From a virus: a DNA stretch of 41,367 nt. The translations under genes and the position numbers were made by a program. Position 1 is the first letter of the stretch, and every line of letters begins with the position of its first letter. Below the pieces are notes generated by a model, which saw only the letters and a list, made by a program, of their open reading frames with translations, had not been told where the DNA came from and made no database searches. The stretch covers positions 1-41,367 of IMG/VR virus record IMGVR_UViG_3300036768_000096; one strand, written 5' to 3'. This document shows positions 1 through 41,367 of this stretch, one piece after another.

Positions 1-1
1 G

Positions 2-814
2 CGCACCGTCTGCGCCGTCGATATCGACCCATACGCCTGCGGGGTTCTCGTGGCCCGGCAGAACGACGGCCTGCTCCCGCCTTTCCCGATTTGGGATGAC
101 GTTCGTACCTTTGACGGACGTCTATGGAGAGGCCGTGTTGACGTGGTGTCTGGAGGATTCCCATGCCAGGACATCAGCGTCGCCGGGTCCGGCGCCGGCA
201 TTGACGGAGACCGGTCCGGCCTCTGGCGCGACATGGCGCGCATCATTGGCGAGGTTCGACCCCGCTTCGTCTTCGTGGAGAACAGCCCAGCAATCCTTAC
301 TCGGGGGCTCGGACGAGTGCTCGGTGATTTGGCCGCGCTCGGGTATGACTGCCGGTGGACTGTGCTGGGAGCTTCCGACGTTGGAGCGCCGCACATCCGC
401 AAGCGCTTCTGGCTTGTCGGGCGTGCCAACGCCGACGGCCTCGGACGCGAAGTCGAGTGGCAGCAGGAACACGGCCAGCAGCCGCGCGCACCACGGTGTG
501 AGCCTGACGGACTTCGTGCGGGGGGATGCTGGAACGGGGCGCGTGAAGTCGCCAATGCCGACGGCGTTGCGCGAGATGTGGCCAACCCCAGCGGCCCGCG
601 ACTTCCGCCACCCGAACGCGAAGGCATACGCGGAGCGTGGGGGCGGCGCCAAGGGGGAGCAACTGCCGAACGCGGTTGGTGGAGCGTTGAACCCGGTGTG
701 GGTCGAGTGGCTTATGGGGTGGCCGCTCGGGTGGACCGACTTAAATGCCTCGGCAACGGACAAGTACCGGAGTGCATGGCAACAGCGTGGCGCATCCTGA
801 CCGAGCAGGCGTGA
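2..814 (+). CDS. DNA cytosine-5 methyltransferase, 5' end cut by window
   Basis: Transfers a methyl group from S-adenosylmethionine to carbon 5 of cytosine in DNA, probably to protect phage DNA from host restriction. The frame is open from base 2, so the N-terminus with the first SAM-binding motif lies outside. Visible in order: the acidic motif II (CAVDIDPYA, bases 11-37), the catalytic GGFPCQ loop with its cysteine codon at 164-166, the VENSP motif VI at 275-289, a KRFWLVG strand near 400-420, and the C-terminal WWSVEPGVGRVAYGV and LGNGQVP motifs (about 680-770). A target-recognition region of ordinary size lies between. It is on the opposite strand from the late genes. Almost the whole visible gene is overlapped by a second coding-like frame at 96-800. 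Family assignment is firm; target sequence cannot be read. Confidence 0.93.
   Translation, partial: RTVCAVDIDPYACGVLVARQNDGLLPPFPIWDDVRTFDGRLWRGRVDVVSGGFPCQDISVAGSGAGIDGDRSGLWRDMARIIGEVRPRFVFVENSPAILTRGLGRVLGDLAALGYDCRWTVLGASDVGAPHIRKRFWLVGRANADGLGREVEWQQEHGQQPRAPRCEPDGLRAGGCWNGAREVANADGVARDVANPSGPRLPPPEREGIRGAWGRRQGGATAERGWWSVEPGVGRVAYGVAARVDRLKCLGNGQVPECMATAWRILTEQA
96..800 (+). CDS. Overlapping second frame: conserved phage protein over the methyltransferase
   Basis: A 234-codon frame shifted by one base inside the cytosine methyltransferase. It does not look like a random shadow: it contains WRTAQQSLLG, ECSVIWPRSGM, PTPTASD, a GEQLPNAVGG stretch and the ending LNPVWVEWLMGWPLGWTDL, which I recognise as a recurrent phage protein found with or over cytosine methyltransferases. 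By hand count about 79% of codons in its second half end in G or C, against about 61% for the methyltransferase frame over the same bases; in the first half the two frames are nearly equal. The first ATG is at 96, but the frame may begin upstream of the window. Function unknown. The alternative is that its conservation is only a by-product of selection on the methyltransferase frame. Confidence 0.5.
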   Translation: MTFVPLTDVYGEAVLTWCLEDSHARTSASPGPAPALTETGPASGATWRASLARFDPASSSWRTAQQSLLGGSDECSVIWPRSGMTAGGLCWELPTLERRTSASASGLSGVPTPTASDAKSSGSRNTASSRAHHGVSLTDFVRGDAGTGRVKSPMPTALREMWPTPAARDFRHPNAKAYAERGGGAKGEQLPNAVGGALNPVWVEWLMGWPLGWTDLNASATDKYRSAWQQRGAS

Positions 815-828
815 TCCAGAATTAACCC

Positions 829-1014
829 ATGACGAACCCCACCAAGCCACGCGGCGGCCGCTGACACGGCGCAGGCCGCCCTGCCGTCAAGACCGGCTAG
901 GAGACGACGGCCTACACCGTCAAGCTGTCGGCGTCGCAGCGCGCGGCACTCGACGCCAAGTTCGGCTGCGACTGGCTGCGCGCGGGGATCGACATGACGC
1001 GCCTGCCTACTTGA
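829..1014 (+). pseudogene. Small phage protein interrupted by two in-frame stops
   Basis: From the ATG at 829 one frame runs 61 codons to TGA at 1012-1014, with a TGA at 862-864 and a TAG at 898-900 inside. The peptide across the stops is coherent: MTNPTKPRGGR, stop, HGAGRPAVKTG, stop, then ETTAYTVKLSASQ and AALDAKFGCDWLRAGID. The basic GGR-x-GAGRP start followed by a YTVKLS strand is the pattern of short phage proteins with a possible ribbon-helix-helix fold. Nearly every codon ends in G or C, so the reading frame was under coding constraint until recently. TAG and TGA are both used as true stops by neighbours, so recoding is unlikely. It follows the methyltransferase by 14 bases and its end overlaps the end of the convergent gene at 1007 by 8 bases. 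Confidence 0.7.
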
Positions 1015-1423
1015 AACTGCCCCACTCCGACTGCGAGGCCAGATCCTTCGGCGCTGGCGGATCGGCGGCCATCAGTTTGCCGAAGTCGCTCAGGCCGTCG
1101 CGCAACTCGTGCAGGCCCAGCGCCGACGGCGCGGCGCCGACGAGCTTGTAGGCGGCGATCAGTTCCAGCGCGTCTTCGACGGCGCGCTTCATTTCCTCGA
1201 CCTGTCTCGCGGCATCGACCAACCTCTCCCGGCGCCGGGCCGCGCGCTCGCGCTCGTCCTCGAGCTTCACGGCCAGGTGCATCACCTGATACTCCAGCGC
1301 GCGGCGCTCTTCTGACATGGCCTTCATGTCGCGGCGTGCCAGATAGAGTTCTAGGCCAACCGCCGTCACCACCATCAGCAGCACGCCGGTGGACGCGGAC
1401 AGCAGCAGGGTGGTCAGTTCCAC
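1007..1423 (-). CDS. Membrane-anchored coiled-coil protein, spanin-like in shape
   Basis: A 138-residue protein if it starts at the GTG at 1423, one base past the stop of the giant gene (1425). Residues about 3-30 form one hydrophobic membrane segment (LLLSASTGVLLMVVTAVGLEL), followed by a long charged helix (about 35-100) predicted as coiled coil, then a short tail. An N-terminal anchor with a periplasmic coiled coil is the architecture of inner-membrane spanins, but the gene lies far from the endolysin, and I found no lipoprotein partner in the other frame. It is the last gene of the minus-strand block and ends against the convergent pseudogene. The frame is open further upstream inside the giant gene, but that extension is arginine-rich shadow sequence. 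Function not known. Confidence 0.75.
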   Translation of the reverse strand: MELTTLLLSASTGVLLMVVTAVGLELYLARRDMKAMSEERRALEYQVMHLAVKLEDERERAARRRERLVDAARQVEEMKRAVEDALELIAAYKLVGAAPSALGLHELRDGLSDFGKLMAADPPAPKDLASQSEWGSFK

Positions 1424-1424
1424 C

Positions 1425-4400
1425 TTACGGCCCCATCTTCTCCGCGACCTTGCCCCACAGCTTGGCTTTCTTCTCCTGCTGGTAGGCGGCCTTATCGGCA
1501 AACTCATCGGCCGTTATCTGTTTCGTCTGCAGTTGCCGCTTCAGCTGCGCAATCTGCTTGTCGATCTCCATCTCCTCGGCACGGGTCTTCGCCATCAGGT
1601 TTCGACGCAGCACGTCGGCGGGGTAGGCTCCAACTTTCACGCCGACGGAGCTAGCGATGGCCATCGGCACGCTCATTTCGCGTCCGAAGGCGTCGGTGCG
1701 CCCGCTCATCGCGCCGGCTACTCCCTCGGTGGCGTAGGTGTTCGGCACGCCCAGCAGGTTCGGCATGAAGGCCTTCCACAGGTGGTCGATGATCTTCCCT
1801 GTCTGCTCCGCGCCGGTGTCGGTCTCCAGCACGATCGGCTTGCCGGTGAACGCGCTCTTGTTGAAGGCGATCTCGCCAAGGATCACCAGCGGGCCGCCCG
1901 GGTACAAGGCCGGCGGAAGCGGCAGCGCGGCATGCCCGGCGTCGAGGTCCACGACATCGCCAACAGGTATCCAGCGGCGGATGTCCAGGTACACCGGCGA
2001 TCCGTTGGCGTCGTTCCACGGCATGCGGATGAGTTTCGGCACCAATCCCCAGATCCGCCCGGCCTTCTCCTCTGGCAGCAGCTTGCGCTCATCGTCGCCT
2101 CCGCCAAGAGCACCTCCAAGCCAGTTCAGGACGCCGGCGATGGCCATGAGCTTCAGGATCTTGTGCGGCCTCTTGCCGGCCGTCTCCAGCAGCATCGGCA
2201 CGGCGCGGTACGTGAAGGCCACGAACGGCCACGCGGACGCGCGCATCGCGGCCACCCACGGCGCGTTAATCGAGTAGTCCAAAAACGACCGGCGCGCGAC
2301 CTTGCCGGCCTCGGCGTCGCTCATTCCCTGCTCCTTGGCCTTAAGCCACGCGGCCAGCCGGAAAACGTCATCCTCGGCCTGGTACAGGTCGATCAAGTTC
2401 TTGCCGTCGGTGGCCACCGCGGTGGCAGGGCGCGATGCCTTGAACGCCTCCCAGGCCTGCGGGAACCGACGATGCATCAAGTGCTGCAGCGCGGCGTACA
2501 CGCCGATCTCCTGCGGCGCGGCCTGCGCGGCGGTGCCCGCCAACTCGGCCCGCAGCGCGGCGACGATGGGCTCCATCTGCTCGTTGGCGATTTCCTGCGT
2601 CACCCAGCCGCCGATGGCGCCACCGCTGATCTGATAGCGCGACAGGATCTCGCGCGCGGCCTCGGCGTCCGGCAAACCGGCGATCGCCAGCGCGTTGCCG
2701 GCGCGGCCCAGCACGCCCGTGCCGTCACGCTGGCTCGCGCCGAGGATGATGCGTAGCGACTTCGCCACGTGCCCGGCCGACACGTCGTGCCAGTCGGCCA
2801 TCACGAAGTTGGCCATGATGTTGTTGGTATGCACGCCCGGGGACAGCGCCGTCTTGGCGGTCTTCCACATGCGCAGGATCTGGTGGTACGTCTCGCCGAG
2901 GGGCTTGAACTGGCCGTTCACCACTTGGCGCAGGTCGTTCCAGATCGGACCGGGCAGGTAGCGCCCGGCCAGCGCGCCGTACTTCTGCACGCTGGTGCCC
3001 GGGATCTTGGCGTCGGGCACGAGAACCCACTCGTCTGGCTTGAAGGAGTCCCTGTACCGCTCCGACGCCTCGACGATCTTGCCGGTAATCACCTCGCCCG
3101 GCTTCTTCGCATACCGATGCGCCAGCCACTCCAGGTAGCGCCCCACCTCTATGTCGTGGATCATGCGATGCAGCGTCTTGGCGATGGCATAGCGCGCCTC
3201 GTCGATCTCGCCCATCTTCATGCGCTCAGCCTTCGTGAAGTCGCGCCAGAGGATCACGTCGTCACCCTTGGTGTCGCGCACCTCCCAGGCGCCGGCCGAC
3301 TCCCAGTCGGCGTACTTCGCGGGCTTGACCTCGCCCACCGGCCAGTAGTGCACTTCGAGCAGCTTGCCCGGCCGGGTGTTCTCGCCCATGCCGTCCAGGC
3401 TCATCGTGCCGTCGCCGCGGGGCGCGCGGCGCTCCAGCCGCTCGAACTTCTCGCCCTTCAAGCTGGTGTCGGCCTTGCCCGCCACCAGTTTGCGCTTCCA
3501 CCATTCGGGCGCGACGTTCTGGATCTGGCGCATCGGTGCCTTCGCGACCATGCCGCGGCCCTTGTACTGGTCGCCCAGGATCGTCAGCACGCGCTCCTTG
3601 CGGGCGCGGTCGCTGGCCGTCATGTCCTGCGCGTCCAGGTGCTCGTGCTTGAAGTAGCTGCGGCGCAGATAGGCGAACCGGTGGCGCTCAAAGGCCTCGG
3701 GCTCCAGCTGACCCAGGCGAACGGCCTCCTTCGACAGCCCGTCGATCATGTCGCGCACCTGGCGCAGCACGGCGACCGACTCCTCCGGCAGCGCCTGCAT
3801 CAGTTCGTCGGCGGTACGGGTGTCCTCGCCGGTCATCCATTCGTAGGCCACGCGGCTCTCGGCCCGGGTCATGGTGGCCAGCTTCTCCAGCAGCTTGCCG
3901 GCCTGGCGCAGTTGCTCGCGCTGGCTGCCCGTCATCTGCGCGCGCTGGTCGATCACGGCCTCTGGCACGCCGTAGTCGGACACCAAGCCGGCCTTCACGC
4001 GCTCGGGCGTGATGCGGTCGATCAGGCGCGCGCCGAGGCCGTAGAGGGACGCGGCCGCGCGCTCGATGCCGGTCACGCGGGAAAACCCGCGCACAACCGC
4101 GTCGATCGGCTTCGGCGCGCGGGCAGCGTTGCGGATGATGGCCTCGGCGCGGTCGGCCGGGGTCGGCGCGGTGGCCGGCGCGGTGTTGCCGCCGGCGGCG
4201 GCGCGCGACAGCATCACCTCGGCCGGGTTCTCCTGGCGCCACTCCGCGGCCAGGCGCTCGAAGCGCGGGTAGTCCTTCTCCAGCATGTCCTCGATCGAGG
4301 CATAGCCAGCGGCCAGCGCCTGCTCCGTCAGCCACTTCTCCTGCGCGGCCAGGTCGTCGGCCAGCCGGCCGGTGGACAGCGCGGTGCCGGCCGGCGCGCG

Positions 4401-7400
4401 GCCGGGCTTGCGCGCCACGTAGGCGCGGGCGGCGCGCACGAGGTCGGCCACAAGCAGATCGGCGCGCTGCTGCTCGGTCAGGTAGCCGGCGAGCCAGTGG
4501 TCGATGAGGTTCGCGGTGCGCTCGAAGCCGCGCGCGCGCAGCGCGTCGCGAACCTTGCCCACGAGCGCGCGCCAGCCCTTCAGGCGCGCCAGGCGCGCGG
4601 CCGGAATGTCGACGATCACCTCCTCGACGGCCTCGGCCAGCGTCATCCCCTGCTTGATCAGCGGCGCTGCGGCGCGGCGCACATCCGTGCTCTGGTTGTG
4701 CAGCGCCTGCATGGCTGCATTCAGGCCGGCGCCCAGCAACCCGCGCAGGCCGGCGTGCGCGGCCTCGTGCTCGGCCAGCACGAATTCGGCGCGTGCCTCG
4801 TCGGCCAAGCCGGACGCGAACAGGTAGATCTTCCCGTCGTGCAGCGCGCCCTCCACGTCGCCCCAGGCGCCCCGGCGCATGATGATCGACTGCAGCGCGG
4901 CCGGCGCGTGCGACGGGTCCGGCAGCACGACGACGGGCGGCAGGCCCGGCAGCTTCTCGACTACGCGGTCGCGCACGGCGCGCAGCGCGGCCAAGTCCAT
5001 GCCGCCGCCGGCGCCGCGGGACAGCCTTGCGCCGTCTTTGTCCTCCGGCTTCGAGGCGCCTTCGATGGCGCGCCAGTCGCCGGGCGTGCCGCCGTTCGAC
5101 GCGACGGCCTTCTCGATCGCGCGCTCGGCGCTGCTGGCCTGCACGTCGAAGCCCAGGCCGGTGTCGATGCGCTCCACGCGCCACGTGCGTTCCTTCGAGT
5201 CCGCGGCGATCTGGGCCTCGAGGTCGGCCGCCTCGCGCAGCTTGCCGGCCAGGATCTCCGACATCGGAAACGGGGTTTCCAGACGAGGGCGCAGCGCGTC
5301 GGCGGTCGACTCGGCCTGCGCGATCTTCTCGCGCAGGCGCTCCGGCGTGCGCGCCACGTCGGCCACGGCATTGACGGCGCGCATGGCCATGCCCAGCGGG
5401 TTCTCGTCGCCGACGGAGATCAGCATCACGGGCTCCGGCGTGGCCAGTTCGACGTGCCACGTGTACGAGCTCTCGGTCTTCGTCGACACGTAGCGCACCG
5501 GGAAGCCTGACACGTCTCCGATCGTCGCCGACGGCGCCACGTTGGCGGCCAGCTTGCCGGCCTCGGCCTTGAGGGCGTCGGCCCATTCGGTGCGGTTGGT
5601 GAAGGTCTTATTCCCGGCCTTGGCCACGAAGCGGTTGCCAGACAGGTCGCGCGCCTTGCCCGCCAGCGCCTCGGCTTCGGGCAGTTTCTGGCGTAGGAAG
5701 TCCGCGGTCATCAGCGCGCGGCTGAACTCCGATCGGAAGCCCTGCCGCTGGTCCTCGTGCGCCCGGTACAACCGCTGCAGTTTCTCGGCCTCTGCCTTCA
5801 GCCCGGCCAGTTGCAGCACGCGCGGATCTTCGGCCACCAGAGCCGCGGCCATGTCGTACTGGCTCACGGAATCCAGGTCCTCGATCTCGCGCAGGTTCTC
5901 GTCGCCGGACAGCGCCTGGTCGATGAAGAACTGCTTGCGCGCCAACATGCCCCACATCGTCTCGTCGTAGCTGCCCTTGGCGGCGTAGGCGTGGATGCGC
6001 ACGACCTTGTTCTTGTTGCCCTGGCGGATGATGCGGCCCTCGCGCTGCTCGAGGTCGGCCGGGAACCACGGCGAATCCAGGTGGAACAGGTTCAGCAGGC
6101 GCTGCTGGGCGTTGACGCCCGTTCCCATGTTCTTTGACGACCCCACGAGGATGCGCACGCGGCCGGCGTTGAGGTCGCGGAACAGCTTCAGCTTGTCCGT
6201 CGACTTCTTGTAGTCGGACATGAACGCTACCTGCGAGGCCGGCACGCCGGCGTCGCGCAGCCGCTTCTCCATCCAGGCGCGCGCGCTGAATCCGCGGTTG
6301 GCGGATACGCCCTCGCCAAATCCAAGATCGGAGAACACCATCATGGTCGCGCCCTTGATCGGCTCCGGTGTATCGTCATTGACGTAGTACTCCATGTCCG
6401 CCGTCGTCTTGAACGCGGCGATCACGTCGTCGATCATGCGGTTCAGCTTGGAGTCAGGATCGTTGGGCGCCTTCGGGTTGATGAAGCGCATGTCGATCGC
6501 GGCCAGCCGGCCATCGCCGATGATCGCGATGACGGGATCCGGGTTGTTCGGCTCGTCCTTCGACGGCTTCCATGCGCGCGATGCCTCGTAGCGCGCCGCC
6601 AGCACCTTCTGGTATTCGGCGTAGGCCTTCGTCTTCGGCGTGACGATGATCCGCCGCGACCCGCCGTCGACCTTCGGGCGCGAGCTGCCCAACAGCGCAG
6701 ACAACTTGTCGCTCGTCAACACGTCAGCGAACTGACGGAACATCTGCGTGAGCTCGGCCACGTTAACGAACTTGTTGAAGCGCGTCACGGGTTCATATCG
6801 GCCGGCGGCGTTGGACTCCAGCGTGGTGCGCTCGCGACCGAACATCGCGGCCCACGAGTCGAAGTCCTCGATGCCGCGGTCGATCAGCGCCTGCCTGTCC
6901 ATGAACCTCTGCACGGTATACAGCTCGGCCAGAGTGTTTGTAACAGGCGTACCGCTCGCCATCACCAGCGAGCGGCCCGGCCTCTTCTCCTCCAGGTAGC
7001 GAGCCTTGATGTAGAGGTCGAGCGCCTGCGCGCTGCCATCCGGCTGGATTCCTTTGACCTTGCGCGCCGTGGCGAAGTCAAGCTTGCGGTAGGCGTGCGC
7101 CTCGTCCACGTAAAGGAAGTCGACGCCGAGTTCGTCGAACCGTACGTTGCGGTCCTTGCCGACCCCGGAGAGCGCGTTCTTCAGCTTCTCCTCCAGGTTC
7201 TCGATCTGCTTCTCGATCTGCTTGATCCGGGGAGACTTCTTCTTGCTGCCGCCATCCTCCTCACCCTTGGCCTCATCCAGCGAAGCGCGCAGGTAGTCCA
7301 ACTGCTCGTCGATGATCTTCGCCTTGAACGACGGGTCGATATCGAGCAGCTTGAATGCTGATTGCGTGATGATCACGCCATCCAGGTTCGACAGCGCCAC

Positions 7401-10400
7401 CCGGGCGGCCCAGCGGCGCCGGTTGTCGGTGTGGAACCCATTCTCGTCGGCCACCATCAGCCTAGCCGTCGGGTAGAGCTCCTGCCACTCGCGCGCGAAC
7501 TGCTGCAGCATGTGGTTGGGCACGACGACCATTGGCTTCTTGATCATGCCCAGGCGTTTCTGCTCCATCGCGCTGATCACCATCTGGAACGTCTTGCCGC
7601 TGCCGACGGCGTGCGCGAGGTAGGTGTTGCCAGACTGCACGATGCGCCAGGCGCCGCGCTTTACGTGGTCGTGGATTGCAAATGCCTTCGATGTGCCTGG
7701 AAGCGTCAGGTGCCGGCCGTCGAAAGACCGCGGAACGGTGGTGTTGAACTTGTCGTTGTAGATGCGCACCAGGCGGTTTGTCCGCTCGGCGTCGGACCAC
7801 ACCCACTTGCTGAACTCCTCCTTCAGCGCCTCCAGCTTGGCGTTTGCGGCCTCGGTCGCGTCGGCGTCGAACACCTGCTTGATGTCCCTGCCAGTTCGAA
7901 CGGTCTTCATGACGCTGACCGGGCGGCCGGTCAGCGCGTGCTCGAGAAGTTCGCCCGCGTGGCGCGACGAAGTGCCCCAGTCGGCGGTCGCAGCTCGGTT
8001 GCGTTCATCCACGCTTCCCATCTGCACGACCCACTGCCGCGTTGCCTCGTTGAAGCTGATGTGCGCACGAATGCCGGCGGTACGCTGCAGGAACTGCTCG
8101 TAGACGCTGCCCGGGATCCAGTTCATGCCCAGGCTGATGTCAATCTGCGCAGGGGTCTTCGGCGCCGGCTGCACGGCGCGCAGGGCATCGACGTTGCGTT
8201 CGTAGCGGCGGTCTGCCTTGGCGGCTTCCTCGGCTGCCTGCAGCTTGCGCTTGACGTTGCCCGACAAATACTGGTCCGCGGTCTCCCACTTCCCACCCTC
8301 GGGGTTCTCGTAGATGGCCGACCCCAACGCCTCGATCACGGCCTCTGGCTCCATGTCGATGCGCTCGGCGATCATGTCGATGTTGACCTCGCCGGTGTCG
8401 TTCAGCACGGACAACAGCGCGTCGGCCGGCGTGGCGATCCGCGCGCGCTCCGGCGCGCCGAGCACGCGGCTGGTCAGGAATGGCGACGGTGACGTTGCGC
8501 CCGTCTCCTCGTCGACCTTCTCCAGCGCGGCAACGAGCGTCCAGTCCGGGTCGTCGTTGAGCTTCTGCAGCAACGGGTAGACGCGGCGCTCCTCCACGTC
8601 ATCGACCTTGCGGCCGGTCGGGTTTCCGTTCTCGTCGATCTCGTCGATCTTCACGCGCACGTTACGCGCGACGCTCTGGTTCACGGCCCCGTTCTTGTCG
8701 GTGAAGGCCTTGTATGCGGCCTGCAGCGCCTTCAGGCTCGACTCCCAGTCGCCACCGTTTAGCTGGTCGTAGTGCGCCTGCTTCAACGCATCGCGCAGCG
8801 GCACGAAGTCCTTCAGCAGTTTGATATACTTCGTCGCCTTGCCGATCACGGCCTTGCCGACGCCTTCCTCGCGCTGCATAAGCACGCCGGCATCGGTGAC
8901 GTAGTAGTTCCCCTCCTTCTGCGCCTTCGGGTTGAAGTCGATCTCGCGCACGACCGCGGCCTCGGCCGCCGACCCGCGCGCCGGTCGGTACACGTCGGCC
9001 GGCATCCGCTCGACGGCCGCAGCAAACAGCGCCTCGATGTCGCCCTCGGGCGCCAGCACGGTGTACTGCGGCTCCGGGTTGTTCTGCATCTTCCCGGTGT
9101 CGCTGGGCGTGCCCAGCACCATGTCCGGGTGAGCGTGGAAATACTCGTTCACCTGGAACTCGCGCGAGCCTACCTTCATCGGCAACGACTTCGACCACGG
9201 CTGCGCGCCGGCAAACGTCTCGCCTGGTACCTTCTTGCGCAGGAACAGCACATCCGTCACCACGTCGGTGCCGGCGTTCTGCTTGAACGCGGTCTGCGGC
9301 AGGCGGATCGCGCCCACCAGACCGGCGCGCGCGGCCATGTAGGTGCGCGCCTTGTCGGTGAGCTTGTCCATGGTGTAGCGGCTGGTGACGAACATCACCA
9401 GGCCACCCGGCCGCACGCGGTCGATCGTCTTCGCAAAGAAGTAGTCGTGCAGCGCGAACGCATGCTTGGCGTACTCCGGGTCCGACAGAATCTTGGTGCC
9501 GGAGAACGGCGGGTTGCCGATCGCCAGGTCGTAGAAGTCCCGCGGAAGTTTCGTTTCCTGGTACCCCTCGACGCGGATCAGTTCGTCTGGCTGCAGCTGC
9601 GCCAGGATTCCGCCGGTGATCGAGTCGTATTCGATGCCGGTATAGGAAACGTTGGCGGCCAGCGCGTCTGGCATCAGGCCCGGGAATATGCCGATGCCGG
9701 CGCCGGGCTCTAGCACCATGCCGCCCTTGAACCCGAACCGCTCGGCCGCGGCCCACATCGCACGCACCACGCCTTTCGATGTGTAGTGCGCGTACTGAGT
9801 CGAGCGAGATGCCTCGGCCCATTCTTCTGGGGTCATCGCCTTCTTCAGGCGGTCGCGCAGTTCCAGCCAGCGCAGCGTGACCGGCTCCGGCTTGATCGTC
9901 TCCAGGTCGGCCAGTGTGATCCGATCTGGATAGCCCATCGGCTTGCCGGCGAGTCGCATCGCGTCCAACGCCGTGTAGTAGTCGGCGTCGGCGTAGTCGC
10001 CGCGGTATGTGCCGCCCTTGCGCAAGTAGTCGCGCTTGAGCGAGGCCATGGCCGCCTTGACCCGCTCGTATGCGTCCGCCAGCTTGCGCACCTTGTCCAG
10101 CTTGTCGCCGAACAAGTTGTTGGCGATCTCGCTGGCGCCCCAGCCGATGAACTTCGCCAGGACGCGCTGCTCGTCAACGGTTGCCTGCCGGCCCTCGGCC
10201 TGCAGCTTCTTCAGCAGTTCGACGGCCTCGACGTTGCGCTCGGCCTTCTTCTGCCATGACCCCTCGTAGGTGAGGTCGTCGTCGGTCAGTCGGTAGTTTC
10301 GTCCGGACTTTGGCTTGATGTCTCGTCCGGCGGGAACTGCAGCACCTCGGCGAGAGCGATTTCGCGCGCGATACTCTCGGCCGCTTTCATCCGCGCTGCG

Positions 10401-13400
10401 TTCTCCAGCAGCGGCAGGCGATCCCACCCCTCGCGCAGGCGCTGCTCCATCACCGCTGTCGTCACCTGCTCTTTGATCTGCGACTCCAGATCGCGGATTG
10501 TCGACATCAGCCGACCGGATGCCTTCAGGTCCGCGTACATCCTCGGCGCCTTGTCGCGCATCGCCGCCTCGATCGTCTGCTGCAGTTGCGTCATCATTGG
10601 CCCCGAATAGCGAGCCCTGAGCATACCCGGAAGAACCATGATCCGGTACAATGGATGTCGGAGATACTGAATTGAAACTGCCTGACAAATTCCCCGAAGG
10701 CTGCCGGTTCGTGTCGGACTTCTCCGGCGACGACTGGGTGGCCTTCCCTGACGGGCGGGTCTTCAAGCTGGACGACTCGTCCGGCGAGCTGCGCGAGGCG
10801 CGGTCGCTCCCGCCGCGAGGCGCGCCCTCCAGCGAAGCAGCCTTCCGCGAGGCAGCGGCCGCAGCTGCGGCTCGGTAGAGGTCGGACTGGGCCGCCTCGA
10901 CGGCCTGCTGCACCTGGGATCCCTTCGGCTGGCCGCGCTCCACCTCGTAGAGCTTGTGGCCCTCGTTCTGCTTGGCGGCCAGCATTTCGGGCACGTTGAT
11001 CTGGATCTCCGCGACGGAGCCGTTCGGCATCACCACGTTGATCAAGACGTCGCCGTAGCCTGACGGCAGGAAGCCGCGACGGCCGGTCACGTCGGGCGCC
11101 TGGATCTTGGCGTCGGTGCGGTCCTTCACGCGGCCTGGCATCACGTTGAACTCGCGGTAGATCTCGTCGACCACCGCCTGCGCGTCGGCGTAGCTGCTCA
11201 CGACGATGGTCGAGCGCAGCAGATCCTTCAGCGCGGTCGTGTCCATCGACCCGTCGGCCGCGCGCGGCTCCATCACCAGTTTCTCGCTCGCGCGCTTGAC
11301 GGACTTCAGCGGCGCGAGCATCTGCCCCAGCGCGCCGGTCCGCTGCGCGATGTCGATGATCTTCTGGTCGTAGGCGACCTTCTCGGCGGCCGAGCGCTCG
11401 AGCATGGGTTTGACCAGCGCCTCGGCCTGCGCGCGCTCCTCTGGAGAGATCTGCAGCGGCGGCGCTTCCTTGGCGAACTTGGCGATGTACCCGCGCACAC
11501 GGTCAAGCAGTTCCTCGCTCAGGAACTCGTCGGTGCGCGGCGGCTTGAAGTTGTGGCGCTTGGCGTCGTAGGCCTCGCCGTTGATCATCGCGGCGCGCGG
11601 GCGATCATCCCGATCCGGCTGCCCGTCGAACAACCCGCCCTGCGCCGGCTTCTCCGGCTGCGAGAACAGGTCGCCGCCGTAGCCATGGCCGGAGGCACCA
11701 CGCTCGATCGCCTGCAGCGCGGCCTTGCGGTAGGTCTCGTCGCTGACCTTGTTCCAGAGCTTCCTGTACTCCGGGTCGGCCTTCAGGCGCTGCTTCACCC
11801 ATGCGGTTGCGCGCCGGATGTCGGTGCCGACGATGGCGATCGCCTCGCTGAACATCTTCACCAGCGTCGGCATCAGGCCTGGTGTGTTCTCCGGCACCAT
11901 CGCGGCGCGCTGGTTCTTGGTCAGGATCGCGGCCAGGTCGCCGGCGGCCTCGTAGAACCGCTCGACGTGCTCGGCGCGCTTCTCGCGCAGCGCCTCGCTC
12001 TCGTTCGACACGGTGGTGCCGGAGAACTCGCGCACGGCGTCCAGCAGCTGGTCGATCGGCGCGTCGAAGCGACGGATCTCCACCGGCTCCCGGTTCATGG
12101 CACGAGCCAACCACCGGTGGTGCCCGTCCAGCACGTAGCCGTCGGACGACACCAGCACGCCGGCGGCGTCGCCCTGCAGCGAGCGAGCGCCCTCCACCTT
12201 CTCCGGAGAGAACTCGGCTTGCGTCGGCTTCAGGTCGGCCGCGGCCACCGTCTCGGTCGTGCTGCCGATGCCCATCGACTCCAGGAAGGCGTACAGCTTC
12301 GGCCGCAGCTTCAGTTTCACCTGCGGCATCTTCGCGCGCGGAATCCCTAGCGTTCCAGAAGCCGGCGGGAACTTGACCCAACCCTGACCTTTCGCCTCGT
12401 TGGCGGCTACTGCTGGCGCGGCTTCACCGCCTTCATTGCTGCGGCCAGCGCCCGGCGCAGTTTCGGGTTCGAGTCCAGGCGCTGCGCCAGCGCGCGCAGC
12501 CGCTCGATCGTCTCCACGGCTGGATTCTTTGGTAGCGCCATTTGTGGTTCCTTGCGTGGGTACATTTTTGGCTCCTTGCGTGGTGCGGCGCGCAGCGCCC
12601 ATGAGGTCGATGGCGGTCGGCGGCTTCACGTCGCCCAGCAGCGAACCCTGCGCCGGGTCGCCGGCGGCGTCGAGCGCGTCGAAGTAGGCGGTGATGAATT
12701 CGGCCACCTTGCGCGGCCGGCGCACGTTGTCCGCCAGGAAGCGGATCAACTCGCGCGTCTCGGGCGAGAACTCATCGCCCAGCAGCCCGGCCTGCGCCAG
12801 AGCGTCGTCGACCGACGTGCCCTGCTCCTTCAGGCGCGACAAGGTGTCGGCGGCGTCGACGAGGTGCGGCGTCAGGTCAGCGTCGAAAAGCCGGCCGTCG
12901 CCGATGGCGGCGCGCGCCTTGGCCACGCGCGGCGCGGCGATCAGCAGCGCCTTGCTGATGTTGCGCTGGTTGTCGTCCATTGACTCGACCAGTCGCGTCA
13001 GGATCGCCGAGTCGCCATAGGCCTTGGCCAGCACGGCGTTGCGCACGCGCGAGTAGCCGGCGGTCGACAGCCGGCCGTCGGCGTCGATCATCCCCGCCTG
13101 CTCGGTCTGCGGCAGCCGGGCGATGAAGCGGCGGATGAACTCGCGCGACCTGGAGAAGTCGCCATCGTCGGTCGGCCGCAGGTCGTCCATGGCGTCCACC
13201 CGGGCGGCGTCGGCCTTCGCCTGCTCGGCCGGCGACATCTGCGCGACGGTCGAGGCGTTGGCCTGTCGCGCGAATTCGGCCCGATCCACGGGCGTCGAGC
13301 GCACGCGCACCAGCACCGGCTGCTGCATGCCGTCGACCTGCTCCGGCGACAGGCCGAACTGATTCGCGTTCTGGCGCAGCCAGTCCTTGTAGTTCTCGGC

Positions 13401-15080
13401 CTTCTGGCCGCGCGCCTGGTATATGCGCTTGAGCGCGATCGTGCGAGCGTTGCCGGATTCCACCAGCCCGTCGTCGCCGACGATCGGCGCGCCGGTAGCG
13501 GCGTCGGCGGACAGGCCCAGGCGCGCAGGGTCCATCCGGCCGACGATGTTCTGGATCTGCAACGCGCTCGCAGCACGCTCTCGATTGCGCGGCTGCAGTT
13601 CCGGCGGGTAGTTCGGGTTTGGCCGCAGGTTCACGTCGTGCGAGGTCTGCAGGTCGTCAGCCTCGACCAGTGAGTAGCGGCCACCGAGGCGCCTGCCGTC
13701 CTCGGTGGTGAACGTGGTGTCGTTCCCGCGCACCTCACGAATGGCGGGTCTGGCCGGGTCGCCGGACCGCTGGTCCGGCTCAGGCATCAGCACTTCTTGG
13801 GCTTGGTCTTCTTCTTGGCCATTTGGCACTCCTGCTACCGCGGCCTGCGGCGCGGTTTCCGCTTCTGGCACTGCGCCAAGAATCTCTGCGGCATCGATGG
13901 ATCCGGAGGCGCCTGGAGCGGTTGCAACGCGGTCCGCGGCTTCCGGCGCCATCGGCTGGACGTCCGCAGGCGGTGTACTTGCTCCGTCCGCGCTGTCGCT
14001 TGGATTGGCCGGTTCCGGCTTGCCACCGCGCCGGTAGTCCATAACCATGCGCCCGGCCGTCATGCTGCTGCCCAAGGCGCCGCCAAGCGCCGCGCCTTCG
14101 CCAGCAGCCGAACCAACACCCTGCCAGCGGTCCCGTGTCGGGTCGACGGACTGCACGGCCTCGTTGATGGCCAGCCGGCCGAAGCCCTCCTCGATCCCTT
14201 CCTGCCGCGCCTCGCCGGTGAAGGCATGCGCAATCTCTTTCAACTTCGCGCCTGGCGGCAACTTGCCCACTAGCGCGCGCTCCATGGCCGCGCCGTGTGG
14301 AAGCATCGAAGAAAGCACCGACGCAAGACCCGCCTGTGCAGTCGCCATGAAGGCCTTGTCATTGATGAGCCGCGCCTTGGCCTCGTCCGGCCCAACCTGA
14401 TCGGCAAGCGCCTTGAACTCCGGGATCTGCTCCCAAAGCTTGTCAGGCAGTGCCATTAGTTGCTTTTGCGTTTCTGAGCCTATATCCACGCCCTGAAGCA
14501 CAGCGCCGGTGCCGACGGCGCCCGCCGTGCCGGCGCCTTCCACGGCGGCCTTACCGACGCGCGTTGCAGCAATATTCGGTGCTACGCGCTCCACGCTATT
14601 CGCCGCCGCATCCGCTACACGGCCGCCCATGCGAGTCATGCCAAGCAGGCCAAGCTGCGAAGCGAAGGCGTTTGCCAGCAGCTTCGGATCGCTCATCAGC
14701 GTGTAGGCGCTCGCCAAGGCCTCGCCTGTCTCGCGCGCAGCGGTAGCGATAGCGCCGTCACCGCCGCCAACGGCTCGCTGCGCTAAGGTGCCAACGTTGC
14801 GGATGATGTTCTGGCGCGTTTTCTCGCGCTGTTGCAGGTCCTGCGACTTTTGGTCGTCGATCGACTCGCCGAACTCGTCCAGAGCCTGGACACCGGGGCC
14901 ATACCACTGGCCTGTGATGGCGCGATCAGCAACGGCAGCCGGCAGCTTGGCAGCGGTGACCAAGCCGCCAAGCGCCGACGCGCCAAGGTCCTTCAGCCAG
15001 TCAAGCCCGGAGCGGTCATCGGTTGCTGGGGCGTCAGGGACGAAGCGGCCAGACGGGGCCGGATCGGGCACAAATGGCAT
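1425..15080 (-). CDS. Giant multidomain polyvalent virion-type protein (4,551 aa)
   Basis: One uninterrupted frame of 4,551 codons from ATG at 15080. Domains in order: helical, alanine-rich N-terminus with hydrophobic stretches (1-340); linker; DdrB/ParB-like domain (about 470-600, GNART from G543); helical region to 800; second ParB-like domain (about 905-1010, GHHRW from G986); RelA/SpoT-like nucleotidyltransferase-fold domain (about 1285-1375, KDR from K1319, EIQ from E1358); low-complexity linker (about 1400-1600); N6-adenine methyltransferase (about 1600-1960, EPGAG from E1791, NPPF from N1856); SNF2-like helicase (about 2440-3050, GSGKT with K2496, DEAH from D2659, QREGRIIRQG from Q3012); zincin peptidase (HEAAH from H3438); and a C-terminal region with hydrophobic segments near 4280-4325. 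This is the composition of polyvalent proteins of phages and conjugative elements. Bcep22-like phages carry a virion-associated protein of this size thought to aid DNA entry. Small genes are embedded in three linkers. Confidence 0.95.
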   Translation of the reverse strand: MPFVPDPAPSGRFVPDAPATDDRSGLDWLKDLGASALGGLVTAAKLPAAVADRAITGQWYGPGVQALDEFGESIDDQKSQDLQQREKTRQNIIRNVGTLAQRAVGGGDGAIATAARETGEALASAYTLMSDPKLLANAFASQLGLLGMTRMGGRVADAAANSVERVAPNIAATRVGKAAVEGAGTAGAVGTGAVLQGVDIGSETQKQLMALPDKLWEQIPEFKALADQVGPDEAKARLINDKAFMATAQAGLASVLSSMLPHGAAMERALVGKLPPGAKLKEIAHAFTGEARQEGIEEGFGRLAINEAVQSVDPTRDRWQGVGSAAGEGAALGGALGSSMTAGRMVMDYRRGGKPEPANPSDSADGASTPPADVQPMAPEAADRVATAPGASGSIDAAEILGAVPEAETAPQAAVAGVPNGQEEDQAQEVLMPEPDQRSGDPARPAIREVRGNDTTFTTEDGRRLGGRYSLVEADDLQTSHDVNLRPNPNYPPELQPRNRERAASALQIQNIVGRMDPARLGLSADAATGAPIVGDDGLVESGNARTIALKRIYQARGQKAENYKDWLRQNANQFGLSPEQVDGMQQPVLVRVRSTPVDRAEFARQANASTVAQMSPAEQAKADAARVDAMDDLRPTDDGDFSRSREFIRRFIARLPQTEQAGMIDADGRLSTAGYSRVRNAVLAKAYGDSAILTRLVESMDDNQRNISKALLIAAPRVAKARAAIGDGRLFDADLTPHLVDAADTLSRLKEQGTSVDDALAQAGLLGDEFSPETRELIRFLADNVRRPRKVAEFITAYFDALDAAGDPAQGSLLGDVKPPTAIDLMGAARRTTQGAKNVPTQGTTNGATKESSRGDDRAAARAGAAPGLEPETAPGAGRSNEGGEAAPAVAANEAKGQGWVKFPPASGTLGIPRAKMPQVKLKLRPKLYAFLESMGIGSTTETVAAADLKPTQAEFSPEKVEGARSLQGDAAGVLVSSDGYVLDGHHRWLARAMNREPVEIRRFDAPIDQLLDAVREFSGTTVSNESEALREKRAEHVERFYEAAGDLAAILTKNQRAAMVPENTPGLMPTLVKMFSEAIAIVGTDIRRATAWVKQRLKADPEYRKLWNKVSDETYRKAALQAIERGASGHGYGGDLFSQPEKPAQGGLFDGQPDRDDRPRAAMINGEAYDAKRHNFKPPRTDEFLSEELLDRVRGYIAKFAKEAPPLQISPEERAQAEALVKPMLERSAAEKVAYDQKIIDIAQRTGALGQMLAPLKSVKRASEKLVMEPRAADGSMDTTALKDLLRSTIVVSSYADAQAVVDEIYREFNVMPGRVKDRTDAKIQAPDVTGRRGFLPSGYGDVLINVVMPNGSVAEIQINVPEMLAAKQNEGHKLYEVERGQPKGSQVQQAVEAAQSDLYRAAAAAAASRKAASLEGAPRGGSDRASRSSPDESSSLKTRPSGKATQSSPEKSDTNRQPSGNLSGSFNSVSPTSIVPDHGSSGYAQGSLFGANDDATAADDRGGDARQGAEDVRGPEGIRSADVDNPRSGVADQRAGDDSGDGAAPARGVGSPAAAGERSADESGREYRARNRSRRGAAVPAGRDIKPKSGRNYRLTDDDLTYEGSWQKKAERNVEAVELLKKLQAEGRQATVDEQRVLAKFIGWGASEIANNLFGDKLDKVRKLADAYERVKAAMASLKRDYLRKGGTYRGDYADADYYTALDAMRLAGKPMGYPDRITLADLETIKPEPVTLRWLELRDRLKKAMTPEEWAEASRSTQYAHYTSKGVVRAMWAAAERFGFKGGMVLEPGAGIGIFPGLMPDALAANVSYTGIEYDSITGGILAQLQPDELIRVEGYQETKLPRDFYDLAIGNPPFSGTKILSDPEYAKHAFALHDYFFAKTIDRVRPGGLVMFVTSRYTMDKLTDKARTYMAARAGLVGAIRLPQTAFKQNAGTDVVTDVLFLRKKVPGETFAGAQPWSKSLPMKVGSREFQVNEYFHAHPDMVLGTPSDTGKMQNNPEPQYTVLAPEGDIEALFAAAVERMPADVYRPARGSAAEAAVVREIDFNPKAQKEGNYYVTDAGVLMQREEGVGKAVIGKATKYIKLLKDFVPLRDALKQAHYDQLNGGDWESSLKALQAAYKAFTDKNGAVNQSVARNVRVKIDEIDENGNPTGRKVDDVEERRVYPLLQKLNDDPDWTLVAALEKVDEETGATSPSPFLTSRVLGAPERARIATPADALLSVLNDTGEVNIDMIAERIDMEPEAVIEALGSAIYENPEGGKWETADQYLSGNVKRKLQAAEEAAKADRRYERNVDALRAVQPAPKTPAQIDISLGMNWIPGSVYEQFLQRTAGIRAHISFNEATRQWVVQMGSVDERNRAATADWGTSSRHAGELLEHALTGRPVSVMKTVRTGRDIKQVFDADATEAANAKLEALKEEFSKWVWSDAERTNRLVRIYNDKFNTTVPRSFDGRHLTLPGTSKAFAIHDHVKRGAWRIVQSGNTYLAHAVGSGKTFQMVISAMEQKRLGMIKKPMVVVPNHMLQQFAREWQELYPTARLMVADENGFHTDNRRRWAARVALSNLDGVIITQSAFKLLDIDPSFKAKIIDEQLDYLRASLDEAKGEEDGGSKKKSPRIKQIEKQIENLEEKLKNALSGVGKDRNVRFDELGVDFLYVDEAHAYRKLDFATARKVKGIQPDGSAQALDLYIKARYLEEKRPGRSLVMASGTPVTNTLAELYTVQRFMDRQALIDRGIEDFDSWAAMFGRERTTLESNAAGRYEPVTRFNKFVNVAELTQMFRQFADVLTSDKLSALLGSSRPKVDGGSRRIIVTPKTKAYAEYQKVLAARYEASRAWKPSKDEPNNPDPVIAIIGDGRLAAIDMRFINPKAPNDPDSKLNRMIDDVIAAFKTTADMEYYVNDDTPEPIKGATMMVFSDLGFGEGVSANRGFSARAWMEKRLRDAGVPASQVAFMSDYKKSTDKLKLFRDLNAGRVRILVGSSKNMGTGVNAQQRLLNLFHLDSPWFPADLEQREGRIIRQGNKNKVVRIHAYAAKGSYDETMWGMLARKQFFIDQALSGDENLREIEDLDSVSQYDMAAALVAEDPRVLQLAGLKAEAEKLQRLYRAHEDQRQGFRSEFSRALMTADFLRQKLPEAEALAGKARDLSGNRFVAKAGNKTFTNRTEWADALKAEAGKLAANVAPSATIGDVSGFPVRYVSTKTESSYTWHVELATPEPVMLISVGDENPLGMAMRAVNAVADVARTPERLREKIAQAESTADALRPRLETPFPMSEILAGKLREAADLEAQIAADSKERTWRVERIDTGLGFDVQASSAERAIEKAVASNGGTPGDWRAIEGASKPEDKDGARLSRGAGGGMDLAALRAVRDRVVEKLPGLPPVVVLPDPSHAPAALQSIIMRRGAWGDVEGALHDGKIYLFASGLADEARAEFVLAEHEAAHAGLRGLLGAGLNAAMQALHNQSTDVRRAAAPLIKQGMTLAEAVEEVIVDIPAARLARLKGWRALVGKVRDALRARGFERTANLIDHWLAGYLTEQQRADLLVADLVRAARAYVARKPGRAPAGTALSTGRLADDLAAQEKWLTEQALAAGYASIEDMLEKDYPRFERLAAEWRQENPAEVMLSRAAAGGNTAPATAPTPADRAEAIIRNAARAPKPIDAVVRGFSRVTGIERAAASLYGLGARLIDRITPERVKAGLVSDYGVPEAVIDQRAQMTGSQREQLRQAGKLLEKLATMTRAESRVAYEWMTGEDTRTADELMQALPEESVAVLRQVRDMIDGLSKEAVRLGQLEPEAFERHRFAYLRRSYFKHEHLDAQDMTASDRARKERVLTILGDQYKGRGMVAKAPMRQIQNVAPEWWKRKLVAGKADTSLKGEKFERLERRAPRGDGTMSLDGMGENTRPGKLLEVHYWPVGEVKPAKYADWESAGAWEVRDTKGDDVILWRDFTKAERMKMGEIDEARYAIAKTLHRMIHDIEVGRYLEWLAHRYAKKPGEVITGKIVEASERYRDSFKPDEWVLVPDAKIPGTSVQKYGALAGRYLPGPIWNDLRQVVNGQFKPLGETYHQILRMWKTAKTALSPGVHTNNIMANFVMADWHDVSAGHVAKSLRIILGASQRDGTGVLGRAGNALAIAGLPDAEAAREILSRYQISGGAIGGWVTQEIANEQMEPIVAALRAELAGTAAQAAPQEIGVYAALQHLMHRRFPQAWEAFKASRPATAVATDGKNLIDLYQAEDDVFRLAAWLKAKEQGMSDAEAGKVARRSFLDYSINAPWVAAMRASAWPFVAFTYRAVPMLLETAGKRPHKILKLMAIAGVLNWLGGALGGGDDERKLLPEEKAGRIWGLVPKLIRMPWNDANGSPVYLDIRRWIPVGDVVDLDAGHAALPLPPALYPGGPLVILGEIAFNKSAFTGKPIVLETDTGAEQTGKIIDHLWKAFMPNLLGVPNTYATEGVAGAMSGRTDAFGREMSVPMAIASSVGVKVGAYPADVLRRNLMAKTRAEEMEIDKQIAQLKRQLQTKQITADEFADKAAYQQEKKAKLWGKVAEKMGP
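10286..10594 (-). CDS. Embedded 102-aa gene inside a linker of the giant gene
   Basis: Same strand as the giant gene but another frame. The likely product starts at the ATG at 10594 (MTQLQQTIEAAMRDKAPRMY) and ends in the acidic tail LQFPPDETSSQSPDETTD. It is a regular amphipathic helical protein and resembles small phage and mobile-element proteins that precede adenine methyltransferase-helicase genes. By hand count about 81% of its codons end in G or C, the host-like pattern, whereas the giant frame over the same bases shows only about 50%. Upstream ATG or GTG starts up to 10651 are possible and no candidate has a strong ribosome site, so expression is uncertain. Function unknown. Confidence 0.55.
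   Translation of the reverse strand: MTQLQQTIEAAMRDKAPRMYADLKASGRLMSTIRDLESQIKEQVTTAVMEQRLREGWDRLPLLENAARMKAAESIAREIALAEVLQFPPDETSSQSPDETTD
10672..10878 (+). CDS. Embedded antisense 68-aa gene inside the giant gene
   Basis: A plus-strand frame in the same linker, head to head with the embedded gene at 10286-10594. The best start is a TTG at 10672 with GGAG at 10660-10663, spacing 8; an in-frame ATG lies at 10651. The product begins MKLPDKFPEGCRFVSDFSG, has an aromatic-rich beta-like stretch (DDWVAFPDGRVFKL), and ends in an alanine-rich tail. The first bases are AT-richer than the surroundings, as at real gene starts. The third codon positions of this frame coincide with those of the giant frame, so part of its coding look could be borrowed. 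Function unknown. Confidence 0.4.
   Translation: MKLPDKFPEGCRFVSDFSGDDWVAFPDGRVFKLDDSSGELREARSLPPRGAPSSEAAFREAAAAAAAR
12407..12565 (-). CDS. Embedded 52-aa (or 44-aa) gene inside a second giant-gene linker
   Basis: Begins at ATG 12565 with AAGGAG a few bases upstream, or at the in-frame ATG 12541 with AAGGA seven bases upstream, and stops at TAG 12409-12407. From the second start the product reads MALPKNPAVETIERLRALAQ and continues as a basic amphipathic helix to KPRQQ. About 84% of codons end in G or C; the giant frame over the same bases has about 48%. The two starts lie in a tandem near-duplication of the ribosome site. It falls in the linker between the DdrB-like region and the second ParB-like domain. 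Function unknown, but the ribosome sites are among the best in the window. Confidence 0.6.
   Translation of the reverse strand: MYPRKEPQMALPKNPAVETIERLRALAQRLDSNPKLRRALAAAMKAVKPRQQ
13787..13822 (-). CDS. Embedded 11-codon lysine-rich leader-like gene
   Basis: ATG at 13822 preceded by AGGAG at 13833-13829 (spacing 6) opens MAKKKTKPKKC followed by TGA. All eleven codons end in G or C, while the giant frame over the same bases is rich in A/T-ending codons. The stop overlaps a giant-frame ATG (Met432, base 13787) as TGATG, the coupling arrangement used throughout this genome, so translation of this short gene could restart at Met432 and give a second, N-terminally shorter product. The shortness limits confidence. 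Confidence 0.4.
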   Translation of the reverse strand: MAKKKTKPKKC

Positions 15081-15107
15081 GGATCAACCTCGCGGGACAG
15101 TGCCCGA

Positions 15108-15124
15108 CAGGCTGCCATGCTTGG
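15108..15124 (-). repeat. Copy 1 of dispersed 17-bp boundary element
   Basis: On the minus strand the bases read CCAAGCATGGCAGCCTG, 16 of 17 identical to the other two copies (29806-29822 and 38839-38855). It lies in the 52-base gap between the internal virion gene at 15133 and the start of the giant gene at 15080. All copies have the same orientation. See the matching finding for possible roles. Confidence 0.75.
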
Positions 15125-15132
15125 AGCGCCGG

Positions 15133-16809
15133 CTATTGCCAGGTGCCGGACCTGCCGTTGACCGTGATCCGGTCGCCCGGCTTGATCTTGCCGGCGGCTG
15201 CAGCGGCGGCGGCCTCGGCTTCGCTGGCGAAGGATGCGACGCCACCGGGGCCGGCGGCAGGCTGCCCGCCGCCGACCTTCGTCCAGCGGTTGCCAGCCCG
15301 GCGCCAGCCGATCTGCTCCATGAGCTTGTCGGCGGTCTGCACGGCGCGCTCAGGCGACCCTGGCAAAGACTGCATGGCTGACTTCACGAAGTCCTGGTGA
15401 ACCTTCTCGGGGTTCTGCAGCACGAGTTCCAGCGCGGACGCCATGTCAGGCGCCATGCCGGCGGCGAGGACCGTCTGCGCCTCCTTCACCTTCGCAGGGT
15501 CGGCGCCCGCGCCGCTGCTGCGCATGCCTGTCGACAGCGCGCGCAGCTTCGACTCGATCCTCTGCTGCTCGGCCGGATCCTCGGTCTTCGCCAGCGCGAT
15601 CTTCAGCCGCGCGATCTCGGCTGCGGCCTCGCGCGTCGACGCGCCGGCGTTGAACTCGGCCGCGCGCCGGGTGGCGTCAGCCTGATTCACGCGCAGATGG
15701 CCCTCACTCACGGCTACCTGGCGTTCCTGCATCTGATGCTGGAACTCCTGCTGCGCCTGCTTCAGCGCCTCCTCGGCCCTGCCTAAGTAGGCCATATCGG
15801 CGTAGGTGTCGATCGTCTGCGTGCGGCCGTCGGGCAGCTGGTACGTGATCAGCCGCGACTCCACGCCGCCCGGGCGCTTCACGCGCTCGTCCTTGATGAT
15901 GGCCGACGGGTCGATCTGCGCCTTGCCGGTGCTGTTGAAAGCCTGCACGACGGCCGTCAGCGGTGCGCCGGCATGAGCCATGCGCAGCATGTTCAGGTAG
16001 CCCTCCTGACCCAGCGTCGACATCTGCTCGGAGACCTTCATGATCTCCTCGAGCGATGCCTTGCCGTGCTGGGCCTTGAAGGCGATCGCCTGCGCCGCGT
16101 CCAGCATCTTCTCGCCGCTGGTCATCGTCGGCGGCTGTGGCGGCGTCGGCGCGATGGCCCCGACCTCACCGGCGGCCACCTTGGCGTCGTAGGCTTTCTT
16201 GTCGGCCTCGTACTTCGCCATCTGCTCCTGGAATGCCTTCGACCGCTGGCCGAAGATGGAGCCATCGATCAAGGCCGACATGCCGTCGCGGTATGCCTGC
16301 TCGGCGTCGTACTGCTTCTGATCTCGCTCCCAGCGCACGTCCTCGCGCTCGGCCGCCTTGCGCAGGCGCTCGCGGTTGAACTGGCGATCCTCATCGGCTG
16401 CCAGGCGGTCTCGGATGCGGGCCGCGCCATCCAGGTCGCCGTGGCGTTCGAGCACGCCGGCCATTGCCATCTGTCGCGCCCTGCTGATTCCTGCCTCGTC
16501 TAGCGGCTTGTCGAGGATCTTCCCCTGGAAGCTCTGGCGCTGCTGCATGTTGATCATGCCCGGCGCGCCGCCGGCCTTCGGCGTGATCTTGTATCCCTTG
16601 CTCTCCGGGTCCCACTCGATGTCGTACTGGCCGCTGTTGGCCGCGGATTGGATCTGCGCGCCCTGCTCGGGCGTGAAACCCTCGTCCATCGTCGGCACCT
16701 CGGATGCGACCTTGCGCAACTCCTGGTCGCGCTGCACGCGGTCGATGGTGTCGTACATGGCGTTGAAGCCCTCGATGAGGCTAGCCGCACGGGTCAGTCC
16801 GCGCCCCAT
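15133..16809 (-). CDS. Internal virion or DNA-ejection protein (558 aa)
   Basis: A long, charged, mostly helical protein. Residues about 100-190 are rich in Arg, Glu and Gln repeats typical of coiled coil; there is a proline-rich hinge (PTPPQPPTM, near 227) and a further coiled coil at 345-425. The last part has an alanine-rich stretch before a small beta-like end (GDRITVNGRSGTWQ). No catalytic motif is visible. Position decides the call: it lies between the tail genes and the giant virion-type protein, one base from its upstream neighbour, where podophages keep ejection proteins. No sequence family is recognised with certainty. Confidence 0.7.
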   Translation of the reverse strand: MGRGLTRAASLIEGFNAMYDTIDRVQRDQELRKVASEVPTMDEGFTPEQGAQIQSAANSGQYDIEWDPESKGYKITPKAGGAPGMINMQQRQSFQGKILDKPLDEAGISRARQMAMAGVLERHGDLDGAARIRDRLAADEDRQFNRERLRKAAEREDVRWERDQKQYDAEQAYRDGMSALIDGSIFGQRSKAFQEQMAKYEADKKAYDAKVAAGEVGAIAPTPPQPPTMTSGEKMLDAAQAIAFKAQHGKASLEEIMKVSEQMSTLGQEGYLNMLRMAHAGAPLTAVVQAFNSTGKAQIDPSAIIKDERVKRPGGVESRLITYQLPDGRTQTIDTYADMAYLGRAEEALKQAQQEFQHQMQERQVAVSEGHLRVNQADATRRAAEFNAGASTREAAAEIARLKIALAKTEDPAEQQRIESKLRALSTGMRSSGAGADPAKVKEAQTVLAAGMAPDMASALELVLQNPEKVHQDFVKSAMQSLPGSPERAVQTADKLMEQIGWRRAGNRWTKVGGGQPAAGPGGVASFASEAEAAAAAAAGKIKPGDRITVNGRSGTWQ

Positions 16810-16810
16810 G

Positions 16811-18466
16811 TCACTTCCCCCAGATCTCGTAGGCCTTCGTCAGGCCGCCCAGCAGCGCGCCGGCCGCGCTCCAGTCAGTGCCGCCGCCGCCACCGCCACC
16901 CCAGCGCCGCTGCTGCTCGTACATGTGGGTGGCGTTGCTGCCCATTTGCCCGGCCAGCGTGCCAACCGACGCCAGGCCGGAGTTCATCGACTGCAGGCTC
17001 TGCGCTGCCAGCGGAACTGTCGAAGCACCCGCGACTTGCGCGCCGTTCGTCGTCTGCAGGGCCAGCTGAGGCGAGCCGGACAGATATCCGGCAGCGCGGT
17101 CTGTCAACATGCGGCCTTCCATGCGCGCGGCGCGGTCCGCGTTGGTGCCTGCCGCGGCTTGGGCCAGCGTCTTGTCGGCGACCATCTGGCGCAGCACGGA
17201 GCCCCAGCGGCCGTCGTTCAGGCTGCGTCCGCTGCGCGTCATCATGCGCTGCGCCTGCCCCATGGTGTCGGAGTAGGCGCGGTTCACATCGGCGATCGCC
17301 TGGCCGGCGAGCTCGCGGCGCTTGGCCTCGGTGTTGAAGTCGCGCGCGTCTGCAATCGCCTGGTCCTGCAGCTTCGTCAGTTCACCGCGGCGGCCAAGCG
17401 CGTACTCGCGGTCGGCGCGGTAGTCGGCGTAGCCCTCCTTCGCGGTGCGCATCGAGAAATCGAGCGCGTCCTTCTGGAATGGAAGGATCATGTCGGCGTT
17501 GCTGATCATGCGCTGCAGCATCTGGTCCTGCAGGTCCATCGACCTCAGCTGCGCGTCGACCAGGCGCTGATCTGGATCGCCTCCGCCGCCACCTCCTCCG
17601 CCACCACCGCCACCGCCGCCGGATGCGGCGCTGGCCGCCTTGAGCGCGGCGTCTGCCACGCGCAGGCCGTCCTTCACGGTCCAGGTGCCGTCTGGGTTCT
17701 TCGTCGGCGTGCCGCTGCCGGATGGCGTGGCGGGGCCACTGTTGGCTGGCGATCCGCCTTGGCCTTGCGTCGACCCCGGCGACGGGTAGTTGCGACCCTC
17801 GTTCGAATAGACGGCACCGTCGGCTAGCGGCGCGCCGTTCGCGGCCATCGTCGCGCCAGAGCCGATGATCCCGTCCGCGCCCACGCCCCAGGTAGTGCCG
17901 TAGCCGGCCGCGATCTCGCCGCCCGGGGCGAGCGCGCCGGCATTAGCTTCGAGGAAAGAGGCAAGTTCAGCGCCGGTCATGCCGCCAGTGGTGCCTGCGG
18001 CAGCCCCAGTCGTTGCACCTGCCGCAGCTGGCGCGGTCGCGCCAGCGGTTGCGCCAGCGGCTTGAGCGCCGCCCTGCGCCGCATTCGCCATGGCCAGGTT
18101 CCCGGCCAGCGCGCCGCCAAACATCGCCGCCGCAGTGTTGAACTGCCGGCCGCCACCGTCCTGCACTTCAATCGTGCCCAAGTAGTTGCCGCTCAAGTCC
18201 CAGCGGTCGGCTAACTTCCCACCGGTGCCGGGGCGCAGGCGGGTGATGAACCGCTGATCAAGAGACGGGTCGGCCACAGTCGCGCCGCTGTCGCCCTGGT
18301 TTTCCACTGGCCGATACCCAAGGTACTCGTGGACCATCCACCCGTTCGGGTCGTCGGTCTTGAAGTTCGGGTCGTACCACACGGTACCTGTGCCTGACGT
18401 GACGCCTTCTCGGTTTCGCAGCGCCAGGATTTGCTGCAGCGTGGCTTGATCAAGGTTCGTGGCCAT
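16811..18466 (-). CDS. Internal virion protein with glycine and alanine-rich linkers
   Basis: About 551 residues from the ATG at 18466 (MATNLDQATLQQILALRN); a GTG at 18499 overlapping the previous stop as GTGA would add 11 residues, and neither start has a clear ribosome site. The N-terminal 100 residues look globular. They are followed by a long Ala/Gly/Thr low-complexity part, a run of 14 glycines near residue 290 (bases about 17577-17620), then a helical region with regular Arg/Asp/Gln spacing and a second glycine run near the end. Such a protein with flexible linkers between tail fibres and the ejection genes is probably carried inside the virion. Function is inferred from position only. 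Confidence 0.65.
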   Translation of the reverse strand: MATNLDQATLQQILALRNREGVTSGTGTVWYDPNFKTDDPNGWMVHEYLGYRPVENQGDSGATVADPSLDQRFITRLRPGTGGKLADRWDLSGNYLGTIEVQDGGGRQFNTAAAMFGGALAGNLAMANAAQGGAQAAGATAGATAPAAAGATTGAAAGTTGGMTGAELASFLEANAGALAPGGEIAAGYGTTWGVGADGIIGSGATMAANGAPLADGAVYSNEGRNYPSPGSTQGQGGSPANSGPATPSGSGTPTKNPDGTWTVKDGLRVADAALKAASAASGGGGGGGGGGGGGGDPDQRLVDAQLRSMDLQDQMLQRMISNADMILPFQKDALDFSMRTAKEGYADYRADREYALGRRGELTKLQDQAIADARDFNTEAKRRELAGQAIADVNRAYSDTMGQAQRMMTRSGRSLNDGRWGSVLRQMVADKTLAQAAAGTNADRAARMEGRMLTDRAAGYLSGSPQLALQTTNGAQVAGASTVPLAAQSLQSMNSGLASVGTLAGQMGSNATHMYEQQRRWGGGGGGGTDWSAAGALLGGLTKAYEIWGK

Positions 18467-18495
18467 GGTCGGATGGTGCCAGGCTTGGATCGAGG

Positions 18496-19206
18496 TCACA
18501 GCGGGGCCAGTTGGCCGGCTGGGGCGCCTAGCGCAGCGCCGACGGCTGCGCCTTTCACGATGAAAACGTCGTCTAGGTACGCCCCGGCTGAAAAGGATCC
18601 CGCGCTCAGGCTGCCGATCGTCGGTCCGATCGCAGTGGACAACAGCGCCCCGTTGAACGTCGTCGACGCCTCGATCGCCCCATTCACTCGCAGGCGGAAG
18701 TTATTACCCTCCCGCTCCCCAACGACGAAGTACCAAGTATTCGCGGCAACGATCGTCGTGCTCCGCAGGTCGTAGACCAGCGCCACCGCGGAGCTGAACC
18801 CACGGAAGCCGAATTTCTGCGTCGAGTTGTCGTACCAGATCTGCCATGGGTATGCGCCGTTGTCGATGCCCTTGTAGATGTAGACGTCGTTGGACGCATC
18901 ACCGGTTCGTCGAATCCAGCACCCCATGGTGAAGTCGCCCGTCGACAGATCGAAGTGCGTCCCATCCGGCGCTGACAAGCCACCCGATGACAGGATGGCC
19001 GCTGAAGCCCCGCCGAATTTGCTCTGCGCAGTCGAGATCACCGGATTGTTGACCCTCGTGATCGTGCTACCGATCGGCGAACTGTCGATGAACGTCGTCG
19101 AGTTGTTGGCGCCGTTGCAGTTCAGCAGCAGAACCAAATTGCCAACGGCAACGGTCGGACCTGCGGTCTCGCCTAGCATCAGCATCGCTTGGTGCGATGC
19201 GCCCAT
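18496..19206 (-). CDS. LamG/concanavalin-like lectin-fold fibre protein
   Basis: 236 residues from the ATG at 19206, which overlaps the stop of the previous gene as TGATG. Residues about 30-230 show the jelly-roll pattern of LamG/concanavalin A-like domains in phage tails: LLLNCNGANNSTTFIDSS at the start, the central strands FTMGCWIRRTG and WYFVVGEREGNNFRLRVNG, and an ending AYLDDVFIVKG. Such domains bind carbohydrate in related structural proteins. It is the last of six consecutive fibre-type genes and probably forms part of the receptor-binding apparatus. The ligand cannot be predicted. Confidence 0.8.
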   Translation of the reverse strand: MGASHQAMLMLGETAGPTVAVGNLVLLLNCNGANNSTTFIDSSPIGSTITRVNNPVISTAQSKFGGASAAILSSGGLSAPDGTHFDLSTGDFTMGCWIRRTGDASNDVYIYKGIDNGAYPWQIWYDNSTQKFGFRGFSSAVALVYDLRSTTIVAANTWYFVVGEREGNNFRLRVNGAIEASTTFNGALLSTAIGPTIGSLSAGSFSAGAYLDDVFIVKGAAVGAALGAPAGQLAPL

Positions 19207-20126
19207 CAGGTTAACCCCGCTCCGCTGATGATCCACTTCGTCAGACCGACCTTTAGCGCGGTGGCGACGCCGTTCTGCGCCAAGGTGCGCGAGCCTGTTG
19301 TCGTGGTGCCGGCCAATATCATCGTGTCGGACGTGATCGCGATGGTGATGTTCTGGCTCGTCTCGTTGACGAACGTGTGCGCGGTCCCCACAGGGAATGC
19401 CACGCTAGTGTTTGCCGGGATCGTGAACGTCCGCGCATTGGCGTCCGACGCTGGATGCAGTGTCCCCTTCCCGGCATCCTCCAGAACCAGGGTGTAATCT
19501 GCGCTACGCGAGGTCAGTGGGATCCCGCGGAATCCGATCTGGTCGACGGCCGATCCGTCTCCCTGGAGATCGGTTCGCAGCGTCGCCAGCGAATCCACGG
19601 CCAGCACACCGGCGTCCAAGCGCGCATACCCGGTGCCGGTGGCGCGCTTGCCAGTCTTGCCGCCCGTGCCGCTGAACAGCACCACCTCGCCATCCACGCT
19701 CGTCGACGTGTTGCTGGAGAAGTCGCCCTTCGAGTTAACCAGTTCTGTCAAAGAACTCAGTCGACTTCCGACCGTGCTGTCGAGCGTGTTGAGAGCAGCG
19801 CGAAGAGCATCAATGGCTGACGACAGCGCAGAAGCATCCGCGCTGCTGATTGCCTGCGTCGTGTTATTCGTCGCGGACGATCCCTTGGACGCCTCTGCGA
19901 TCTCGGTTTTCAGCCGCTTCTCCAACTCCTCGAGTTCCAACGCCAGGTCTCGGAAGGTGACGGCCCGCTCGTACAGATCTCCGCGCGCGCCAAGGCGCAC
20001 CTCCAGCCACTCGCGGATCGCCTCAAGCGCCTTCTGCACGTTCGGATCCTGCGCGCGCGCCGCCTGCAGCGAAGCCAGCTTCACCGGACGGTTGGCGTAG
20101 GGGCCGCGGTCGGTGAGGCGGCTCAC
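19206..20126 (-). CDS. Tail fibre protein with coiled-coil shaft and beta tip
   Basis: 306 residues starting at a GTG (20126) overlapping the previous stop as GTGA. The N-terminus (about 10-80) is helical; residues about 85-130 form a Ser/Ala/Leu-rich coiled coil (SSADASALSSAIDALRAAL); the C-terminal half is beta-rich and Thr/Gly-rich (LTSRSADYTLVLEDAGKGT, FTIPANTSVAFPVG, WIISGAGLT), the usual tip domain of phage fibres. The next gene begins on its stop codon, so fibre and lectin are probably translated together. Host-receptor contact is inferred from architecture. Confidence 0.8.
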   Translation of the reverse strand: MSRLTDRGPYANRPVKLASLQAARAQDPNVQKALEAIREWLEVRLGARGDLYERAVTFRDLALELEELEKRLKTEIAEASKGSSATNNTTQAISSADASALSSAIDALRAALNTLDSTVGSRLSSLTELVNSKGDFSSNTSTSVDGEVVLFSGTGGKTGKRATGTGYARLDAGVLAVDSLATLRTDLQGDGSAVDQIGFRGIPLTSRSADYTLVLEDAGKGTLHPASDANARTFTIPANTSVAFPVGTAHTFVNETSQNITIAITSDTMILAGTTTTGSRTLAQNGVATALKVGLTKWIISGAGLT

Positions 20127-21088
20127 TCGCGGATCTCCTCAACCGACGATGCGATGGCCACCGATGTGACGATGCCCTGTCCCTCGACCTCGATCTCCCA
20201 CATCCGCGCGCGGCCAGCCGGCACGCGCACCGGCTCGCGGCCGGTGATGGTGACGCTGTAGAAAGTGGCGCCATCGCGCAGCAGGCGCACGGTCGCTGAG
20301 ATCGAACCCGGCCCGTTCACGCGCACCCATGCGAAGGACGGGTGGTCAGGCAGAATGAACTTCTGCGAACGCCACAGGCCGACCCGCTGCCCGGTGTCGA
20401 AGTACGGCACCACGTCCGTTCCTTCGACCGCGTACATGGTGTCGGTCAGCAGGTCGGTGTAGAAGGTGCCGATCGAACCGCTAGGACCCACCACCGGTGG
20501 AAGATCTGTGCCGAACTCCAACTGGATACGCTTGCCAACGGTGAATCCCCAGCGCGTGATTCTGGTCATGCCGGTTGGCACGTCGGCAAGGTCGTACTCG
20601 ATCGTGTACCGATCGCGTTGGCGCCGATGCTTCACGCGTCCGGCCTGCAGGTAGAACAGCAGCACGTCGTTGAGCCCGATCTGCATGTCCCGCTTGTCGT
20701 CCATGGTGACGACGGGCGATGTCGCGCCGGCGAAGGTGCTCGTGACGTAGGCTGCCGCCACGGCGTCATACCAGTACATCTTGGCCGTTCCTCCTGCGAC
20801 GTAGGCAACGGTCGGGCGCATATTCTGGTCAAAGGCCAAGGCGATCTCGGTGATGCCGCTGTCACTAGTCACGTCGGCCCATGTGCCTGCGCCGTCGGGG
20901 CGCACCTGGATAGTGCCGCCGCTCACGCGCGCCTCCCACGCCTTGACCTGAAGGCCCTGCGACGGGTCGCCGATGTCGACGCCGCCCATTTCGTAGTCGA
21001 CCAGCAGCGACGATCGAATACGGTCGTCCGGCGCGAGGAAAGCCGATTCGACCGGCGTCGGCGACAGCATGTTGGCCGGCATCGCCAT
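20123..21088 (-). CDS. Tail structural protein, paralogue of the 22521 gene
   Basis: 321 residues. The first half is a beta-rich domain (VDIGDPSQGLQVKAWEARVS and later strands). The last 110 residues match the whole of the 139-residue product at 22521-22940: both have F/LY-[ST]DL-x-TDT-[ML]Y, a V-G-x-WRS or AGVWRS turn, LLRDGATFYS versus LYRDGALYYT, and a closing IEVE or LEVES stretch. This points to duplication of a tail domain. The GTG of the next gene overlaps its stop. I recognise it as a phage structural protein but not its exact place in the tail. Confidence 0.72.
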   Translation of the reverse strand: MAMPANMLSPTPVESAFLAPDDRIRSSLLVDYEMGGVDIGDPSQGLQVKAWEARVSGGTIQVRPDGAGTWADVTSDSGITEIALAFDQNMRPTVAYVAGGTAKMYWYDAVAAAYVTSTFAGATSPVVTMDDKRDMQIGLNDVLLFYLQAGRVKHRRQRDRYTIEYDLADVPTGMTRITRWGFTVGKRIQLEFGTDLPPVVGPSGSIGTFYTDLLTDTMYAVEGTDVVPYFDTGQRVGLWRSQKFILPDHPSFAWVRVNGPGSISATVRLLRDGATFYSVTITGREPVRVPAGRARMWEIEVEGQGIVTSVAIASSVEEIRE

Positions 21089-21091
21089 GAG

Positions 21092-22054
21092 TTACGGCCT
21101 CCGCGCCCAGGTCTGGCGCCAGGTCATCGATAGCGTCTTCGTGTTGTCCTTCGGGACCGCCCCATCAAGGACGCATTGGTACGTGCCGAACAGACCCGAG
21201 TAGATGAACGCCTTGATGCCTCCGGCGATATTGCCCCGGTTGATACCCCAGGTCAACGTGAACTGACAGGACCGAGACCCGGGGGCGTAGGTGGCGTTAC
21301 TCACGCCATCAGGTTGATCGTATGTCCCACCGCCAGGAGAGTTTGCTCCTCCGTCGGTCTGCTTGATGGATGTTGTCTCGACATCGGTCTGGATTACCGC
21401 TGGCGGGCCGAAAGAAAGAGCCCTGACGAGGCCGTTGCACCATGCGCGTGGCGACGCAGTAAGGTCCAGGAGGTAAGGTATCCATCCAAGTCCGTTGCCA
21501 GCCCCCGCGAAGTTCCCGCTGGCAGCGTGGCTTGGTCGAATCGTGTAGTTGTAAGCCGTCGAACCGATCGTCACGCTACCAGTTGCGTCGCTCGTCGGAA
21601 GGTACATACGAAGTTCGTACACCACCGTGAGTTGGTCGATCGCCAGCAGTGAGATCGCTGGAGAGACGAGCGAGCGCGAAAACACCGCAGTTGGAGTCCA
21701 CCCAATCCCGACCTCAGCCACGTTGCCGACAACCGCCCCTTGCGCGAAGGCGTATGTGCGCCGAGACCAACCGTAGCGCGGCGCGCTGGTTTCGATGCCA
21801 ACAGATGAACCAGAAGCTCCGTTTTGCACCGCGATCTGCGCGCCAAGTGTGGTGTTCGTGACGGCCGGCGCCGTGTTGTCGGTGCCAACCATGCAGTATT
21901 GGGCGAGCGCCTTGTCCTCGCCGATCGCCTCCAGACCTGTGTCGGTGATGAGGTTGTCAAACCAGCCGGTGTCGTGGATCAGTATGCCGCCGCGGCGTAC
22001 CTCCAGCTTGTAGCGGCCGGCGAAATCGATGCGAGGCAACGTCACGTGATTCAT
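21092..22054 (-). CDS. Tail or fibre structural protein
   Basis: 320 residues from an ATG overlapping the upstream stop as ATGA. It opens with a compact segment (YKLEVRRGGILIHDTGWFDN and LITDTGL), seen at the N-terminus of podophage structural proteins that attach to the tail, then long beta-rich, Gly/Ser/Thr-rich sequence (TSDATGSVTIGSTAYNYTI), aromatic loops, and a Trp-rich C-terminus (SMTWRQTWARRP). No enzyme motif. It sits among fibre genes, so I call it a receptor-binding or tail-decorating component. Confidence 0.7.
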   Translation of the reverse strand: MNHVTLPRIDFAGRYKLEVRRGGILIHDTGWFDNLITDTGLEAIGEDKALAQYCMVGTDNTAPAVTNTTLGAQIAVQNGASGSSVGIETSAPRYGWSRRTYAFAQGAVVGNVAEVGIGWTPTAVFSRSLVSPAISLLAIDQLTVVYELRMYLPTSDATGSVTIGSTAYNYTIRPSHAASGNFAGAGNGLGWIPYLLDLTASPRAWCNGLVRALSFGPPAVIQTDVETTSIKQTDGGANSPGGGTYDQPDGVSNATYAPGSRSCQFTLTWGINRGNIAGGIKAFIYSGLFGTYQCVLDGAVPKDNTKTLSMTWRQTWARRP

Positions 22055-22524
22055 GTCAGGCTCCCGGAAACAAGGTCAGACGCCACGTCGATCCCTTCAT
22101 CGTTGGCAGGATCAACGTGCGTCACGTAGTTGATGGTCACGGCCAGCGATCCAGCGGTTAGCGCGGAGCTTACGTCGATGCCTTCAGGCGGGATCGTGTA
22201 AGACTCGTATTCGATGACCGTTGTGAGCACGCCGCTCACCACGTCCGAACTCACGTCGACCCCTTCGGGCGGGATCGTGTGCGACTGGTACGCGATCGTG
22301 GTCGCCAGCGTGCCGGACACCAGAGCAGACGACACGTCGATGTTGTCGACGGGCTCCTGTATCCACCCGCGGGTCAGGGACGACGAGGCGTCAAATCCAT
22401 CGATCACCTCGATCGGGTAGATCAGCGACGTGAGAATCGGCCCGCCTGGAGGCGTGCCAGCGCCCGGCGTGCCGTCCAGCGTGCCGATGCGCTTGGACAC
22501 GAAGTCGAAAGCGATGACCGTCAT
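22051..22524 (-). CDS. Small tail protein made of tandem 27-residue repeats
   Basis: 157 residues from the ATG at 22524 (MTVIAFDFVSKRIGTLDG), overlapping the previous stop as ATGA. After about 50 residues it consists of repeats of the type IDVSSALVSGTLATTI followed by an aromatic stretch and HTIPPEG. Two full units are 27 residues, a third is 29, and a truncated unit closes the protein; a degenerate unit precedes them. The repeat also shows in the DNA at about 22060-22400. Alternating small and hydrophobic residues suggest a beta stack. Probably a fibre or spike component; a longer open frame upstream is arginine-rich shadow. Confidence 0.7.
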   Translation of the reverse strand: MTVIAFDFVSKRIGTLDGTPGAGTPPGGPILTSLIYPIEVIDGFDASSSLTRGWIQEPVDNIDVSSALVSGTLATTIAYQSHTIPPEGVDVSSDVVSGVLTTVIEYESYTIPPEGIDVSSALTAGSLAVTINYVTHVDPANDEGIDVASDLVSGSLT

Positions 22525-22940
22525 GCAAAGACCAGCTCCGACATGGACGAGGCGAGCACGGCGCGCGTGATCCGGTCGTCGGATTCGACCTCCAGCTCGA
22601 TTTCGCGGAAACGTGTCGCCGGCAGCGGCACTGGAACGTTCGCAGCGATCGTTGGCGTCGTGTAGTAGAGAGCCCCGTCTCGATACAGACGGGCCACAGC
22701 CGCGGTGAAAGGCCCCTCCAGCAGCATCAGAGCCAGCGAAGGCTGCGCGTTCAGCACGTAGCGGCGGCTGCGCCAGACCCCGGCTTGGTGCGTACCGGTC
22801 AGTTGCGGCAGTACCGTTGTGCCGACGGCTCCGTACAACGTGTCGGTGCGCAGGTCGCTGTAGAGCGTCGTCCAAGCCGGCGCCTCGGACCTGCTCATCC
22901 GCATCTTCATGAAATCGACGGAGAGCACCGAGGCCGGCAC
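22521..22940 (-). CDS. Tail protein, short paralogue of the 20123 gene
   Basis: 139 residues (MPASVLSVDFMKMRMSRS), almost entirely equivalent to the C-terminal third of the product of 20123-21088: DLRTDTLYGAVGTTVLP, AGVWRSRRYVL, LYRDGALYYTTP and REIELEVESDD line up with the same strands there. It lacks the larger N-terminal domain of that protein. It follows the nozzle gene and overlaps the repeat protein by four bases. Likely a tail-tip or fibre-attachment domain; exact role unknown. Confidence 0.7.
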   Translation of the reverse strand: MPASVLSVDFMKMRMSRSEAPAWTTLYSDLRTDTLYGAVGTTVLPQLTGTHQAGVWRSRRYVLNAQPSLALMLLEGPFTAAVARLYRDGALYYTTPTIAANVPVPLPATRFREIELEVESDDRITRAVLASSMSELVFA

Positions 22941-22941
22941 G

Positions 22942-24792
22942 TCAGTTCTCCGTCACGAGGTAGTACACGCCCTCGGAGAACTCCGCGAAGCTGCTGGCCA
23001 GACCAAGCGCCTGCCAGTCCTCTTTCGAGTAGGCTCCGGCCGTCACCACCTGCACGCCACCATGTCCGGCGATGCAGATCCCATCGGGCGAAGCGTAGAT
23101 CACGCCGCCTTCGGTGCTCACGACCGAACGCTTCGAGACGCATGCTTGCGGGCTCTCCAGCTTCTGCTCGGTCATGCTGGCCGAGTCCGCACCAGACACA
23201 TACGACGGCGGCCCGATCGTCAGCACCACCACCGTCTGCCCGAACACGCCAAGCGCCACGCCGGAAAACTGCAGCGGGATGCGGTATTCCTCCGGCCAGG
23301 CGTATGGCTCCTCAGGCTCACTGAAACACAGCACACGCCCACCGTCAGCCAAGCCAGCCAGGATGCCGTTCGGTAGCCCAACCAGAGAGAACAGATCCGC
23401 CGGCGGCTCCACCCATGTCGACGTTGGGCACGTCTCGCCAAGCTCCTCCTGCAGCTTGCTGTCGTTGTAGGTCAACGTGCCGATGGGGATCTCGGCCACG
23501 AAGGCGAATGCGGCGCCCGTGTTCGTCGTGGACGATCGGTACAGGCGCCAATGCGCCAGCGGGCCGTATGGCGCGGTCACGGCCGGCGCGCCGATCGTGA
23601 CCTGCACCGAATCGTTCTGGTCGATCTCTACCAAGTCGCATGGATCAGACGGCGCGCTCTCCTCGCCTCGGTCGGTGACGTAGGTGAAGAAGTAGGAGCG
23701 CGTTTCCAGTGCGCGTTCAACCGGGGTCGGCAGCGCGCCCGAGTAGTCGGACAGGATCTGCTCGATGCTCGAGCGCAGGTTGGCGTTGACGTTGGTGAAG
23801 TGGTATGTCAGCCGGTTGACAGCAGCGACCAACGCCACTCCGGCATTGTTCAGAGCAAAGGCCCGCGCCGGCCCAGTCTCTGTCACGGAGACCAGCTCGA
23901 CGATGCGCTCCTGCAGGCGGTTGATCTCGTCGATGTAGCTGGCAATGGGGTCCGTGCTGGCTGAAAACAGGGCGCTGATGCGCCCCGCGATCTGGTTAGC
24001 CTGATCCACCGTGTACAAGGGCGCCGTGTTTTCTGGCGGCTTGGTCATGGCCTGCAGCGCCGTCGATAGCGCGGCCGAATTGATCTGGTAGCCGCTGGCC
24101 CGCCACAGGACCGACACCATCCAGTAGTTCGCGGAATTGAAAACGACCGTCCTGCCGCCCAGCAACGGGTCCGCCAAGTACCGATCTGACTCGGCGACGA
24201 TCGTGGTCGGAGACAACGTGATCGGGACGCAGTACCCGACCATCCTCGGAGCGAGCCCGACACCATCGGAGTCGTCGACCCATACCGCACCCAGGTTGCC
24301 GCCAGATGGGGTGCCGTTGCCAAAACTGCTGGCCGTGCGCGCCGCGATGGCGGCCGCCTCGACCGCGTTCAGGATGGCAAGCGTGGCAGCGCGATAGTCG
24401 TCCGTCGAGAACTCGTCCGAGACGTTTGCGACGGCAGTAGGCGGCGCAGGCGGCCGAGGAACACCAAGGCGGCGATAGGCGTCGCTCTGCCAGACCTCCG
24501 GGTAGCTCGTGCGGCCGGTCAGAAATACCCGCTCCACGCCTGCCTCAAGCACCTGGCCGTCCACGTAGTCGGTGTCAGTGGTCGAGTGCAGCCACACGCC
24601 CGACGGCGTGCGGTGCAGCGAAATCGTACCGGCCGACACGGTGGCCACCGAATCGCCGGCTCCGCGCAGTGGCCTAAAGTCGCCGAAGCGCAGGTCCAGG
24701 TTCTTGGCGATCTGCGCGCCTGCGTTGCCTAGCCGACGCGGGTCAACCGATGGCGCGATGCCTCCGAACTCGTCGATGACGATGCGCGCCAC
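22942..24792 (-). CDS. Tail nozzle or tubular-B-type protein (616 aa)
   Basis: Starts MARIVIDEFGGIAPSVDPRR, the conserved opening of podophage tail-tube/nozzle proteins, with the region after it (AKNLDLRFGDFRPLRG) placing it in the family of large tail-hub proteins. The centre has a fibronectin-like stretch (YFFTYVTDRGEESAPS, near 370) and the C-terminus contains propeller-like strands (GVALGVFGQTVVVLTIG, GGVIYASPDGICIAGHGG). Length agrees with nozzle proteins of short-tailed phages. It would form the lower tail tube that fibres attach to; neighbours upstream are the adaptor and downstream the fibres, in the usual order. Confidence 0.8.
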   Translation of the reverse strand: MARIVIDEFGGIAPSVDPRRLGNAGAQIAKNLDLRFGDFRPLRGAGDSVATVSAGTISLHRTPSGVWLHSTTDTDYVDGQVLEAGVERVFLTGRTSYPEVWQSDAYRRLGVPRPPAPPTAVANVSDEFSTDDYRAATLAILNAVEAAAIAARTASSFGNGTPSGGNLGAVWVDDSDGVGLAPRMVGYCVPITLSPTTIVAESDRYLADPLLGGRTVVFNSANYWMVSVLWRASGYQINSAALSTALQAMTKPPENTAPLYTVDQANQIAGRISALFSASTDPIASYIDEINRLQERIVELVSVTETGPARAFALNNAGVALVAAVNRLTYHFTNVNANLRSSIEQILSDYSGALPTPVERALETRSYFFTYVTDRGEESAPSDPCDLVEIDQNDSVQVTIGAPAVTAPYGPLAHWRLYRSSTTNTGAAFAFVAEIPIGTLTYNDSKLQEELGETCPTSTWVEPPADLFSLVGLPNGILAGLADGGRVLCFSEPEEPYAWPEEYRIPLQFSGVALGVFGQTVVVLTIGPPSYVSGADSASMTEQKLESPQACVSKRSVVSTEGGVIYASPDGICIAGHGGVQVVTAGAYSKEDWQALGLASSFAEFSEGVYYLVTEN

Positions 24793-24795
24793 GGG

Positions 24796-25500
24796 TCAGG
24801 CCCCCGTGGTCACACCGCGGCCTGCCGCCGCATCGGTCGATCGAGGCGACGTGCTGCCGGTGGCGGCGAGCTCGACCCCCAGACTCTGCACGGCCAGCGA
24901 CAGGTGCGTCTGGGCGGCATCCACTACGCCCGGCGCAAAGTCGGCGTCCTTGGCCTTGCAGCGGAACAGCACGTACTCGCGCAGCGCGGTGATGTTCTGG
25001 TCGTCCAGCGGCACGTTACCGCTCACGTCGGACGGCACGGCGCTAGGCGACGGCACGGTGATGGGCGTAGCGTGCTGCGCGAACCGGATGCGCAGCGCGG
25101 CACCAATGGCGGCTGGCGGGTACACCTCAAACGTCTCCGGCTCGCGCTCGTCATAGACGTAGTTCTTGATCGTGGTCGACCCGGCGCCAGAGCGCCACGC
25201 GGGTAGCACCGCGTCGAGCATCTTGCGGTCCACCAGGCGCACGGCGCCTCCAGCGGCGTTGCCAAGCACCTCGAACAGCTTGTAGCCTCCGGCCGGGAGC
25301 GTCTGCCTCGTGCCGACGGACAGCGCGAAGTTGTGGTTGTAGGTCGACATGGCGTCAGGCCGCGCCTCGGCGATCCACAGCAGCCCGGCGTTCATGTAGC
25401 GCACCAGCTCGTAGACCTTCCATCGCACGCCGGCTGTCGCCTCGTCCTCCATCAGCTGATGTAGGACTTCTTCGATAAACGACTGATTCGTCTTGGCCAT
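24796..25500 (-). CDS. Tail adaptor (tubular-A-type) protein
   Basis: 234 residues. The N-terminal helices (FIEEVLHQLMEDE, VRWKVYELVRYMNAG) and the following WIAEARPDA and PAGGYKLFEV match phage adaptor proteins that bridge portal ring and tail. The middle (YVYDEREPETFEVYPPA) is the conserved strand-loop of that group and the end is a low-complexity tail. It lies between the head-tail protein at 25504 and the nozzle gene, four bases apart. Assignment rests on this recognised pattern and on gene order. Confidence 0.72.
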   Translation of the reverse strand: MAKTNQSFIEEVLHQLMEDEATAGVRWKVYELVRYMNAGLLWIAEARPDAMSTYNHNFALSVGTRQTLPAGGYKLFEVLGNAAGGAVRLVDRKMLDAVLPAWRSGAGSTTIKNYVYDEREPETFEVYPPAAIGAALRIRFAQHATPITVPSPSAVPSDVSGNVPLDDQNITALREYVLFRCKAKDADFAPGVVDAAQTHLSLAVQSLGVELAATGSTSPRSTDAAAGRGVTTGA

Positions 25501-25503
25501 GGG

Positions 25504-26121
25504 TCAGAACCAGTTGGGCGTCGGCCGCCAGAACCGGCCGGTGTGCCCACGCGCGATATCGACGCCGGCCCGTCCGATCAGTTCCTGGAAAATCACGCCT
25601 TGGATGCTGGCGGCGTTGGGGTCGAACCATGGCGCGCCGCGGGTCAGCAACAGGTTGCGCGCGCCGCCGGCAACGATCGCTTCGTGGTAGCGGGCGGCCA
25701 CAAAGTCCGGGCAGGTCGCGGAGTCGACCGTCGGCATCAGCGACACCTGCGCGCGGATATTCCCGCTAACGGTCTGGCCGGTGACTGTGATGGTCGACAA
25801 GTCGTCTGTGGTGACGCCGGGCGCAGCCTCGTTCGTGGCGTCCTCCCAGTCCAGCTCATGCCACGTGAACGGAATCACCTCGAGCGGTCGGCCATCCACC
25901 GTCACGCGCTCCAGGCGTATGGCCTGGCTCTCGGCCGGAAGCGTGATGGTGTAGACGCCAGACCCCGGGGTCGTCTCCACACAGGCGCACCAGACGCGCC
26001 AGATGCGCGTGCGCCAGCAGAACTCGCGGGCGGCGCGGCACAGCGCTTGGTCGATCAGAGGATCGGGCGCGCCATGGACGTGGATCAGCACGTCCGGCTT
26101 GAATGCATCCCAGGCGGCCAC
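25504..26121 (-). CDS. Head-tail connector-type protein
   Basis: 205 residues. Helical N-terminus (VLIHVHGAPDPLIDQALCRA, then FCWRTRIWR), central beta sandwich (GVYTITLPAESQAIRLERV), and a C-terminal helix (FVAARYHEAIVAGGARNLLL). This helix-beta-helix order is seen in head-completion proteins encoded just before the tail adaptor. The frame could extend a little, but the start at 26121 leaves a 20-base gap to the upstream gene. No catalytic residues. Function inferred from order and fold pattern. Confidence 0.68.
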   Translation of the reverse strand: MAAWDAFKPDVLIHVHGAPDPLIDQALCRAAREFCWRTRIWRVWCACVETTPGSGVYTITLPAESQAIRLERVTVDGRPLEVIPFTWHELDWEDATNEAAPGVTTDDLSTITVTGQTVSGNIRAQVSLMPTVDSATCPDFVAARYHEAIVAGGARNLLLTRGAPWFDPNAASIQGVIFQELIGRAGVDIARGHTGRFWRPTPNWF

Positions 26122-26141
26122 GGCGCGCGGTCGTCAGGAGT

Positions 26142-26498
26142 TCACGAACGGGCGCGCCTTGCCTTGGCAGCCGGCTTGTCTTCCGGCGGGGTGTTCGACT
26201 CGACCGGCAGGCCGCCATTGGGCGCCTCGGTGAAGTCGCCATCGTCGTCCTCACCGCCTTCGTCGCCATCGGCCTTGCTCTTTGCGCGCAGCAGTGCCTC
26301 GGCCATCTCGAAATCTTCGGCGTTTGCAGGCTCGAATTCACCCGAGCGGGACAGAAGCGACGCCACCAGCGCGGCATCAGGGATGTCACAGGCCAGCGCG
26401 CCGAACTCGTCGCGCTTGAACACGTAGGGTTTGCCGCCAGCGTCACGCACGGCCACTGTGCCGTCCGTGCGGGGCTTGATGTTGGTGAGCAGTTTCAT
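26142..26498 (-). CDS. Small acidic head-associated protein
   Basis: 118 residues, MKLLTNIKPRTDGTVAVRDA at the start, a short beta region (PYVFKRDEFG), a helix, then a very acidic tail (DGDEGGEDDDGDFTEAPN) and a basic end (AKARRARS). A ribosome site (AAGAGGA) lies just upstream, after a terminator that separates it from the decoration-type gene. Small proteins of this type are common next to head-tail connectors; role unknown. Confidence 0.65.
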   Translation of the reverse strand: MKLLTNIKPRTDGTVAVRDAGGKPYVFKRDEFGALACDIPDAALVASLLSRSGEFEPANAEDFEMAEALLRAKSKADGDEGGEDDDGDFTEAPNGGLPVESNTPPEDKPAAKARRARS

Positions 26499-26509
26499 GC
26501 GGTCCTCTT

Positions 26510-26536
26510 GGAAAAAGAGGGGGCAGAAGCCCCCTC
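26510..26536 (-). terminator. Rho-independent terminator downstream of the decoration-type gene
   Basis: On the minus strand: GAGGGGGC, loop TTCT, GCCCCCTC, then TTTTT (arms at 26529-26536 and 26517-26524, T run at 26516-26512). An eight-base perfect stem, tetraloop and T run are textbook. It follows the stop of the gene at 26595-27071 by about 58 bases and precedes the start of the gene at 26498. It would reduce transcription from the capsid genes into the tail genes, setting a dosage step. Confidence 0.88.
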
Positions 26537-26594
26537 AAGCCCTTGTGCCCCCGAGCAACTCACCCGAAGACTTTCAGCGCGAGCAGCGCGCGGA

Positions 26595-27071
26595 TCAGGT
26601 CGAGAGTGCGGCGCGGTAGGTCATCTCGACAAACAGCGTGCCGGCGACGGGCGTGGTCGGCGCAGTGGCGACCCTCACGCCAAGCCGGCGGTCACTTGCG
26701 CTCGGCGCGATCGTCTGCATCGCGTTGCCGTTGCGTGTCAGCGCCTGGTCGAACGCCACGTTGGTAGCGGTCGTCACGCCCCAGTGCGCGCCGCCGTCGG
26801 CCGCGGCCGTCGACAGGGTGGTGCTAGAGCCGTCCCAGATGCCGACCTGCAGGACCATGGCCGCAGCGCCGCTGTCAACGTCGGTTCCGCCGACCCGCAG
26901 ATCGACCGGCACACAGCCAGCCGGCAGCCAGCCAACCTGACCAATGGTGTTCAGCGCCAGGTCGCCAGCGGTCACAGCCAGCGGGAAACGGACGGTGATG
27001 TTCTCGCCGCCGGCCGGCGTCGGGACTTGCTTGCGGCCGTTGAGGTAGTCGTTGCTGTTGGTGAAAGCCAT
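26595..27071 (-). CDS. Head decoration or stabilisation-type protein
   Basis: 158 residues, start MAFTNSNDYLNGRKQVPTPA with TAGGAG upstream. Beta-rich throughout (ENITVRFPLAV, AMVLQVGIWDGSS, DRRLGVRVATAPTTP, LFVEMTYRAAL), with few charged residues, as in small capsid-associated proteins. It follows the major capsid gene by 32 bases and is the last gene before the terminator, so it should be made at a level close to the capsid protein, which fits a decoration role. Not matched to a named family. Confidence 0.65.
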   Translation of the reverse strand: MAFTNSNDYLNGRKQVPTPAGGENITVRFPLAVTAGDLALNTIGQVGWLPAGCVPVDLRVGGTDVDSGAAAMVLQVGIWDGSSTTLSTAAADGGAHWGVTTATNVAFDQALTRNGNAMQTIAPSASDRRLGVRVATAPTTPVAGTLFVEMTYRAALST

Positions 27072-27103
27072 CGTGCGCTCCTAGATTGATTGCGTGGCGC
27101 CGA

Positions 27104-28249
27104 TCAGCGCGAGGCGCAGGCGGTGTCCAGCGAGAACAAGCCAAAGTCCTGCGGGGTGCCATCGATATCGAAGCGCACCTTCTTGACGCCGAAGATGCTC
27201 GATGTCGAGATCACCACCTTGTCGCCGTTGTCGCGCGTCTCCTCGTGCCAGTCGAATCGCAGGTTGTTGCCCGGCGATCCGAATGCGACCACCGCGGCCT
27301 GCGAGCCCAGGAACAGCGCGCGCGCAGCTTCGACGTTGGCGCCGGCACCGGCGTCGTTGAAGCGGATCACGTTGCGGTGCGAGTGCAGGATGACGTTGCG
27401 GTACATCCCCAGGCTGCCCTTGAACAACGGGTTGTTCCGGCCCTCGGCGGCGGCGGCGGCCTTCTGGATGTCGAGCCACTGCCCCGTGGCGGTCGACGCG
27501 CGCAGGTCGTCTTCCTGCCAGATGTGCATCACGCACAAATACGTCTCGTTGCCGTCGATCTTGCACGGCTGCAGCACCGGGATACCGGTAGCGCCGCCGC
27601 CTTGCGAGTCGGCGCGCGTCTTGGCGCGGTCGACGATCTTCAAACTGAACTTGTCCAGCGCGTCGATGTTGTTGTATGCGGTCGCGCCGTTCACCTCCTG
27701 CCCGCTGGCGTTCAATTCGGCGCCGTACAGGCGGTGATTGGCGTCTGGCGTGAACAGCGGGTTGTTCGCGCGGCCCGTGTAGCCCAGCGGAAGCAGGAAG
27801 TTGGGGTTGATGCCGCGCGCGCCGCTCAAATAGATGAACAGCAGTTCGTCGAACAGGCGAGCCCACCAGCCGGATTGCTGGCGGCGTGCCTTCTCGCGCA
27901 GGTTGTGCAGCGTGCGCTTGCGGGTCATGCGCCCGCCAGTGTTCACGCCGCACCGGGCCTGGTCGATATAGATCGAGTCGGTGTAGAAGCGCTGCGCTTC
28001 TTCGTTACCTTCGAGGTTGTCCTCGCCCTCGACCGGCGCCATGCGCATTTCGGCCAGCAGGTCATAGTAGATCTGCTCGCCAGCGTCGGATTCCAGGTCC
28101 GTCAGGATCTGGATGGGCGTCTCAGATTCGGCGCCGCGGCCCATCATGCGGGTGTTGAAATACGACTTCTGCGAGGTGTCGTAGGCCATCAGGCCAGAGT
28201 ACCGCTTGACGGCTTTTGCGTCGTTGACACCGATGATGGTGCGAGCCAT
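27104..28249 (-). CDS. Major capsid protein, N4 gp56 family
   Basis: 381 residues forming the capsid shell. The first 170 residues show the signature of the N4 gp56-type capsid family: QKSYFNTRMMGRGAESETPI, QILTDLESDAGEQIYYDLL, MRMAPVEGEDNLEG, YIDQARCGVNTGGRMTRKRT, WWARLFDELLFIYLSGARGI. The C-terminal half holds the expected strand-rich domain (PCKIDGNETYLCVMHIWQED, FGSPGNNLRFDWHEE). The start at 28249 has GAGGAG eight bases upstream, and that ribosome site lies in one arm of a hairpin at 28258-28283. Scaffold and a 70-residue protein precede it; a decoration-type gene follows. Confidence 0.94.
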   Translation of the reverse strand: MARTIIGVNDAKAVKRYSGLMAYDTSQKSYFNTRMMGRGAESETPIQILTDLESDAGEQIYYDLLAEMRMAPVEGEDNLEGNEEAQRFYTDSIYIDQARCGVNTGGRMTRKRTLHNLREKARRQQSGWWARLFDELLFIYLSGARGINPNFLLPLGYTGRANNPLFTPDANHRLYGAELNASGQEVNGATAYNNIDALDKFSLKIVDRAKTRADSQGGGATGIPVLQPCKIDGNETYLCVMHIWQEDDLRASTATGQWLDIQKAAAAAEGRNNPLFKGSLGMYRNVILHSHRNVIRFNDAGAGANVEAARALFLGSQAAVVAFGSPGNNLRFDWHEETRDNGDKVVISTSSIFGVKKVRFDIDGTPQDFGLFSLDTACASR

Positions 28250-28257
28250 GGATAGAA

Positions 28258-28283
28258 CTCCTCAAGGTTGAAACCATGAGGAG
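28258..28283 (-). promoter_or_regulatory. Hairpin covering the capsid gene ribosome site
   Basis: Bases 28258-28264 (CTCCTCA) and 28277-28283 (TGAGGAG) are perfect inverted repeats; inside them GGT and ACC pair around TGAA. In the minus-strand RNA the last arm carries GAGGAG, the ribosome site eight bases before the capsid ATG at 28249, so the folded RNA would hide it. There is no T run, so it is not a normal terminator. A role in timing or dosing capsid translation is inferred. Confidence 0.6.
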
Positions 28284-28313
28284 CACTCCTGCGCTCCTGC
28301 CAGTGCGGGCCGC

Positions 28314-28526
28314 TTACCCGCGATCGGTCGACGGGATCATTGCATGCTTGGAACGGCCGCCGGCGCGCGTGATGGGCACCTCGCGCGGCGTCGTGACGAT
28401 CAGCCGCGCCATGCGCCCGCTCTTGGCGACGAACTCGACTTCTACACCGGTGCCGGCGAATACCACGCGCTCGCCCGGCTCCACGTCCATGTGGACACGG
28501 CTATGCGGCTCGACAGCCTGGTCCAT
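28314..28526 (-). CDS. Small protein between scaffold and capsid genes
   Basis: 70 residues, starting two bases after the scaffold stop. Sequence MDQAVEPHSRVHMDVEPGER, then a strand (VVFAGTGVEVEFVA) and RMARLIVTTPREVPI, ending basic. The pattern suggests a small beta barrel. Codon use matches neighbours and it fits exactly between two structural genes, so it is real, but I do not recognise the family. Confidence 0.6.
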   Translation of the reverse strand: MDQAVEPHSRVHMDVEPGERVVFAGTGVEVEFVAKSGRMARLIVTTPREVPITRAGGRSKHAMIPSTDRG

Positions 28527-28528
28527 GC

Positions 28529-29542
28529 TCAGTGACGGGTCGACGTATTGCCGCGCAGGCGGCCCGTGAACTTGCCGATGAAGTTCGGATCGCGCGCCGC
28601 GAGCTTGGCGATCGCGTCCTCGAGTTCCAGACCATCAAGCTCGTCCAGGCCATCGAACTCGTCTCCGCTCACGTCAGCGGCGGACTGGCCGCCCGGGACC
28701 TGAGATAGGTCCTTGGGCAGCGCGGAAAGGTCGGGCGCGCGCGCGGCGGCCGCGGCCTTCTTGCGGTCCGCGGCTGTTGGCGCCGGATCTCCGGCGGCTG
28801 TGCGTGCGCCGGCCTTGCCAGTGATGCCGTGCATGGCCAGCACGCGCTTGTGCGCCTCGGCGAAGAACCACGTCAGCGGCTTGTCGTTGTTCTCCGGCTT
28901 GTTTGCCAGTGCCTTGATGAACACGTCAAAGTCGGCGTGCTTGTCTTTGTCCGTGGCGTAGTCCACGCCGTCTGCTTTGGCCGCCTTCAGCGTGCGACTC
29001 CAGGCGTTATTAATCTGCGCCTGCTCGTACTGCCGTCGCTGGTCCTCGGCCATGTCGGCGCGAATGCGCATGCTGCGCAGGGCATCGCCCTGCTCGGACA
29101 GCTTCTCGGCCTCGGCGTCGAACTCCTCCATGCTCAGCTCGCCGCTGTCGCGGCGCTGGCGCAGATCGGCCATGGCGGCCTTGTGGGCCTTGACCTGCTC
29201 CTCGTAGTCGTCGGGCAGCTTGTAGGCGTATGGCGCGACCAACTGCGGCTCGCCGTCGTCGGCCTGATCCGCCGCCGCGGGCGACGCAGCCTTCTCGGCC
29301 GCAGGTGCGGGCGCGGCAGCAACTTCAGCGGTGTCAGCAGTGGCAGCGGGTTCAACGTCGGCTGCGGCACCCTCGTCGTCGTCCGCTGCATCGTCGTCCT
29401 CCGGGTCGGCGCCGTCGCCGGTGTCGGACTGCGCGATGTTCTTCAGCGCGGCGATCTCGGCATCGTCGGCGTCTGAGATCGCGGCGCGCTCCTCATCGCT
29501 CAGAGTATTCAGCAGGTCCTTGTCGAGGGATTCGGTTCCCAT
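28529..29542 (-). CDS. Scaffolding protein
   Basis: 337 residues, acidic and mostly helical. The N-terminal 110 residues are Asp/Ala-rich low complexity; residues about 125-215 form a coiled coil (YEEQVKAHKAAMADLRQRRD, DMAEDQRRQYEQAQINN); a C-terminal part includes DELDGLELEDAIAKLAA and basic LRGNTSTRH. Acidic helical protein with a basic C-terminal tail immediately before the capsid gene is the standard scaffold pattern in podophages; the tail would bind the capsid protein. No protease motif is seen. Confidence 0.8.
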   Translation of the reverse strand: MGTESLDKDLLNTLSDEERAAISDADDAEIAALKNIAQSDTGDGADPEDDDAADDDEGAAADVEPAATADTAEVAAAPAPAAEKAASPAAADQADDGEPQLVAPYAYKLPDDYEEQVKAHKAAMADLRQRRDSGELSMEEFDAEAEKLSEQGDALRSMRIRADMAEDQRRQYEQAQINNAWSRTLKAAKADGVDYATDKDKHADFDVFIKALANKPENNDKPLTWFFAEAHKRVLAMHGITGKAGARTAAGDPAPTAADRKKAAAAARAPDLSALPKDLSQVPGGQSAADVSGDEFDGLDELDGLELEDAIAKLAARDPNFIGKFTGRLRGNTSTRH

Positions 29543-29570
29543 GGTGTGGCTCCAGGTGGGTGGTTGATGG

Positions 29571-29765
29571 TCAGCAGTCGTTGTCGGCCTTCACGCCGGT
29601 GGCGCCGGCCACGGCTGCGATCTCCATCAGCTTCTGCTTGGCGCACTCCTGTGCGCGTTTCAGTCGCTTCGGGTCGGAGCGGATCTTGTCGGCCTCGGCC
29701 AGCGTGCGCATGTCCGCCTCGGCGGCCCAGCGTTCTTCTTCCTTGCGCATTTCGATCTTGTTCAT
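29571..29765 (-). CDS. Small charged helical protein
   Basis: 64 residues from the ATG at 29765 (MNKIEMRKEEERWAAEADMR), with AGGA about eight bases upstream. It is one long Arg/Lys/Glu/Ala helix followed by a short end with KADNDC. Position just upstream of the scaffold gene suggests a head-related or chaperone role, but no family is recognised. An in-frame start 11 codons earlier lacks a ribosome site. Confidence 0.6.
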   Translation of the reverse strand: MNKIEMRKEEERWAAEADMRTLAEADKIRSDPKRLKRAQECAKQKLMEIAAVAGATGVKADNDC

Positions 29766-29804
29766 CGGACTGGTCCTGCAGATGGAGTTGGCGTACACGA
29801 TGGG

Positions 29805-30308
29805 TCAGGCTGCCATACTTGGATCCGAGGCCAGCAGCGCAGCCAGCAGCGCAAGCTCGTCGTCGGATGCTGCCGGCGCCCCGGTTTTCACCGTCACGCG
29901 CACCTGCCCGGCCTCAGCCTGCAGCAACATGGCCAGCAGCGCGGCCTCGTTGTTGATCTGAGCCGGGGCCAGTTGATCCTGCTTCGCAACCGCGCCGACT
30001 TCGGGGGCTGGCGCTTGTGCGGCCAGCGCGACGTAAGGCGGCGTCTTTGCGGCAGCCGGTTTCTGCGTGACTGGAGCGACGGCCGGCTCCGGCTCCAGAT
30101 GCTCCGGCCGCTCCGGCTTCGCGGCCTGGCGAAGCTCCAGCAGTTCCCATTGGCTTCGGACGATCTGCGCCAGCTGCTCGTCAGCCAAGCGGCCCGAGCC
30201 TCGCGGGTCGTCGGGTCTGATCTCCGGCTGCCCAAGGCCCAGGCCTGCGGTGACGATCAGCGCCGCGGCGACCCCGCGGCGACCAAGACCACGACCGACA
30301 ATGCTCAC
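29805..30308 (-). CDS. Membrane-anchored Pro/Ala-rich hypothetical protein
   Basis: 167 residues from a GTG overlapping the previous stop as GTGA. One hydrophobic segment near the N-terminus (RGVAAALIVTAGLGLG), a helix (LADEQLAQIVRSQWELLELR), a Pro/Ala/Lys linker, and a C-terminal Ala/Leu-rich helical part ending DPSMAA. The last codons and the stop coincide with copy 2 of the 17-bp dispersed element. It follows the repeat-bearing fibre gene; function unknown. Confidence 0.55.
   Translation of the reverse strand: MSIVGRGLGRRGVAAALIVTAGLGLGQPEIRPDDPRGSGRLADEQLAQIVRSQWELLELRQAAKPERPEHLEPEPAVAPVTQKPAAAKTPPYVALAAQAPAPEVGAVAKQDQLAPAQINNEAALLAMLLQAEAGQVRVTVKTGAPAASDDELALLAALLASDPSMAA
29806..29822 (-). 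repeat. Copy 2 of dispersed 17-bp boundary element
   Basis: Minus strand CCAAGTATGGCAGCCTG, identical to the copy at 38839-38855. Here it overlaps the last codons (PSMAA) and part of the stop of the gene ending at 29805, just upstream of the small gene at 29765. Confidence 0.75.
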
Positions 30309-32101
30309 GTCAGTCGCTCCCGACGCTCGGCGCCTTGCCCTCGGTAGGCCGTGATGCCAGCGGCATCCTCGTAGATATTGCCCTGCAGCAGCACCGTCGT
30401 CCCGTCATCGTCATAAACCGTCATCAGGCCGGTGGCAGGGTCGGTGATCTGCTTGTTTCGGAGCAGCTTGAGCACCAGCGCCAGGTTGGCCGGGCAGGTG
30501 GACAGCAGGCTCGTCAGCGTGGTGAGCATTGCGTGCGTCTGCACCGTCGTCTGCTCGGCGGTCAGGCCGTTGGAGAGGACGTAGCCCCAGATCTCCGCAG
30601 CCGTGGCGGATGCGGTGGCGGCCAAAACCGAAGCAGGCGCACCTGAAGCGGTGGCCGCCCCAGCGCCACAAACGATCGTGGGGCCGGTCTTGACTGCGGG
30701 CGACGCGCCCGAAGCGTCTGCGACGCCAACACCCGCCAGGATGCGCAGCGCCGCAGCGACGGACGCCGAATGCCCTGCGGCCACTGCCGCGCCCTCGCCG
30801 GCCTGAACCGCCGTGCCGACTCGGAGCTGCGCGGACAAGCCCTCGGCCGTCGCCGCACCGGCTGCCGCCGCGACGACGATGAAGGGAGAGATCGTTGCCG
30901 CCTGGGCCACCGCGGTGGCGGCGCCAACGCCAGCTGCGACACGCGCAGTTTCGCCGACGCTGGCCACAGCGCCATCCGCGGCTGCGGCGCCGACTCCTGC
31001 GCTGATGAGTAAGCCGCTTGGGATCGTCGCCGGCAGGCCAGCCGCCGTAGCGGTCGCCACCGCGGCCGCCACACTGGTGGTCGGCACAATGGCTGAGGCA
31101 TGTCCCTGCGCAGATGCCGTGCCGACGGACGTACTGACGATAGTAGGGAATGAGACGCTGGCGGTCGAGCCTTGCGCAGATGCTGCGCCGACGCCGGCAG
31201 CGACGACAGTAGCTAGGCCGATAGACGCCGCCGCACCTTGCGCGGACGCCGCGCCGACGCCGGCCGAGACTGTGGTCGTGAGGGCGATGGATGCAGGCGC
31301 ACCGCTGGCTGTCGCCGCGCCGATGCCGGCGCTGATGGTGGTGGGCGCACCGCCCGCCGACACCGGCACCCAGATGCGGAGTGGATCGAACTGCGCCCAC
31401 GGCCGCCTGGTAACGGCCATCATCTCCAGGTCAGACAGCGCCCGTCGGTATGCAGAAGCGCCGTAAATCTGCGAGTTTTGCGTTAGAGACTGCAGGACAC
31501 GGACCGAACTCGACGACGTTGTAAATGCCCCGCCAGTTTTCGTACCCGACAGTCGGCCCTGGTGGAATAGCCGTGCGCCAGATTGATTAATTGACGCGCC
31601 AACGCAAACCAACTCACCATCAGTAAGCCCAGACAGGGTTTGCTTGGAAGTGCCATTCCACGCGCCGGCCCAGTCAGCGCCCCATGTCACTGAACTGCTG
31701 GTCTGTGAAAAAATATCCAGCGTGTGCTGATTGTCGGTTCGAAAATTCATCCATTGCCCGCTAGTCGCGTTGGCAACGAACCGAAACCAGACAAATAGCG
31801 ACAGCTCCGTTAAGCCACTTAGGGCATCCGTGCTGGCAAGGTACGAGAGGGCACTCGCATTTGAACCGACACTGTTATATGCGGTCAGGCCATCTTTGGC
31901 TGGCGTGATAACCAGTTCGTTGTTTGTGTCCTGGCTTACAGCAATTGGTGCCGACCGGTTGGCCAGGTTGCGCAGGTGGCTGTTACTGCTTTGCGCCACG
32001 CTCCACAGCCAGCAAATGCCGCCATCGACGGCCCAGTCAGCCGGCTTTGTTACCTCCTGTGGCTGGCTATACCAAGGCCAGACATGCTGGATCAGCGGCA
32101 C
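30305..32101 (-). CDS. Fibre protein: LamG-like head, eleven 22-residue repeats
   Basis: 598 residues from a GTG at 32101 with GGAGAG seven bases upstream. Residues about 60-240 form a LamG/concanavalin-like domain (ELSLFVWFRFVANATSGQ, GELVCVGASINQSGARLFHQ) ending in the WAQFDPLRIWVPVS segment seen in phage lectin-fold proteins. Residues 256-497 are eleven consecutive 22-residue repeats with no insertions, consensus SAGVGAASAQGxxASI. A C-terminal domain (about 500-598) has a coiled-coil-like helix and a VYDDDGTTVLLQGNIYED strand. It looks like a fibre with a binding head and a long repetitive shaft, on head or tail. The next gene overlaps its stop. Confidence 0.8.
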   Translation of the reverse strand: MPLIQHVWPWYSQPQEVTKPADWAVDGGICWLWSVAQSSNSHLRNLANRSAPIAVSQDTNNELVITPAKDGLTAYNSVGSNASALSYLASTDALSGLTELSLFVWFRFVANATSGQWMNFRTDNQHTLDIFSQTSSSVTWGADWAGAWNGTSKQTLSGLTDGELVCVGASINQSGARLFHQGRLSGTKTGGAFTTSSSSVRVLQSLTQNSQIYGASAYRRALSDLEMMAVTRRPWAQFDPLRIWVPVSAGGAPTTISAGIGAATASGAPASIALTTTVSAGVGAASAQGAAASIGLATVVAAGVGAASAQGSTASVSFPTIVSTSVGTASAQGHASAIVPTTSVAAAVATATAAGLPATIPSGLLISAGVGAAAADGAVASVGETARVAAGVGAATAVAQAATISPFIVVAAAAGAATAEGLSAQLRVGTAVQAGEGAAVAAGHSASVAAALRILAGVGVADASGASPAVKTGPTIVCGAGAATASGAPASVLAATASATAAEIWGYVLSNGLTAEQTTVQTHAMLTTLTSLLSTCPANLALVLKLLRNKQITDPATGLMTVYDDDGTTVLLQGNIYEDAAGITAYRGQGAERRERLT

Positions 32102-32114
32102 ACTATCTCTCCGA

Positions 32115-32516
32115 TCAGCGGATCAGATAGTTACGCAACCGAGTGTTGGTGCCGTCTCCACTTGTCAGCGTCTCGGCACCTACGAACTGCCCGCGATCCG
32201 ACGACGGCCATGTGGTACCGGTATCTGTGCTGCGCTCCAGCGTGATCGATAGTGCCCCAGTGCCGTTGGTCGCACTGGCGGCGGTCATACCAACGGTCAG
32301 TTCAGCGCCAATGTATTTGTCAGTGTCGTTGGGAACGGCACTGCTGACAGTGGTACCGGTGGTGGCACTTACGCTCACCGCGTTGATCAACGTCTGCTCG
32401 GCCGACCAAACCAGTGCGCCGTTGGAGTCGAATTTGAAAAACCGTGCCTTGACCGTGACGGTGATGGCCTGGTTCTGCGTATTGCTGGCTCGCAGGCGCC
32501 AATGATTGCCGAGCAT
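32115..32516 (-). CDS. Small beta-rich structural protein
   Basis: 133 residues from the ATG at 32516, which overlaps the previous stop as TGATG; a GTG one codon earlier is also possible. Thr/Ser/Ala-rich strands (NQAITVTVKARFFKFDSN, ALSITLERSTDTGTTW) and an ending RLRNYLIR. Resembles small phage virion proteins that sit with fibre genes; exact role unknown. Confidence 0.62.
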   Translation of the reverse strand: MLGNHWRLRASNTQNQAITVTVKARFFKFDSNGALVWSAEQTLINAVSVSATTGTTVSSAVPNDTDKYIGAELTVGMTAASATNGTGALSITLERSTDTGTTWPSSDRGQFVGAETLTSGDGTNTRLRNYLIR

Positions 32517-33034
32517 CACTCACCCCCTTGCTGCAGCGCGTAGCCGACCTGCGTATGCGTTACCGGGTCCGCCTCCTCAGCCATCGCTTTGACAGCGGCG
32601 CAGGCGGCTGCCGCGGCTGGCACAGCAGCAGCGATCATGTCGAGCATGTTGCGGGCCGCCGCGGTGCCGATATCGAGCCCGTCAGCGTTGAGCAGCCAGC
32701 CGTGCGCGCTGGACAAGTCATCGGCCAGCGCGGGGTGATCCTCCGCCGGCACACCAGCGGCTGTGAGCACCGGCGCCAGCCACGCGGGCGTACTCTGTGC
32801 GGCATCGCGCAACACCTGCAACAACGCATGCCGACTGCGCGGCAGCACAGGCAGCATGCGCACCCCGCGCTCGGTGATGCGCATCGATACGACGCGCTTA
32901 CGACCGACGCTAAGAATGTCGGCAATGGCTTGTGTGGCACCGGCAGCGACCAGGGGCGCGACCTGCGCCACCTCGTCCTCGGTCAACGCCCGGCCGACCA
33001 GGGCTTCGAGTGCGACTTGTTGCTGTGGGGTCAT
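32516..33034 (-). CDS. Conserved helical phage protein of the fibre cluster
   Basis: 172 residues, MTPQQQVALEALVGRALTED at the start, then VAQVAPLVAAGATQAIADIL with the helical register found in a recurring small phage protein of structural modules. The second half is alanine-rich helix. Coupled to the next gene by TGATG. No catalytic motif or membrane span is clear. Possibly a chaperone or assembly factor for the fibres beside it; this is inference. Confidence 0.6.
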   Translation of the reverse strand: MTPQQQVALEALVGRALTEDEVAQVAPLVAAGATQAIADILSVGRKRVVSMRITERGVRMLPVLPRSRHALLQVLRDAAQSTPAWLAPVLTAAGVPAEDHPALADDLSSAHGWLLNADGLDIGTAAARNMLDMIAAAVPAAAAACAAVKAMAEEADPVTHTQVGYALQQGGE

Positions 33035-33038
33035 GGCG

Positions 33039-33503
33039 TCACGCCTGCGTCAGTGACAGCACGTCCTGGGAAGCGCCGTTCCACTCGATCGTGATCGGCC
33101 CAGACTGGTTGCCCACCGGGCCGCCAAGGTCAATGAATGCGATCGCGCGCTTGTTGGTGTCGGTGTTGTTGTAGATGATCCCCCAGTAGCCGTTCGTGAA
33201 GCCGCCAGCATCCTGCGGGATCGTCACGTCGTTAGTCACGCGGAACTTCGGGCCTCCGGTCGTCAGCGTCCATTGCTCCGTCGCAAGCACAATCGGACCA
33301 GAGTACCCCGTGGCCACGCCGACTTGGTTGGCGGCAAAGTTCGTGGTGCCGGTGCCGCCCCAGTGCGGCGCAGCCGTGTCGACCGTGGGCACGGTCGCGT
33401 TTGTCACGATGCCGAGACGGAAATCGTCGGCATCCATGTCGTGGATCTTGTTGCCGAGGTCATGCAGTGCTTGCGCAAACCACTTGATGTCACCGCGTGC
33501 CAT
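33039..33503 (-). CDS. Small structural protein beside the lysis cassette
   Basis: 154 residues, start MARGDIKWFAQALHDLGNKI with an ideal AAGGAG ribosome site six bases upstream. N-terminal helix, then a beta-rich body (FRLGIVTNATVPTVDTA, FRVTNDVTIPQDAGG, GYWGIIYNNTDTNKRAIAFI). The pattern matches short podophage virion proteins encoded near fibres. The strong ribosome site suggests high expression, as for a virion component. Confidence 0.65.
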   Translation of the reverse strand: MARGDIKWFAQALHDLGNKIHDMDADDFRLGIVTNATVPTVDTAAPHWGGTGTTNFAANQVGVATGYSGPIVLATEQWTLTTGGPKFRVTNDVTIPQDAGGFTNGYWGIIYNNTDTNKRAIAFIDLGGPVGNQSGPITIEWNGASQDVLSLTQA

Positions 33504-33560
33504 AAATAGCTCCTTCAGATTTGCCGCGTCGCGGCGGGTTGGATGTTCAGTGCGTCGTAG

Positions 33561-34766
33561 TCAGGCCGACGCCGCCGGCGCCCTGTTGCGGCTGGTGGAC
33601 GTGCCGTAGTAGTAGCCCACCAGGCCGCCGACGATGGCGCTGATGAGGCTGCCGGCCAGCCCGGCCCGCACATCGTCAGACCATGTGGCCGTGCCGATCA
33701 GGCCGATCAGCGACAGCACCAGCAGGTACACCAGGGGCAGCAGCAGCAGCGCGACCCAGAAGCTGGCCGAGTGCAGCAGGTCGCCGGCCCTGCGCATCTC
33801 GGCGTCGGCCCTGCGCGCGCCGTCGATGCCGCCGCCGCCGGCCTCCGTCAACTCGTACCAGATCGAGTCTATGGCGCGGGCTGCGGCCTGGGCTGCCGAT
33901 GGGTCGGTCCTGACCCTCTCGGCGGCCGCCTGCTCGTTGACCGCGCCGGTGGCCGATTTCACGGCCTCCACAACCATCTCTGCGGCCTTGATGTTGCGCT
34001 CGGACACCTCCGAGCCGCTGCCGAACAGCCGGCCCAGCTTGGGCACGGCATCGACGATGCTGGGCAGTACCGCGGCGATGATGGGGGCGATGGCGGGCAT
34101 GGTGCGTCCTCCTGGCGTCCAGCCGGGCGCCTCGCCGGCCGGGATGGGTTGCTCTGGGTCTGGCTGCGCTGATGCGGGCCGCTCTGATGCTGGCTGCGCA
34201 GCGCGGGGTGATTCCAGTGGCGCTGCCGGCGGATCTGCCGGCGCCGCAGCATCACCGCCGGCCCAGCGTCGCCACACCTCCAGGGCGCGCGCCATCGACA
34301 GCTTAGGCTGGCCGTATTTGCTGCCGGGCAGGCTGGCCCACTCAGGCTGGCACTTGGCAATGGCCGCCTCGACGCGGCCGGCGATCACGTCATCCAGTGC
34401 GCCGCGCCGGTGGATGCACCAGACCGCGAACAGGTCCTGGTCGGACTGGCCGAACATCGGCCGGTAGTCGCTGGATGCGCACCAGCGGGCAAAATCACCC
34501 CATGTGTCGGTCTTGACCTTGCCCGGCACGGCGCACATGGCCTGATAGGCGCCGGCGGCGCTGGTCCAACCCCAGGGGCTTTGGAACGCCTGGCGCGGGT
34601 GGTCGGTGAAGTCGGCGAACGTGCGCCCGTTGCCTGGCCGCCAGCCGTACAGGGCCGCATACGCCTCGTCGTTGGTTTCGTGGCTCTCGCCGGCCCGGAT
34701 GACGCGCAGGAAGGCCTGCACGTTGCGCAGGTTGAGGGCATCCCGCAGTTGATCCAGGGTCGGCAT
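33561..34766 (-). CDS. Endolysin-holin fusion: lambda R-type transglycosylase plus membrane domain
   Basis: 401 residues. Residues about 15-170 match the lambda R lytic transglycosylase: probable catalytic Glu27 (RAGESHETND), FADFTDHPRQAF, SAAGAYQAM, QSDQDLFAVWCIHRRGAL and EWASLPGSKYGQ. There is no signal peptide. A Pro/Ala/Glu linker (about 175-220) leads in frame into a 179-residue module beginning MPAIAPIIAAVLPSIVDAVP, with two strong membrane helices (FWVALLLLPLVYLLVLSLIG and AGLAGSLISAIVGGLVGYYY), like phage holins with up to three membrane segments that are normally separate genes. An internal start at 34100 with a perfect ribosome site would make that module alone. The full protein would be a membrane-tethered muralytic enzyme; the free one a holin. 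Confidence 0.85.
   Translation of the reverse strand: MPTLDQLRDALNLRNVQAFLRVIRAGESHETNDEAYAALYGWRPGNGRTFADFTDHPRQAFQSPWGWTSAAGAYQAMCAVPGKVKTDTWGDFARWCASSDYRPMFGQSDQDLFAVWCIHRRGALDDVIAGRVEAAIAKCQPEWASLPGSKYGQPKLSMARALEVWRRWAGGDAAAPADPPAAPLESPRAAQPASERPASAQPDPEQPIPAGEAPGWTPGGRTMPAIAPIIAAVLPSIVDAVPKLGRLFGSGSEVSERNIKAAEMVVEAVKSATGAVNEQAAAERVRTDPSAAQAAARAIDSIWYELTEAGGGGIDGARRADAEMRRAGDLLHSASFWVALLLLPLVYLLVLSLIGLIGTATWSDDVRAGLAGSLISAIVGGLVGYYYGTSTSRNRAPAASA
34098..34113 (-). promoter_or_regulatory. Internal ribosome site and start for a free holin
   Basis: On the minus strand AGGAGGA (34113-34107) stands six bases before ATG (34100-34098), codon 223 of the endolysin fusion, exactly where the holin-like module begins. 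It is one of the strongest ribosome sites in the window. It would yield a 179-residue holin from the same message as the fusion. Confidence 0.7.
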
Positions 34767-34778
34767 GTCGGGCTCCGA

Positions 34779-35105
34779 TCATTCGGCCCGCGGGCGTACC
34801 GTGCGCTCGAGGTTGCGCAGGCGGGCCTCGTGGTCCCGGAAATCATCGCGCCCGACGTAGTTGCTCTGCATCGACGCCAGTTGCGCCCTCAGCGCCGAGA
34901 TCTCGTTGGCCATGGCCGCCAGTTGCGTAGCGACCCGAACCGAGTCCTCGCGGGCCTGAACCACGAAAGTCCCGCTGAAGATCACGGCGGCCGTGATGAC
35001 GGCCAGCAGCACGGACTGCGCATGCTGCTCGATGACCGACCGCTTGGCGCTGTCAGGCGGCGGGGCCGGGTCGGAGCCGATAGGGTCTCTGTGCATCGGC
35101 GCCAC
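34779..35105 (-). CDS. Single-span membrane protein of the lysis cassette
   Basis: 108 residues from GTG 35105, or 105 from ATG 35096. A charged N-terminus, one membrane segment (SVLLAVITAAVIFSGTFVV, about 32-50), then a coiled coil (QLAAMANEISALRAQLASMQ) and a charged end. Anchored N-terminus with an outside coiled coil fits an inner-membrane spanin, or a holin regulator. It lies 12 bases before the endolysin. No overlapping lipoprotein frame was found, so the spanin call is tentative. Confidence 0.65.
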   Translation of the reverse strand: MAPMHRDPIGSDPAPPPDSAKRSVIEQHAQSVLLAVITAAVIFSGTFVVQAREDSVRVATQLAAMANEISALRAQLASMQSNYVGRDDFRDHEARLRNLERTVRPRAE

Positions 35106-35108
35106 GCG

Positions 35109-35411
35109 TCACCCCATCTGCGCAACCAGCGTCGCAACCTGCTCGCTGGTCATGCCGGTGGCCTCGTGCGCGCGCAGTGCCTGTTTGAGCAGCGCGACCA
35201 ATTCCTGCGCCACCTCCAGGTCACTGCGCCGGTGCTGGTACTCGATGCGGGCGCCCATCCAGCCGGTGAGCATGGCCGATGCGCGCTCGGTCTCCGGCAG
35301 CGCCATCAGCACCCGCTGGATTTCGGCCGCAGCCCAGGCTGCGGGCACCTGGTCGGTCTCGCTGGTGCGCTGCAGGTGCGCGGTGCAGGTCACGATCTGG
35401 TCGATGGGCAT
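35109..35411 (-). CDS. Small helical protein of the lysis region
   Basis: 100 residues from ATG 35411 with GAGGAG seven bases upstream. Helical with an internal RSDLEVAQELVALLKQAL segment and no membrane span. The last residues are EQVATLVAQMG. Not recognised; sits three bases before the single-span gene. A longer frame start at 35426 lacks a ribosome site. Confidence 0.58.
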   Translation of the reverse strand: MPIDQIVTCTAHLQRTSETDQVPAAWAAAEIQRVLMALPETERASAMLTGWMGARIEYQHRRSDLEVAQELVALLKQALRAHEATGMTSEQVATLVAQMG

Positions 35412-35471
35412 GGGCTGGCTCCTCAAATGGCTTCGCGGCCGATGACGATCACGTCAATGACGTGGCCGGCT

Positions 35472-35771
35472 TCACTGCCGCAGCTCCGGCGGCAGGTGCA
35501 TGCGCTGCCGCTCGCGCAGGTAGGCGCGCTGGCAGTGGCCGCCCTCGGCGCGCTGCCAGGCAAACATCCAGTCGATGACGGGCCGCCAGATGCGGCCCCA
35601 CGGCTTGCCGGCCAGCTCCATGCGCCAAGCGCGGGCGCTCAGGGTCTCGTCTGCCCATGCCCCGCGCTGCAGCGGAGTGACCAGCACATTAGCCAACTGG
35701 TCGATGGCAATGAACAGCTGGTATAGCCAGTGCCTCCAGGCTGGCATGGCGTCGGCGCTCTGTTCGTTCAT
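35472..35771 (-). CDS. Conserved small phage protein next to the portal gene
   Basis: 99 residues from ATG 35771, overlapping the portal stop as TGATG (a GTG one codon earlier is possible). One amphipathic or membrane-like helix (WLYQLFIAIDQLANVLV) is followed by the conserved segments ETLSARAWRMEL, RPVIDWMFAW, and HCQRAYLRERQRMHLPPE. I recognise this as a widespread small phage protein found near portal and lysis genes, without a known function. Confidence 0.7.
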   Translation of the reverse strand: MNEQSADAMPAWRHWLYQLFIAIDQLANVLVTPLQRGAWADETLSARAWRMELAGKPWGRIWRPVIDWMFAWQRAEGGHCQRAYLRERQRMHLPPELRQ

Positions 35772-38386
35772 CACGTCGCATCCGGCTTGCCGCCGTCCTT
35801 CTTGTCGACCGATACGCGAAGTTCAGAGCCGTCGTCGCGCGTGAGCACGGCGCTCTTGGCCTTGCCGTCCGGACCGTACTCGAACGACACCTTGGCCTCT
35901 CCGCTGGCCGGCTGAACCACTACCGTCACGGGCTGTGCAGGCACCACTGGGGCGGGCGCCGGGGCCGCGGTTGCCGGGGCTGGCGCCGGCGCCGCTACGG
36001 CCGCAGCCATCTCCATCTTCTCGATGGTGCGCTTGGACTCTGCGAGCTCGGATGTGAGGTCCGACACCGTGCCGGCCAGATCTTCGAGGCGGCTCATCAG
36101 CCCATCCAGTTGGCGGTTGTTGGCCGCCTGGATCTCGGCAATGCGCTGGTCGCTGTCGGCCTTGATGCGCGCCGTCTCCGCCGCGGTGTCGGCGTCGGTC
36201 CTGATCTTGAGGATCGCGGTTGTGGTGTCAGTGTTGGCGCGGGCCAGTTGCTGCGACAGGCGCTCGATCTCGCGCGCGCTCTGCTCGCGCACCGCGGCGA
36301 CGGCCTGCTCTATGCGCAGGTCGACAGAACCACTGTCCTGGCCCATGGTGGCAATCTCGGCCAGTATTTTTTCGGCCCGTGCGTTGACCTCGCGCGCCTT
36401 GCCGCGCTGCTCCTCGAGGGCGGCCATGGCCTGCTCGCGTTGCAGTTGCATGAGCTCGGACTGCGCGCGCATCTGCTGCTCGGCAGCCTGCGCCTCCTCG
36501 GGCGTCATTTCCTTGTTCGGGTCCGTCTCGCCAGTGATATTGCGCAACTCGTAGACGATCTCCTGCTTGTTCGGCAGATCTGAATACTCGAATGCGATGC
36601 GCAAGAAACGCAGCGCGATCTCTGGCGGCAGCCTCTGCGCGAGGCTGTTCATGGATTCGAACATCACCTGTCTCAGCGTGCCGGCGTAGTCGGCCTCGGC
36701 CACCACGAAGTCAGCCACGCTTGCCGTGATGTCGTCCAGGTAGCGCACCGTACCGTCAGGCTGCATCTCCGGCCGGTTGATCTTGACCCACTCGATGCGA
36801 CCCTGCGCTCCGGTCAGGCGGATCACGCGCTCCTCGGTTAGGAACTGCTCGCACAGGGACAGCAGTTTCTGACCCTGCGTCTGAATCGACAGGCGGAGGT
36901 TGTCGAAAATCTCCGTCGTGACAACGGCGCCCTGCATCTGGCGCGCCTTGATCGCCTCGCCGCTGGTGGCGTTCGTCTGCCGGCCTAGGTTCTCATCGGT
37001 AACGCCGCCGGACTTCTGAATCTGCCGCGCGGCCATGGCCATTAGCTGCAGCTGGCCGGTGGCGGCGTCGGTGTCGCGGCGGATGTCGAAACGCTTGCCG
37101 GGCTTGACGACGATCTTGCCCTGCGGGTTCTGCGCCTCCTCGGACGCCTCGTCCCAGTCATCGACGGCGCCCTCGTCGCCGATGATCTGGTTCGTGTTGA
37201 GCATGAACTGCGCCTTGCTGGCGCGCTTGTTAAGGTCAAGCTGAACGTCACGGATGCGACGCACGAATCCGTATGGCTGGCGCGTGCGGCCGTTGCGGAA
37301 GCACACGACCGGCGTCAGGCTGAACTGGTTGTGGCGGTACATCGACGGCCCGCGCGCCAGCATCGCCGACTCCGTGAACACCGCCACATGCACCCGCATG
37401 GCGATCTTGTCGATGATCGTTCCGCCATGCTGGGTTAGCGCCTGCACCAGGGCCTTGTCGCGCGGGTCGAAGAAGGTGCCGCGCAGTGGGCCAGACCCGA
37501 CAAACTTCGCCGGCACCGGCTTGCGCCACTGGCACTCGATCAGGCGCACGCGCCTGCGCTTGGCGTCGACCACCATGGAGCTAGACGACAAGGGGTACAT
37601 GCCACCGCTGCGCTTCTGCGGCTCCAGGTCTCCGCCAGGCTGCCAGTCAACCTCCTCGTCCATCGGATCGACGTGGTACGCGAACTGCTCGACCTCGCTG
37701 CGGATCACGTCGGCGCGGTCCGGGAACATCATCAGCGCCACGTCCTCGTCGACCCAGCGCCATCGGAAGATGTAGCGGGCGTCCTCGCCCATCAAATCCA
37801 ATGCGGAGGAATCGTGCAGAACGCAGCGCCAGTCCTCGTAGCGAGAGTAGATGATCTCCTTGGTCGGATCGTCGCGCACACCGTCATCGAGCCATCCAAG
37901 ACCGCCCTTTGCGGCGTCCGCGAACGCGCGCGATCGGTGGAACGTGATCTTGTTGACGTCTGACACGTACTTGAGCGCTTTGGTCTTGACCTCGGCGGCC
38001 TGCACGTCGTCCTCGGTGCGCGGCATCACGCGCCAGTCCACGGGCGCACGGCGCTGCGTTCCGACGATCCAGTCGATCGTCGGCGCCGTCTCGTTGTAGA
38101 CGAGCGCCATCTGGTTGCGCGACTCGAGGATCGCCTTGTCCTCCTCGGACCACTGGATGCCGTCGTAAACATCGTGGTCCATCGCCATTTCAAGACGGTT
38201 CGCAGCCTGGCGATCGCGCTCGTAGTAGTACCACTGCAACAGTTGCCGCAGTTCGTCCCGCGCCTCCTTGGAGTCCAGCGGGTGCGGCGGTCGTCCGGTC
38301 GTCAACTCGTTAGCGCGCGCCGGCGGACCTTCGTCGAGCGCTTGGCGCTCGCCGCTTCGGCGGCTCATTCTGACGAGATCACCCAT
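35771..38386 (-). CDS. Portal protein, P22-portal-like, with long C-terminal extension
   Basis: 871 residues. The portal core (about 45-600) carries hallmarks of large podophage portals: DVYDGIQWSEEDKAILESRN, IDWIVGTQRRAPVDWRV, EDWRCVLHDSSALDLM, a wing-like beta region, the long helix LDLNKRASKAQFMLNTNQII, and QKSGGVTDENLGRQTNATSG. From about 610 to 780 a coiled coil (QREQAMAALEEQRGKAREVN and ERLSQQLARANTDTTTAI) extends it, as in barrel-bearing portals. It ends with a Pro/Ala linker and a small charged domain (SFEYGPDGKAKSAVLTRDDG). It forms the dodecameric DNA channel. Start at 38386 overlaps the upstream gene by eight bases; Met7 is a second option. Confidence 0.9.
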   Translation of the reverse strand: MGDLVRMSRRSGERQALDEGPPARANELTTGRPPHPLDSKEARDELRQLLQWYYYERDRQAANRLEMAMDHDVYDGIQWSEEDKAILESRNQMALVYNETAPTIDWIVGTQRRAPVDWRVMPRTEDDVQAAEVKTKALKYVSDVNKITFHRSRAFADAAKGGLGWLDDGVRDDPTKEIIYSRYEDWRCVLHDSSALDLMGEDARYIFRWRWVDEDVALMMFPDRADVIRSEVEQFAYHVDPMDEEVDWQPGGDLEPQKRSGGMYPLSSSSMVVDAKRRRVRLIECQWRKPVPAKFVGSGPLRGTFFDPRDKALVQALTQHGGTIIDKIAMRVHVAVFTESAMLARGPSMYRHNQFSLTPVVCFRNGRTRQPYGFVRRIRDVQLDLNKRASKAQFMLNTNQIIGDEGAVDDWDEASEEAQNPQGKIVVKPGKRFDIRRDTDAATGQLQLMAMAARQIQKSGGVTDENLGRQTNATSGEAIKARQMQGAVVTTEIFDNLRLSIQTQGQKLLSLCEQFLTEERVIRLTGAQGRIEWVKINRPEMQPDGTVRYLDDITASVADFVVAEADYAGTLRQVMFESMNSLAQRLPPEIALRFLRIAFEYSDLPNKQEIVYELRNITGETDPNKEMTPEEAQAAEQQMRAQSELMQLQREQAMAALEEQRGKAREVNARAEKILAEIATMGQDSGSVDLRIEQAVAAVREQSAREIERLSQQLARANTDTTTAILKIRTDADTAAETARIKADSDQRIAEIQAANNRQLDGLMSRLEDLAGTVSDLTSELAESKRTIEKMEMAAAVAAPAPAPATAAPAPAPVVPAQPVTVVVQPASGEAKVSFEYGPDGKAKSAVLTRDDGSELRVSVDKKDGGKPDAT

Positions 38387-38810
38387 ACGTCGCGCCCGTC
38401 ATTTCTTGGCGGATCTCCTCGCCGCCGATCTCCTCGCCGTTGGCGCGGATGATCAGCGAGCCCAAGCTGCCGCGCGCGTACTCCGGCGGCGGCGATGAAG
38501 GCATGCGCACCAGTTCCGGGATGGCGTCATTGACGATGCCAATGATTCGGCGCGCGTTGCGCGGCGTCGGCTCGATGCCGAGCACGTCGCAGGCCTTGAC
38601 CGCCCGGCTGATCACCATCATCAACATGGTCGGATCCTGGTCGTTCCACTCGTGCGCGGCCGGCTCCATGACCACGAACCAAGGCGCTCGGGCGCGGAAC
38701 CTGGGGATGAGGAACAGCGCGCGCTCGTCGTTGATCCAGGAGAAGACGACAACGATGTCGCCGTATGAGCGCGACAGGTGGGATTTCCGAAGGTCGATCG
38801 ATGCTGTCAT
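38379..38810 (-). CDS. Conserved protein between terminase and portal
   Basis: 143 residues from ATG 38810 (MTASIDLRKSHLSRSYGDIV). An alpha/beta protein with WFVVMEPAAHEWN, DPTMLMMVISRAVKACDVLG and RNARRIIGIVNDAIPELVRM. The frame is open upstream to 38906; a start at 38849 would place the 17-bp element (APSMAAC) inside the protein. A seven-base GC inverted repeat (38814-38820 with 38833-38839) lies just upstream of the chosen start. Function unknown; packaging-related by position. Confidence 0.65.
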   Translation of the reverse strand: MTASIDLRKSHLSRSYGDIVVVFSWINDERALFLIPRFRARAPWFVVMEPAAHEWNDQDPTMLMMVISRAVKACDVLGIEPTPRNARRIIGIVNDAIPELVRMPSSPPPEYARGSLGSLIIRANGEEIGGEEIRQEMTGATYG

Positions 38811-38838
38811 CTGGCCCGGGGCTAGGGTGTGTCCCGGG

Positions 38839-38855
38839 CAGGCTGCCATACTTGG
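38839..38855 (-). repeat. Copy 3 of dispersed 17-bp boundary element
   Basis: Minus strand CCAAGTATGGCAGCCTG in the gap between the terminase stop (38864) and the next gene (38810). Identical to copy 2. It is followed on the minus strand by the inverted repeat GCCCGGG / CCCGGGC with a 12-base loop. Confidence 0.75.
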
Positions 38856-38863
38856 TGCGAGGA

Positions 38864-40474
38864 TCAGGCGGTCATCGGCGATCCGCCTCTGCGCCTGGCG
38901 CGCCATCGACTGCTGGCCGATACGCCGCCGGGTCGGTTGACGAAGGCACCCGCGCCGAACTTCTCCCCCGCAGCGACCTTCTGGGCGAACTGCCGGAAGG
39001 CGTCCGCACCGTGGCTGTCCTCGTTATGCAGCGGGAACATCTTCCAGCACCCGCGCTGCTTGTCCCACTCCTTGCGATACCCGGCCAGGCGCTTAAGGCC
39101 CTGCTCACAGGCCGTCTCGTCGAACCAGCAACTACCCAGCACGTCGCGCACCTGCTGGATGCCGGTCTGGACGCTCGTGATCCTCGGTACCACGTCAAAG
39201 GTATGTCCCGGCATCAGGTCCTCGAGCATTTCCTTCTGGCTCTTGTTCGTATCAGCCGACTGGCCCAGGCGCTTCATCTCGGCATCGTGAGGTAGGTAGT
39301 GCACTGCGTAGGTCAGACCGCGATCCTGCAGCCACCGCGCATAGTGTTCGAGATCCTCGCCGCTGTTCTCGTAATAGCCGATGAACCTGTATTCCGGGCC
39401 TACGCGCTGCATCAGCCACAGCGCCGTCATGTCGCCGCGGCCCAGGTCCCAGAACGTCCAGACCGGGACGCGCTCCACCGGCAGCTGCGGTCGCACCCTC
39501 CCCTGGCGCCTCGCAGCGGCCAGCTGCACCGCGTAGTAGCAGCCCTCGGTACTGACCTGGAACGCCTCCTCCGGGTAGCTCGGGTACTCCTGCCACATCA
39601 ACGGCGCCTCGTCCGCGAAGTCGACGCGCCTGGTTGACACGTACCACGCGCGCTGGCCATCGGTGAGCGTCCGACCGATGCGCGCCTCGACCTTGTGGAA
39701 ATACTCCAGGTCGGCCGACGAAAAGGCGACCGAGTGCACGTCCAGCGTGTACTCGGGCGCCTCCCACCACGCGAAGAAATGCAGCTTGTAGTCTTTCCTG
39801 CTCAATGGCTGGCGCTTCTCCTGCAGCGCCTTGGCGGCCATGGTGTAGTCGTAAAAATAACCGTCCTGCCCCTCGGCGGTGCTCTCGATGATCACCATGC
39901 CGCTGCCAGGCACGGCCGGGATTGAGCCGGCGACGACCTCGCGGGCTTTGTCGGGGTACTTGGCGCAGATCTTGCCGAACTCCGACACGTGAAGCCGGTG
40001 GATCGTGCCTGAACGCATCGAGGTCGACACCTTGATCGACGCGCCGTTGTGGTCGAAGACGATCTCGGTCTTGTTCTTGGACCGTAGCGGGAACATGGCC
40101 TTGATCTCGTCTGGCAGATGGTCGTATGCGAAGACCACCTTGTCCCTGAAGATCGCCTCGGCCGCCTCGCGCTCATGGGCGACGATGCCGCAGCGGATCG
40201 GGCTTTTCGAGAACAGCGCCGTGTCAAGCCATAGGATTGCCACGAGGGTCGTGAAGCCCAGCTGCCTCGCCTTGAGCACGATGTTCCGGTAGTGCAGGCG
40301 CCTCATCAGTCTGCGCTGCGAGCGGTTCGGCACAAACCGGATCACCAAGCCGCGGCCCGAATCGTCGTCCTCGTCCTTGACGATGATCTTGTAGAGGTTC
40401 GAGAGGCGCCACTCTGGGTCGTCCAGCAGCGCGCCCAGGCGGGCAACGCCATCCGCATCGACTCGGTTTGCCAC
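38864..40474 (-). CDS. Terminase large subunit (packaging ATPase and nuclease)
   Basis: 536 residues from a GTG at 40474. The ATPase half shows the arginine adaptor-like start FVPNRSQRRLMRRLHYRN, a deviant Walker A KARQLGFTT, Walker B LHVSEFG, and the coupling motif IIESTAEGQDGYFYD. The nuclease half shows the acidic strand WTFWDLGRGDMTALWL, the central YLPHDAEMKRLG, and the late catalytic HGADAFRQFA. It pumps DNA through the portal and cuts the concatemer. It begins 35 bases after the tiny 40510 gene. Family certain. Confidence 0.95.
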   Translation of the reverse strand: MANRVDADGVARLGALLDDPEWRLSNLYKIIVKDEDDDSGRGLVIRFVPNRSQRRLMRRLHYRNIVLKARQLGFTTLVAILWLDTALFSKSPIRCGIVAHEREAAEAIFRDKVVFAYDHLPDEIKAMFPLRSKNKTEIVFDHNGASIKVSTSMRSGTIHRLHVSEFGKICAKYPDKAREVVAGSIPAVPGSGMVIIESTAEGQDGYFYDYTMAAKALQEKRQPLSRKDYKLHFFAWWEAPEYTLDVHSVAFSSADLEYFHKVEARIGRTLTDGQRAWYVSTRRVDFADEAPLMWQEYPSYPEEAFQVSTEGCYYAVQLAAARRQGRVRPQLPVERVPVWTFWDLGRGDMTALWLMQRVGPEYRFIGYYENSGEDLEHYARWLQDRGLTYAVHYLPHDAEMKRLGQSADTNKSQKEMLEDLMPGHTFDVVPRITSVQTGIQQVRDVLGSCWFDETACEQGLKRLAGYRKEWDKQRGCWKMFPLHNEDSHGADAFRQFAQKVAAGEKFGAGAFVNRPGGVSASSRWRARRRGGSPMTA

Positions 40475-40509
40475 GGATTACCGCTGGATAAGCAATGCTG
40501 GCCGATCGC

Positions 40510-40683
40510 TCACTGCGACGGCACCTTGATGCGCCGGATTGCTGCTTCTACAGCTGCCGTCCCCACGCGCGCAGCCTTGTCGGCCGCGTCCTGATAAGTC
40601 CGCATGCTTAGGCGTGCGGTGCGCTTTAGCTCGGGCGGCAGCGCGGGCCGCCCAACCTTCTTTTTCTCGCGGGCGGTTGCCAT
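40510..40683 (-). CDS. 57-aa basic protein before the terminase
   Basis: ATG at 40683 overlaps the previous stop as TGATG and has GAGG seven bases upstream. The product is MATAREKKKVGRPALPPELK followed by a likely helix-turn segment (ARLSMRTYQDAADKAARV) and ends VPSQ. GRP-x-LPPEL with a RLS strand suggests a ribbon-helix-helix DNA-binding fold. It could help recognise the packaging site as a minimal small-terminase-like factor or act as a regulator; both are inference. Confidence 0.68.
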   Translation of the reverse strand: MATAREKKKVGRPALPPELKRTARLSMRTYQDAADKAARVGTAAVEAAIRRIKVPSQ

Positions 40684-40778
40684 CAGATGACCTCGTAACC
40701 ATCAACTTCCCAGTCGAGCATGTCCAAGCGATCATCAACCTCATAGAGGTCGTCTTGCTCTTGGTAGTAGTACGCCAC
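40683..40778 (-). CDS. Tiny acidic protein, start unresolved
   Basis: The frame reads LVAYYYQEQDDLYEVDDRLD, then MLDWEVDGYEVI, and its TGA overlaps the next ATG as TGATG, so it belongs to the operon. From the GTG at 40778 it is 31 residues. That start has a poor ribosome site; the best site nearby (AAGG) would instead place initiation at a non-standard ATA at 40802 or at an ATG in another frame at 40798. First gene of the minus-strand block. Function unknown. Confidence 0.45.
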   Translation of the reverse strand: MAYYYQEQDDLYEVDDRLDMLDWEVDGYEVI

Positions 40779-40850
40779 CAGCCTGCATTCGATGCCATCT
40801 ATTTACGCCTTGCAATCCACTACTTTCATTACGGCTTTTCATGGCAATGA

Positions 40851-40879
40851 TTGCGTAATGCCGCATCATGCGGTATTCT
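40851..40879 (+). promoter_or_regulatory. Promoter with palindromic operator in the spacer
   Basis: TTGCGT (40851-40856), a 17-base spacer and TATTCT (40874-40879) match a moderate housekeeping promoter. The palindrome AATGCCGCA-TCA-TGCGGTATT (40857-40877), with one mismatch per nine-base arm, fills the spacer and overlaps the -10 box, the place a repressor would bind. It faces the plus-strand genes 40924-41345. This 145-base divergent region is also where transcription of the late minus-strand block should begin, but I could not pick a clear minus-strand promoter. Confidence 0.5.
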
Positions 40880-40923
40880 CTAGTCATCGGTTGCACGTCG
40901 CAGCCGCCAACCATGAGGACGAA

Positions 40924-41157
40924 ATGGCTCGCTTCACGATCCGGACCCGCACAAACGGCAACATGACGTTTTTTGTCCCAAACTCTGGCGGATACGTCTA
41001 CCTGGAGTCGGCCGGCAGGTACGGCACGCTCGGCAAGCAGATCTGCGAAGGTGGCGGCTTCTCTGGCAACACCATCACGGCCGATGAACAAACCATCGAG
41101 GCAAAGGCGCGTCGATGGTATCGCGCCTACCGCGCAGATCAGCGCGAGTTCGCCTGA
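40924..41157 (+). CDS. Small plus-strand protein
   Basis: 77 residues from ATG 40924 with GAGGA just upstream (40915-40919). Sequence MARFTIRTRTNGNMTFFVPN, then strands YVYLESAGRYG and a C-terminal helix with RRWYRAYRADQREFA. A small beta-helix protein of unknown family. An in-frame ATG at 40792 lies upstream of the promoter, so the later start is preferred. Its stop overlaps the next start (TGATG). Confidence 0.7.
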   Translation: MARFTIRTRTNGNMTFFVPNSGGYVYLESAGRYGTLGKQICEGGGFSGNTITADEQTIEAKARRWYRAYRADQREFA

Positions 41158-41345
41158 TGGCCGGCCGCCCGTCGGCGGCGGCCGAGAAGGCCGCCAAGTG
41201 GCTCGCAGCGGGCCACGGCACGGCCGCAGAGGCTGCGCGCCGCTTTGGGTTATCGCCAGACCAAGCGCGCCGCATTGCTGCACGCATCGGCCTGCCCGCG
41301 CTCCCACGCGGCCGTCCGCGCGCTCCGTCTAATGGTGGCAGCTAG
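41157..41345 (+). CDS. Small helix-turn-helix protein
   Basis: 62 residues from ATG 41157, coupled to the previous gene. MAGRPSAAAEKAAKWLAAGH then a helix-turn-helix of the form TAAEAARRFGLSPDQARRIA, ending in a basic Arg/Pro tail. It probably binds DNA; as the second gene behind an operator-bearing promoter it may be the regulator of that promoter or of the late block. A small-terminase role is less likely because it is on the opposite strand. Confidence 0.7.
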   Translation: MAGRPSAAAEKAAKWLAAGHGTAAEAARRFGLSPDQARRIAARIGLPALPRGRPRAPSNGGS

Positions 41346-41346
41346 C

Positions 41347-41367
41347 TCACTGCGACGGTACACAACC
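41347..41367 (-). CDS. Possible C-terminus of a minus-strand gene at the window edge
   Basis: Read on the minus strand, the last bases give G-C-V-P-S-Q followed by TGA at 41349-41347. The same VPSQ-stop, with 14 identical bases (GCTCACTGCGACGG on the plus strand), ends the 57-residue gene at 40510. It may be the tail of a paralogue lying beyond the window. Only six codons are visible. Confidence 0.25.
   Translation of the reverse strand, partial: GCVPSQ

Follow-up and report, generated by a model that had tools for sequence, protein, structure and literature searches.

The giant DarB-like polyvalent gene of the virus studied here holds a second, small gene. It is read from the same strand in the +1 frame, codes for a helical protein of 102 aa related to the TnpV family and, judged by its conservation, is in all likelihood a real gene which has been maintained. 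Because the same frame relation recurs across phages and Gram-positive ICE-like elements, the nesting did not, as far as the sequences tell, come about by recent chance in this phage. To our knowledge few long nested genes are conserved across phyla.

By the window we mean the whole stretch of DNA that was analysed, which is one complete IMG/VR virus record of 41,367 bases. The following features of the window are referred to below.

1425–15080, minus strand: giant DarB-like polyvalent gene, 4551 aa, with ddrB-ParB, methylase, SNF2 helicase and more
9381–10250, minus strand: beginning of the giant protein's methylase module, the anchor by which relatives were located
10253–10880, minus strand: low-complexity linker of the giant protein, approximately aa 1401–1610, giant-frame GC3 down to 0.43
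10286–10594, minus strand: nested gene, shifted by +1 against the giant frame; begins with ATG and codes for the small helical TnpV-related protein (102 aa)
10601–10604, minus strand: GGGG, a weak Shine-Dalgarno-like site ahead of the nested start; GGAGG-like there in most relatives
10605–10619, minus strand: giant-frame QGSLF, similar to the QLxLF motif of some other linkers
10647–10652, plus strand: TACAAT, a −10-like hexamer; the antisense gene starts exactly 25 nt downstream of it
10660–10663, plus strand: GGAG, Shine-Dalgarno-like site of the antisense gene
10672–10878, plus strand: antisense gene for a small protein, (M/L)KLPDKFPEGC..., probable TTG start

The giant gene and the small gene inside it

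The giant gene of about 13.7 kb contains the ddrB-ParB domain (PF18763, 119.5 bits against a cut-off of 27.6), and the mid-part of its product matches phrog_10089 (PHROG 10089, DarB-like antirestriction, 1711 bits). A preliminary description of this DNA had spoken of a ParB/RelA-like part and a methylase-helicase part. It has the dyad of adenine methylase and SNF2 helicase which, like the ddrB-ParB domain, is common to it and the DarB-like polyvalent proteins (Bcep22-like phages; DarB and DdrB of P1). The nearest annotated relatives of the giant gene are found in Burkholderia podoviruses of the Bcep22 type. The giant DarB-like protein of phage JC1 was detected in virions by mass spectrometry with 51 unique peptides (PMC9144972), and the giant protein of the window virus may be packaged and injected.

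The nested gene lies in the linker that joins the N-terminal part of the giant protein, with ParB, to the part with the methylase and the SNF2 helicase. It starts with an ATG at 10594, which is immediately preceded by a second ATG at 10597, stops at 10286, ends with the C-terminus LQFPPDETSSQSPDETTD and lies with its whole length inside the giant frame. The coordinates given in the preliminary description were exact. The GC content of the three codon positions in the embedded frame is 0.65/0.45/0.81, the last figure being the share of G/C-ending codons claimed before; for the giant frame, where about 50% had been stated for a low-complexity stretch, we measure a GC3 of approximately 0.45 over the nested gene as against 0.90–0.95 on either side and 0.87 overall. 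AlphaFold2 gives a confident four-helix model of the nested protein (pLDDT 87). Foldseek and VIA-align found no usable structural match for this model, an absence which is no evidence for a new fold, and family profile searches found no match to a nuclease or recombinase family.

Maintenance of the two frames

Long alternative ORFs are frequent in the GC-rich window, and one could hold that the embedded frame is open and homologous-looking as a by-product of GC-rich sequence and of the constraint on the giant frame. The substitutions tell against this. They gather in the overlap at position 3 of the embedded codons (position 1 of the giant codons) in the four larger comparisons, i.e. they follow the embedded frame. 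The amino-acid identity over the overlap is higher in the embedded than in the giant frame in all six groups except for one tie (0.82 versus 0.77, 0.69 versus 0.55 and 0.66 versus 0.46 among them). By this measure the small gene's frame is the better conserved of the two. The preliminary description had named two findings that would count against it, an embedded frame without homologues and purifying selection in the giant frame only; neither was observed, though selection also keeps the giant frame open.

The starts of the nested genes were compared with background ATGs in the same frame. A Shine-Dalgarno match of at least 5 nt was found at 67 of the 75 nested TnpV starts and at 427 of 6898 (6%) background ATGs, a comparison which favours the nested set somewhat because each nested start was chosen by its best Shine-Dalgarno match. 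The expected number of stops was obtained by swapping giant-frame codons for synonyms at the usage of the giant gene. Over the nested gene the giant frame is stop-free in 29 of 29 phage loci, where 0.5 to 7.4 stops are expected in each, and in 75 of 75 further TnpV loci, where the mean expectation is 6.3 stops; the simulations treat related loci as separate, so that any figure combined from them is overstated. The effect holds in the lower-GC loci, which individually lie below 0.01 in the simulation.

A natural control was offered by 30 TnpV loci from 15 genomes. Thirteen of them are nested within ORFs of 842–954 aa (lengths which are cut on one side by the end of the locus), and the 17 standalone TnpV genes have no ORF longer than 116 aa in any other frame. 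Since the giant frame stays open though stops are expected, and since standalone TnpV genes lack such a frame, we conclude from the sequence comparisons that both the nested and the giant frame are maintained by selection. The by-product reading is contradicted by the substitution pattern, by the Shine-Dalgarno and stop tests and by the control with standalone TnpV, a family to which the nested gene is akin; its probability must be considered negligible.

The linker contains one more ORF, on the opposite strand, which has homologues in the corresponding position of 11 further loci and belongs to no known family. Upstream of the antisense start TAnAnT recurs at the exact spacing of 25 nt in 11 of 12 loci, against a background density of 0.0004, and the starts are preceded by Shine-Dalgarno sites. 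AlphaFold2 predicts five strands and a helix for the antisense protein (pLDDT 86), a model for which Foldseek gave no match, and in 8 of 9 loci the antisense frame is the only one in which the GC content of codon position 1 exceeds that of position 2. Conservation alone cannot separate the antisense frame from the giant frame because the two share their third positions, and the identities are similar (0.37 and 0.35). The notion that the antisense ORF is a shadow of the giant frame was dropped on the fixed promoter-like spacing, the Shine-Dalgarno sites and the confident model. Judged by these sites and by the predicted structure the antisense ORF is very probably a real gene that is oriented divergently to the nested gene; the giant linker runs over both. 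Scanning 10200–11000 for the sigma-70 consensus, which requires a match to the −35 sequence, gave nothing. With all antisense homologues the alignment proved too diverse to scan contigs; with two sequences it worked.

Relatives in phages and ICE-like elements

No relative was found by tblastn of the window protein against phages and plasmids, nor by single-protein scans of viral and genome contigs. The relatives were reached through the modules which flank the nested gene in the giant gene; 46 viral loci were fetched in this way and searched in six frames. Homologues of the embedded protein (E 1e-27 to 1e-8) were present in 29 loci at the first pass and in about 47 phage loci after iteration, a count that includes Bcep phage records, some of them near-identical. 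Every one of these genes lies on the strand of the giant gene, before the methylase module and in the +1 frame. In BcepIL02, CSP3, JC1 and DC1 it is unannotated. In one locus (L068, 1275–1535, minus strand) the nested TnpV-like gene is apparently truncated, and the giant frame there is still open.

The search of the embedded frame against phage and mobile-element proteins, proposed in the preliminary description, thus found homologues in phages, and it also led to TnpV (PF14198), the family of Tn4451-type and ICE-borne proteins. One locus (L040) has a clear TnpV at the nested position, the Pfam profile is matched by 14 of 26 nested proteins (best member E 1.3e-40), and a profile-profile comparison (hhalign) of the window's group with TnpV gave a probability of 96% and E 3.5e-9 over 79 columns, the homology being in the helical core. 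The window protein itself scores 18.8 bits against PF14198 (E 0.0016), under the gathering cut-off of 27 bits, and the N-terminal YTxxGDYxxP segment of TnpV is absent from it and from the other phage proteins. For these two reasons we classify it from its sequence as TnpV-related and not as a TnpV.

An alignment of the methylase module was used to collect the 80 best bacterial genome loci and 79 further viral loci. Of the 80 bacterial loci, mostly Firmicutes ICE-like elements, about 65 have a TnpV-like gene inside the giant methylase/SNF2 ORF; being the best-scoring loci, mostly from Clostridia and Paenibacillaceae, the 80 do not make up an unbiased census. Of the 79 viral loci 38 have such a gene. 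L106, where a single stop interrupts the ORF downstream of the nested gene, was counted as nested. The frame is +1 always, so TnpV itself is nested in giant methylase/SNF2 genes in the same frame as the window gene. The spacing differs: in the ICE-like loci an N-terminal domain precedes the nested gene, and up to 4 kb may separate this gene from the methylase that follows, whereas in the phage loci it is close to the methylase. Among 40 viral loci without a TnpV match a small +1 ORF preceded by a Shine-Dalgarno site adjoins the methylase in 31, and a +2 ORF in one. These ORFs directly before the methylase are diverse (L162, L175, L191, L206, L217 and others); they have a core like W...P.MY..L...G.L and no significant match to TnpV, and are possibly further divergent members of the family.

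The nesting has consequences for annotation. In the record of locus L055 TnpV is annotated at 6022–6354 and the SNF2 gene at 8271–12351, though the giant frame is open already from 5160 on; the nested gene is the probable cause of this shortened annotation. In four loci (L112, L147, L150 and L172) the giant ORF is shortened, and a second TnpV ORF, of the standalone type, starts some 10–25 nt ahead of its end, which looks as though the snf2 gene had received a mobilizable element. Insertions of mobilizable elements into this gene have been described (PMC9815147).

Origin of the overlap and possible functions

The preliminary description saw in the segment a giant frame overprinting an older small gene which had stood between two separate genes. 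A real and better conserved small gene does lie under the linker, and since the linker is of low complexity a plausible and simplest reading of the segment is that the giant linker was laid over an existing small gene. The free copy did not turn up: among the loci searched there is no relative in which the halves of the giant gene are separate genes with the small gene between them.

It is a more specific claim that stops were lost in this phage lineage and that two genes which flanked a free small gene were joined in this way. The linker would fit with its low complexity and inverted codon-position GC, with a small gene which is the better conserved frame, and with a divergent antisense gene which gives it the look of an intergenic region. 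In phage P1 ddrB (the ParB part) and darB (the methylase-helicase part) are indeed separate genes; P1 differs from the window, however, in that darB starts at the methylase and no TnpV-like or other such small gene was found nested inside it. The nesting also recurs with different N-terminal partners, including very short ones (L182, L199, L207), and the event is then not local to the window phage. With no relative that has the small gene free between the halves, we find a fusion in this lineage rather unlikely. Overprinting would instead probably have happened long ago, by extension of the giant frame across a small gene that was already there. The P1 gene iddB, annotated antisense within ddrB (L258, 26577–26975), was considered as a counterpart and rejected, being unrelated to the nested and the antisense gene of the window.

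The small gene could also be a mobile unit which inserts into the linkers of giant genes. TnpV is associated with transposons and present on many mobilizable elements, its position relative to the methylase differs between ICEs and phages, and HNH genes of the ShiLan type, described as actively homing insertions in phage methylases (PMC11855218), are likewise genes in another frame which keep the host frame open. The product of these genes is an HNH endonuclease unrelated to the window protein, which has no nuclease or recombinase kin in the profile searches; the nested gene is a near-universal resident and not scattered, and precise empty sites were not seen among the loci compared. The distances of TnpV and of the methylase are correlated (r 0.65, reached in 0 of 2000 permutations), which fits joint inheritance of the two sequences. 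We consider insertion of a mobile unit improbable.

In a TnpV tree, which is weak (76 rows, 116 columns, midpoint-rooted), the standalone copies form a few groups within the nested diversity. Such a tree suggests that the nesting is old, and from the placement of the standalone copies some of these forms may be escapes from nesting.

It should be noted that small genes fully nested in another frame are known from phages, as with Rz1 in Rz of the spanins, with other proteins, another function and a host gene other than a 13.7-kb polyvalent gene. The papers on TnpV which were consulted handle it as an ordinary gene and go no further than postulating its function, and the treatment of polyvalent proteins by Iyer et al. 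(2017; PMC5512222) mentions neither TnpV nor overlaps. No report of TnpV-type nesting in giant methylase genes was found in open papers, and the nesting is provisionally regarded as novel.

The small protein would most likely be made by internal initiation on the mRNA of the giant gene. As the small gene stays nested in the giant gene across phages and conjugative elements, we tentatively propose that its product works with the giant methylase-helicase, for instance as a regulator, chaperone or loading partner during DNA entry. TnpV is also found alone, so that it is not strictly tied to the giant gene. For TnpV of Tn4451 a part in excision has been postulated by homology with lambda Xis (PMC3158075), and the nested copies might accordingly serve phage or ICE as excision factors. 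The predicted structure consists of helices throughout and has none of the strands of a winged helix, and the gene sits in an anti-restriction gene and not beside an integrase; an Xis-like role therefore has little to recommend it.

Pentapeptides of the QLxLF type are enriched in the giant-frame linkers. They occur (for example in L083, L084 and L119) in 20 of 67 ICE linkers, at 1.13 per 1000 aa versus 0.06 elsewhere, often directly after the end of the nested gene. These motifs, the QGSLF of the window included, presumably resemble sliding-clamp-binding motifs.

A wider proposal, which we hold to be somewhat doubtful, is that the nested gene is an obligate and ancient part of the methylase-SNF2 polyvalent system, a +1 partner present in nearly every such giant gene of phages and ICEs. 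One locus would then give rise both to the protector of incoming DNA and to its regulator. The TnpV genes on mobilizable elements that carry resistance would be escaped copies of this partner.

A widespread family of anti-restriction giant genes thus contains a nested gene which is unannotated in the phages examined, and which in ICEs can make annotation cut the giant gene short, as in L055. The nesting gives the DarB-like proteins a concrete candidate partner and TnpV a native context, and the many loci constitute a large natural data set for the evolution of overprinted genes.

Follow-up and report, generated by a model that had tools for sequence, protein, structure and literature searches.

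Genes nested within other genes are already known as a phenomenon, including in phages, where Rz1 lies in Rz, and such nested spanin genes have been described for the Bcep22-like phage JC1 (PMC9144972). Gene iddB of phage P1 is likewise annotated within ddrB (L002:2875-3273). Polyvalent proteins with a DdrB-like ParB domain (Iyer et al., 2017; PMC5512222) are characterized as late phage proteins in which DdrB-ParB is joined with methylase-/helicase-type domains; a term search of that paper found no mention of genes nested in linkers, and no report of genes nested in polyvalent-protein linkers was found in the open-access literature. In the intragenic antitoxins of Rpn nucleases (PMC10327210), initiation inside the gene yields a small product that restrains the larger one encoded there.

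The candidate gene analysed here resembles Rz1-in-Rz in that a small gene lies wholly within another on the same strand, in a different frame and with its own start. Rz1, however, belongs to the lysis cassette, is a lipoprotein and is encoded within a small gene, whereas the present product is basic, is encoded in a linker of a 4,500-aa polyvalent protein, has no lipoprotein signal by eye and is unrelated to Rz1 in sequence. It differs also from P1 iddB, which runs antisense to ddrB and occupies a different part of that gene, the present gene being on the same strand as its host; a profile of its family gave no match in P1. RpnS corresponds to the C-terminal domain of the complete protein and is thus in frame, whereas the present gene is in a different frame and restraint is only proposed for it. 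The small-protein family appears to be undescribed.

The window, which is the whole stretch of viral DNA analysed (41,367 nucleotides), carries a giant polyvalent (DarB/DdrB-like) virion-type gene of 13.7 kb at 1425..15080 (-), encoding 4551 aa and containing the nested gene. Its product combines a DdrB-like ParB domain (PF18763) with further domains in one phage protein and belongs with the polyvalent proteins of Iyer et al. (2017). The DdrB-ParB domain (E=1.2e-34, residues 461-594) lies upstream of the nested gene at 13299..13700 (-), and the conserved DdrB region of the giant gene reaches to about 12569. Downstream of the nested gene, at 11985..12380 (-), a sequence-profile search gave no match; the AlphaFold model of this segment (pLDDT 92) matched ParB-N, sulfiredoxin and Noc folds (Foldseek best E 0.007, prob 1.0), and nearly all of the top matches were ParB-N, Srx or Noc. 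A second ParB/sulfiredoxin-fold domain is thereby predicted and confirmed only by fold. The arrangement, with PF18763 on one side and the ParB/Srx fold on the other, agrees with the original prediction of a linker between a DdrB-like and a second ParB-like part. Matches of the giant protein to Eco57I-type methylase and SNF2/helicase domains were weak and under their cut-offs. The structural genes of the window (portal, major head, internal virion and tail-fibre proteins) adjoin the giant gene on the same strand, and late expression therefore fits.

The nested ORF was found where it had been claimed, at 12407-12565 (-), in frame +1 of the giant gene and on the same strand, with an ATG at 12565 giving 52 aa and another at 12541 giving 44 aa. 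Both of the Shine-Dalgarno sites that had been called good could be located, AAGGAG at 12572..12577 (-) for the 52-codon form and AAGGAA at 12548..12553 (-), 6 nt 5' of the ATG, for the 44-codon form. The proportion of codons ending in G or C, originally given as about 84% for the small frame and about 48% for the giant frame, was measured over the same DNA as 0.84 and 0.48. With regard to the product, originally given as 52 or 44 residues, the shorter alternative stood and the longer did not: the 44-aa form (12407..12541 (-), 44 codons plus stop, MALPKNPAVETIERLRALAQRLDSNPKLRRALAAAMKAVKPRQQ), marked by a homologous ATG, codon phase and GC, is supported as the likely version because homologues begin at the second ATG, and the 52-aa option (12407..12565 (-)), with its upstream ATG and Shine-Dalgarno, is without homology support as its start is not kept among relatives. 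The start region also contains a 24-nt unit in two diverged copies, 19/24 identical and each with a Shine-Dalgarno and ATG; this tandem duplication (12536..12583 (-)), noticed in the window only, doubles the Shine-Dalgarno and start codon.

A homology search with the 44-residue protein had been suggested as a check, and homologues in the same place and frame were identified in IMG/VR phages and in prophages of Burkholderiales, 23 distinct sequences in all. Carriers include prophages of Hydrogenophaga intermedia S1 and Giesbergeria anulus ATCC 35958 (L104, L106). The first viral scan, with the single window sequence, gave no match and alignment queries were required; close relatives were reached by querying IMG/VR and Burkholderiales genomes with an alignment of the DdrB region, and include Hydrogenophaga, Giesbergeria, Limnohabitans, Limnobacter and MAGs. 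Searching with the small protein alone recovered nine loci, all in frame +1 after DdrB, and its profile recovered 21 non-identical loci, always in frame +1 directly after the DdrB domain. The typical member reads MA(T)LPKTPSGETLEKxRKLxxxxxSNPKMRRAIAAAIKAMGLPxP, and the ATG and Shine-Dalgarno core are present in all 21 scored members. When about 800 whole bacterial genomes were searched by profile, two members were added (L156 and L157), in frame +1 within DdrB genes and also with an SD-like motif upstream; two other matches from whole genomes (L154, L155) are ordinary longer ORFs lacking a DdrB match and were judged to be chance. No free-standing copy of the small gene was found in the roughly 800 bacterial genomes, 50,697 phages and 72,556 plasmids, and tblastn with the small protein against these phages and plasmids, with the BLAST low-complexity filter on, gave no match even at loose E-values.

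DdrB and the small gene are retained together while the downstream domains change (L021, L022, L100; L101 vs L102). The DdrB-ParB genes that hold the two members from whole genomes (L156, L157) are short, at 467 and 442 aa (L158:5688-7091 and L159:6558-7886), and in their two bacterial genomes they end a run of virion-protein and lysis/ejection-type genes; each resembles a minimal form of the giant protein. The DdrB half beside the nested gene is shortened in L156/L158, where the gene and its upstream SD-like motif nonetheless persist. The close relatives L013 and L017 are without the nested gene, with no decayed remnant detectable by profile, and a giant protein that carries DdrB can therefore do without it. 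The linker of L017 is short as a whole, with normal giant-frame GC3 (0.93), which indicates that the long low-GC3 linker accompanies the nested gene.

The pattern of substitution among the relatives shows which frame is constrained. Over the same bases the small frame has a mean amino acid identity of 45%, as against 30% for the giant frame, and 204 of the 210 member pairs favour the small frame (pair counts uncorrected for phylogeny). In frame-blind DNA alignments of three separate pairs, uncorrected for shared ancestry, differences at giant positions 1/2/3 number 53/26/15 over the ORF as against 131/76/314 in the adjacent DdrB (p=1.7e-14). Substitutions thus fall at giant position 3 throughout DdrB and shift to giant position 1, the third position of the small frame, precisely across the small ORF; the nested frame is under purifying selection, with the variation at its third position. 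The pair formed by the window and L099 gave a weaker phase signal (22/21/20), so that the strength of the phase test derives from the relatives. Rather than keeping the giant frame and breaking the small one, the relatives do the opposite: the small frame is kept and the giant frame drifts, yet is open in every member. The joint chance of this openness, given the small proteins and redrawn codons, is about 10^-16 (uncorrected for ancestry), which supports true dual coding over a split giant gene.

From the conserved +1 coding, the start signals, the maintenance of both frames and the constant location behind the DdrB domain, it is concluded that the nested ORF is very probably a real, unannotated and separately initiated protein-coding gene, as had been claimed. 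The openness of frame +1 was dropped as evidence: it survives in 97% of synonymous recodings of the giant protein, and the giant gene contains 35 frame-+1 runs that are 44 codons or longer, and since openness is expected by chance, ORF length and openness count for little. This same expectation favours reading the ORF as an artefact of composition, that is, a GC-rich disordered linker encoding a single protein and open in +1 by accident, as does a look-alike in BcepIL02 (L005:3702-3863), an ORF 5' of the second ParB domain, which failed the phase test of conservation, was not found in CSP3 and JC1 and serves as a negative control. The reversal of GC by codon position is, however, beyond chance. 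None of 2000 synonymous recodings reached the low giant-frame GC3 seen over the ORF (z=-8.9), and every one of the 21 members has a giant GC3 lower than expected, with a strong deficit (z of -2.7 or beyond) in 20 of them. Set against the amino acid conservation in +1, the switch in substitution phase and the universal ATG and Shine-Dalgarno, and with normal linker GC3 in the close relative that lacks the gene (L017), a compositional accident is scarcely credible.

Two other accounts would leave the conservation in place without a separate gene. Shine-Dalgarno-like sequences are able to stimulate frameshifting, as in prfB, and the small frame, which is always +1, might serve as an alternative C-terminal tail of the giant protein, to which ribosomes would gain access through programmed +1 frameshifting close to the internal Shine-Dalgarno; the result would be a short DdrB-terminated product. 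This is very improbable: all 21 members have an ATG at the homologous start, the residues preceding it are unconserved in the small frame, and in most members in-frame stops occur only 2-13 codons 5' of the ATG, leaving scarcely any space for a frameshift; in L021 the stop is two codons before the ATG, between the SD and the ATG. It could also be that DNA or RNA is conserved rather than protein, in the form of a structured RNA, a recombination site or a regulatory element. The downstream domains swap directly after the gene (L099/L100, L101/L102), which places a recombination junction nearby, but the variation clusters at small-frame third positions, a hallmark of selection on protein, and Rfam gave no match even at E=1, making a non-coding element extremely unlikely.

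The protein of 44 aa (4.9 kDa) has a net charge of +7 and a pI of 11.7, and its AlphaFold model (pLDDT 83, pTM 0.45) consists of two helices at residues 7-24 and 26-38, in keeping with the basic helical protein that was foreseen. Basic charge is common to 21/21 members (pI 8.2-11.9). No fold match to the model was found in the PDB, and no match holding across members in Pfam, PHROGs, NCBIfam, PADLOC or PDB sequences; overall, no known family, fold or catalytic motif was found for it. A hit to phrog_26876 (50 aa; E=0.019) was obtained with the 52-aa form only and was rejected, as none of 12 members of the nested-protein family matches it.

For expression of the separately initiated gene, it is proposed that ribosomes would initiate independently on the giant late mRNA, at its internal Shine-Dalgarno and ATG, yielding from the +1 frame the strongly basic protein of 44 residues with two short helices, and that other ribosomes would read through to make the giant polyvalent protein. 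The small protein would then be translated late, alongside the giant one. The overlap appears to sit in a low-constraint inter-domain linker, for which reason the giant frame would tolerate it. As to role, the gene is always accompanied by DdrB, even where its host gene is short, and this suggests a joint function with the DdrB protein; on this co-location we tentatively propose an accessory partner of the ejected DdrB/ParB protein, which might act as a chaperone, as a packaging factor or as a restraint keeping DdrB/ParB inactive until ejection. A real small protein functionally unrelated to DdrB, such as a late DNA- or RNA-binding regulator or a packaged basic protein using the locus for co-expression, has a considerable probability, if short of an even one. 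The basic charge in all members and the small size suit nucleic-acid binding equally with protein binding; against this stand the persistence of the gene with DdrB through domain swaps and in the short DdrB-ParB genes, and the finding of no copy elsewhere in the genomes, phages and plasmids searched. An unrelated nucleic-acid-binding or other role is regarded as somewhat likelier than partnership with DdrB/ParB.

The origin of the overlap is a separate matter, and one compatible with a real gene. Separate genes flanking a small intergenic gene could have become fused through it, making the linker a by-product of fusion and not of the overprinting of an older linker. DdrB and the second ParB domain do occur in different genes in other phages, and the giant-frame linker is of low complexity and drifting, with its 30% identity; on the other side, in no relative does the small gene stand outside an overlap, and all of them keep the giant frame open. 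We consider such a fusion a plausible but doubtful origin for the nested gene.

The pattern noted at 10.3-10.9 kb, which the present ORF was said to repeat, was also found to include a conserved nested ORF. It lies at 10286-10651 (-) in the window, in frame +1, encodes 103-121 aa (ATG-started form 10286-10597) and has conserved out-of-frame counterparts in ten relatives or more, which include L011, L014, L018, L019, L090, L099, L103, L116, L134 and, weakly, L017. Its resemblance to TnpV is weak (PF14198 E=0.0018, under the cut-off of that profile). A distantly related ORF (E=1.6e-6) of 107 aa, unannotated and with a GGAGG Shine-Dalgarno, is nested in a comparable location in BcepIL02 (L005:5496-5816) and is intact in five named Bcep22-like phages, these being BcepIL02 and DC1, BcepMigl, CSP3 and JC1 (L165-L168). 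In most of the five the phase signal matches, leaning to giant position 1, and it is clearest in JC1 (23/13/15 vs 7/8/29 just after). Given this homologue in Bcep22-like phages, the general pattern is testable in cultured phages.

Outside the low-GC3 linkers the giant-frame GC3 of the window averages about 0.9, and its drop is restricted to three linkers, those of the nested ORF and of the 10.3-10.9 kb region and, more weakly, the one preceding DdrB. No convincing nested ORF was found before DdrB in the window itself. A wider and rather unlikely reading is that the inter-domain linkers of giant polyvalent phage genes, whether they follow DdrB or precede it or the methylase, are regular homes of unrelated nested genes and that at least the present one in addition makes a dedicated partner or restraint of the ejected DdrB/ParB protein. 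Annotation pipelines usually suppress ORFs within long genes, and a 13-kb gene therefore conceals those nested in it. One giant gene here holds at least two nested genes, each with its own conserved family, which implies that the gene content of phages with DarB/DdrB-type genes is under-counted, including that of cultured Bcep22-like phages. Phenotypes of deletions in these anti-restriction/ejection genes may in part stem from nested proteins. The linkers also offer a natural experiment in which a low-constraint protein segment accommodates a second gene.

Further candidates were noticed in linkers of other phages. A third nested candidate, lysine/arginine-rich and located before DdrB (L020:3534-3674, MSKTKRQQ...AWKPLG), is seemingly common to L011, L019, L020 and L103. 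Distant DdrB genes have a different nested ORF (MPDGRTVEQAADDYTKREYRLGYPYASE...) with AAGGAG sites upstream of DdrB (L124:4666-4887, L125:4663-4887 and L133:4666-4887). Out-of-frame linker ORFs of 90-117 codons were also seen at a flip in GC phase in Itty13 (L006:5823-6143), vB_PaeM_USP_18 (L008:5907-6257) and phage 8P (L009:6766-7035).
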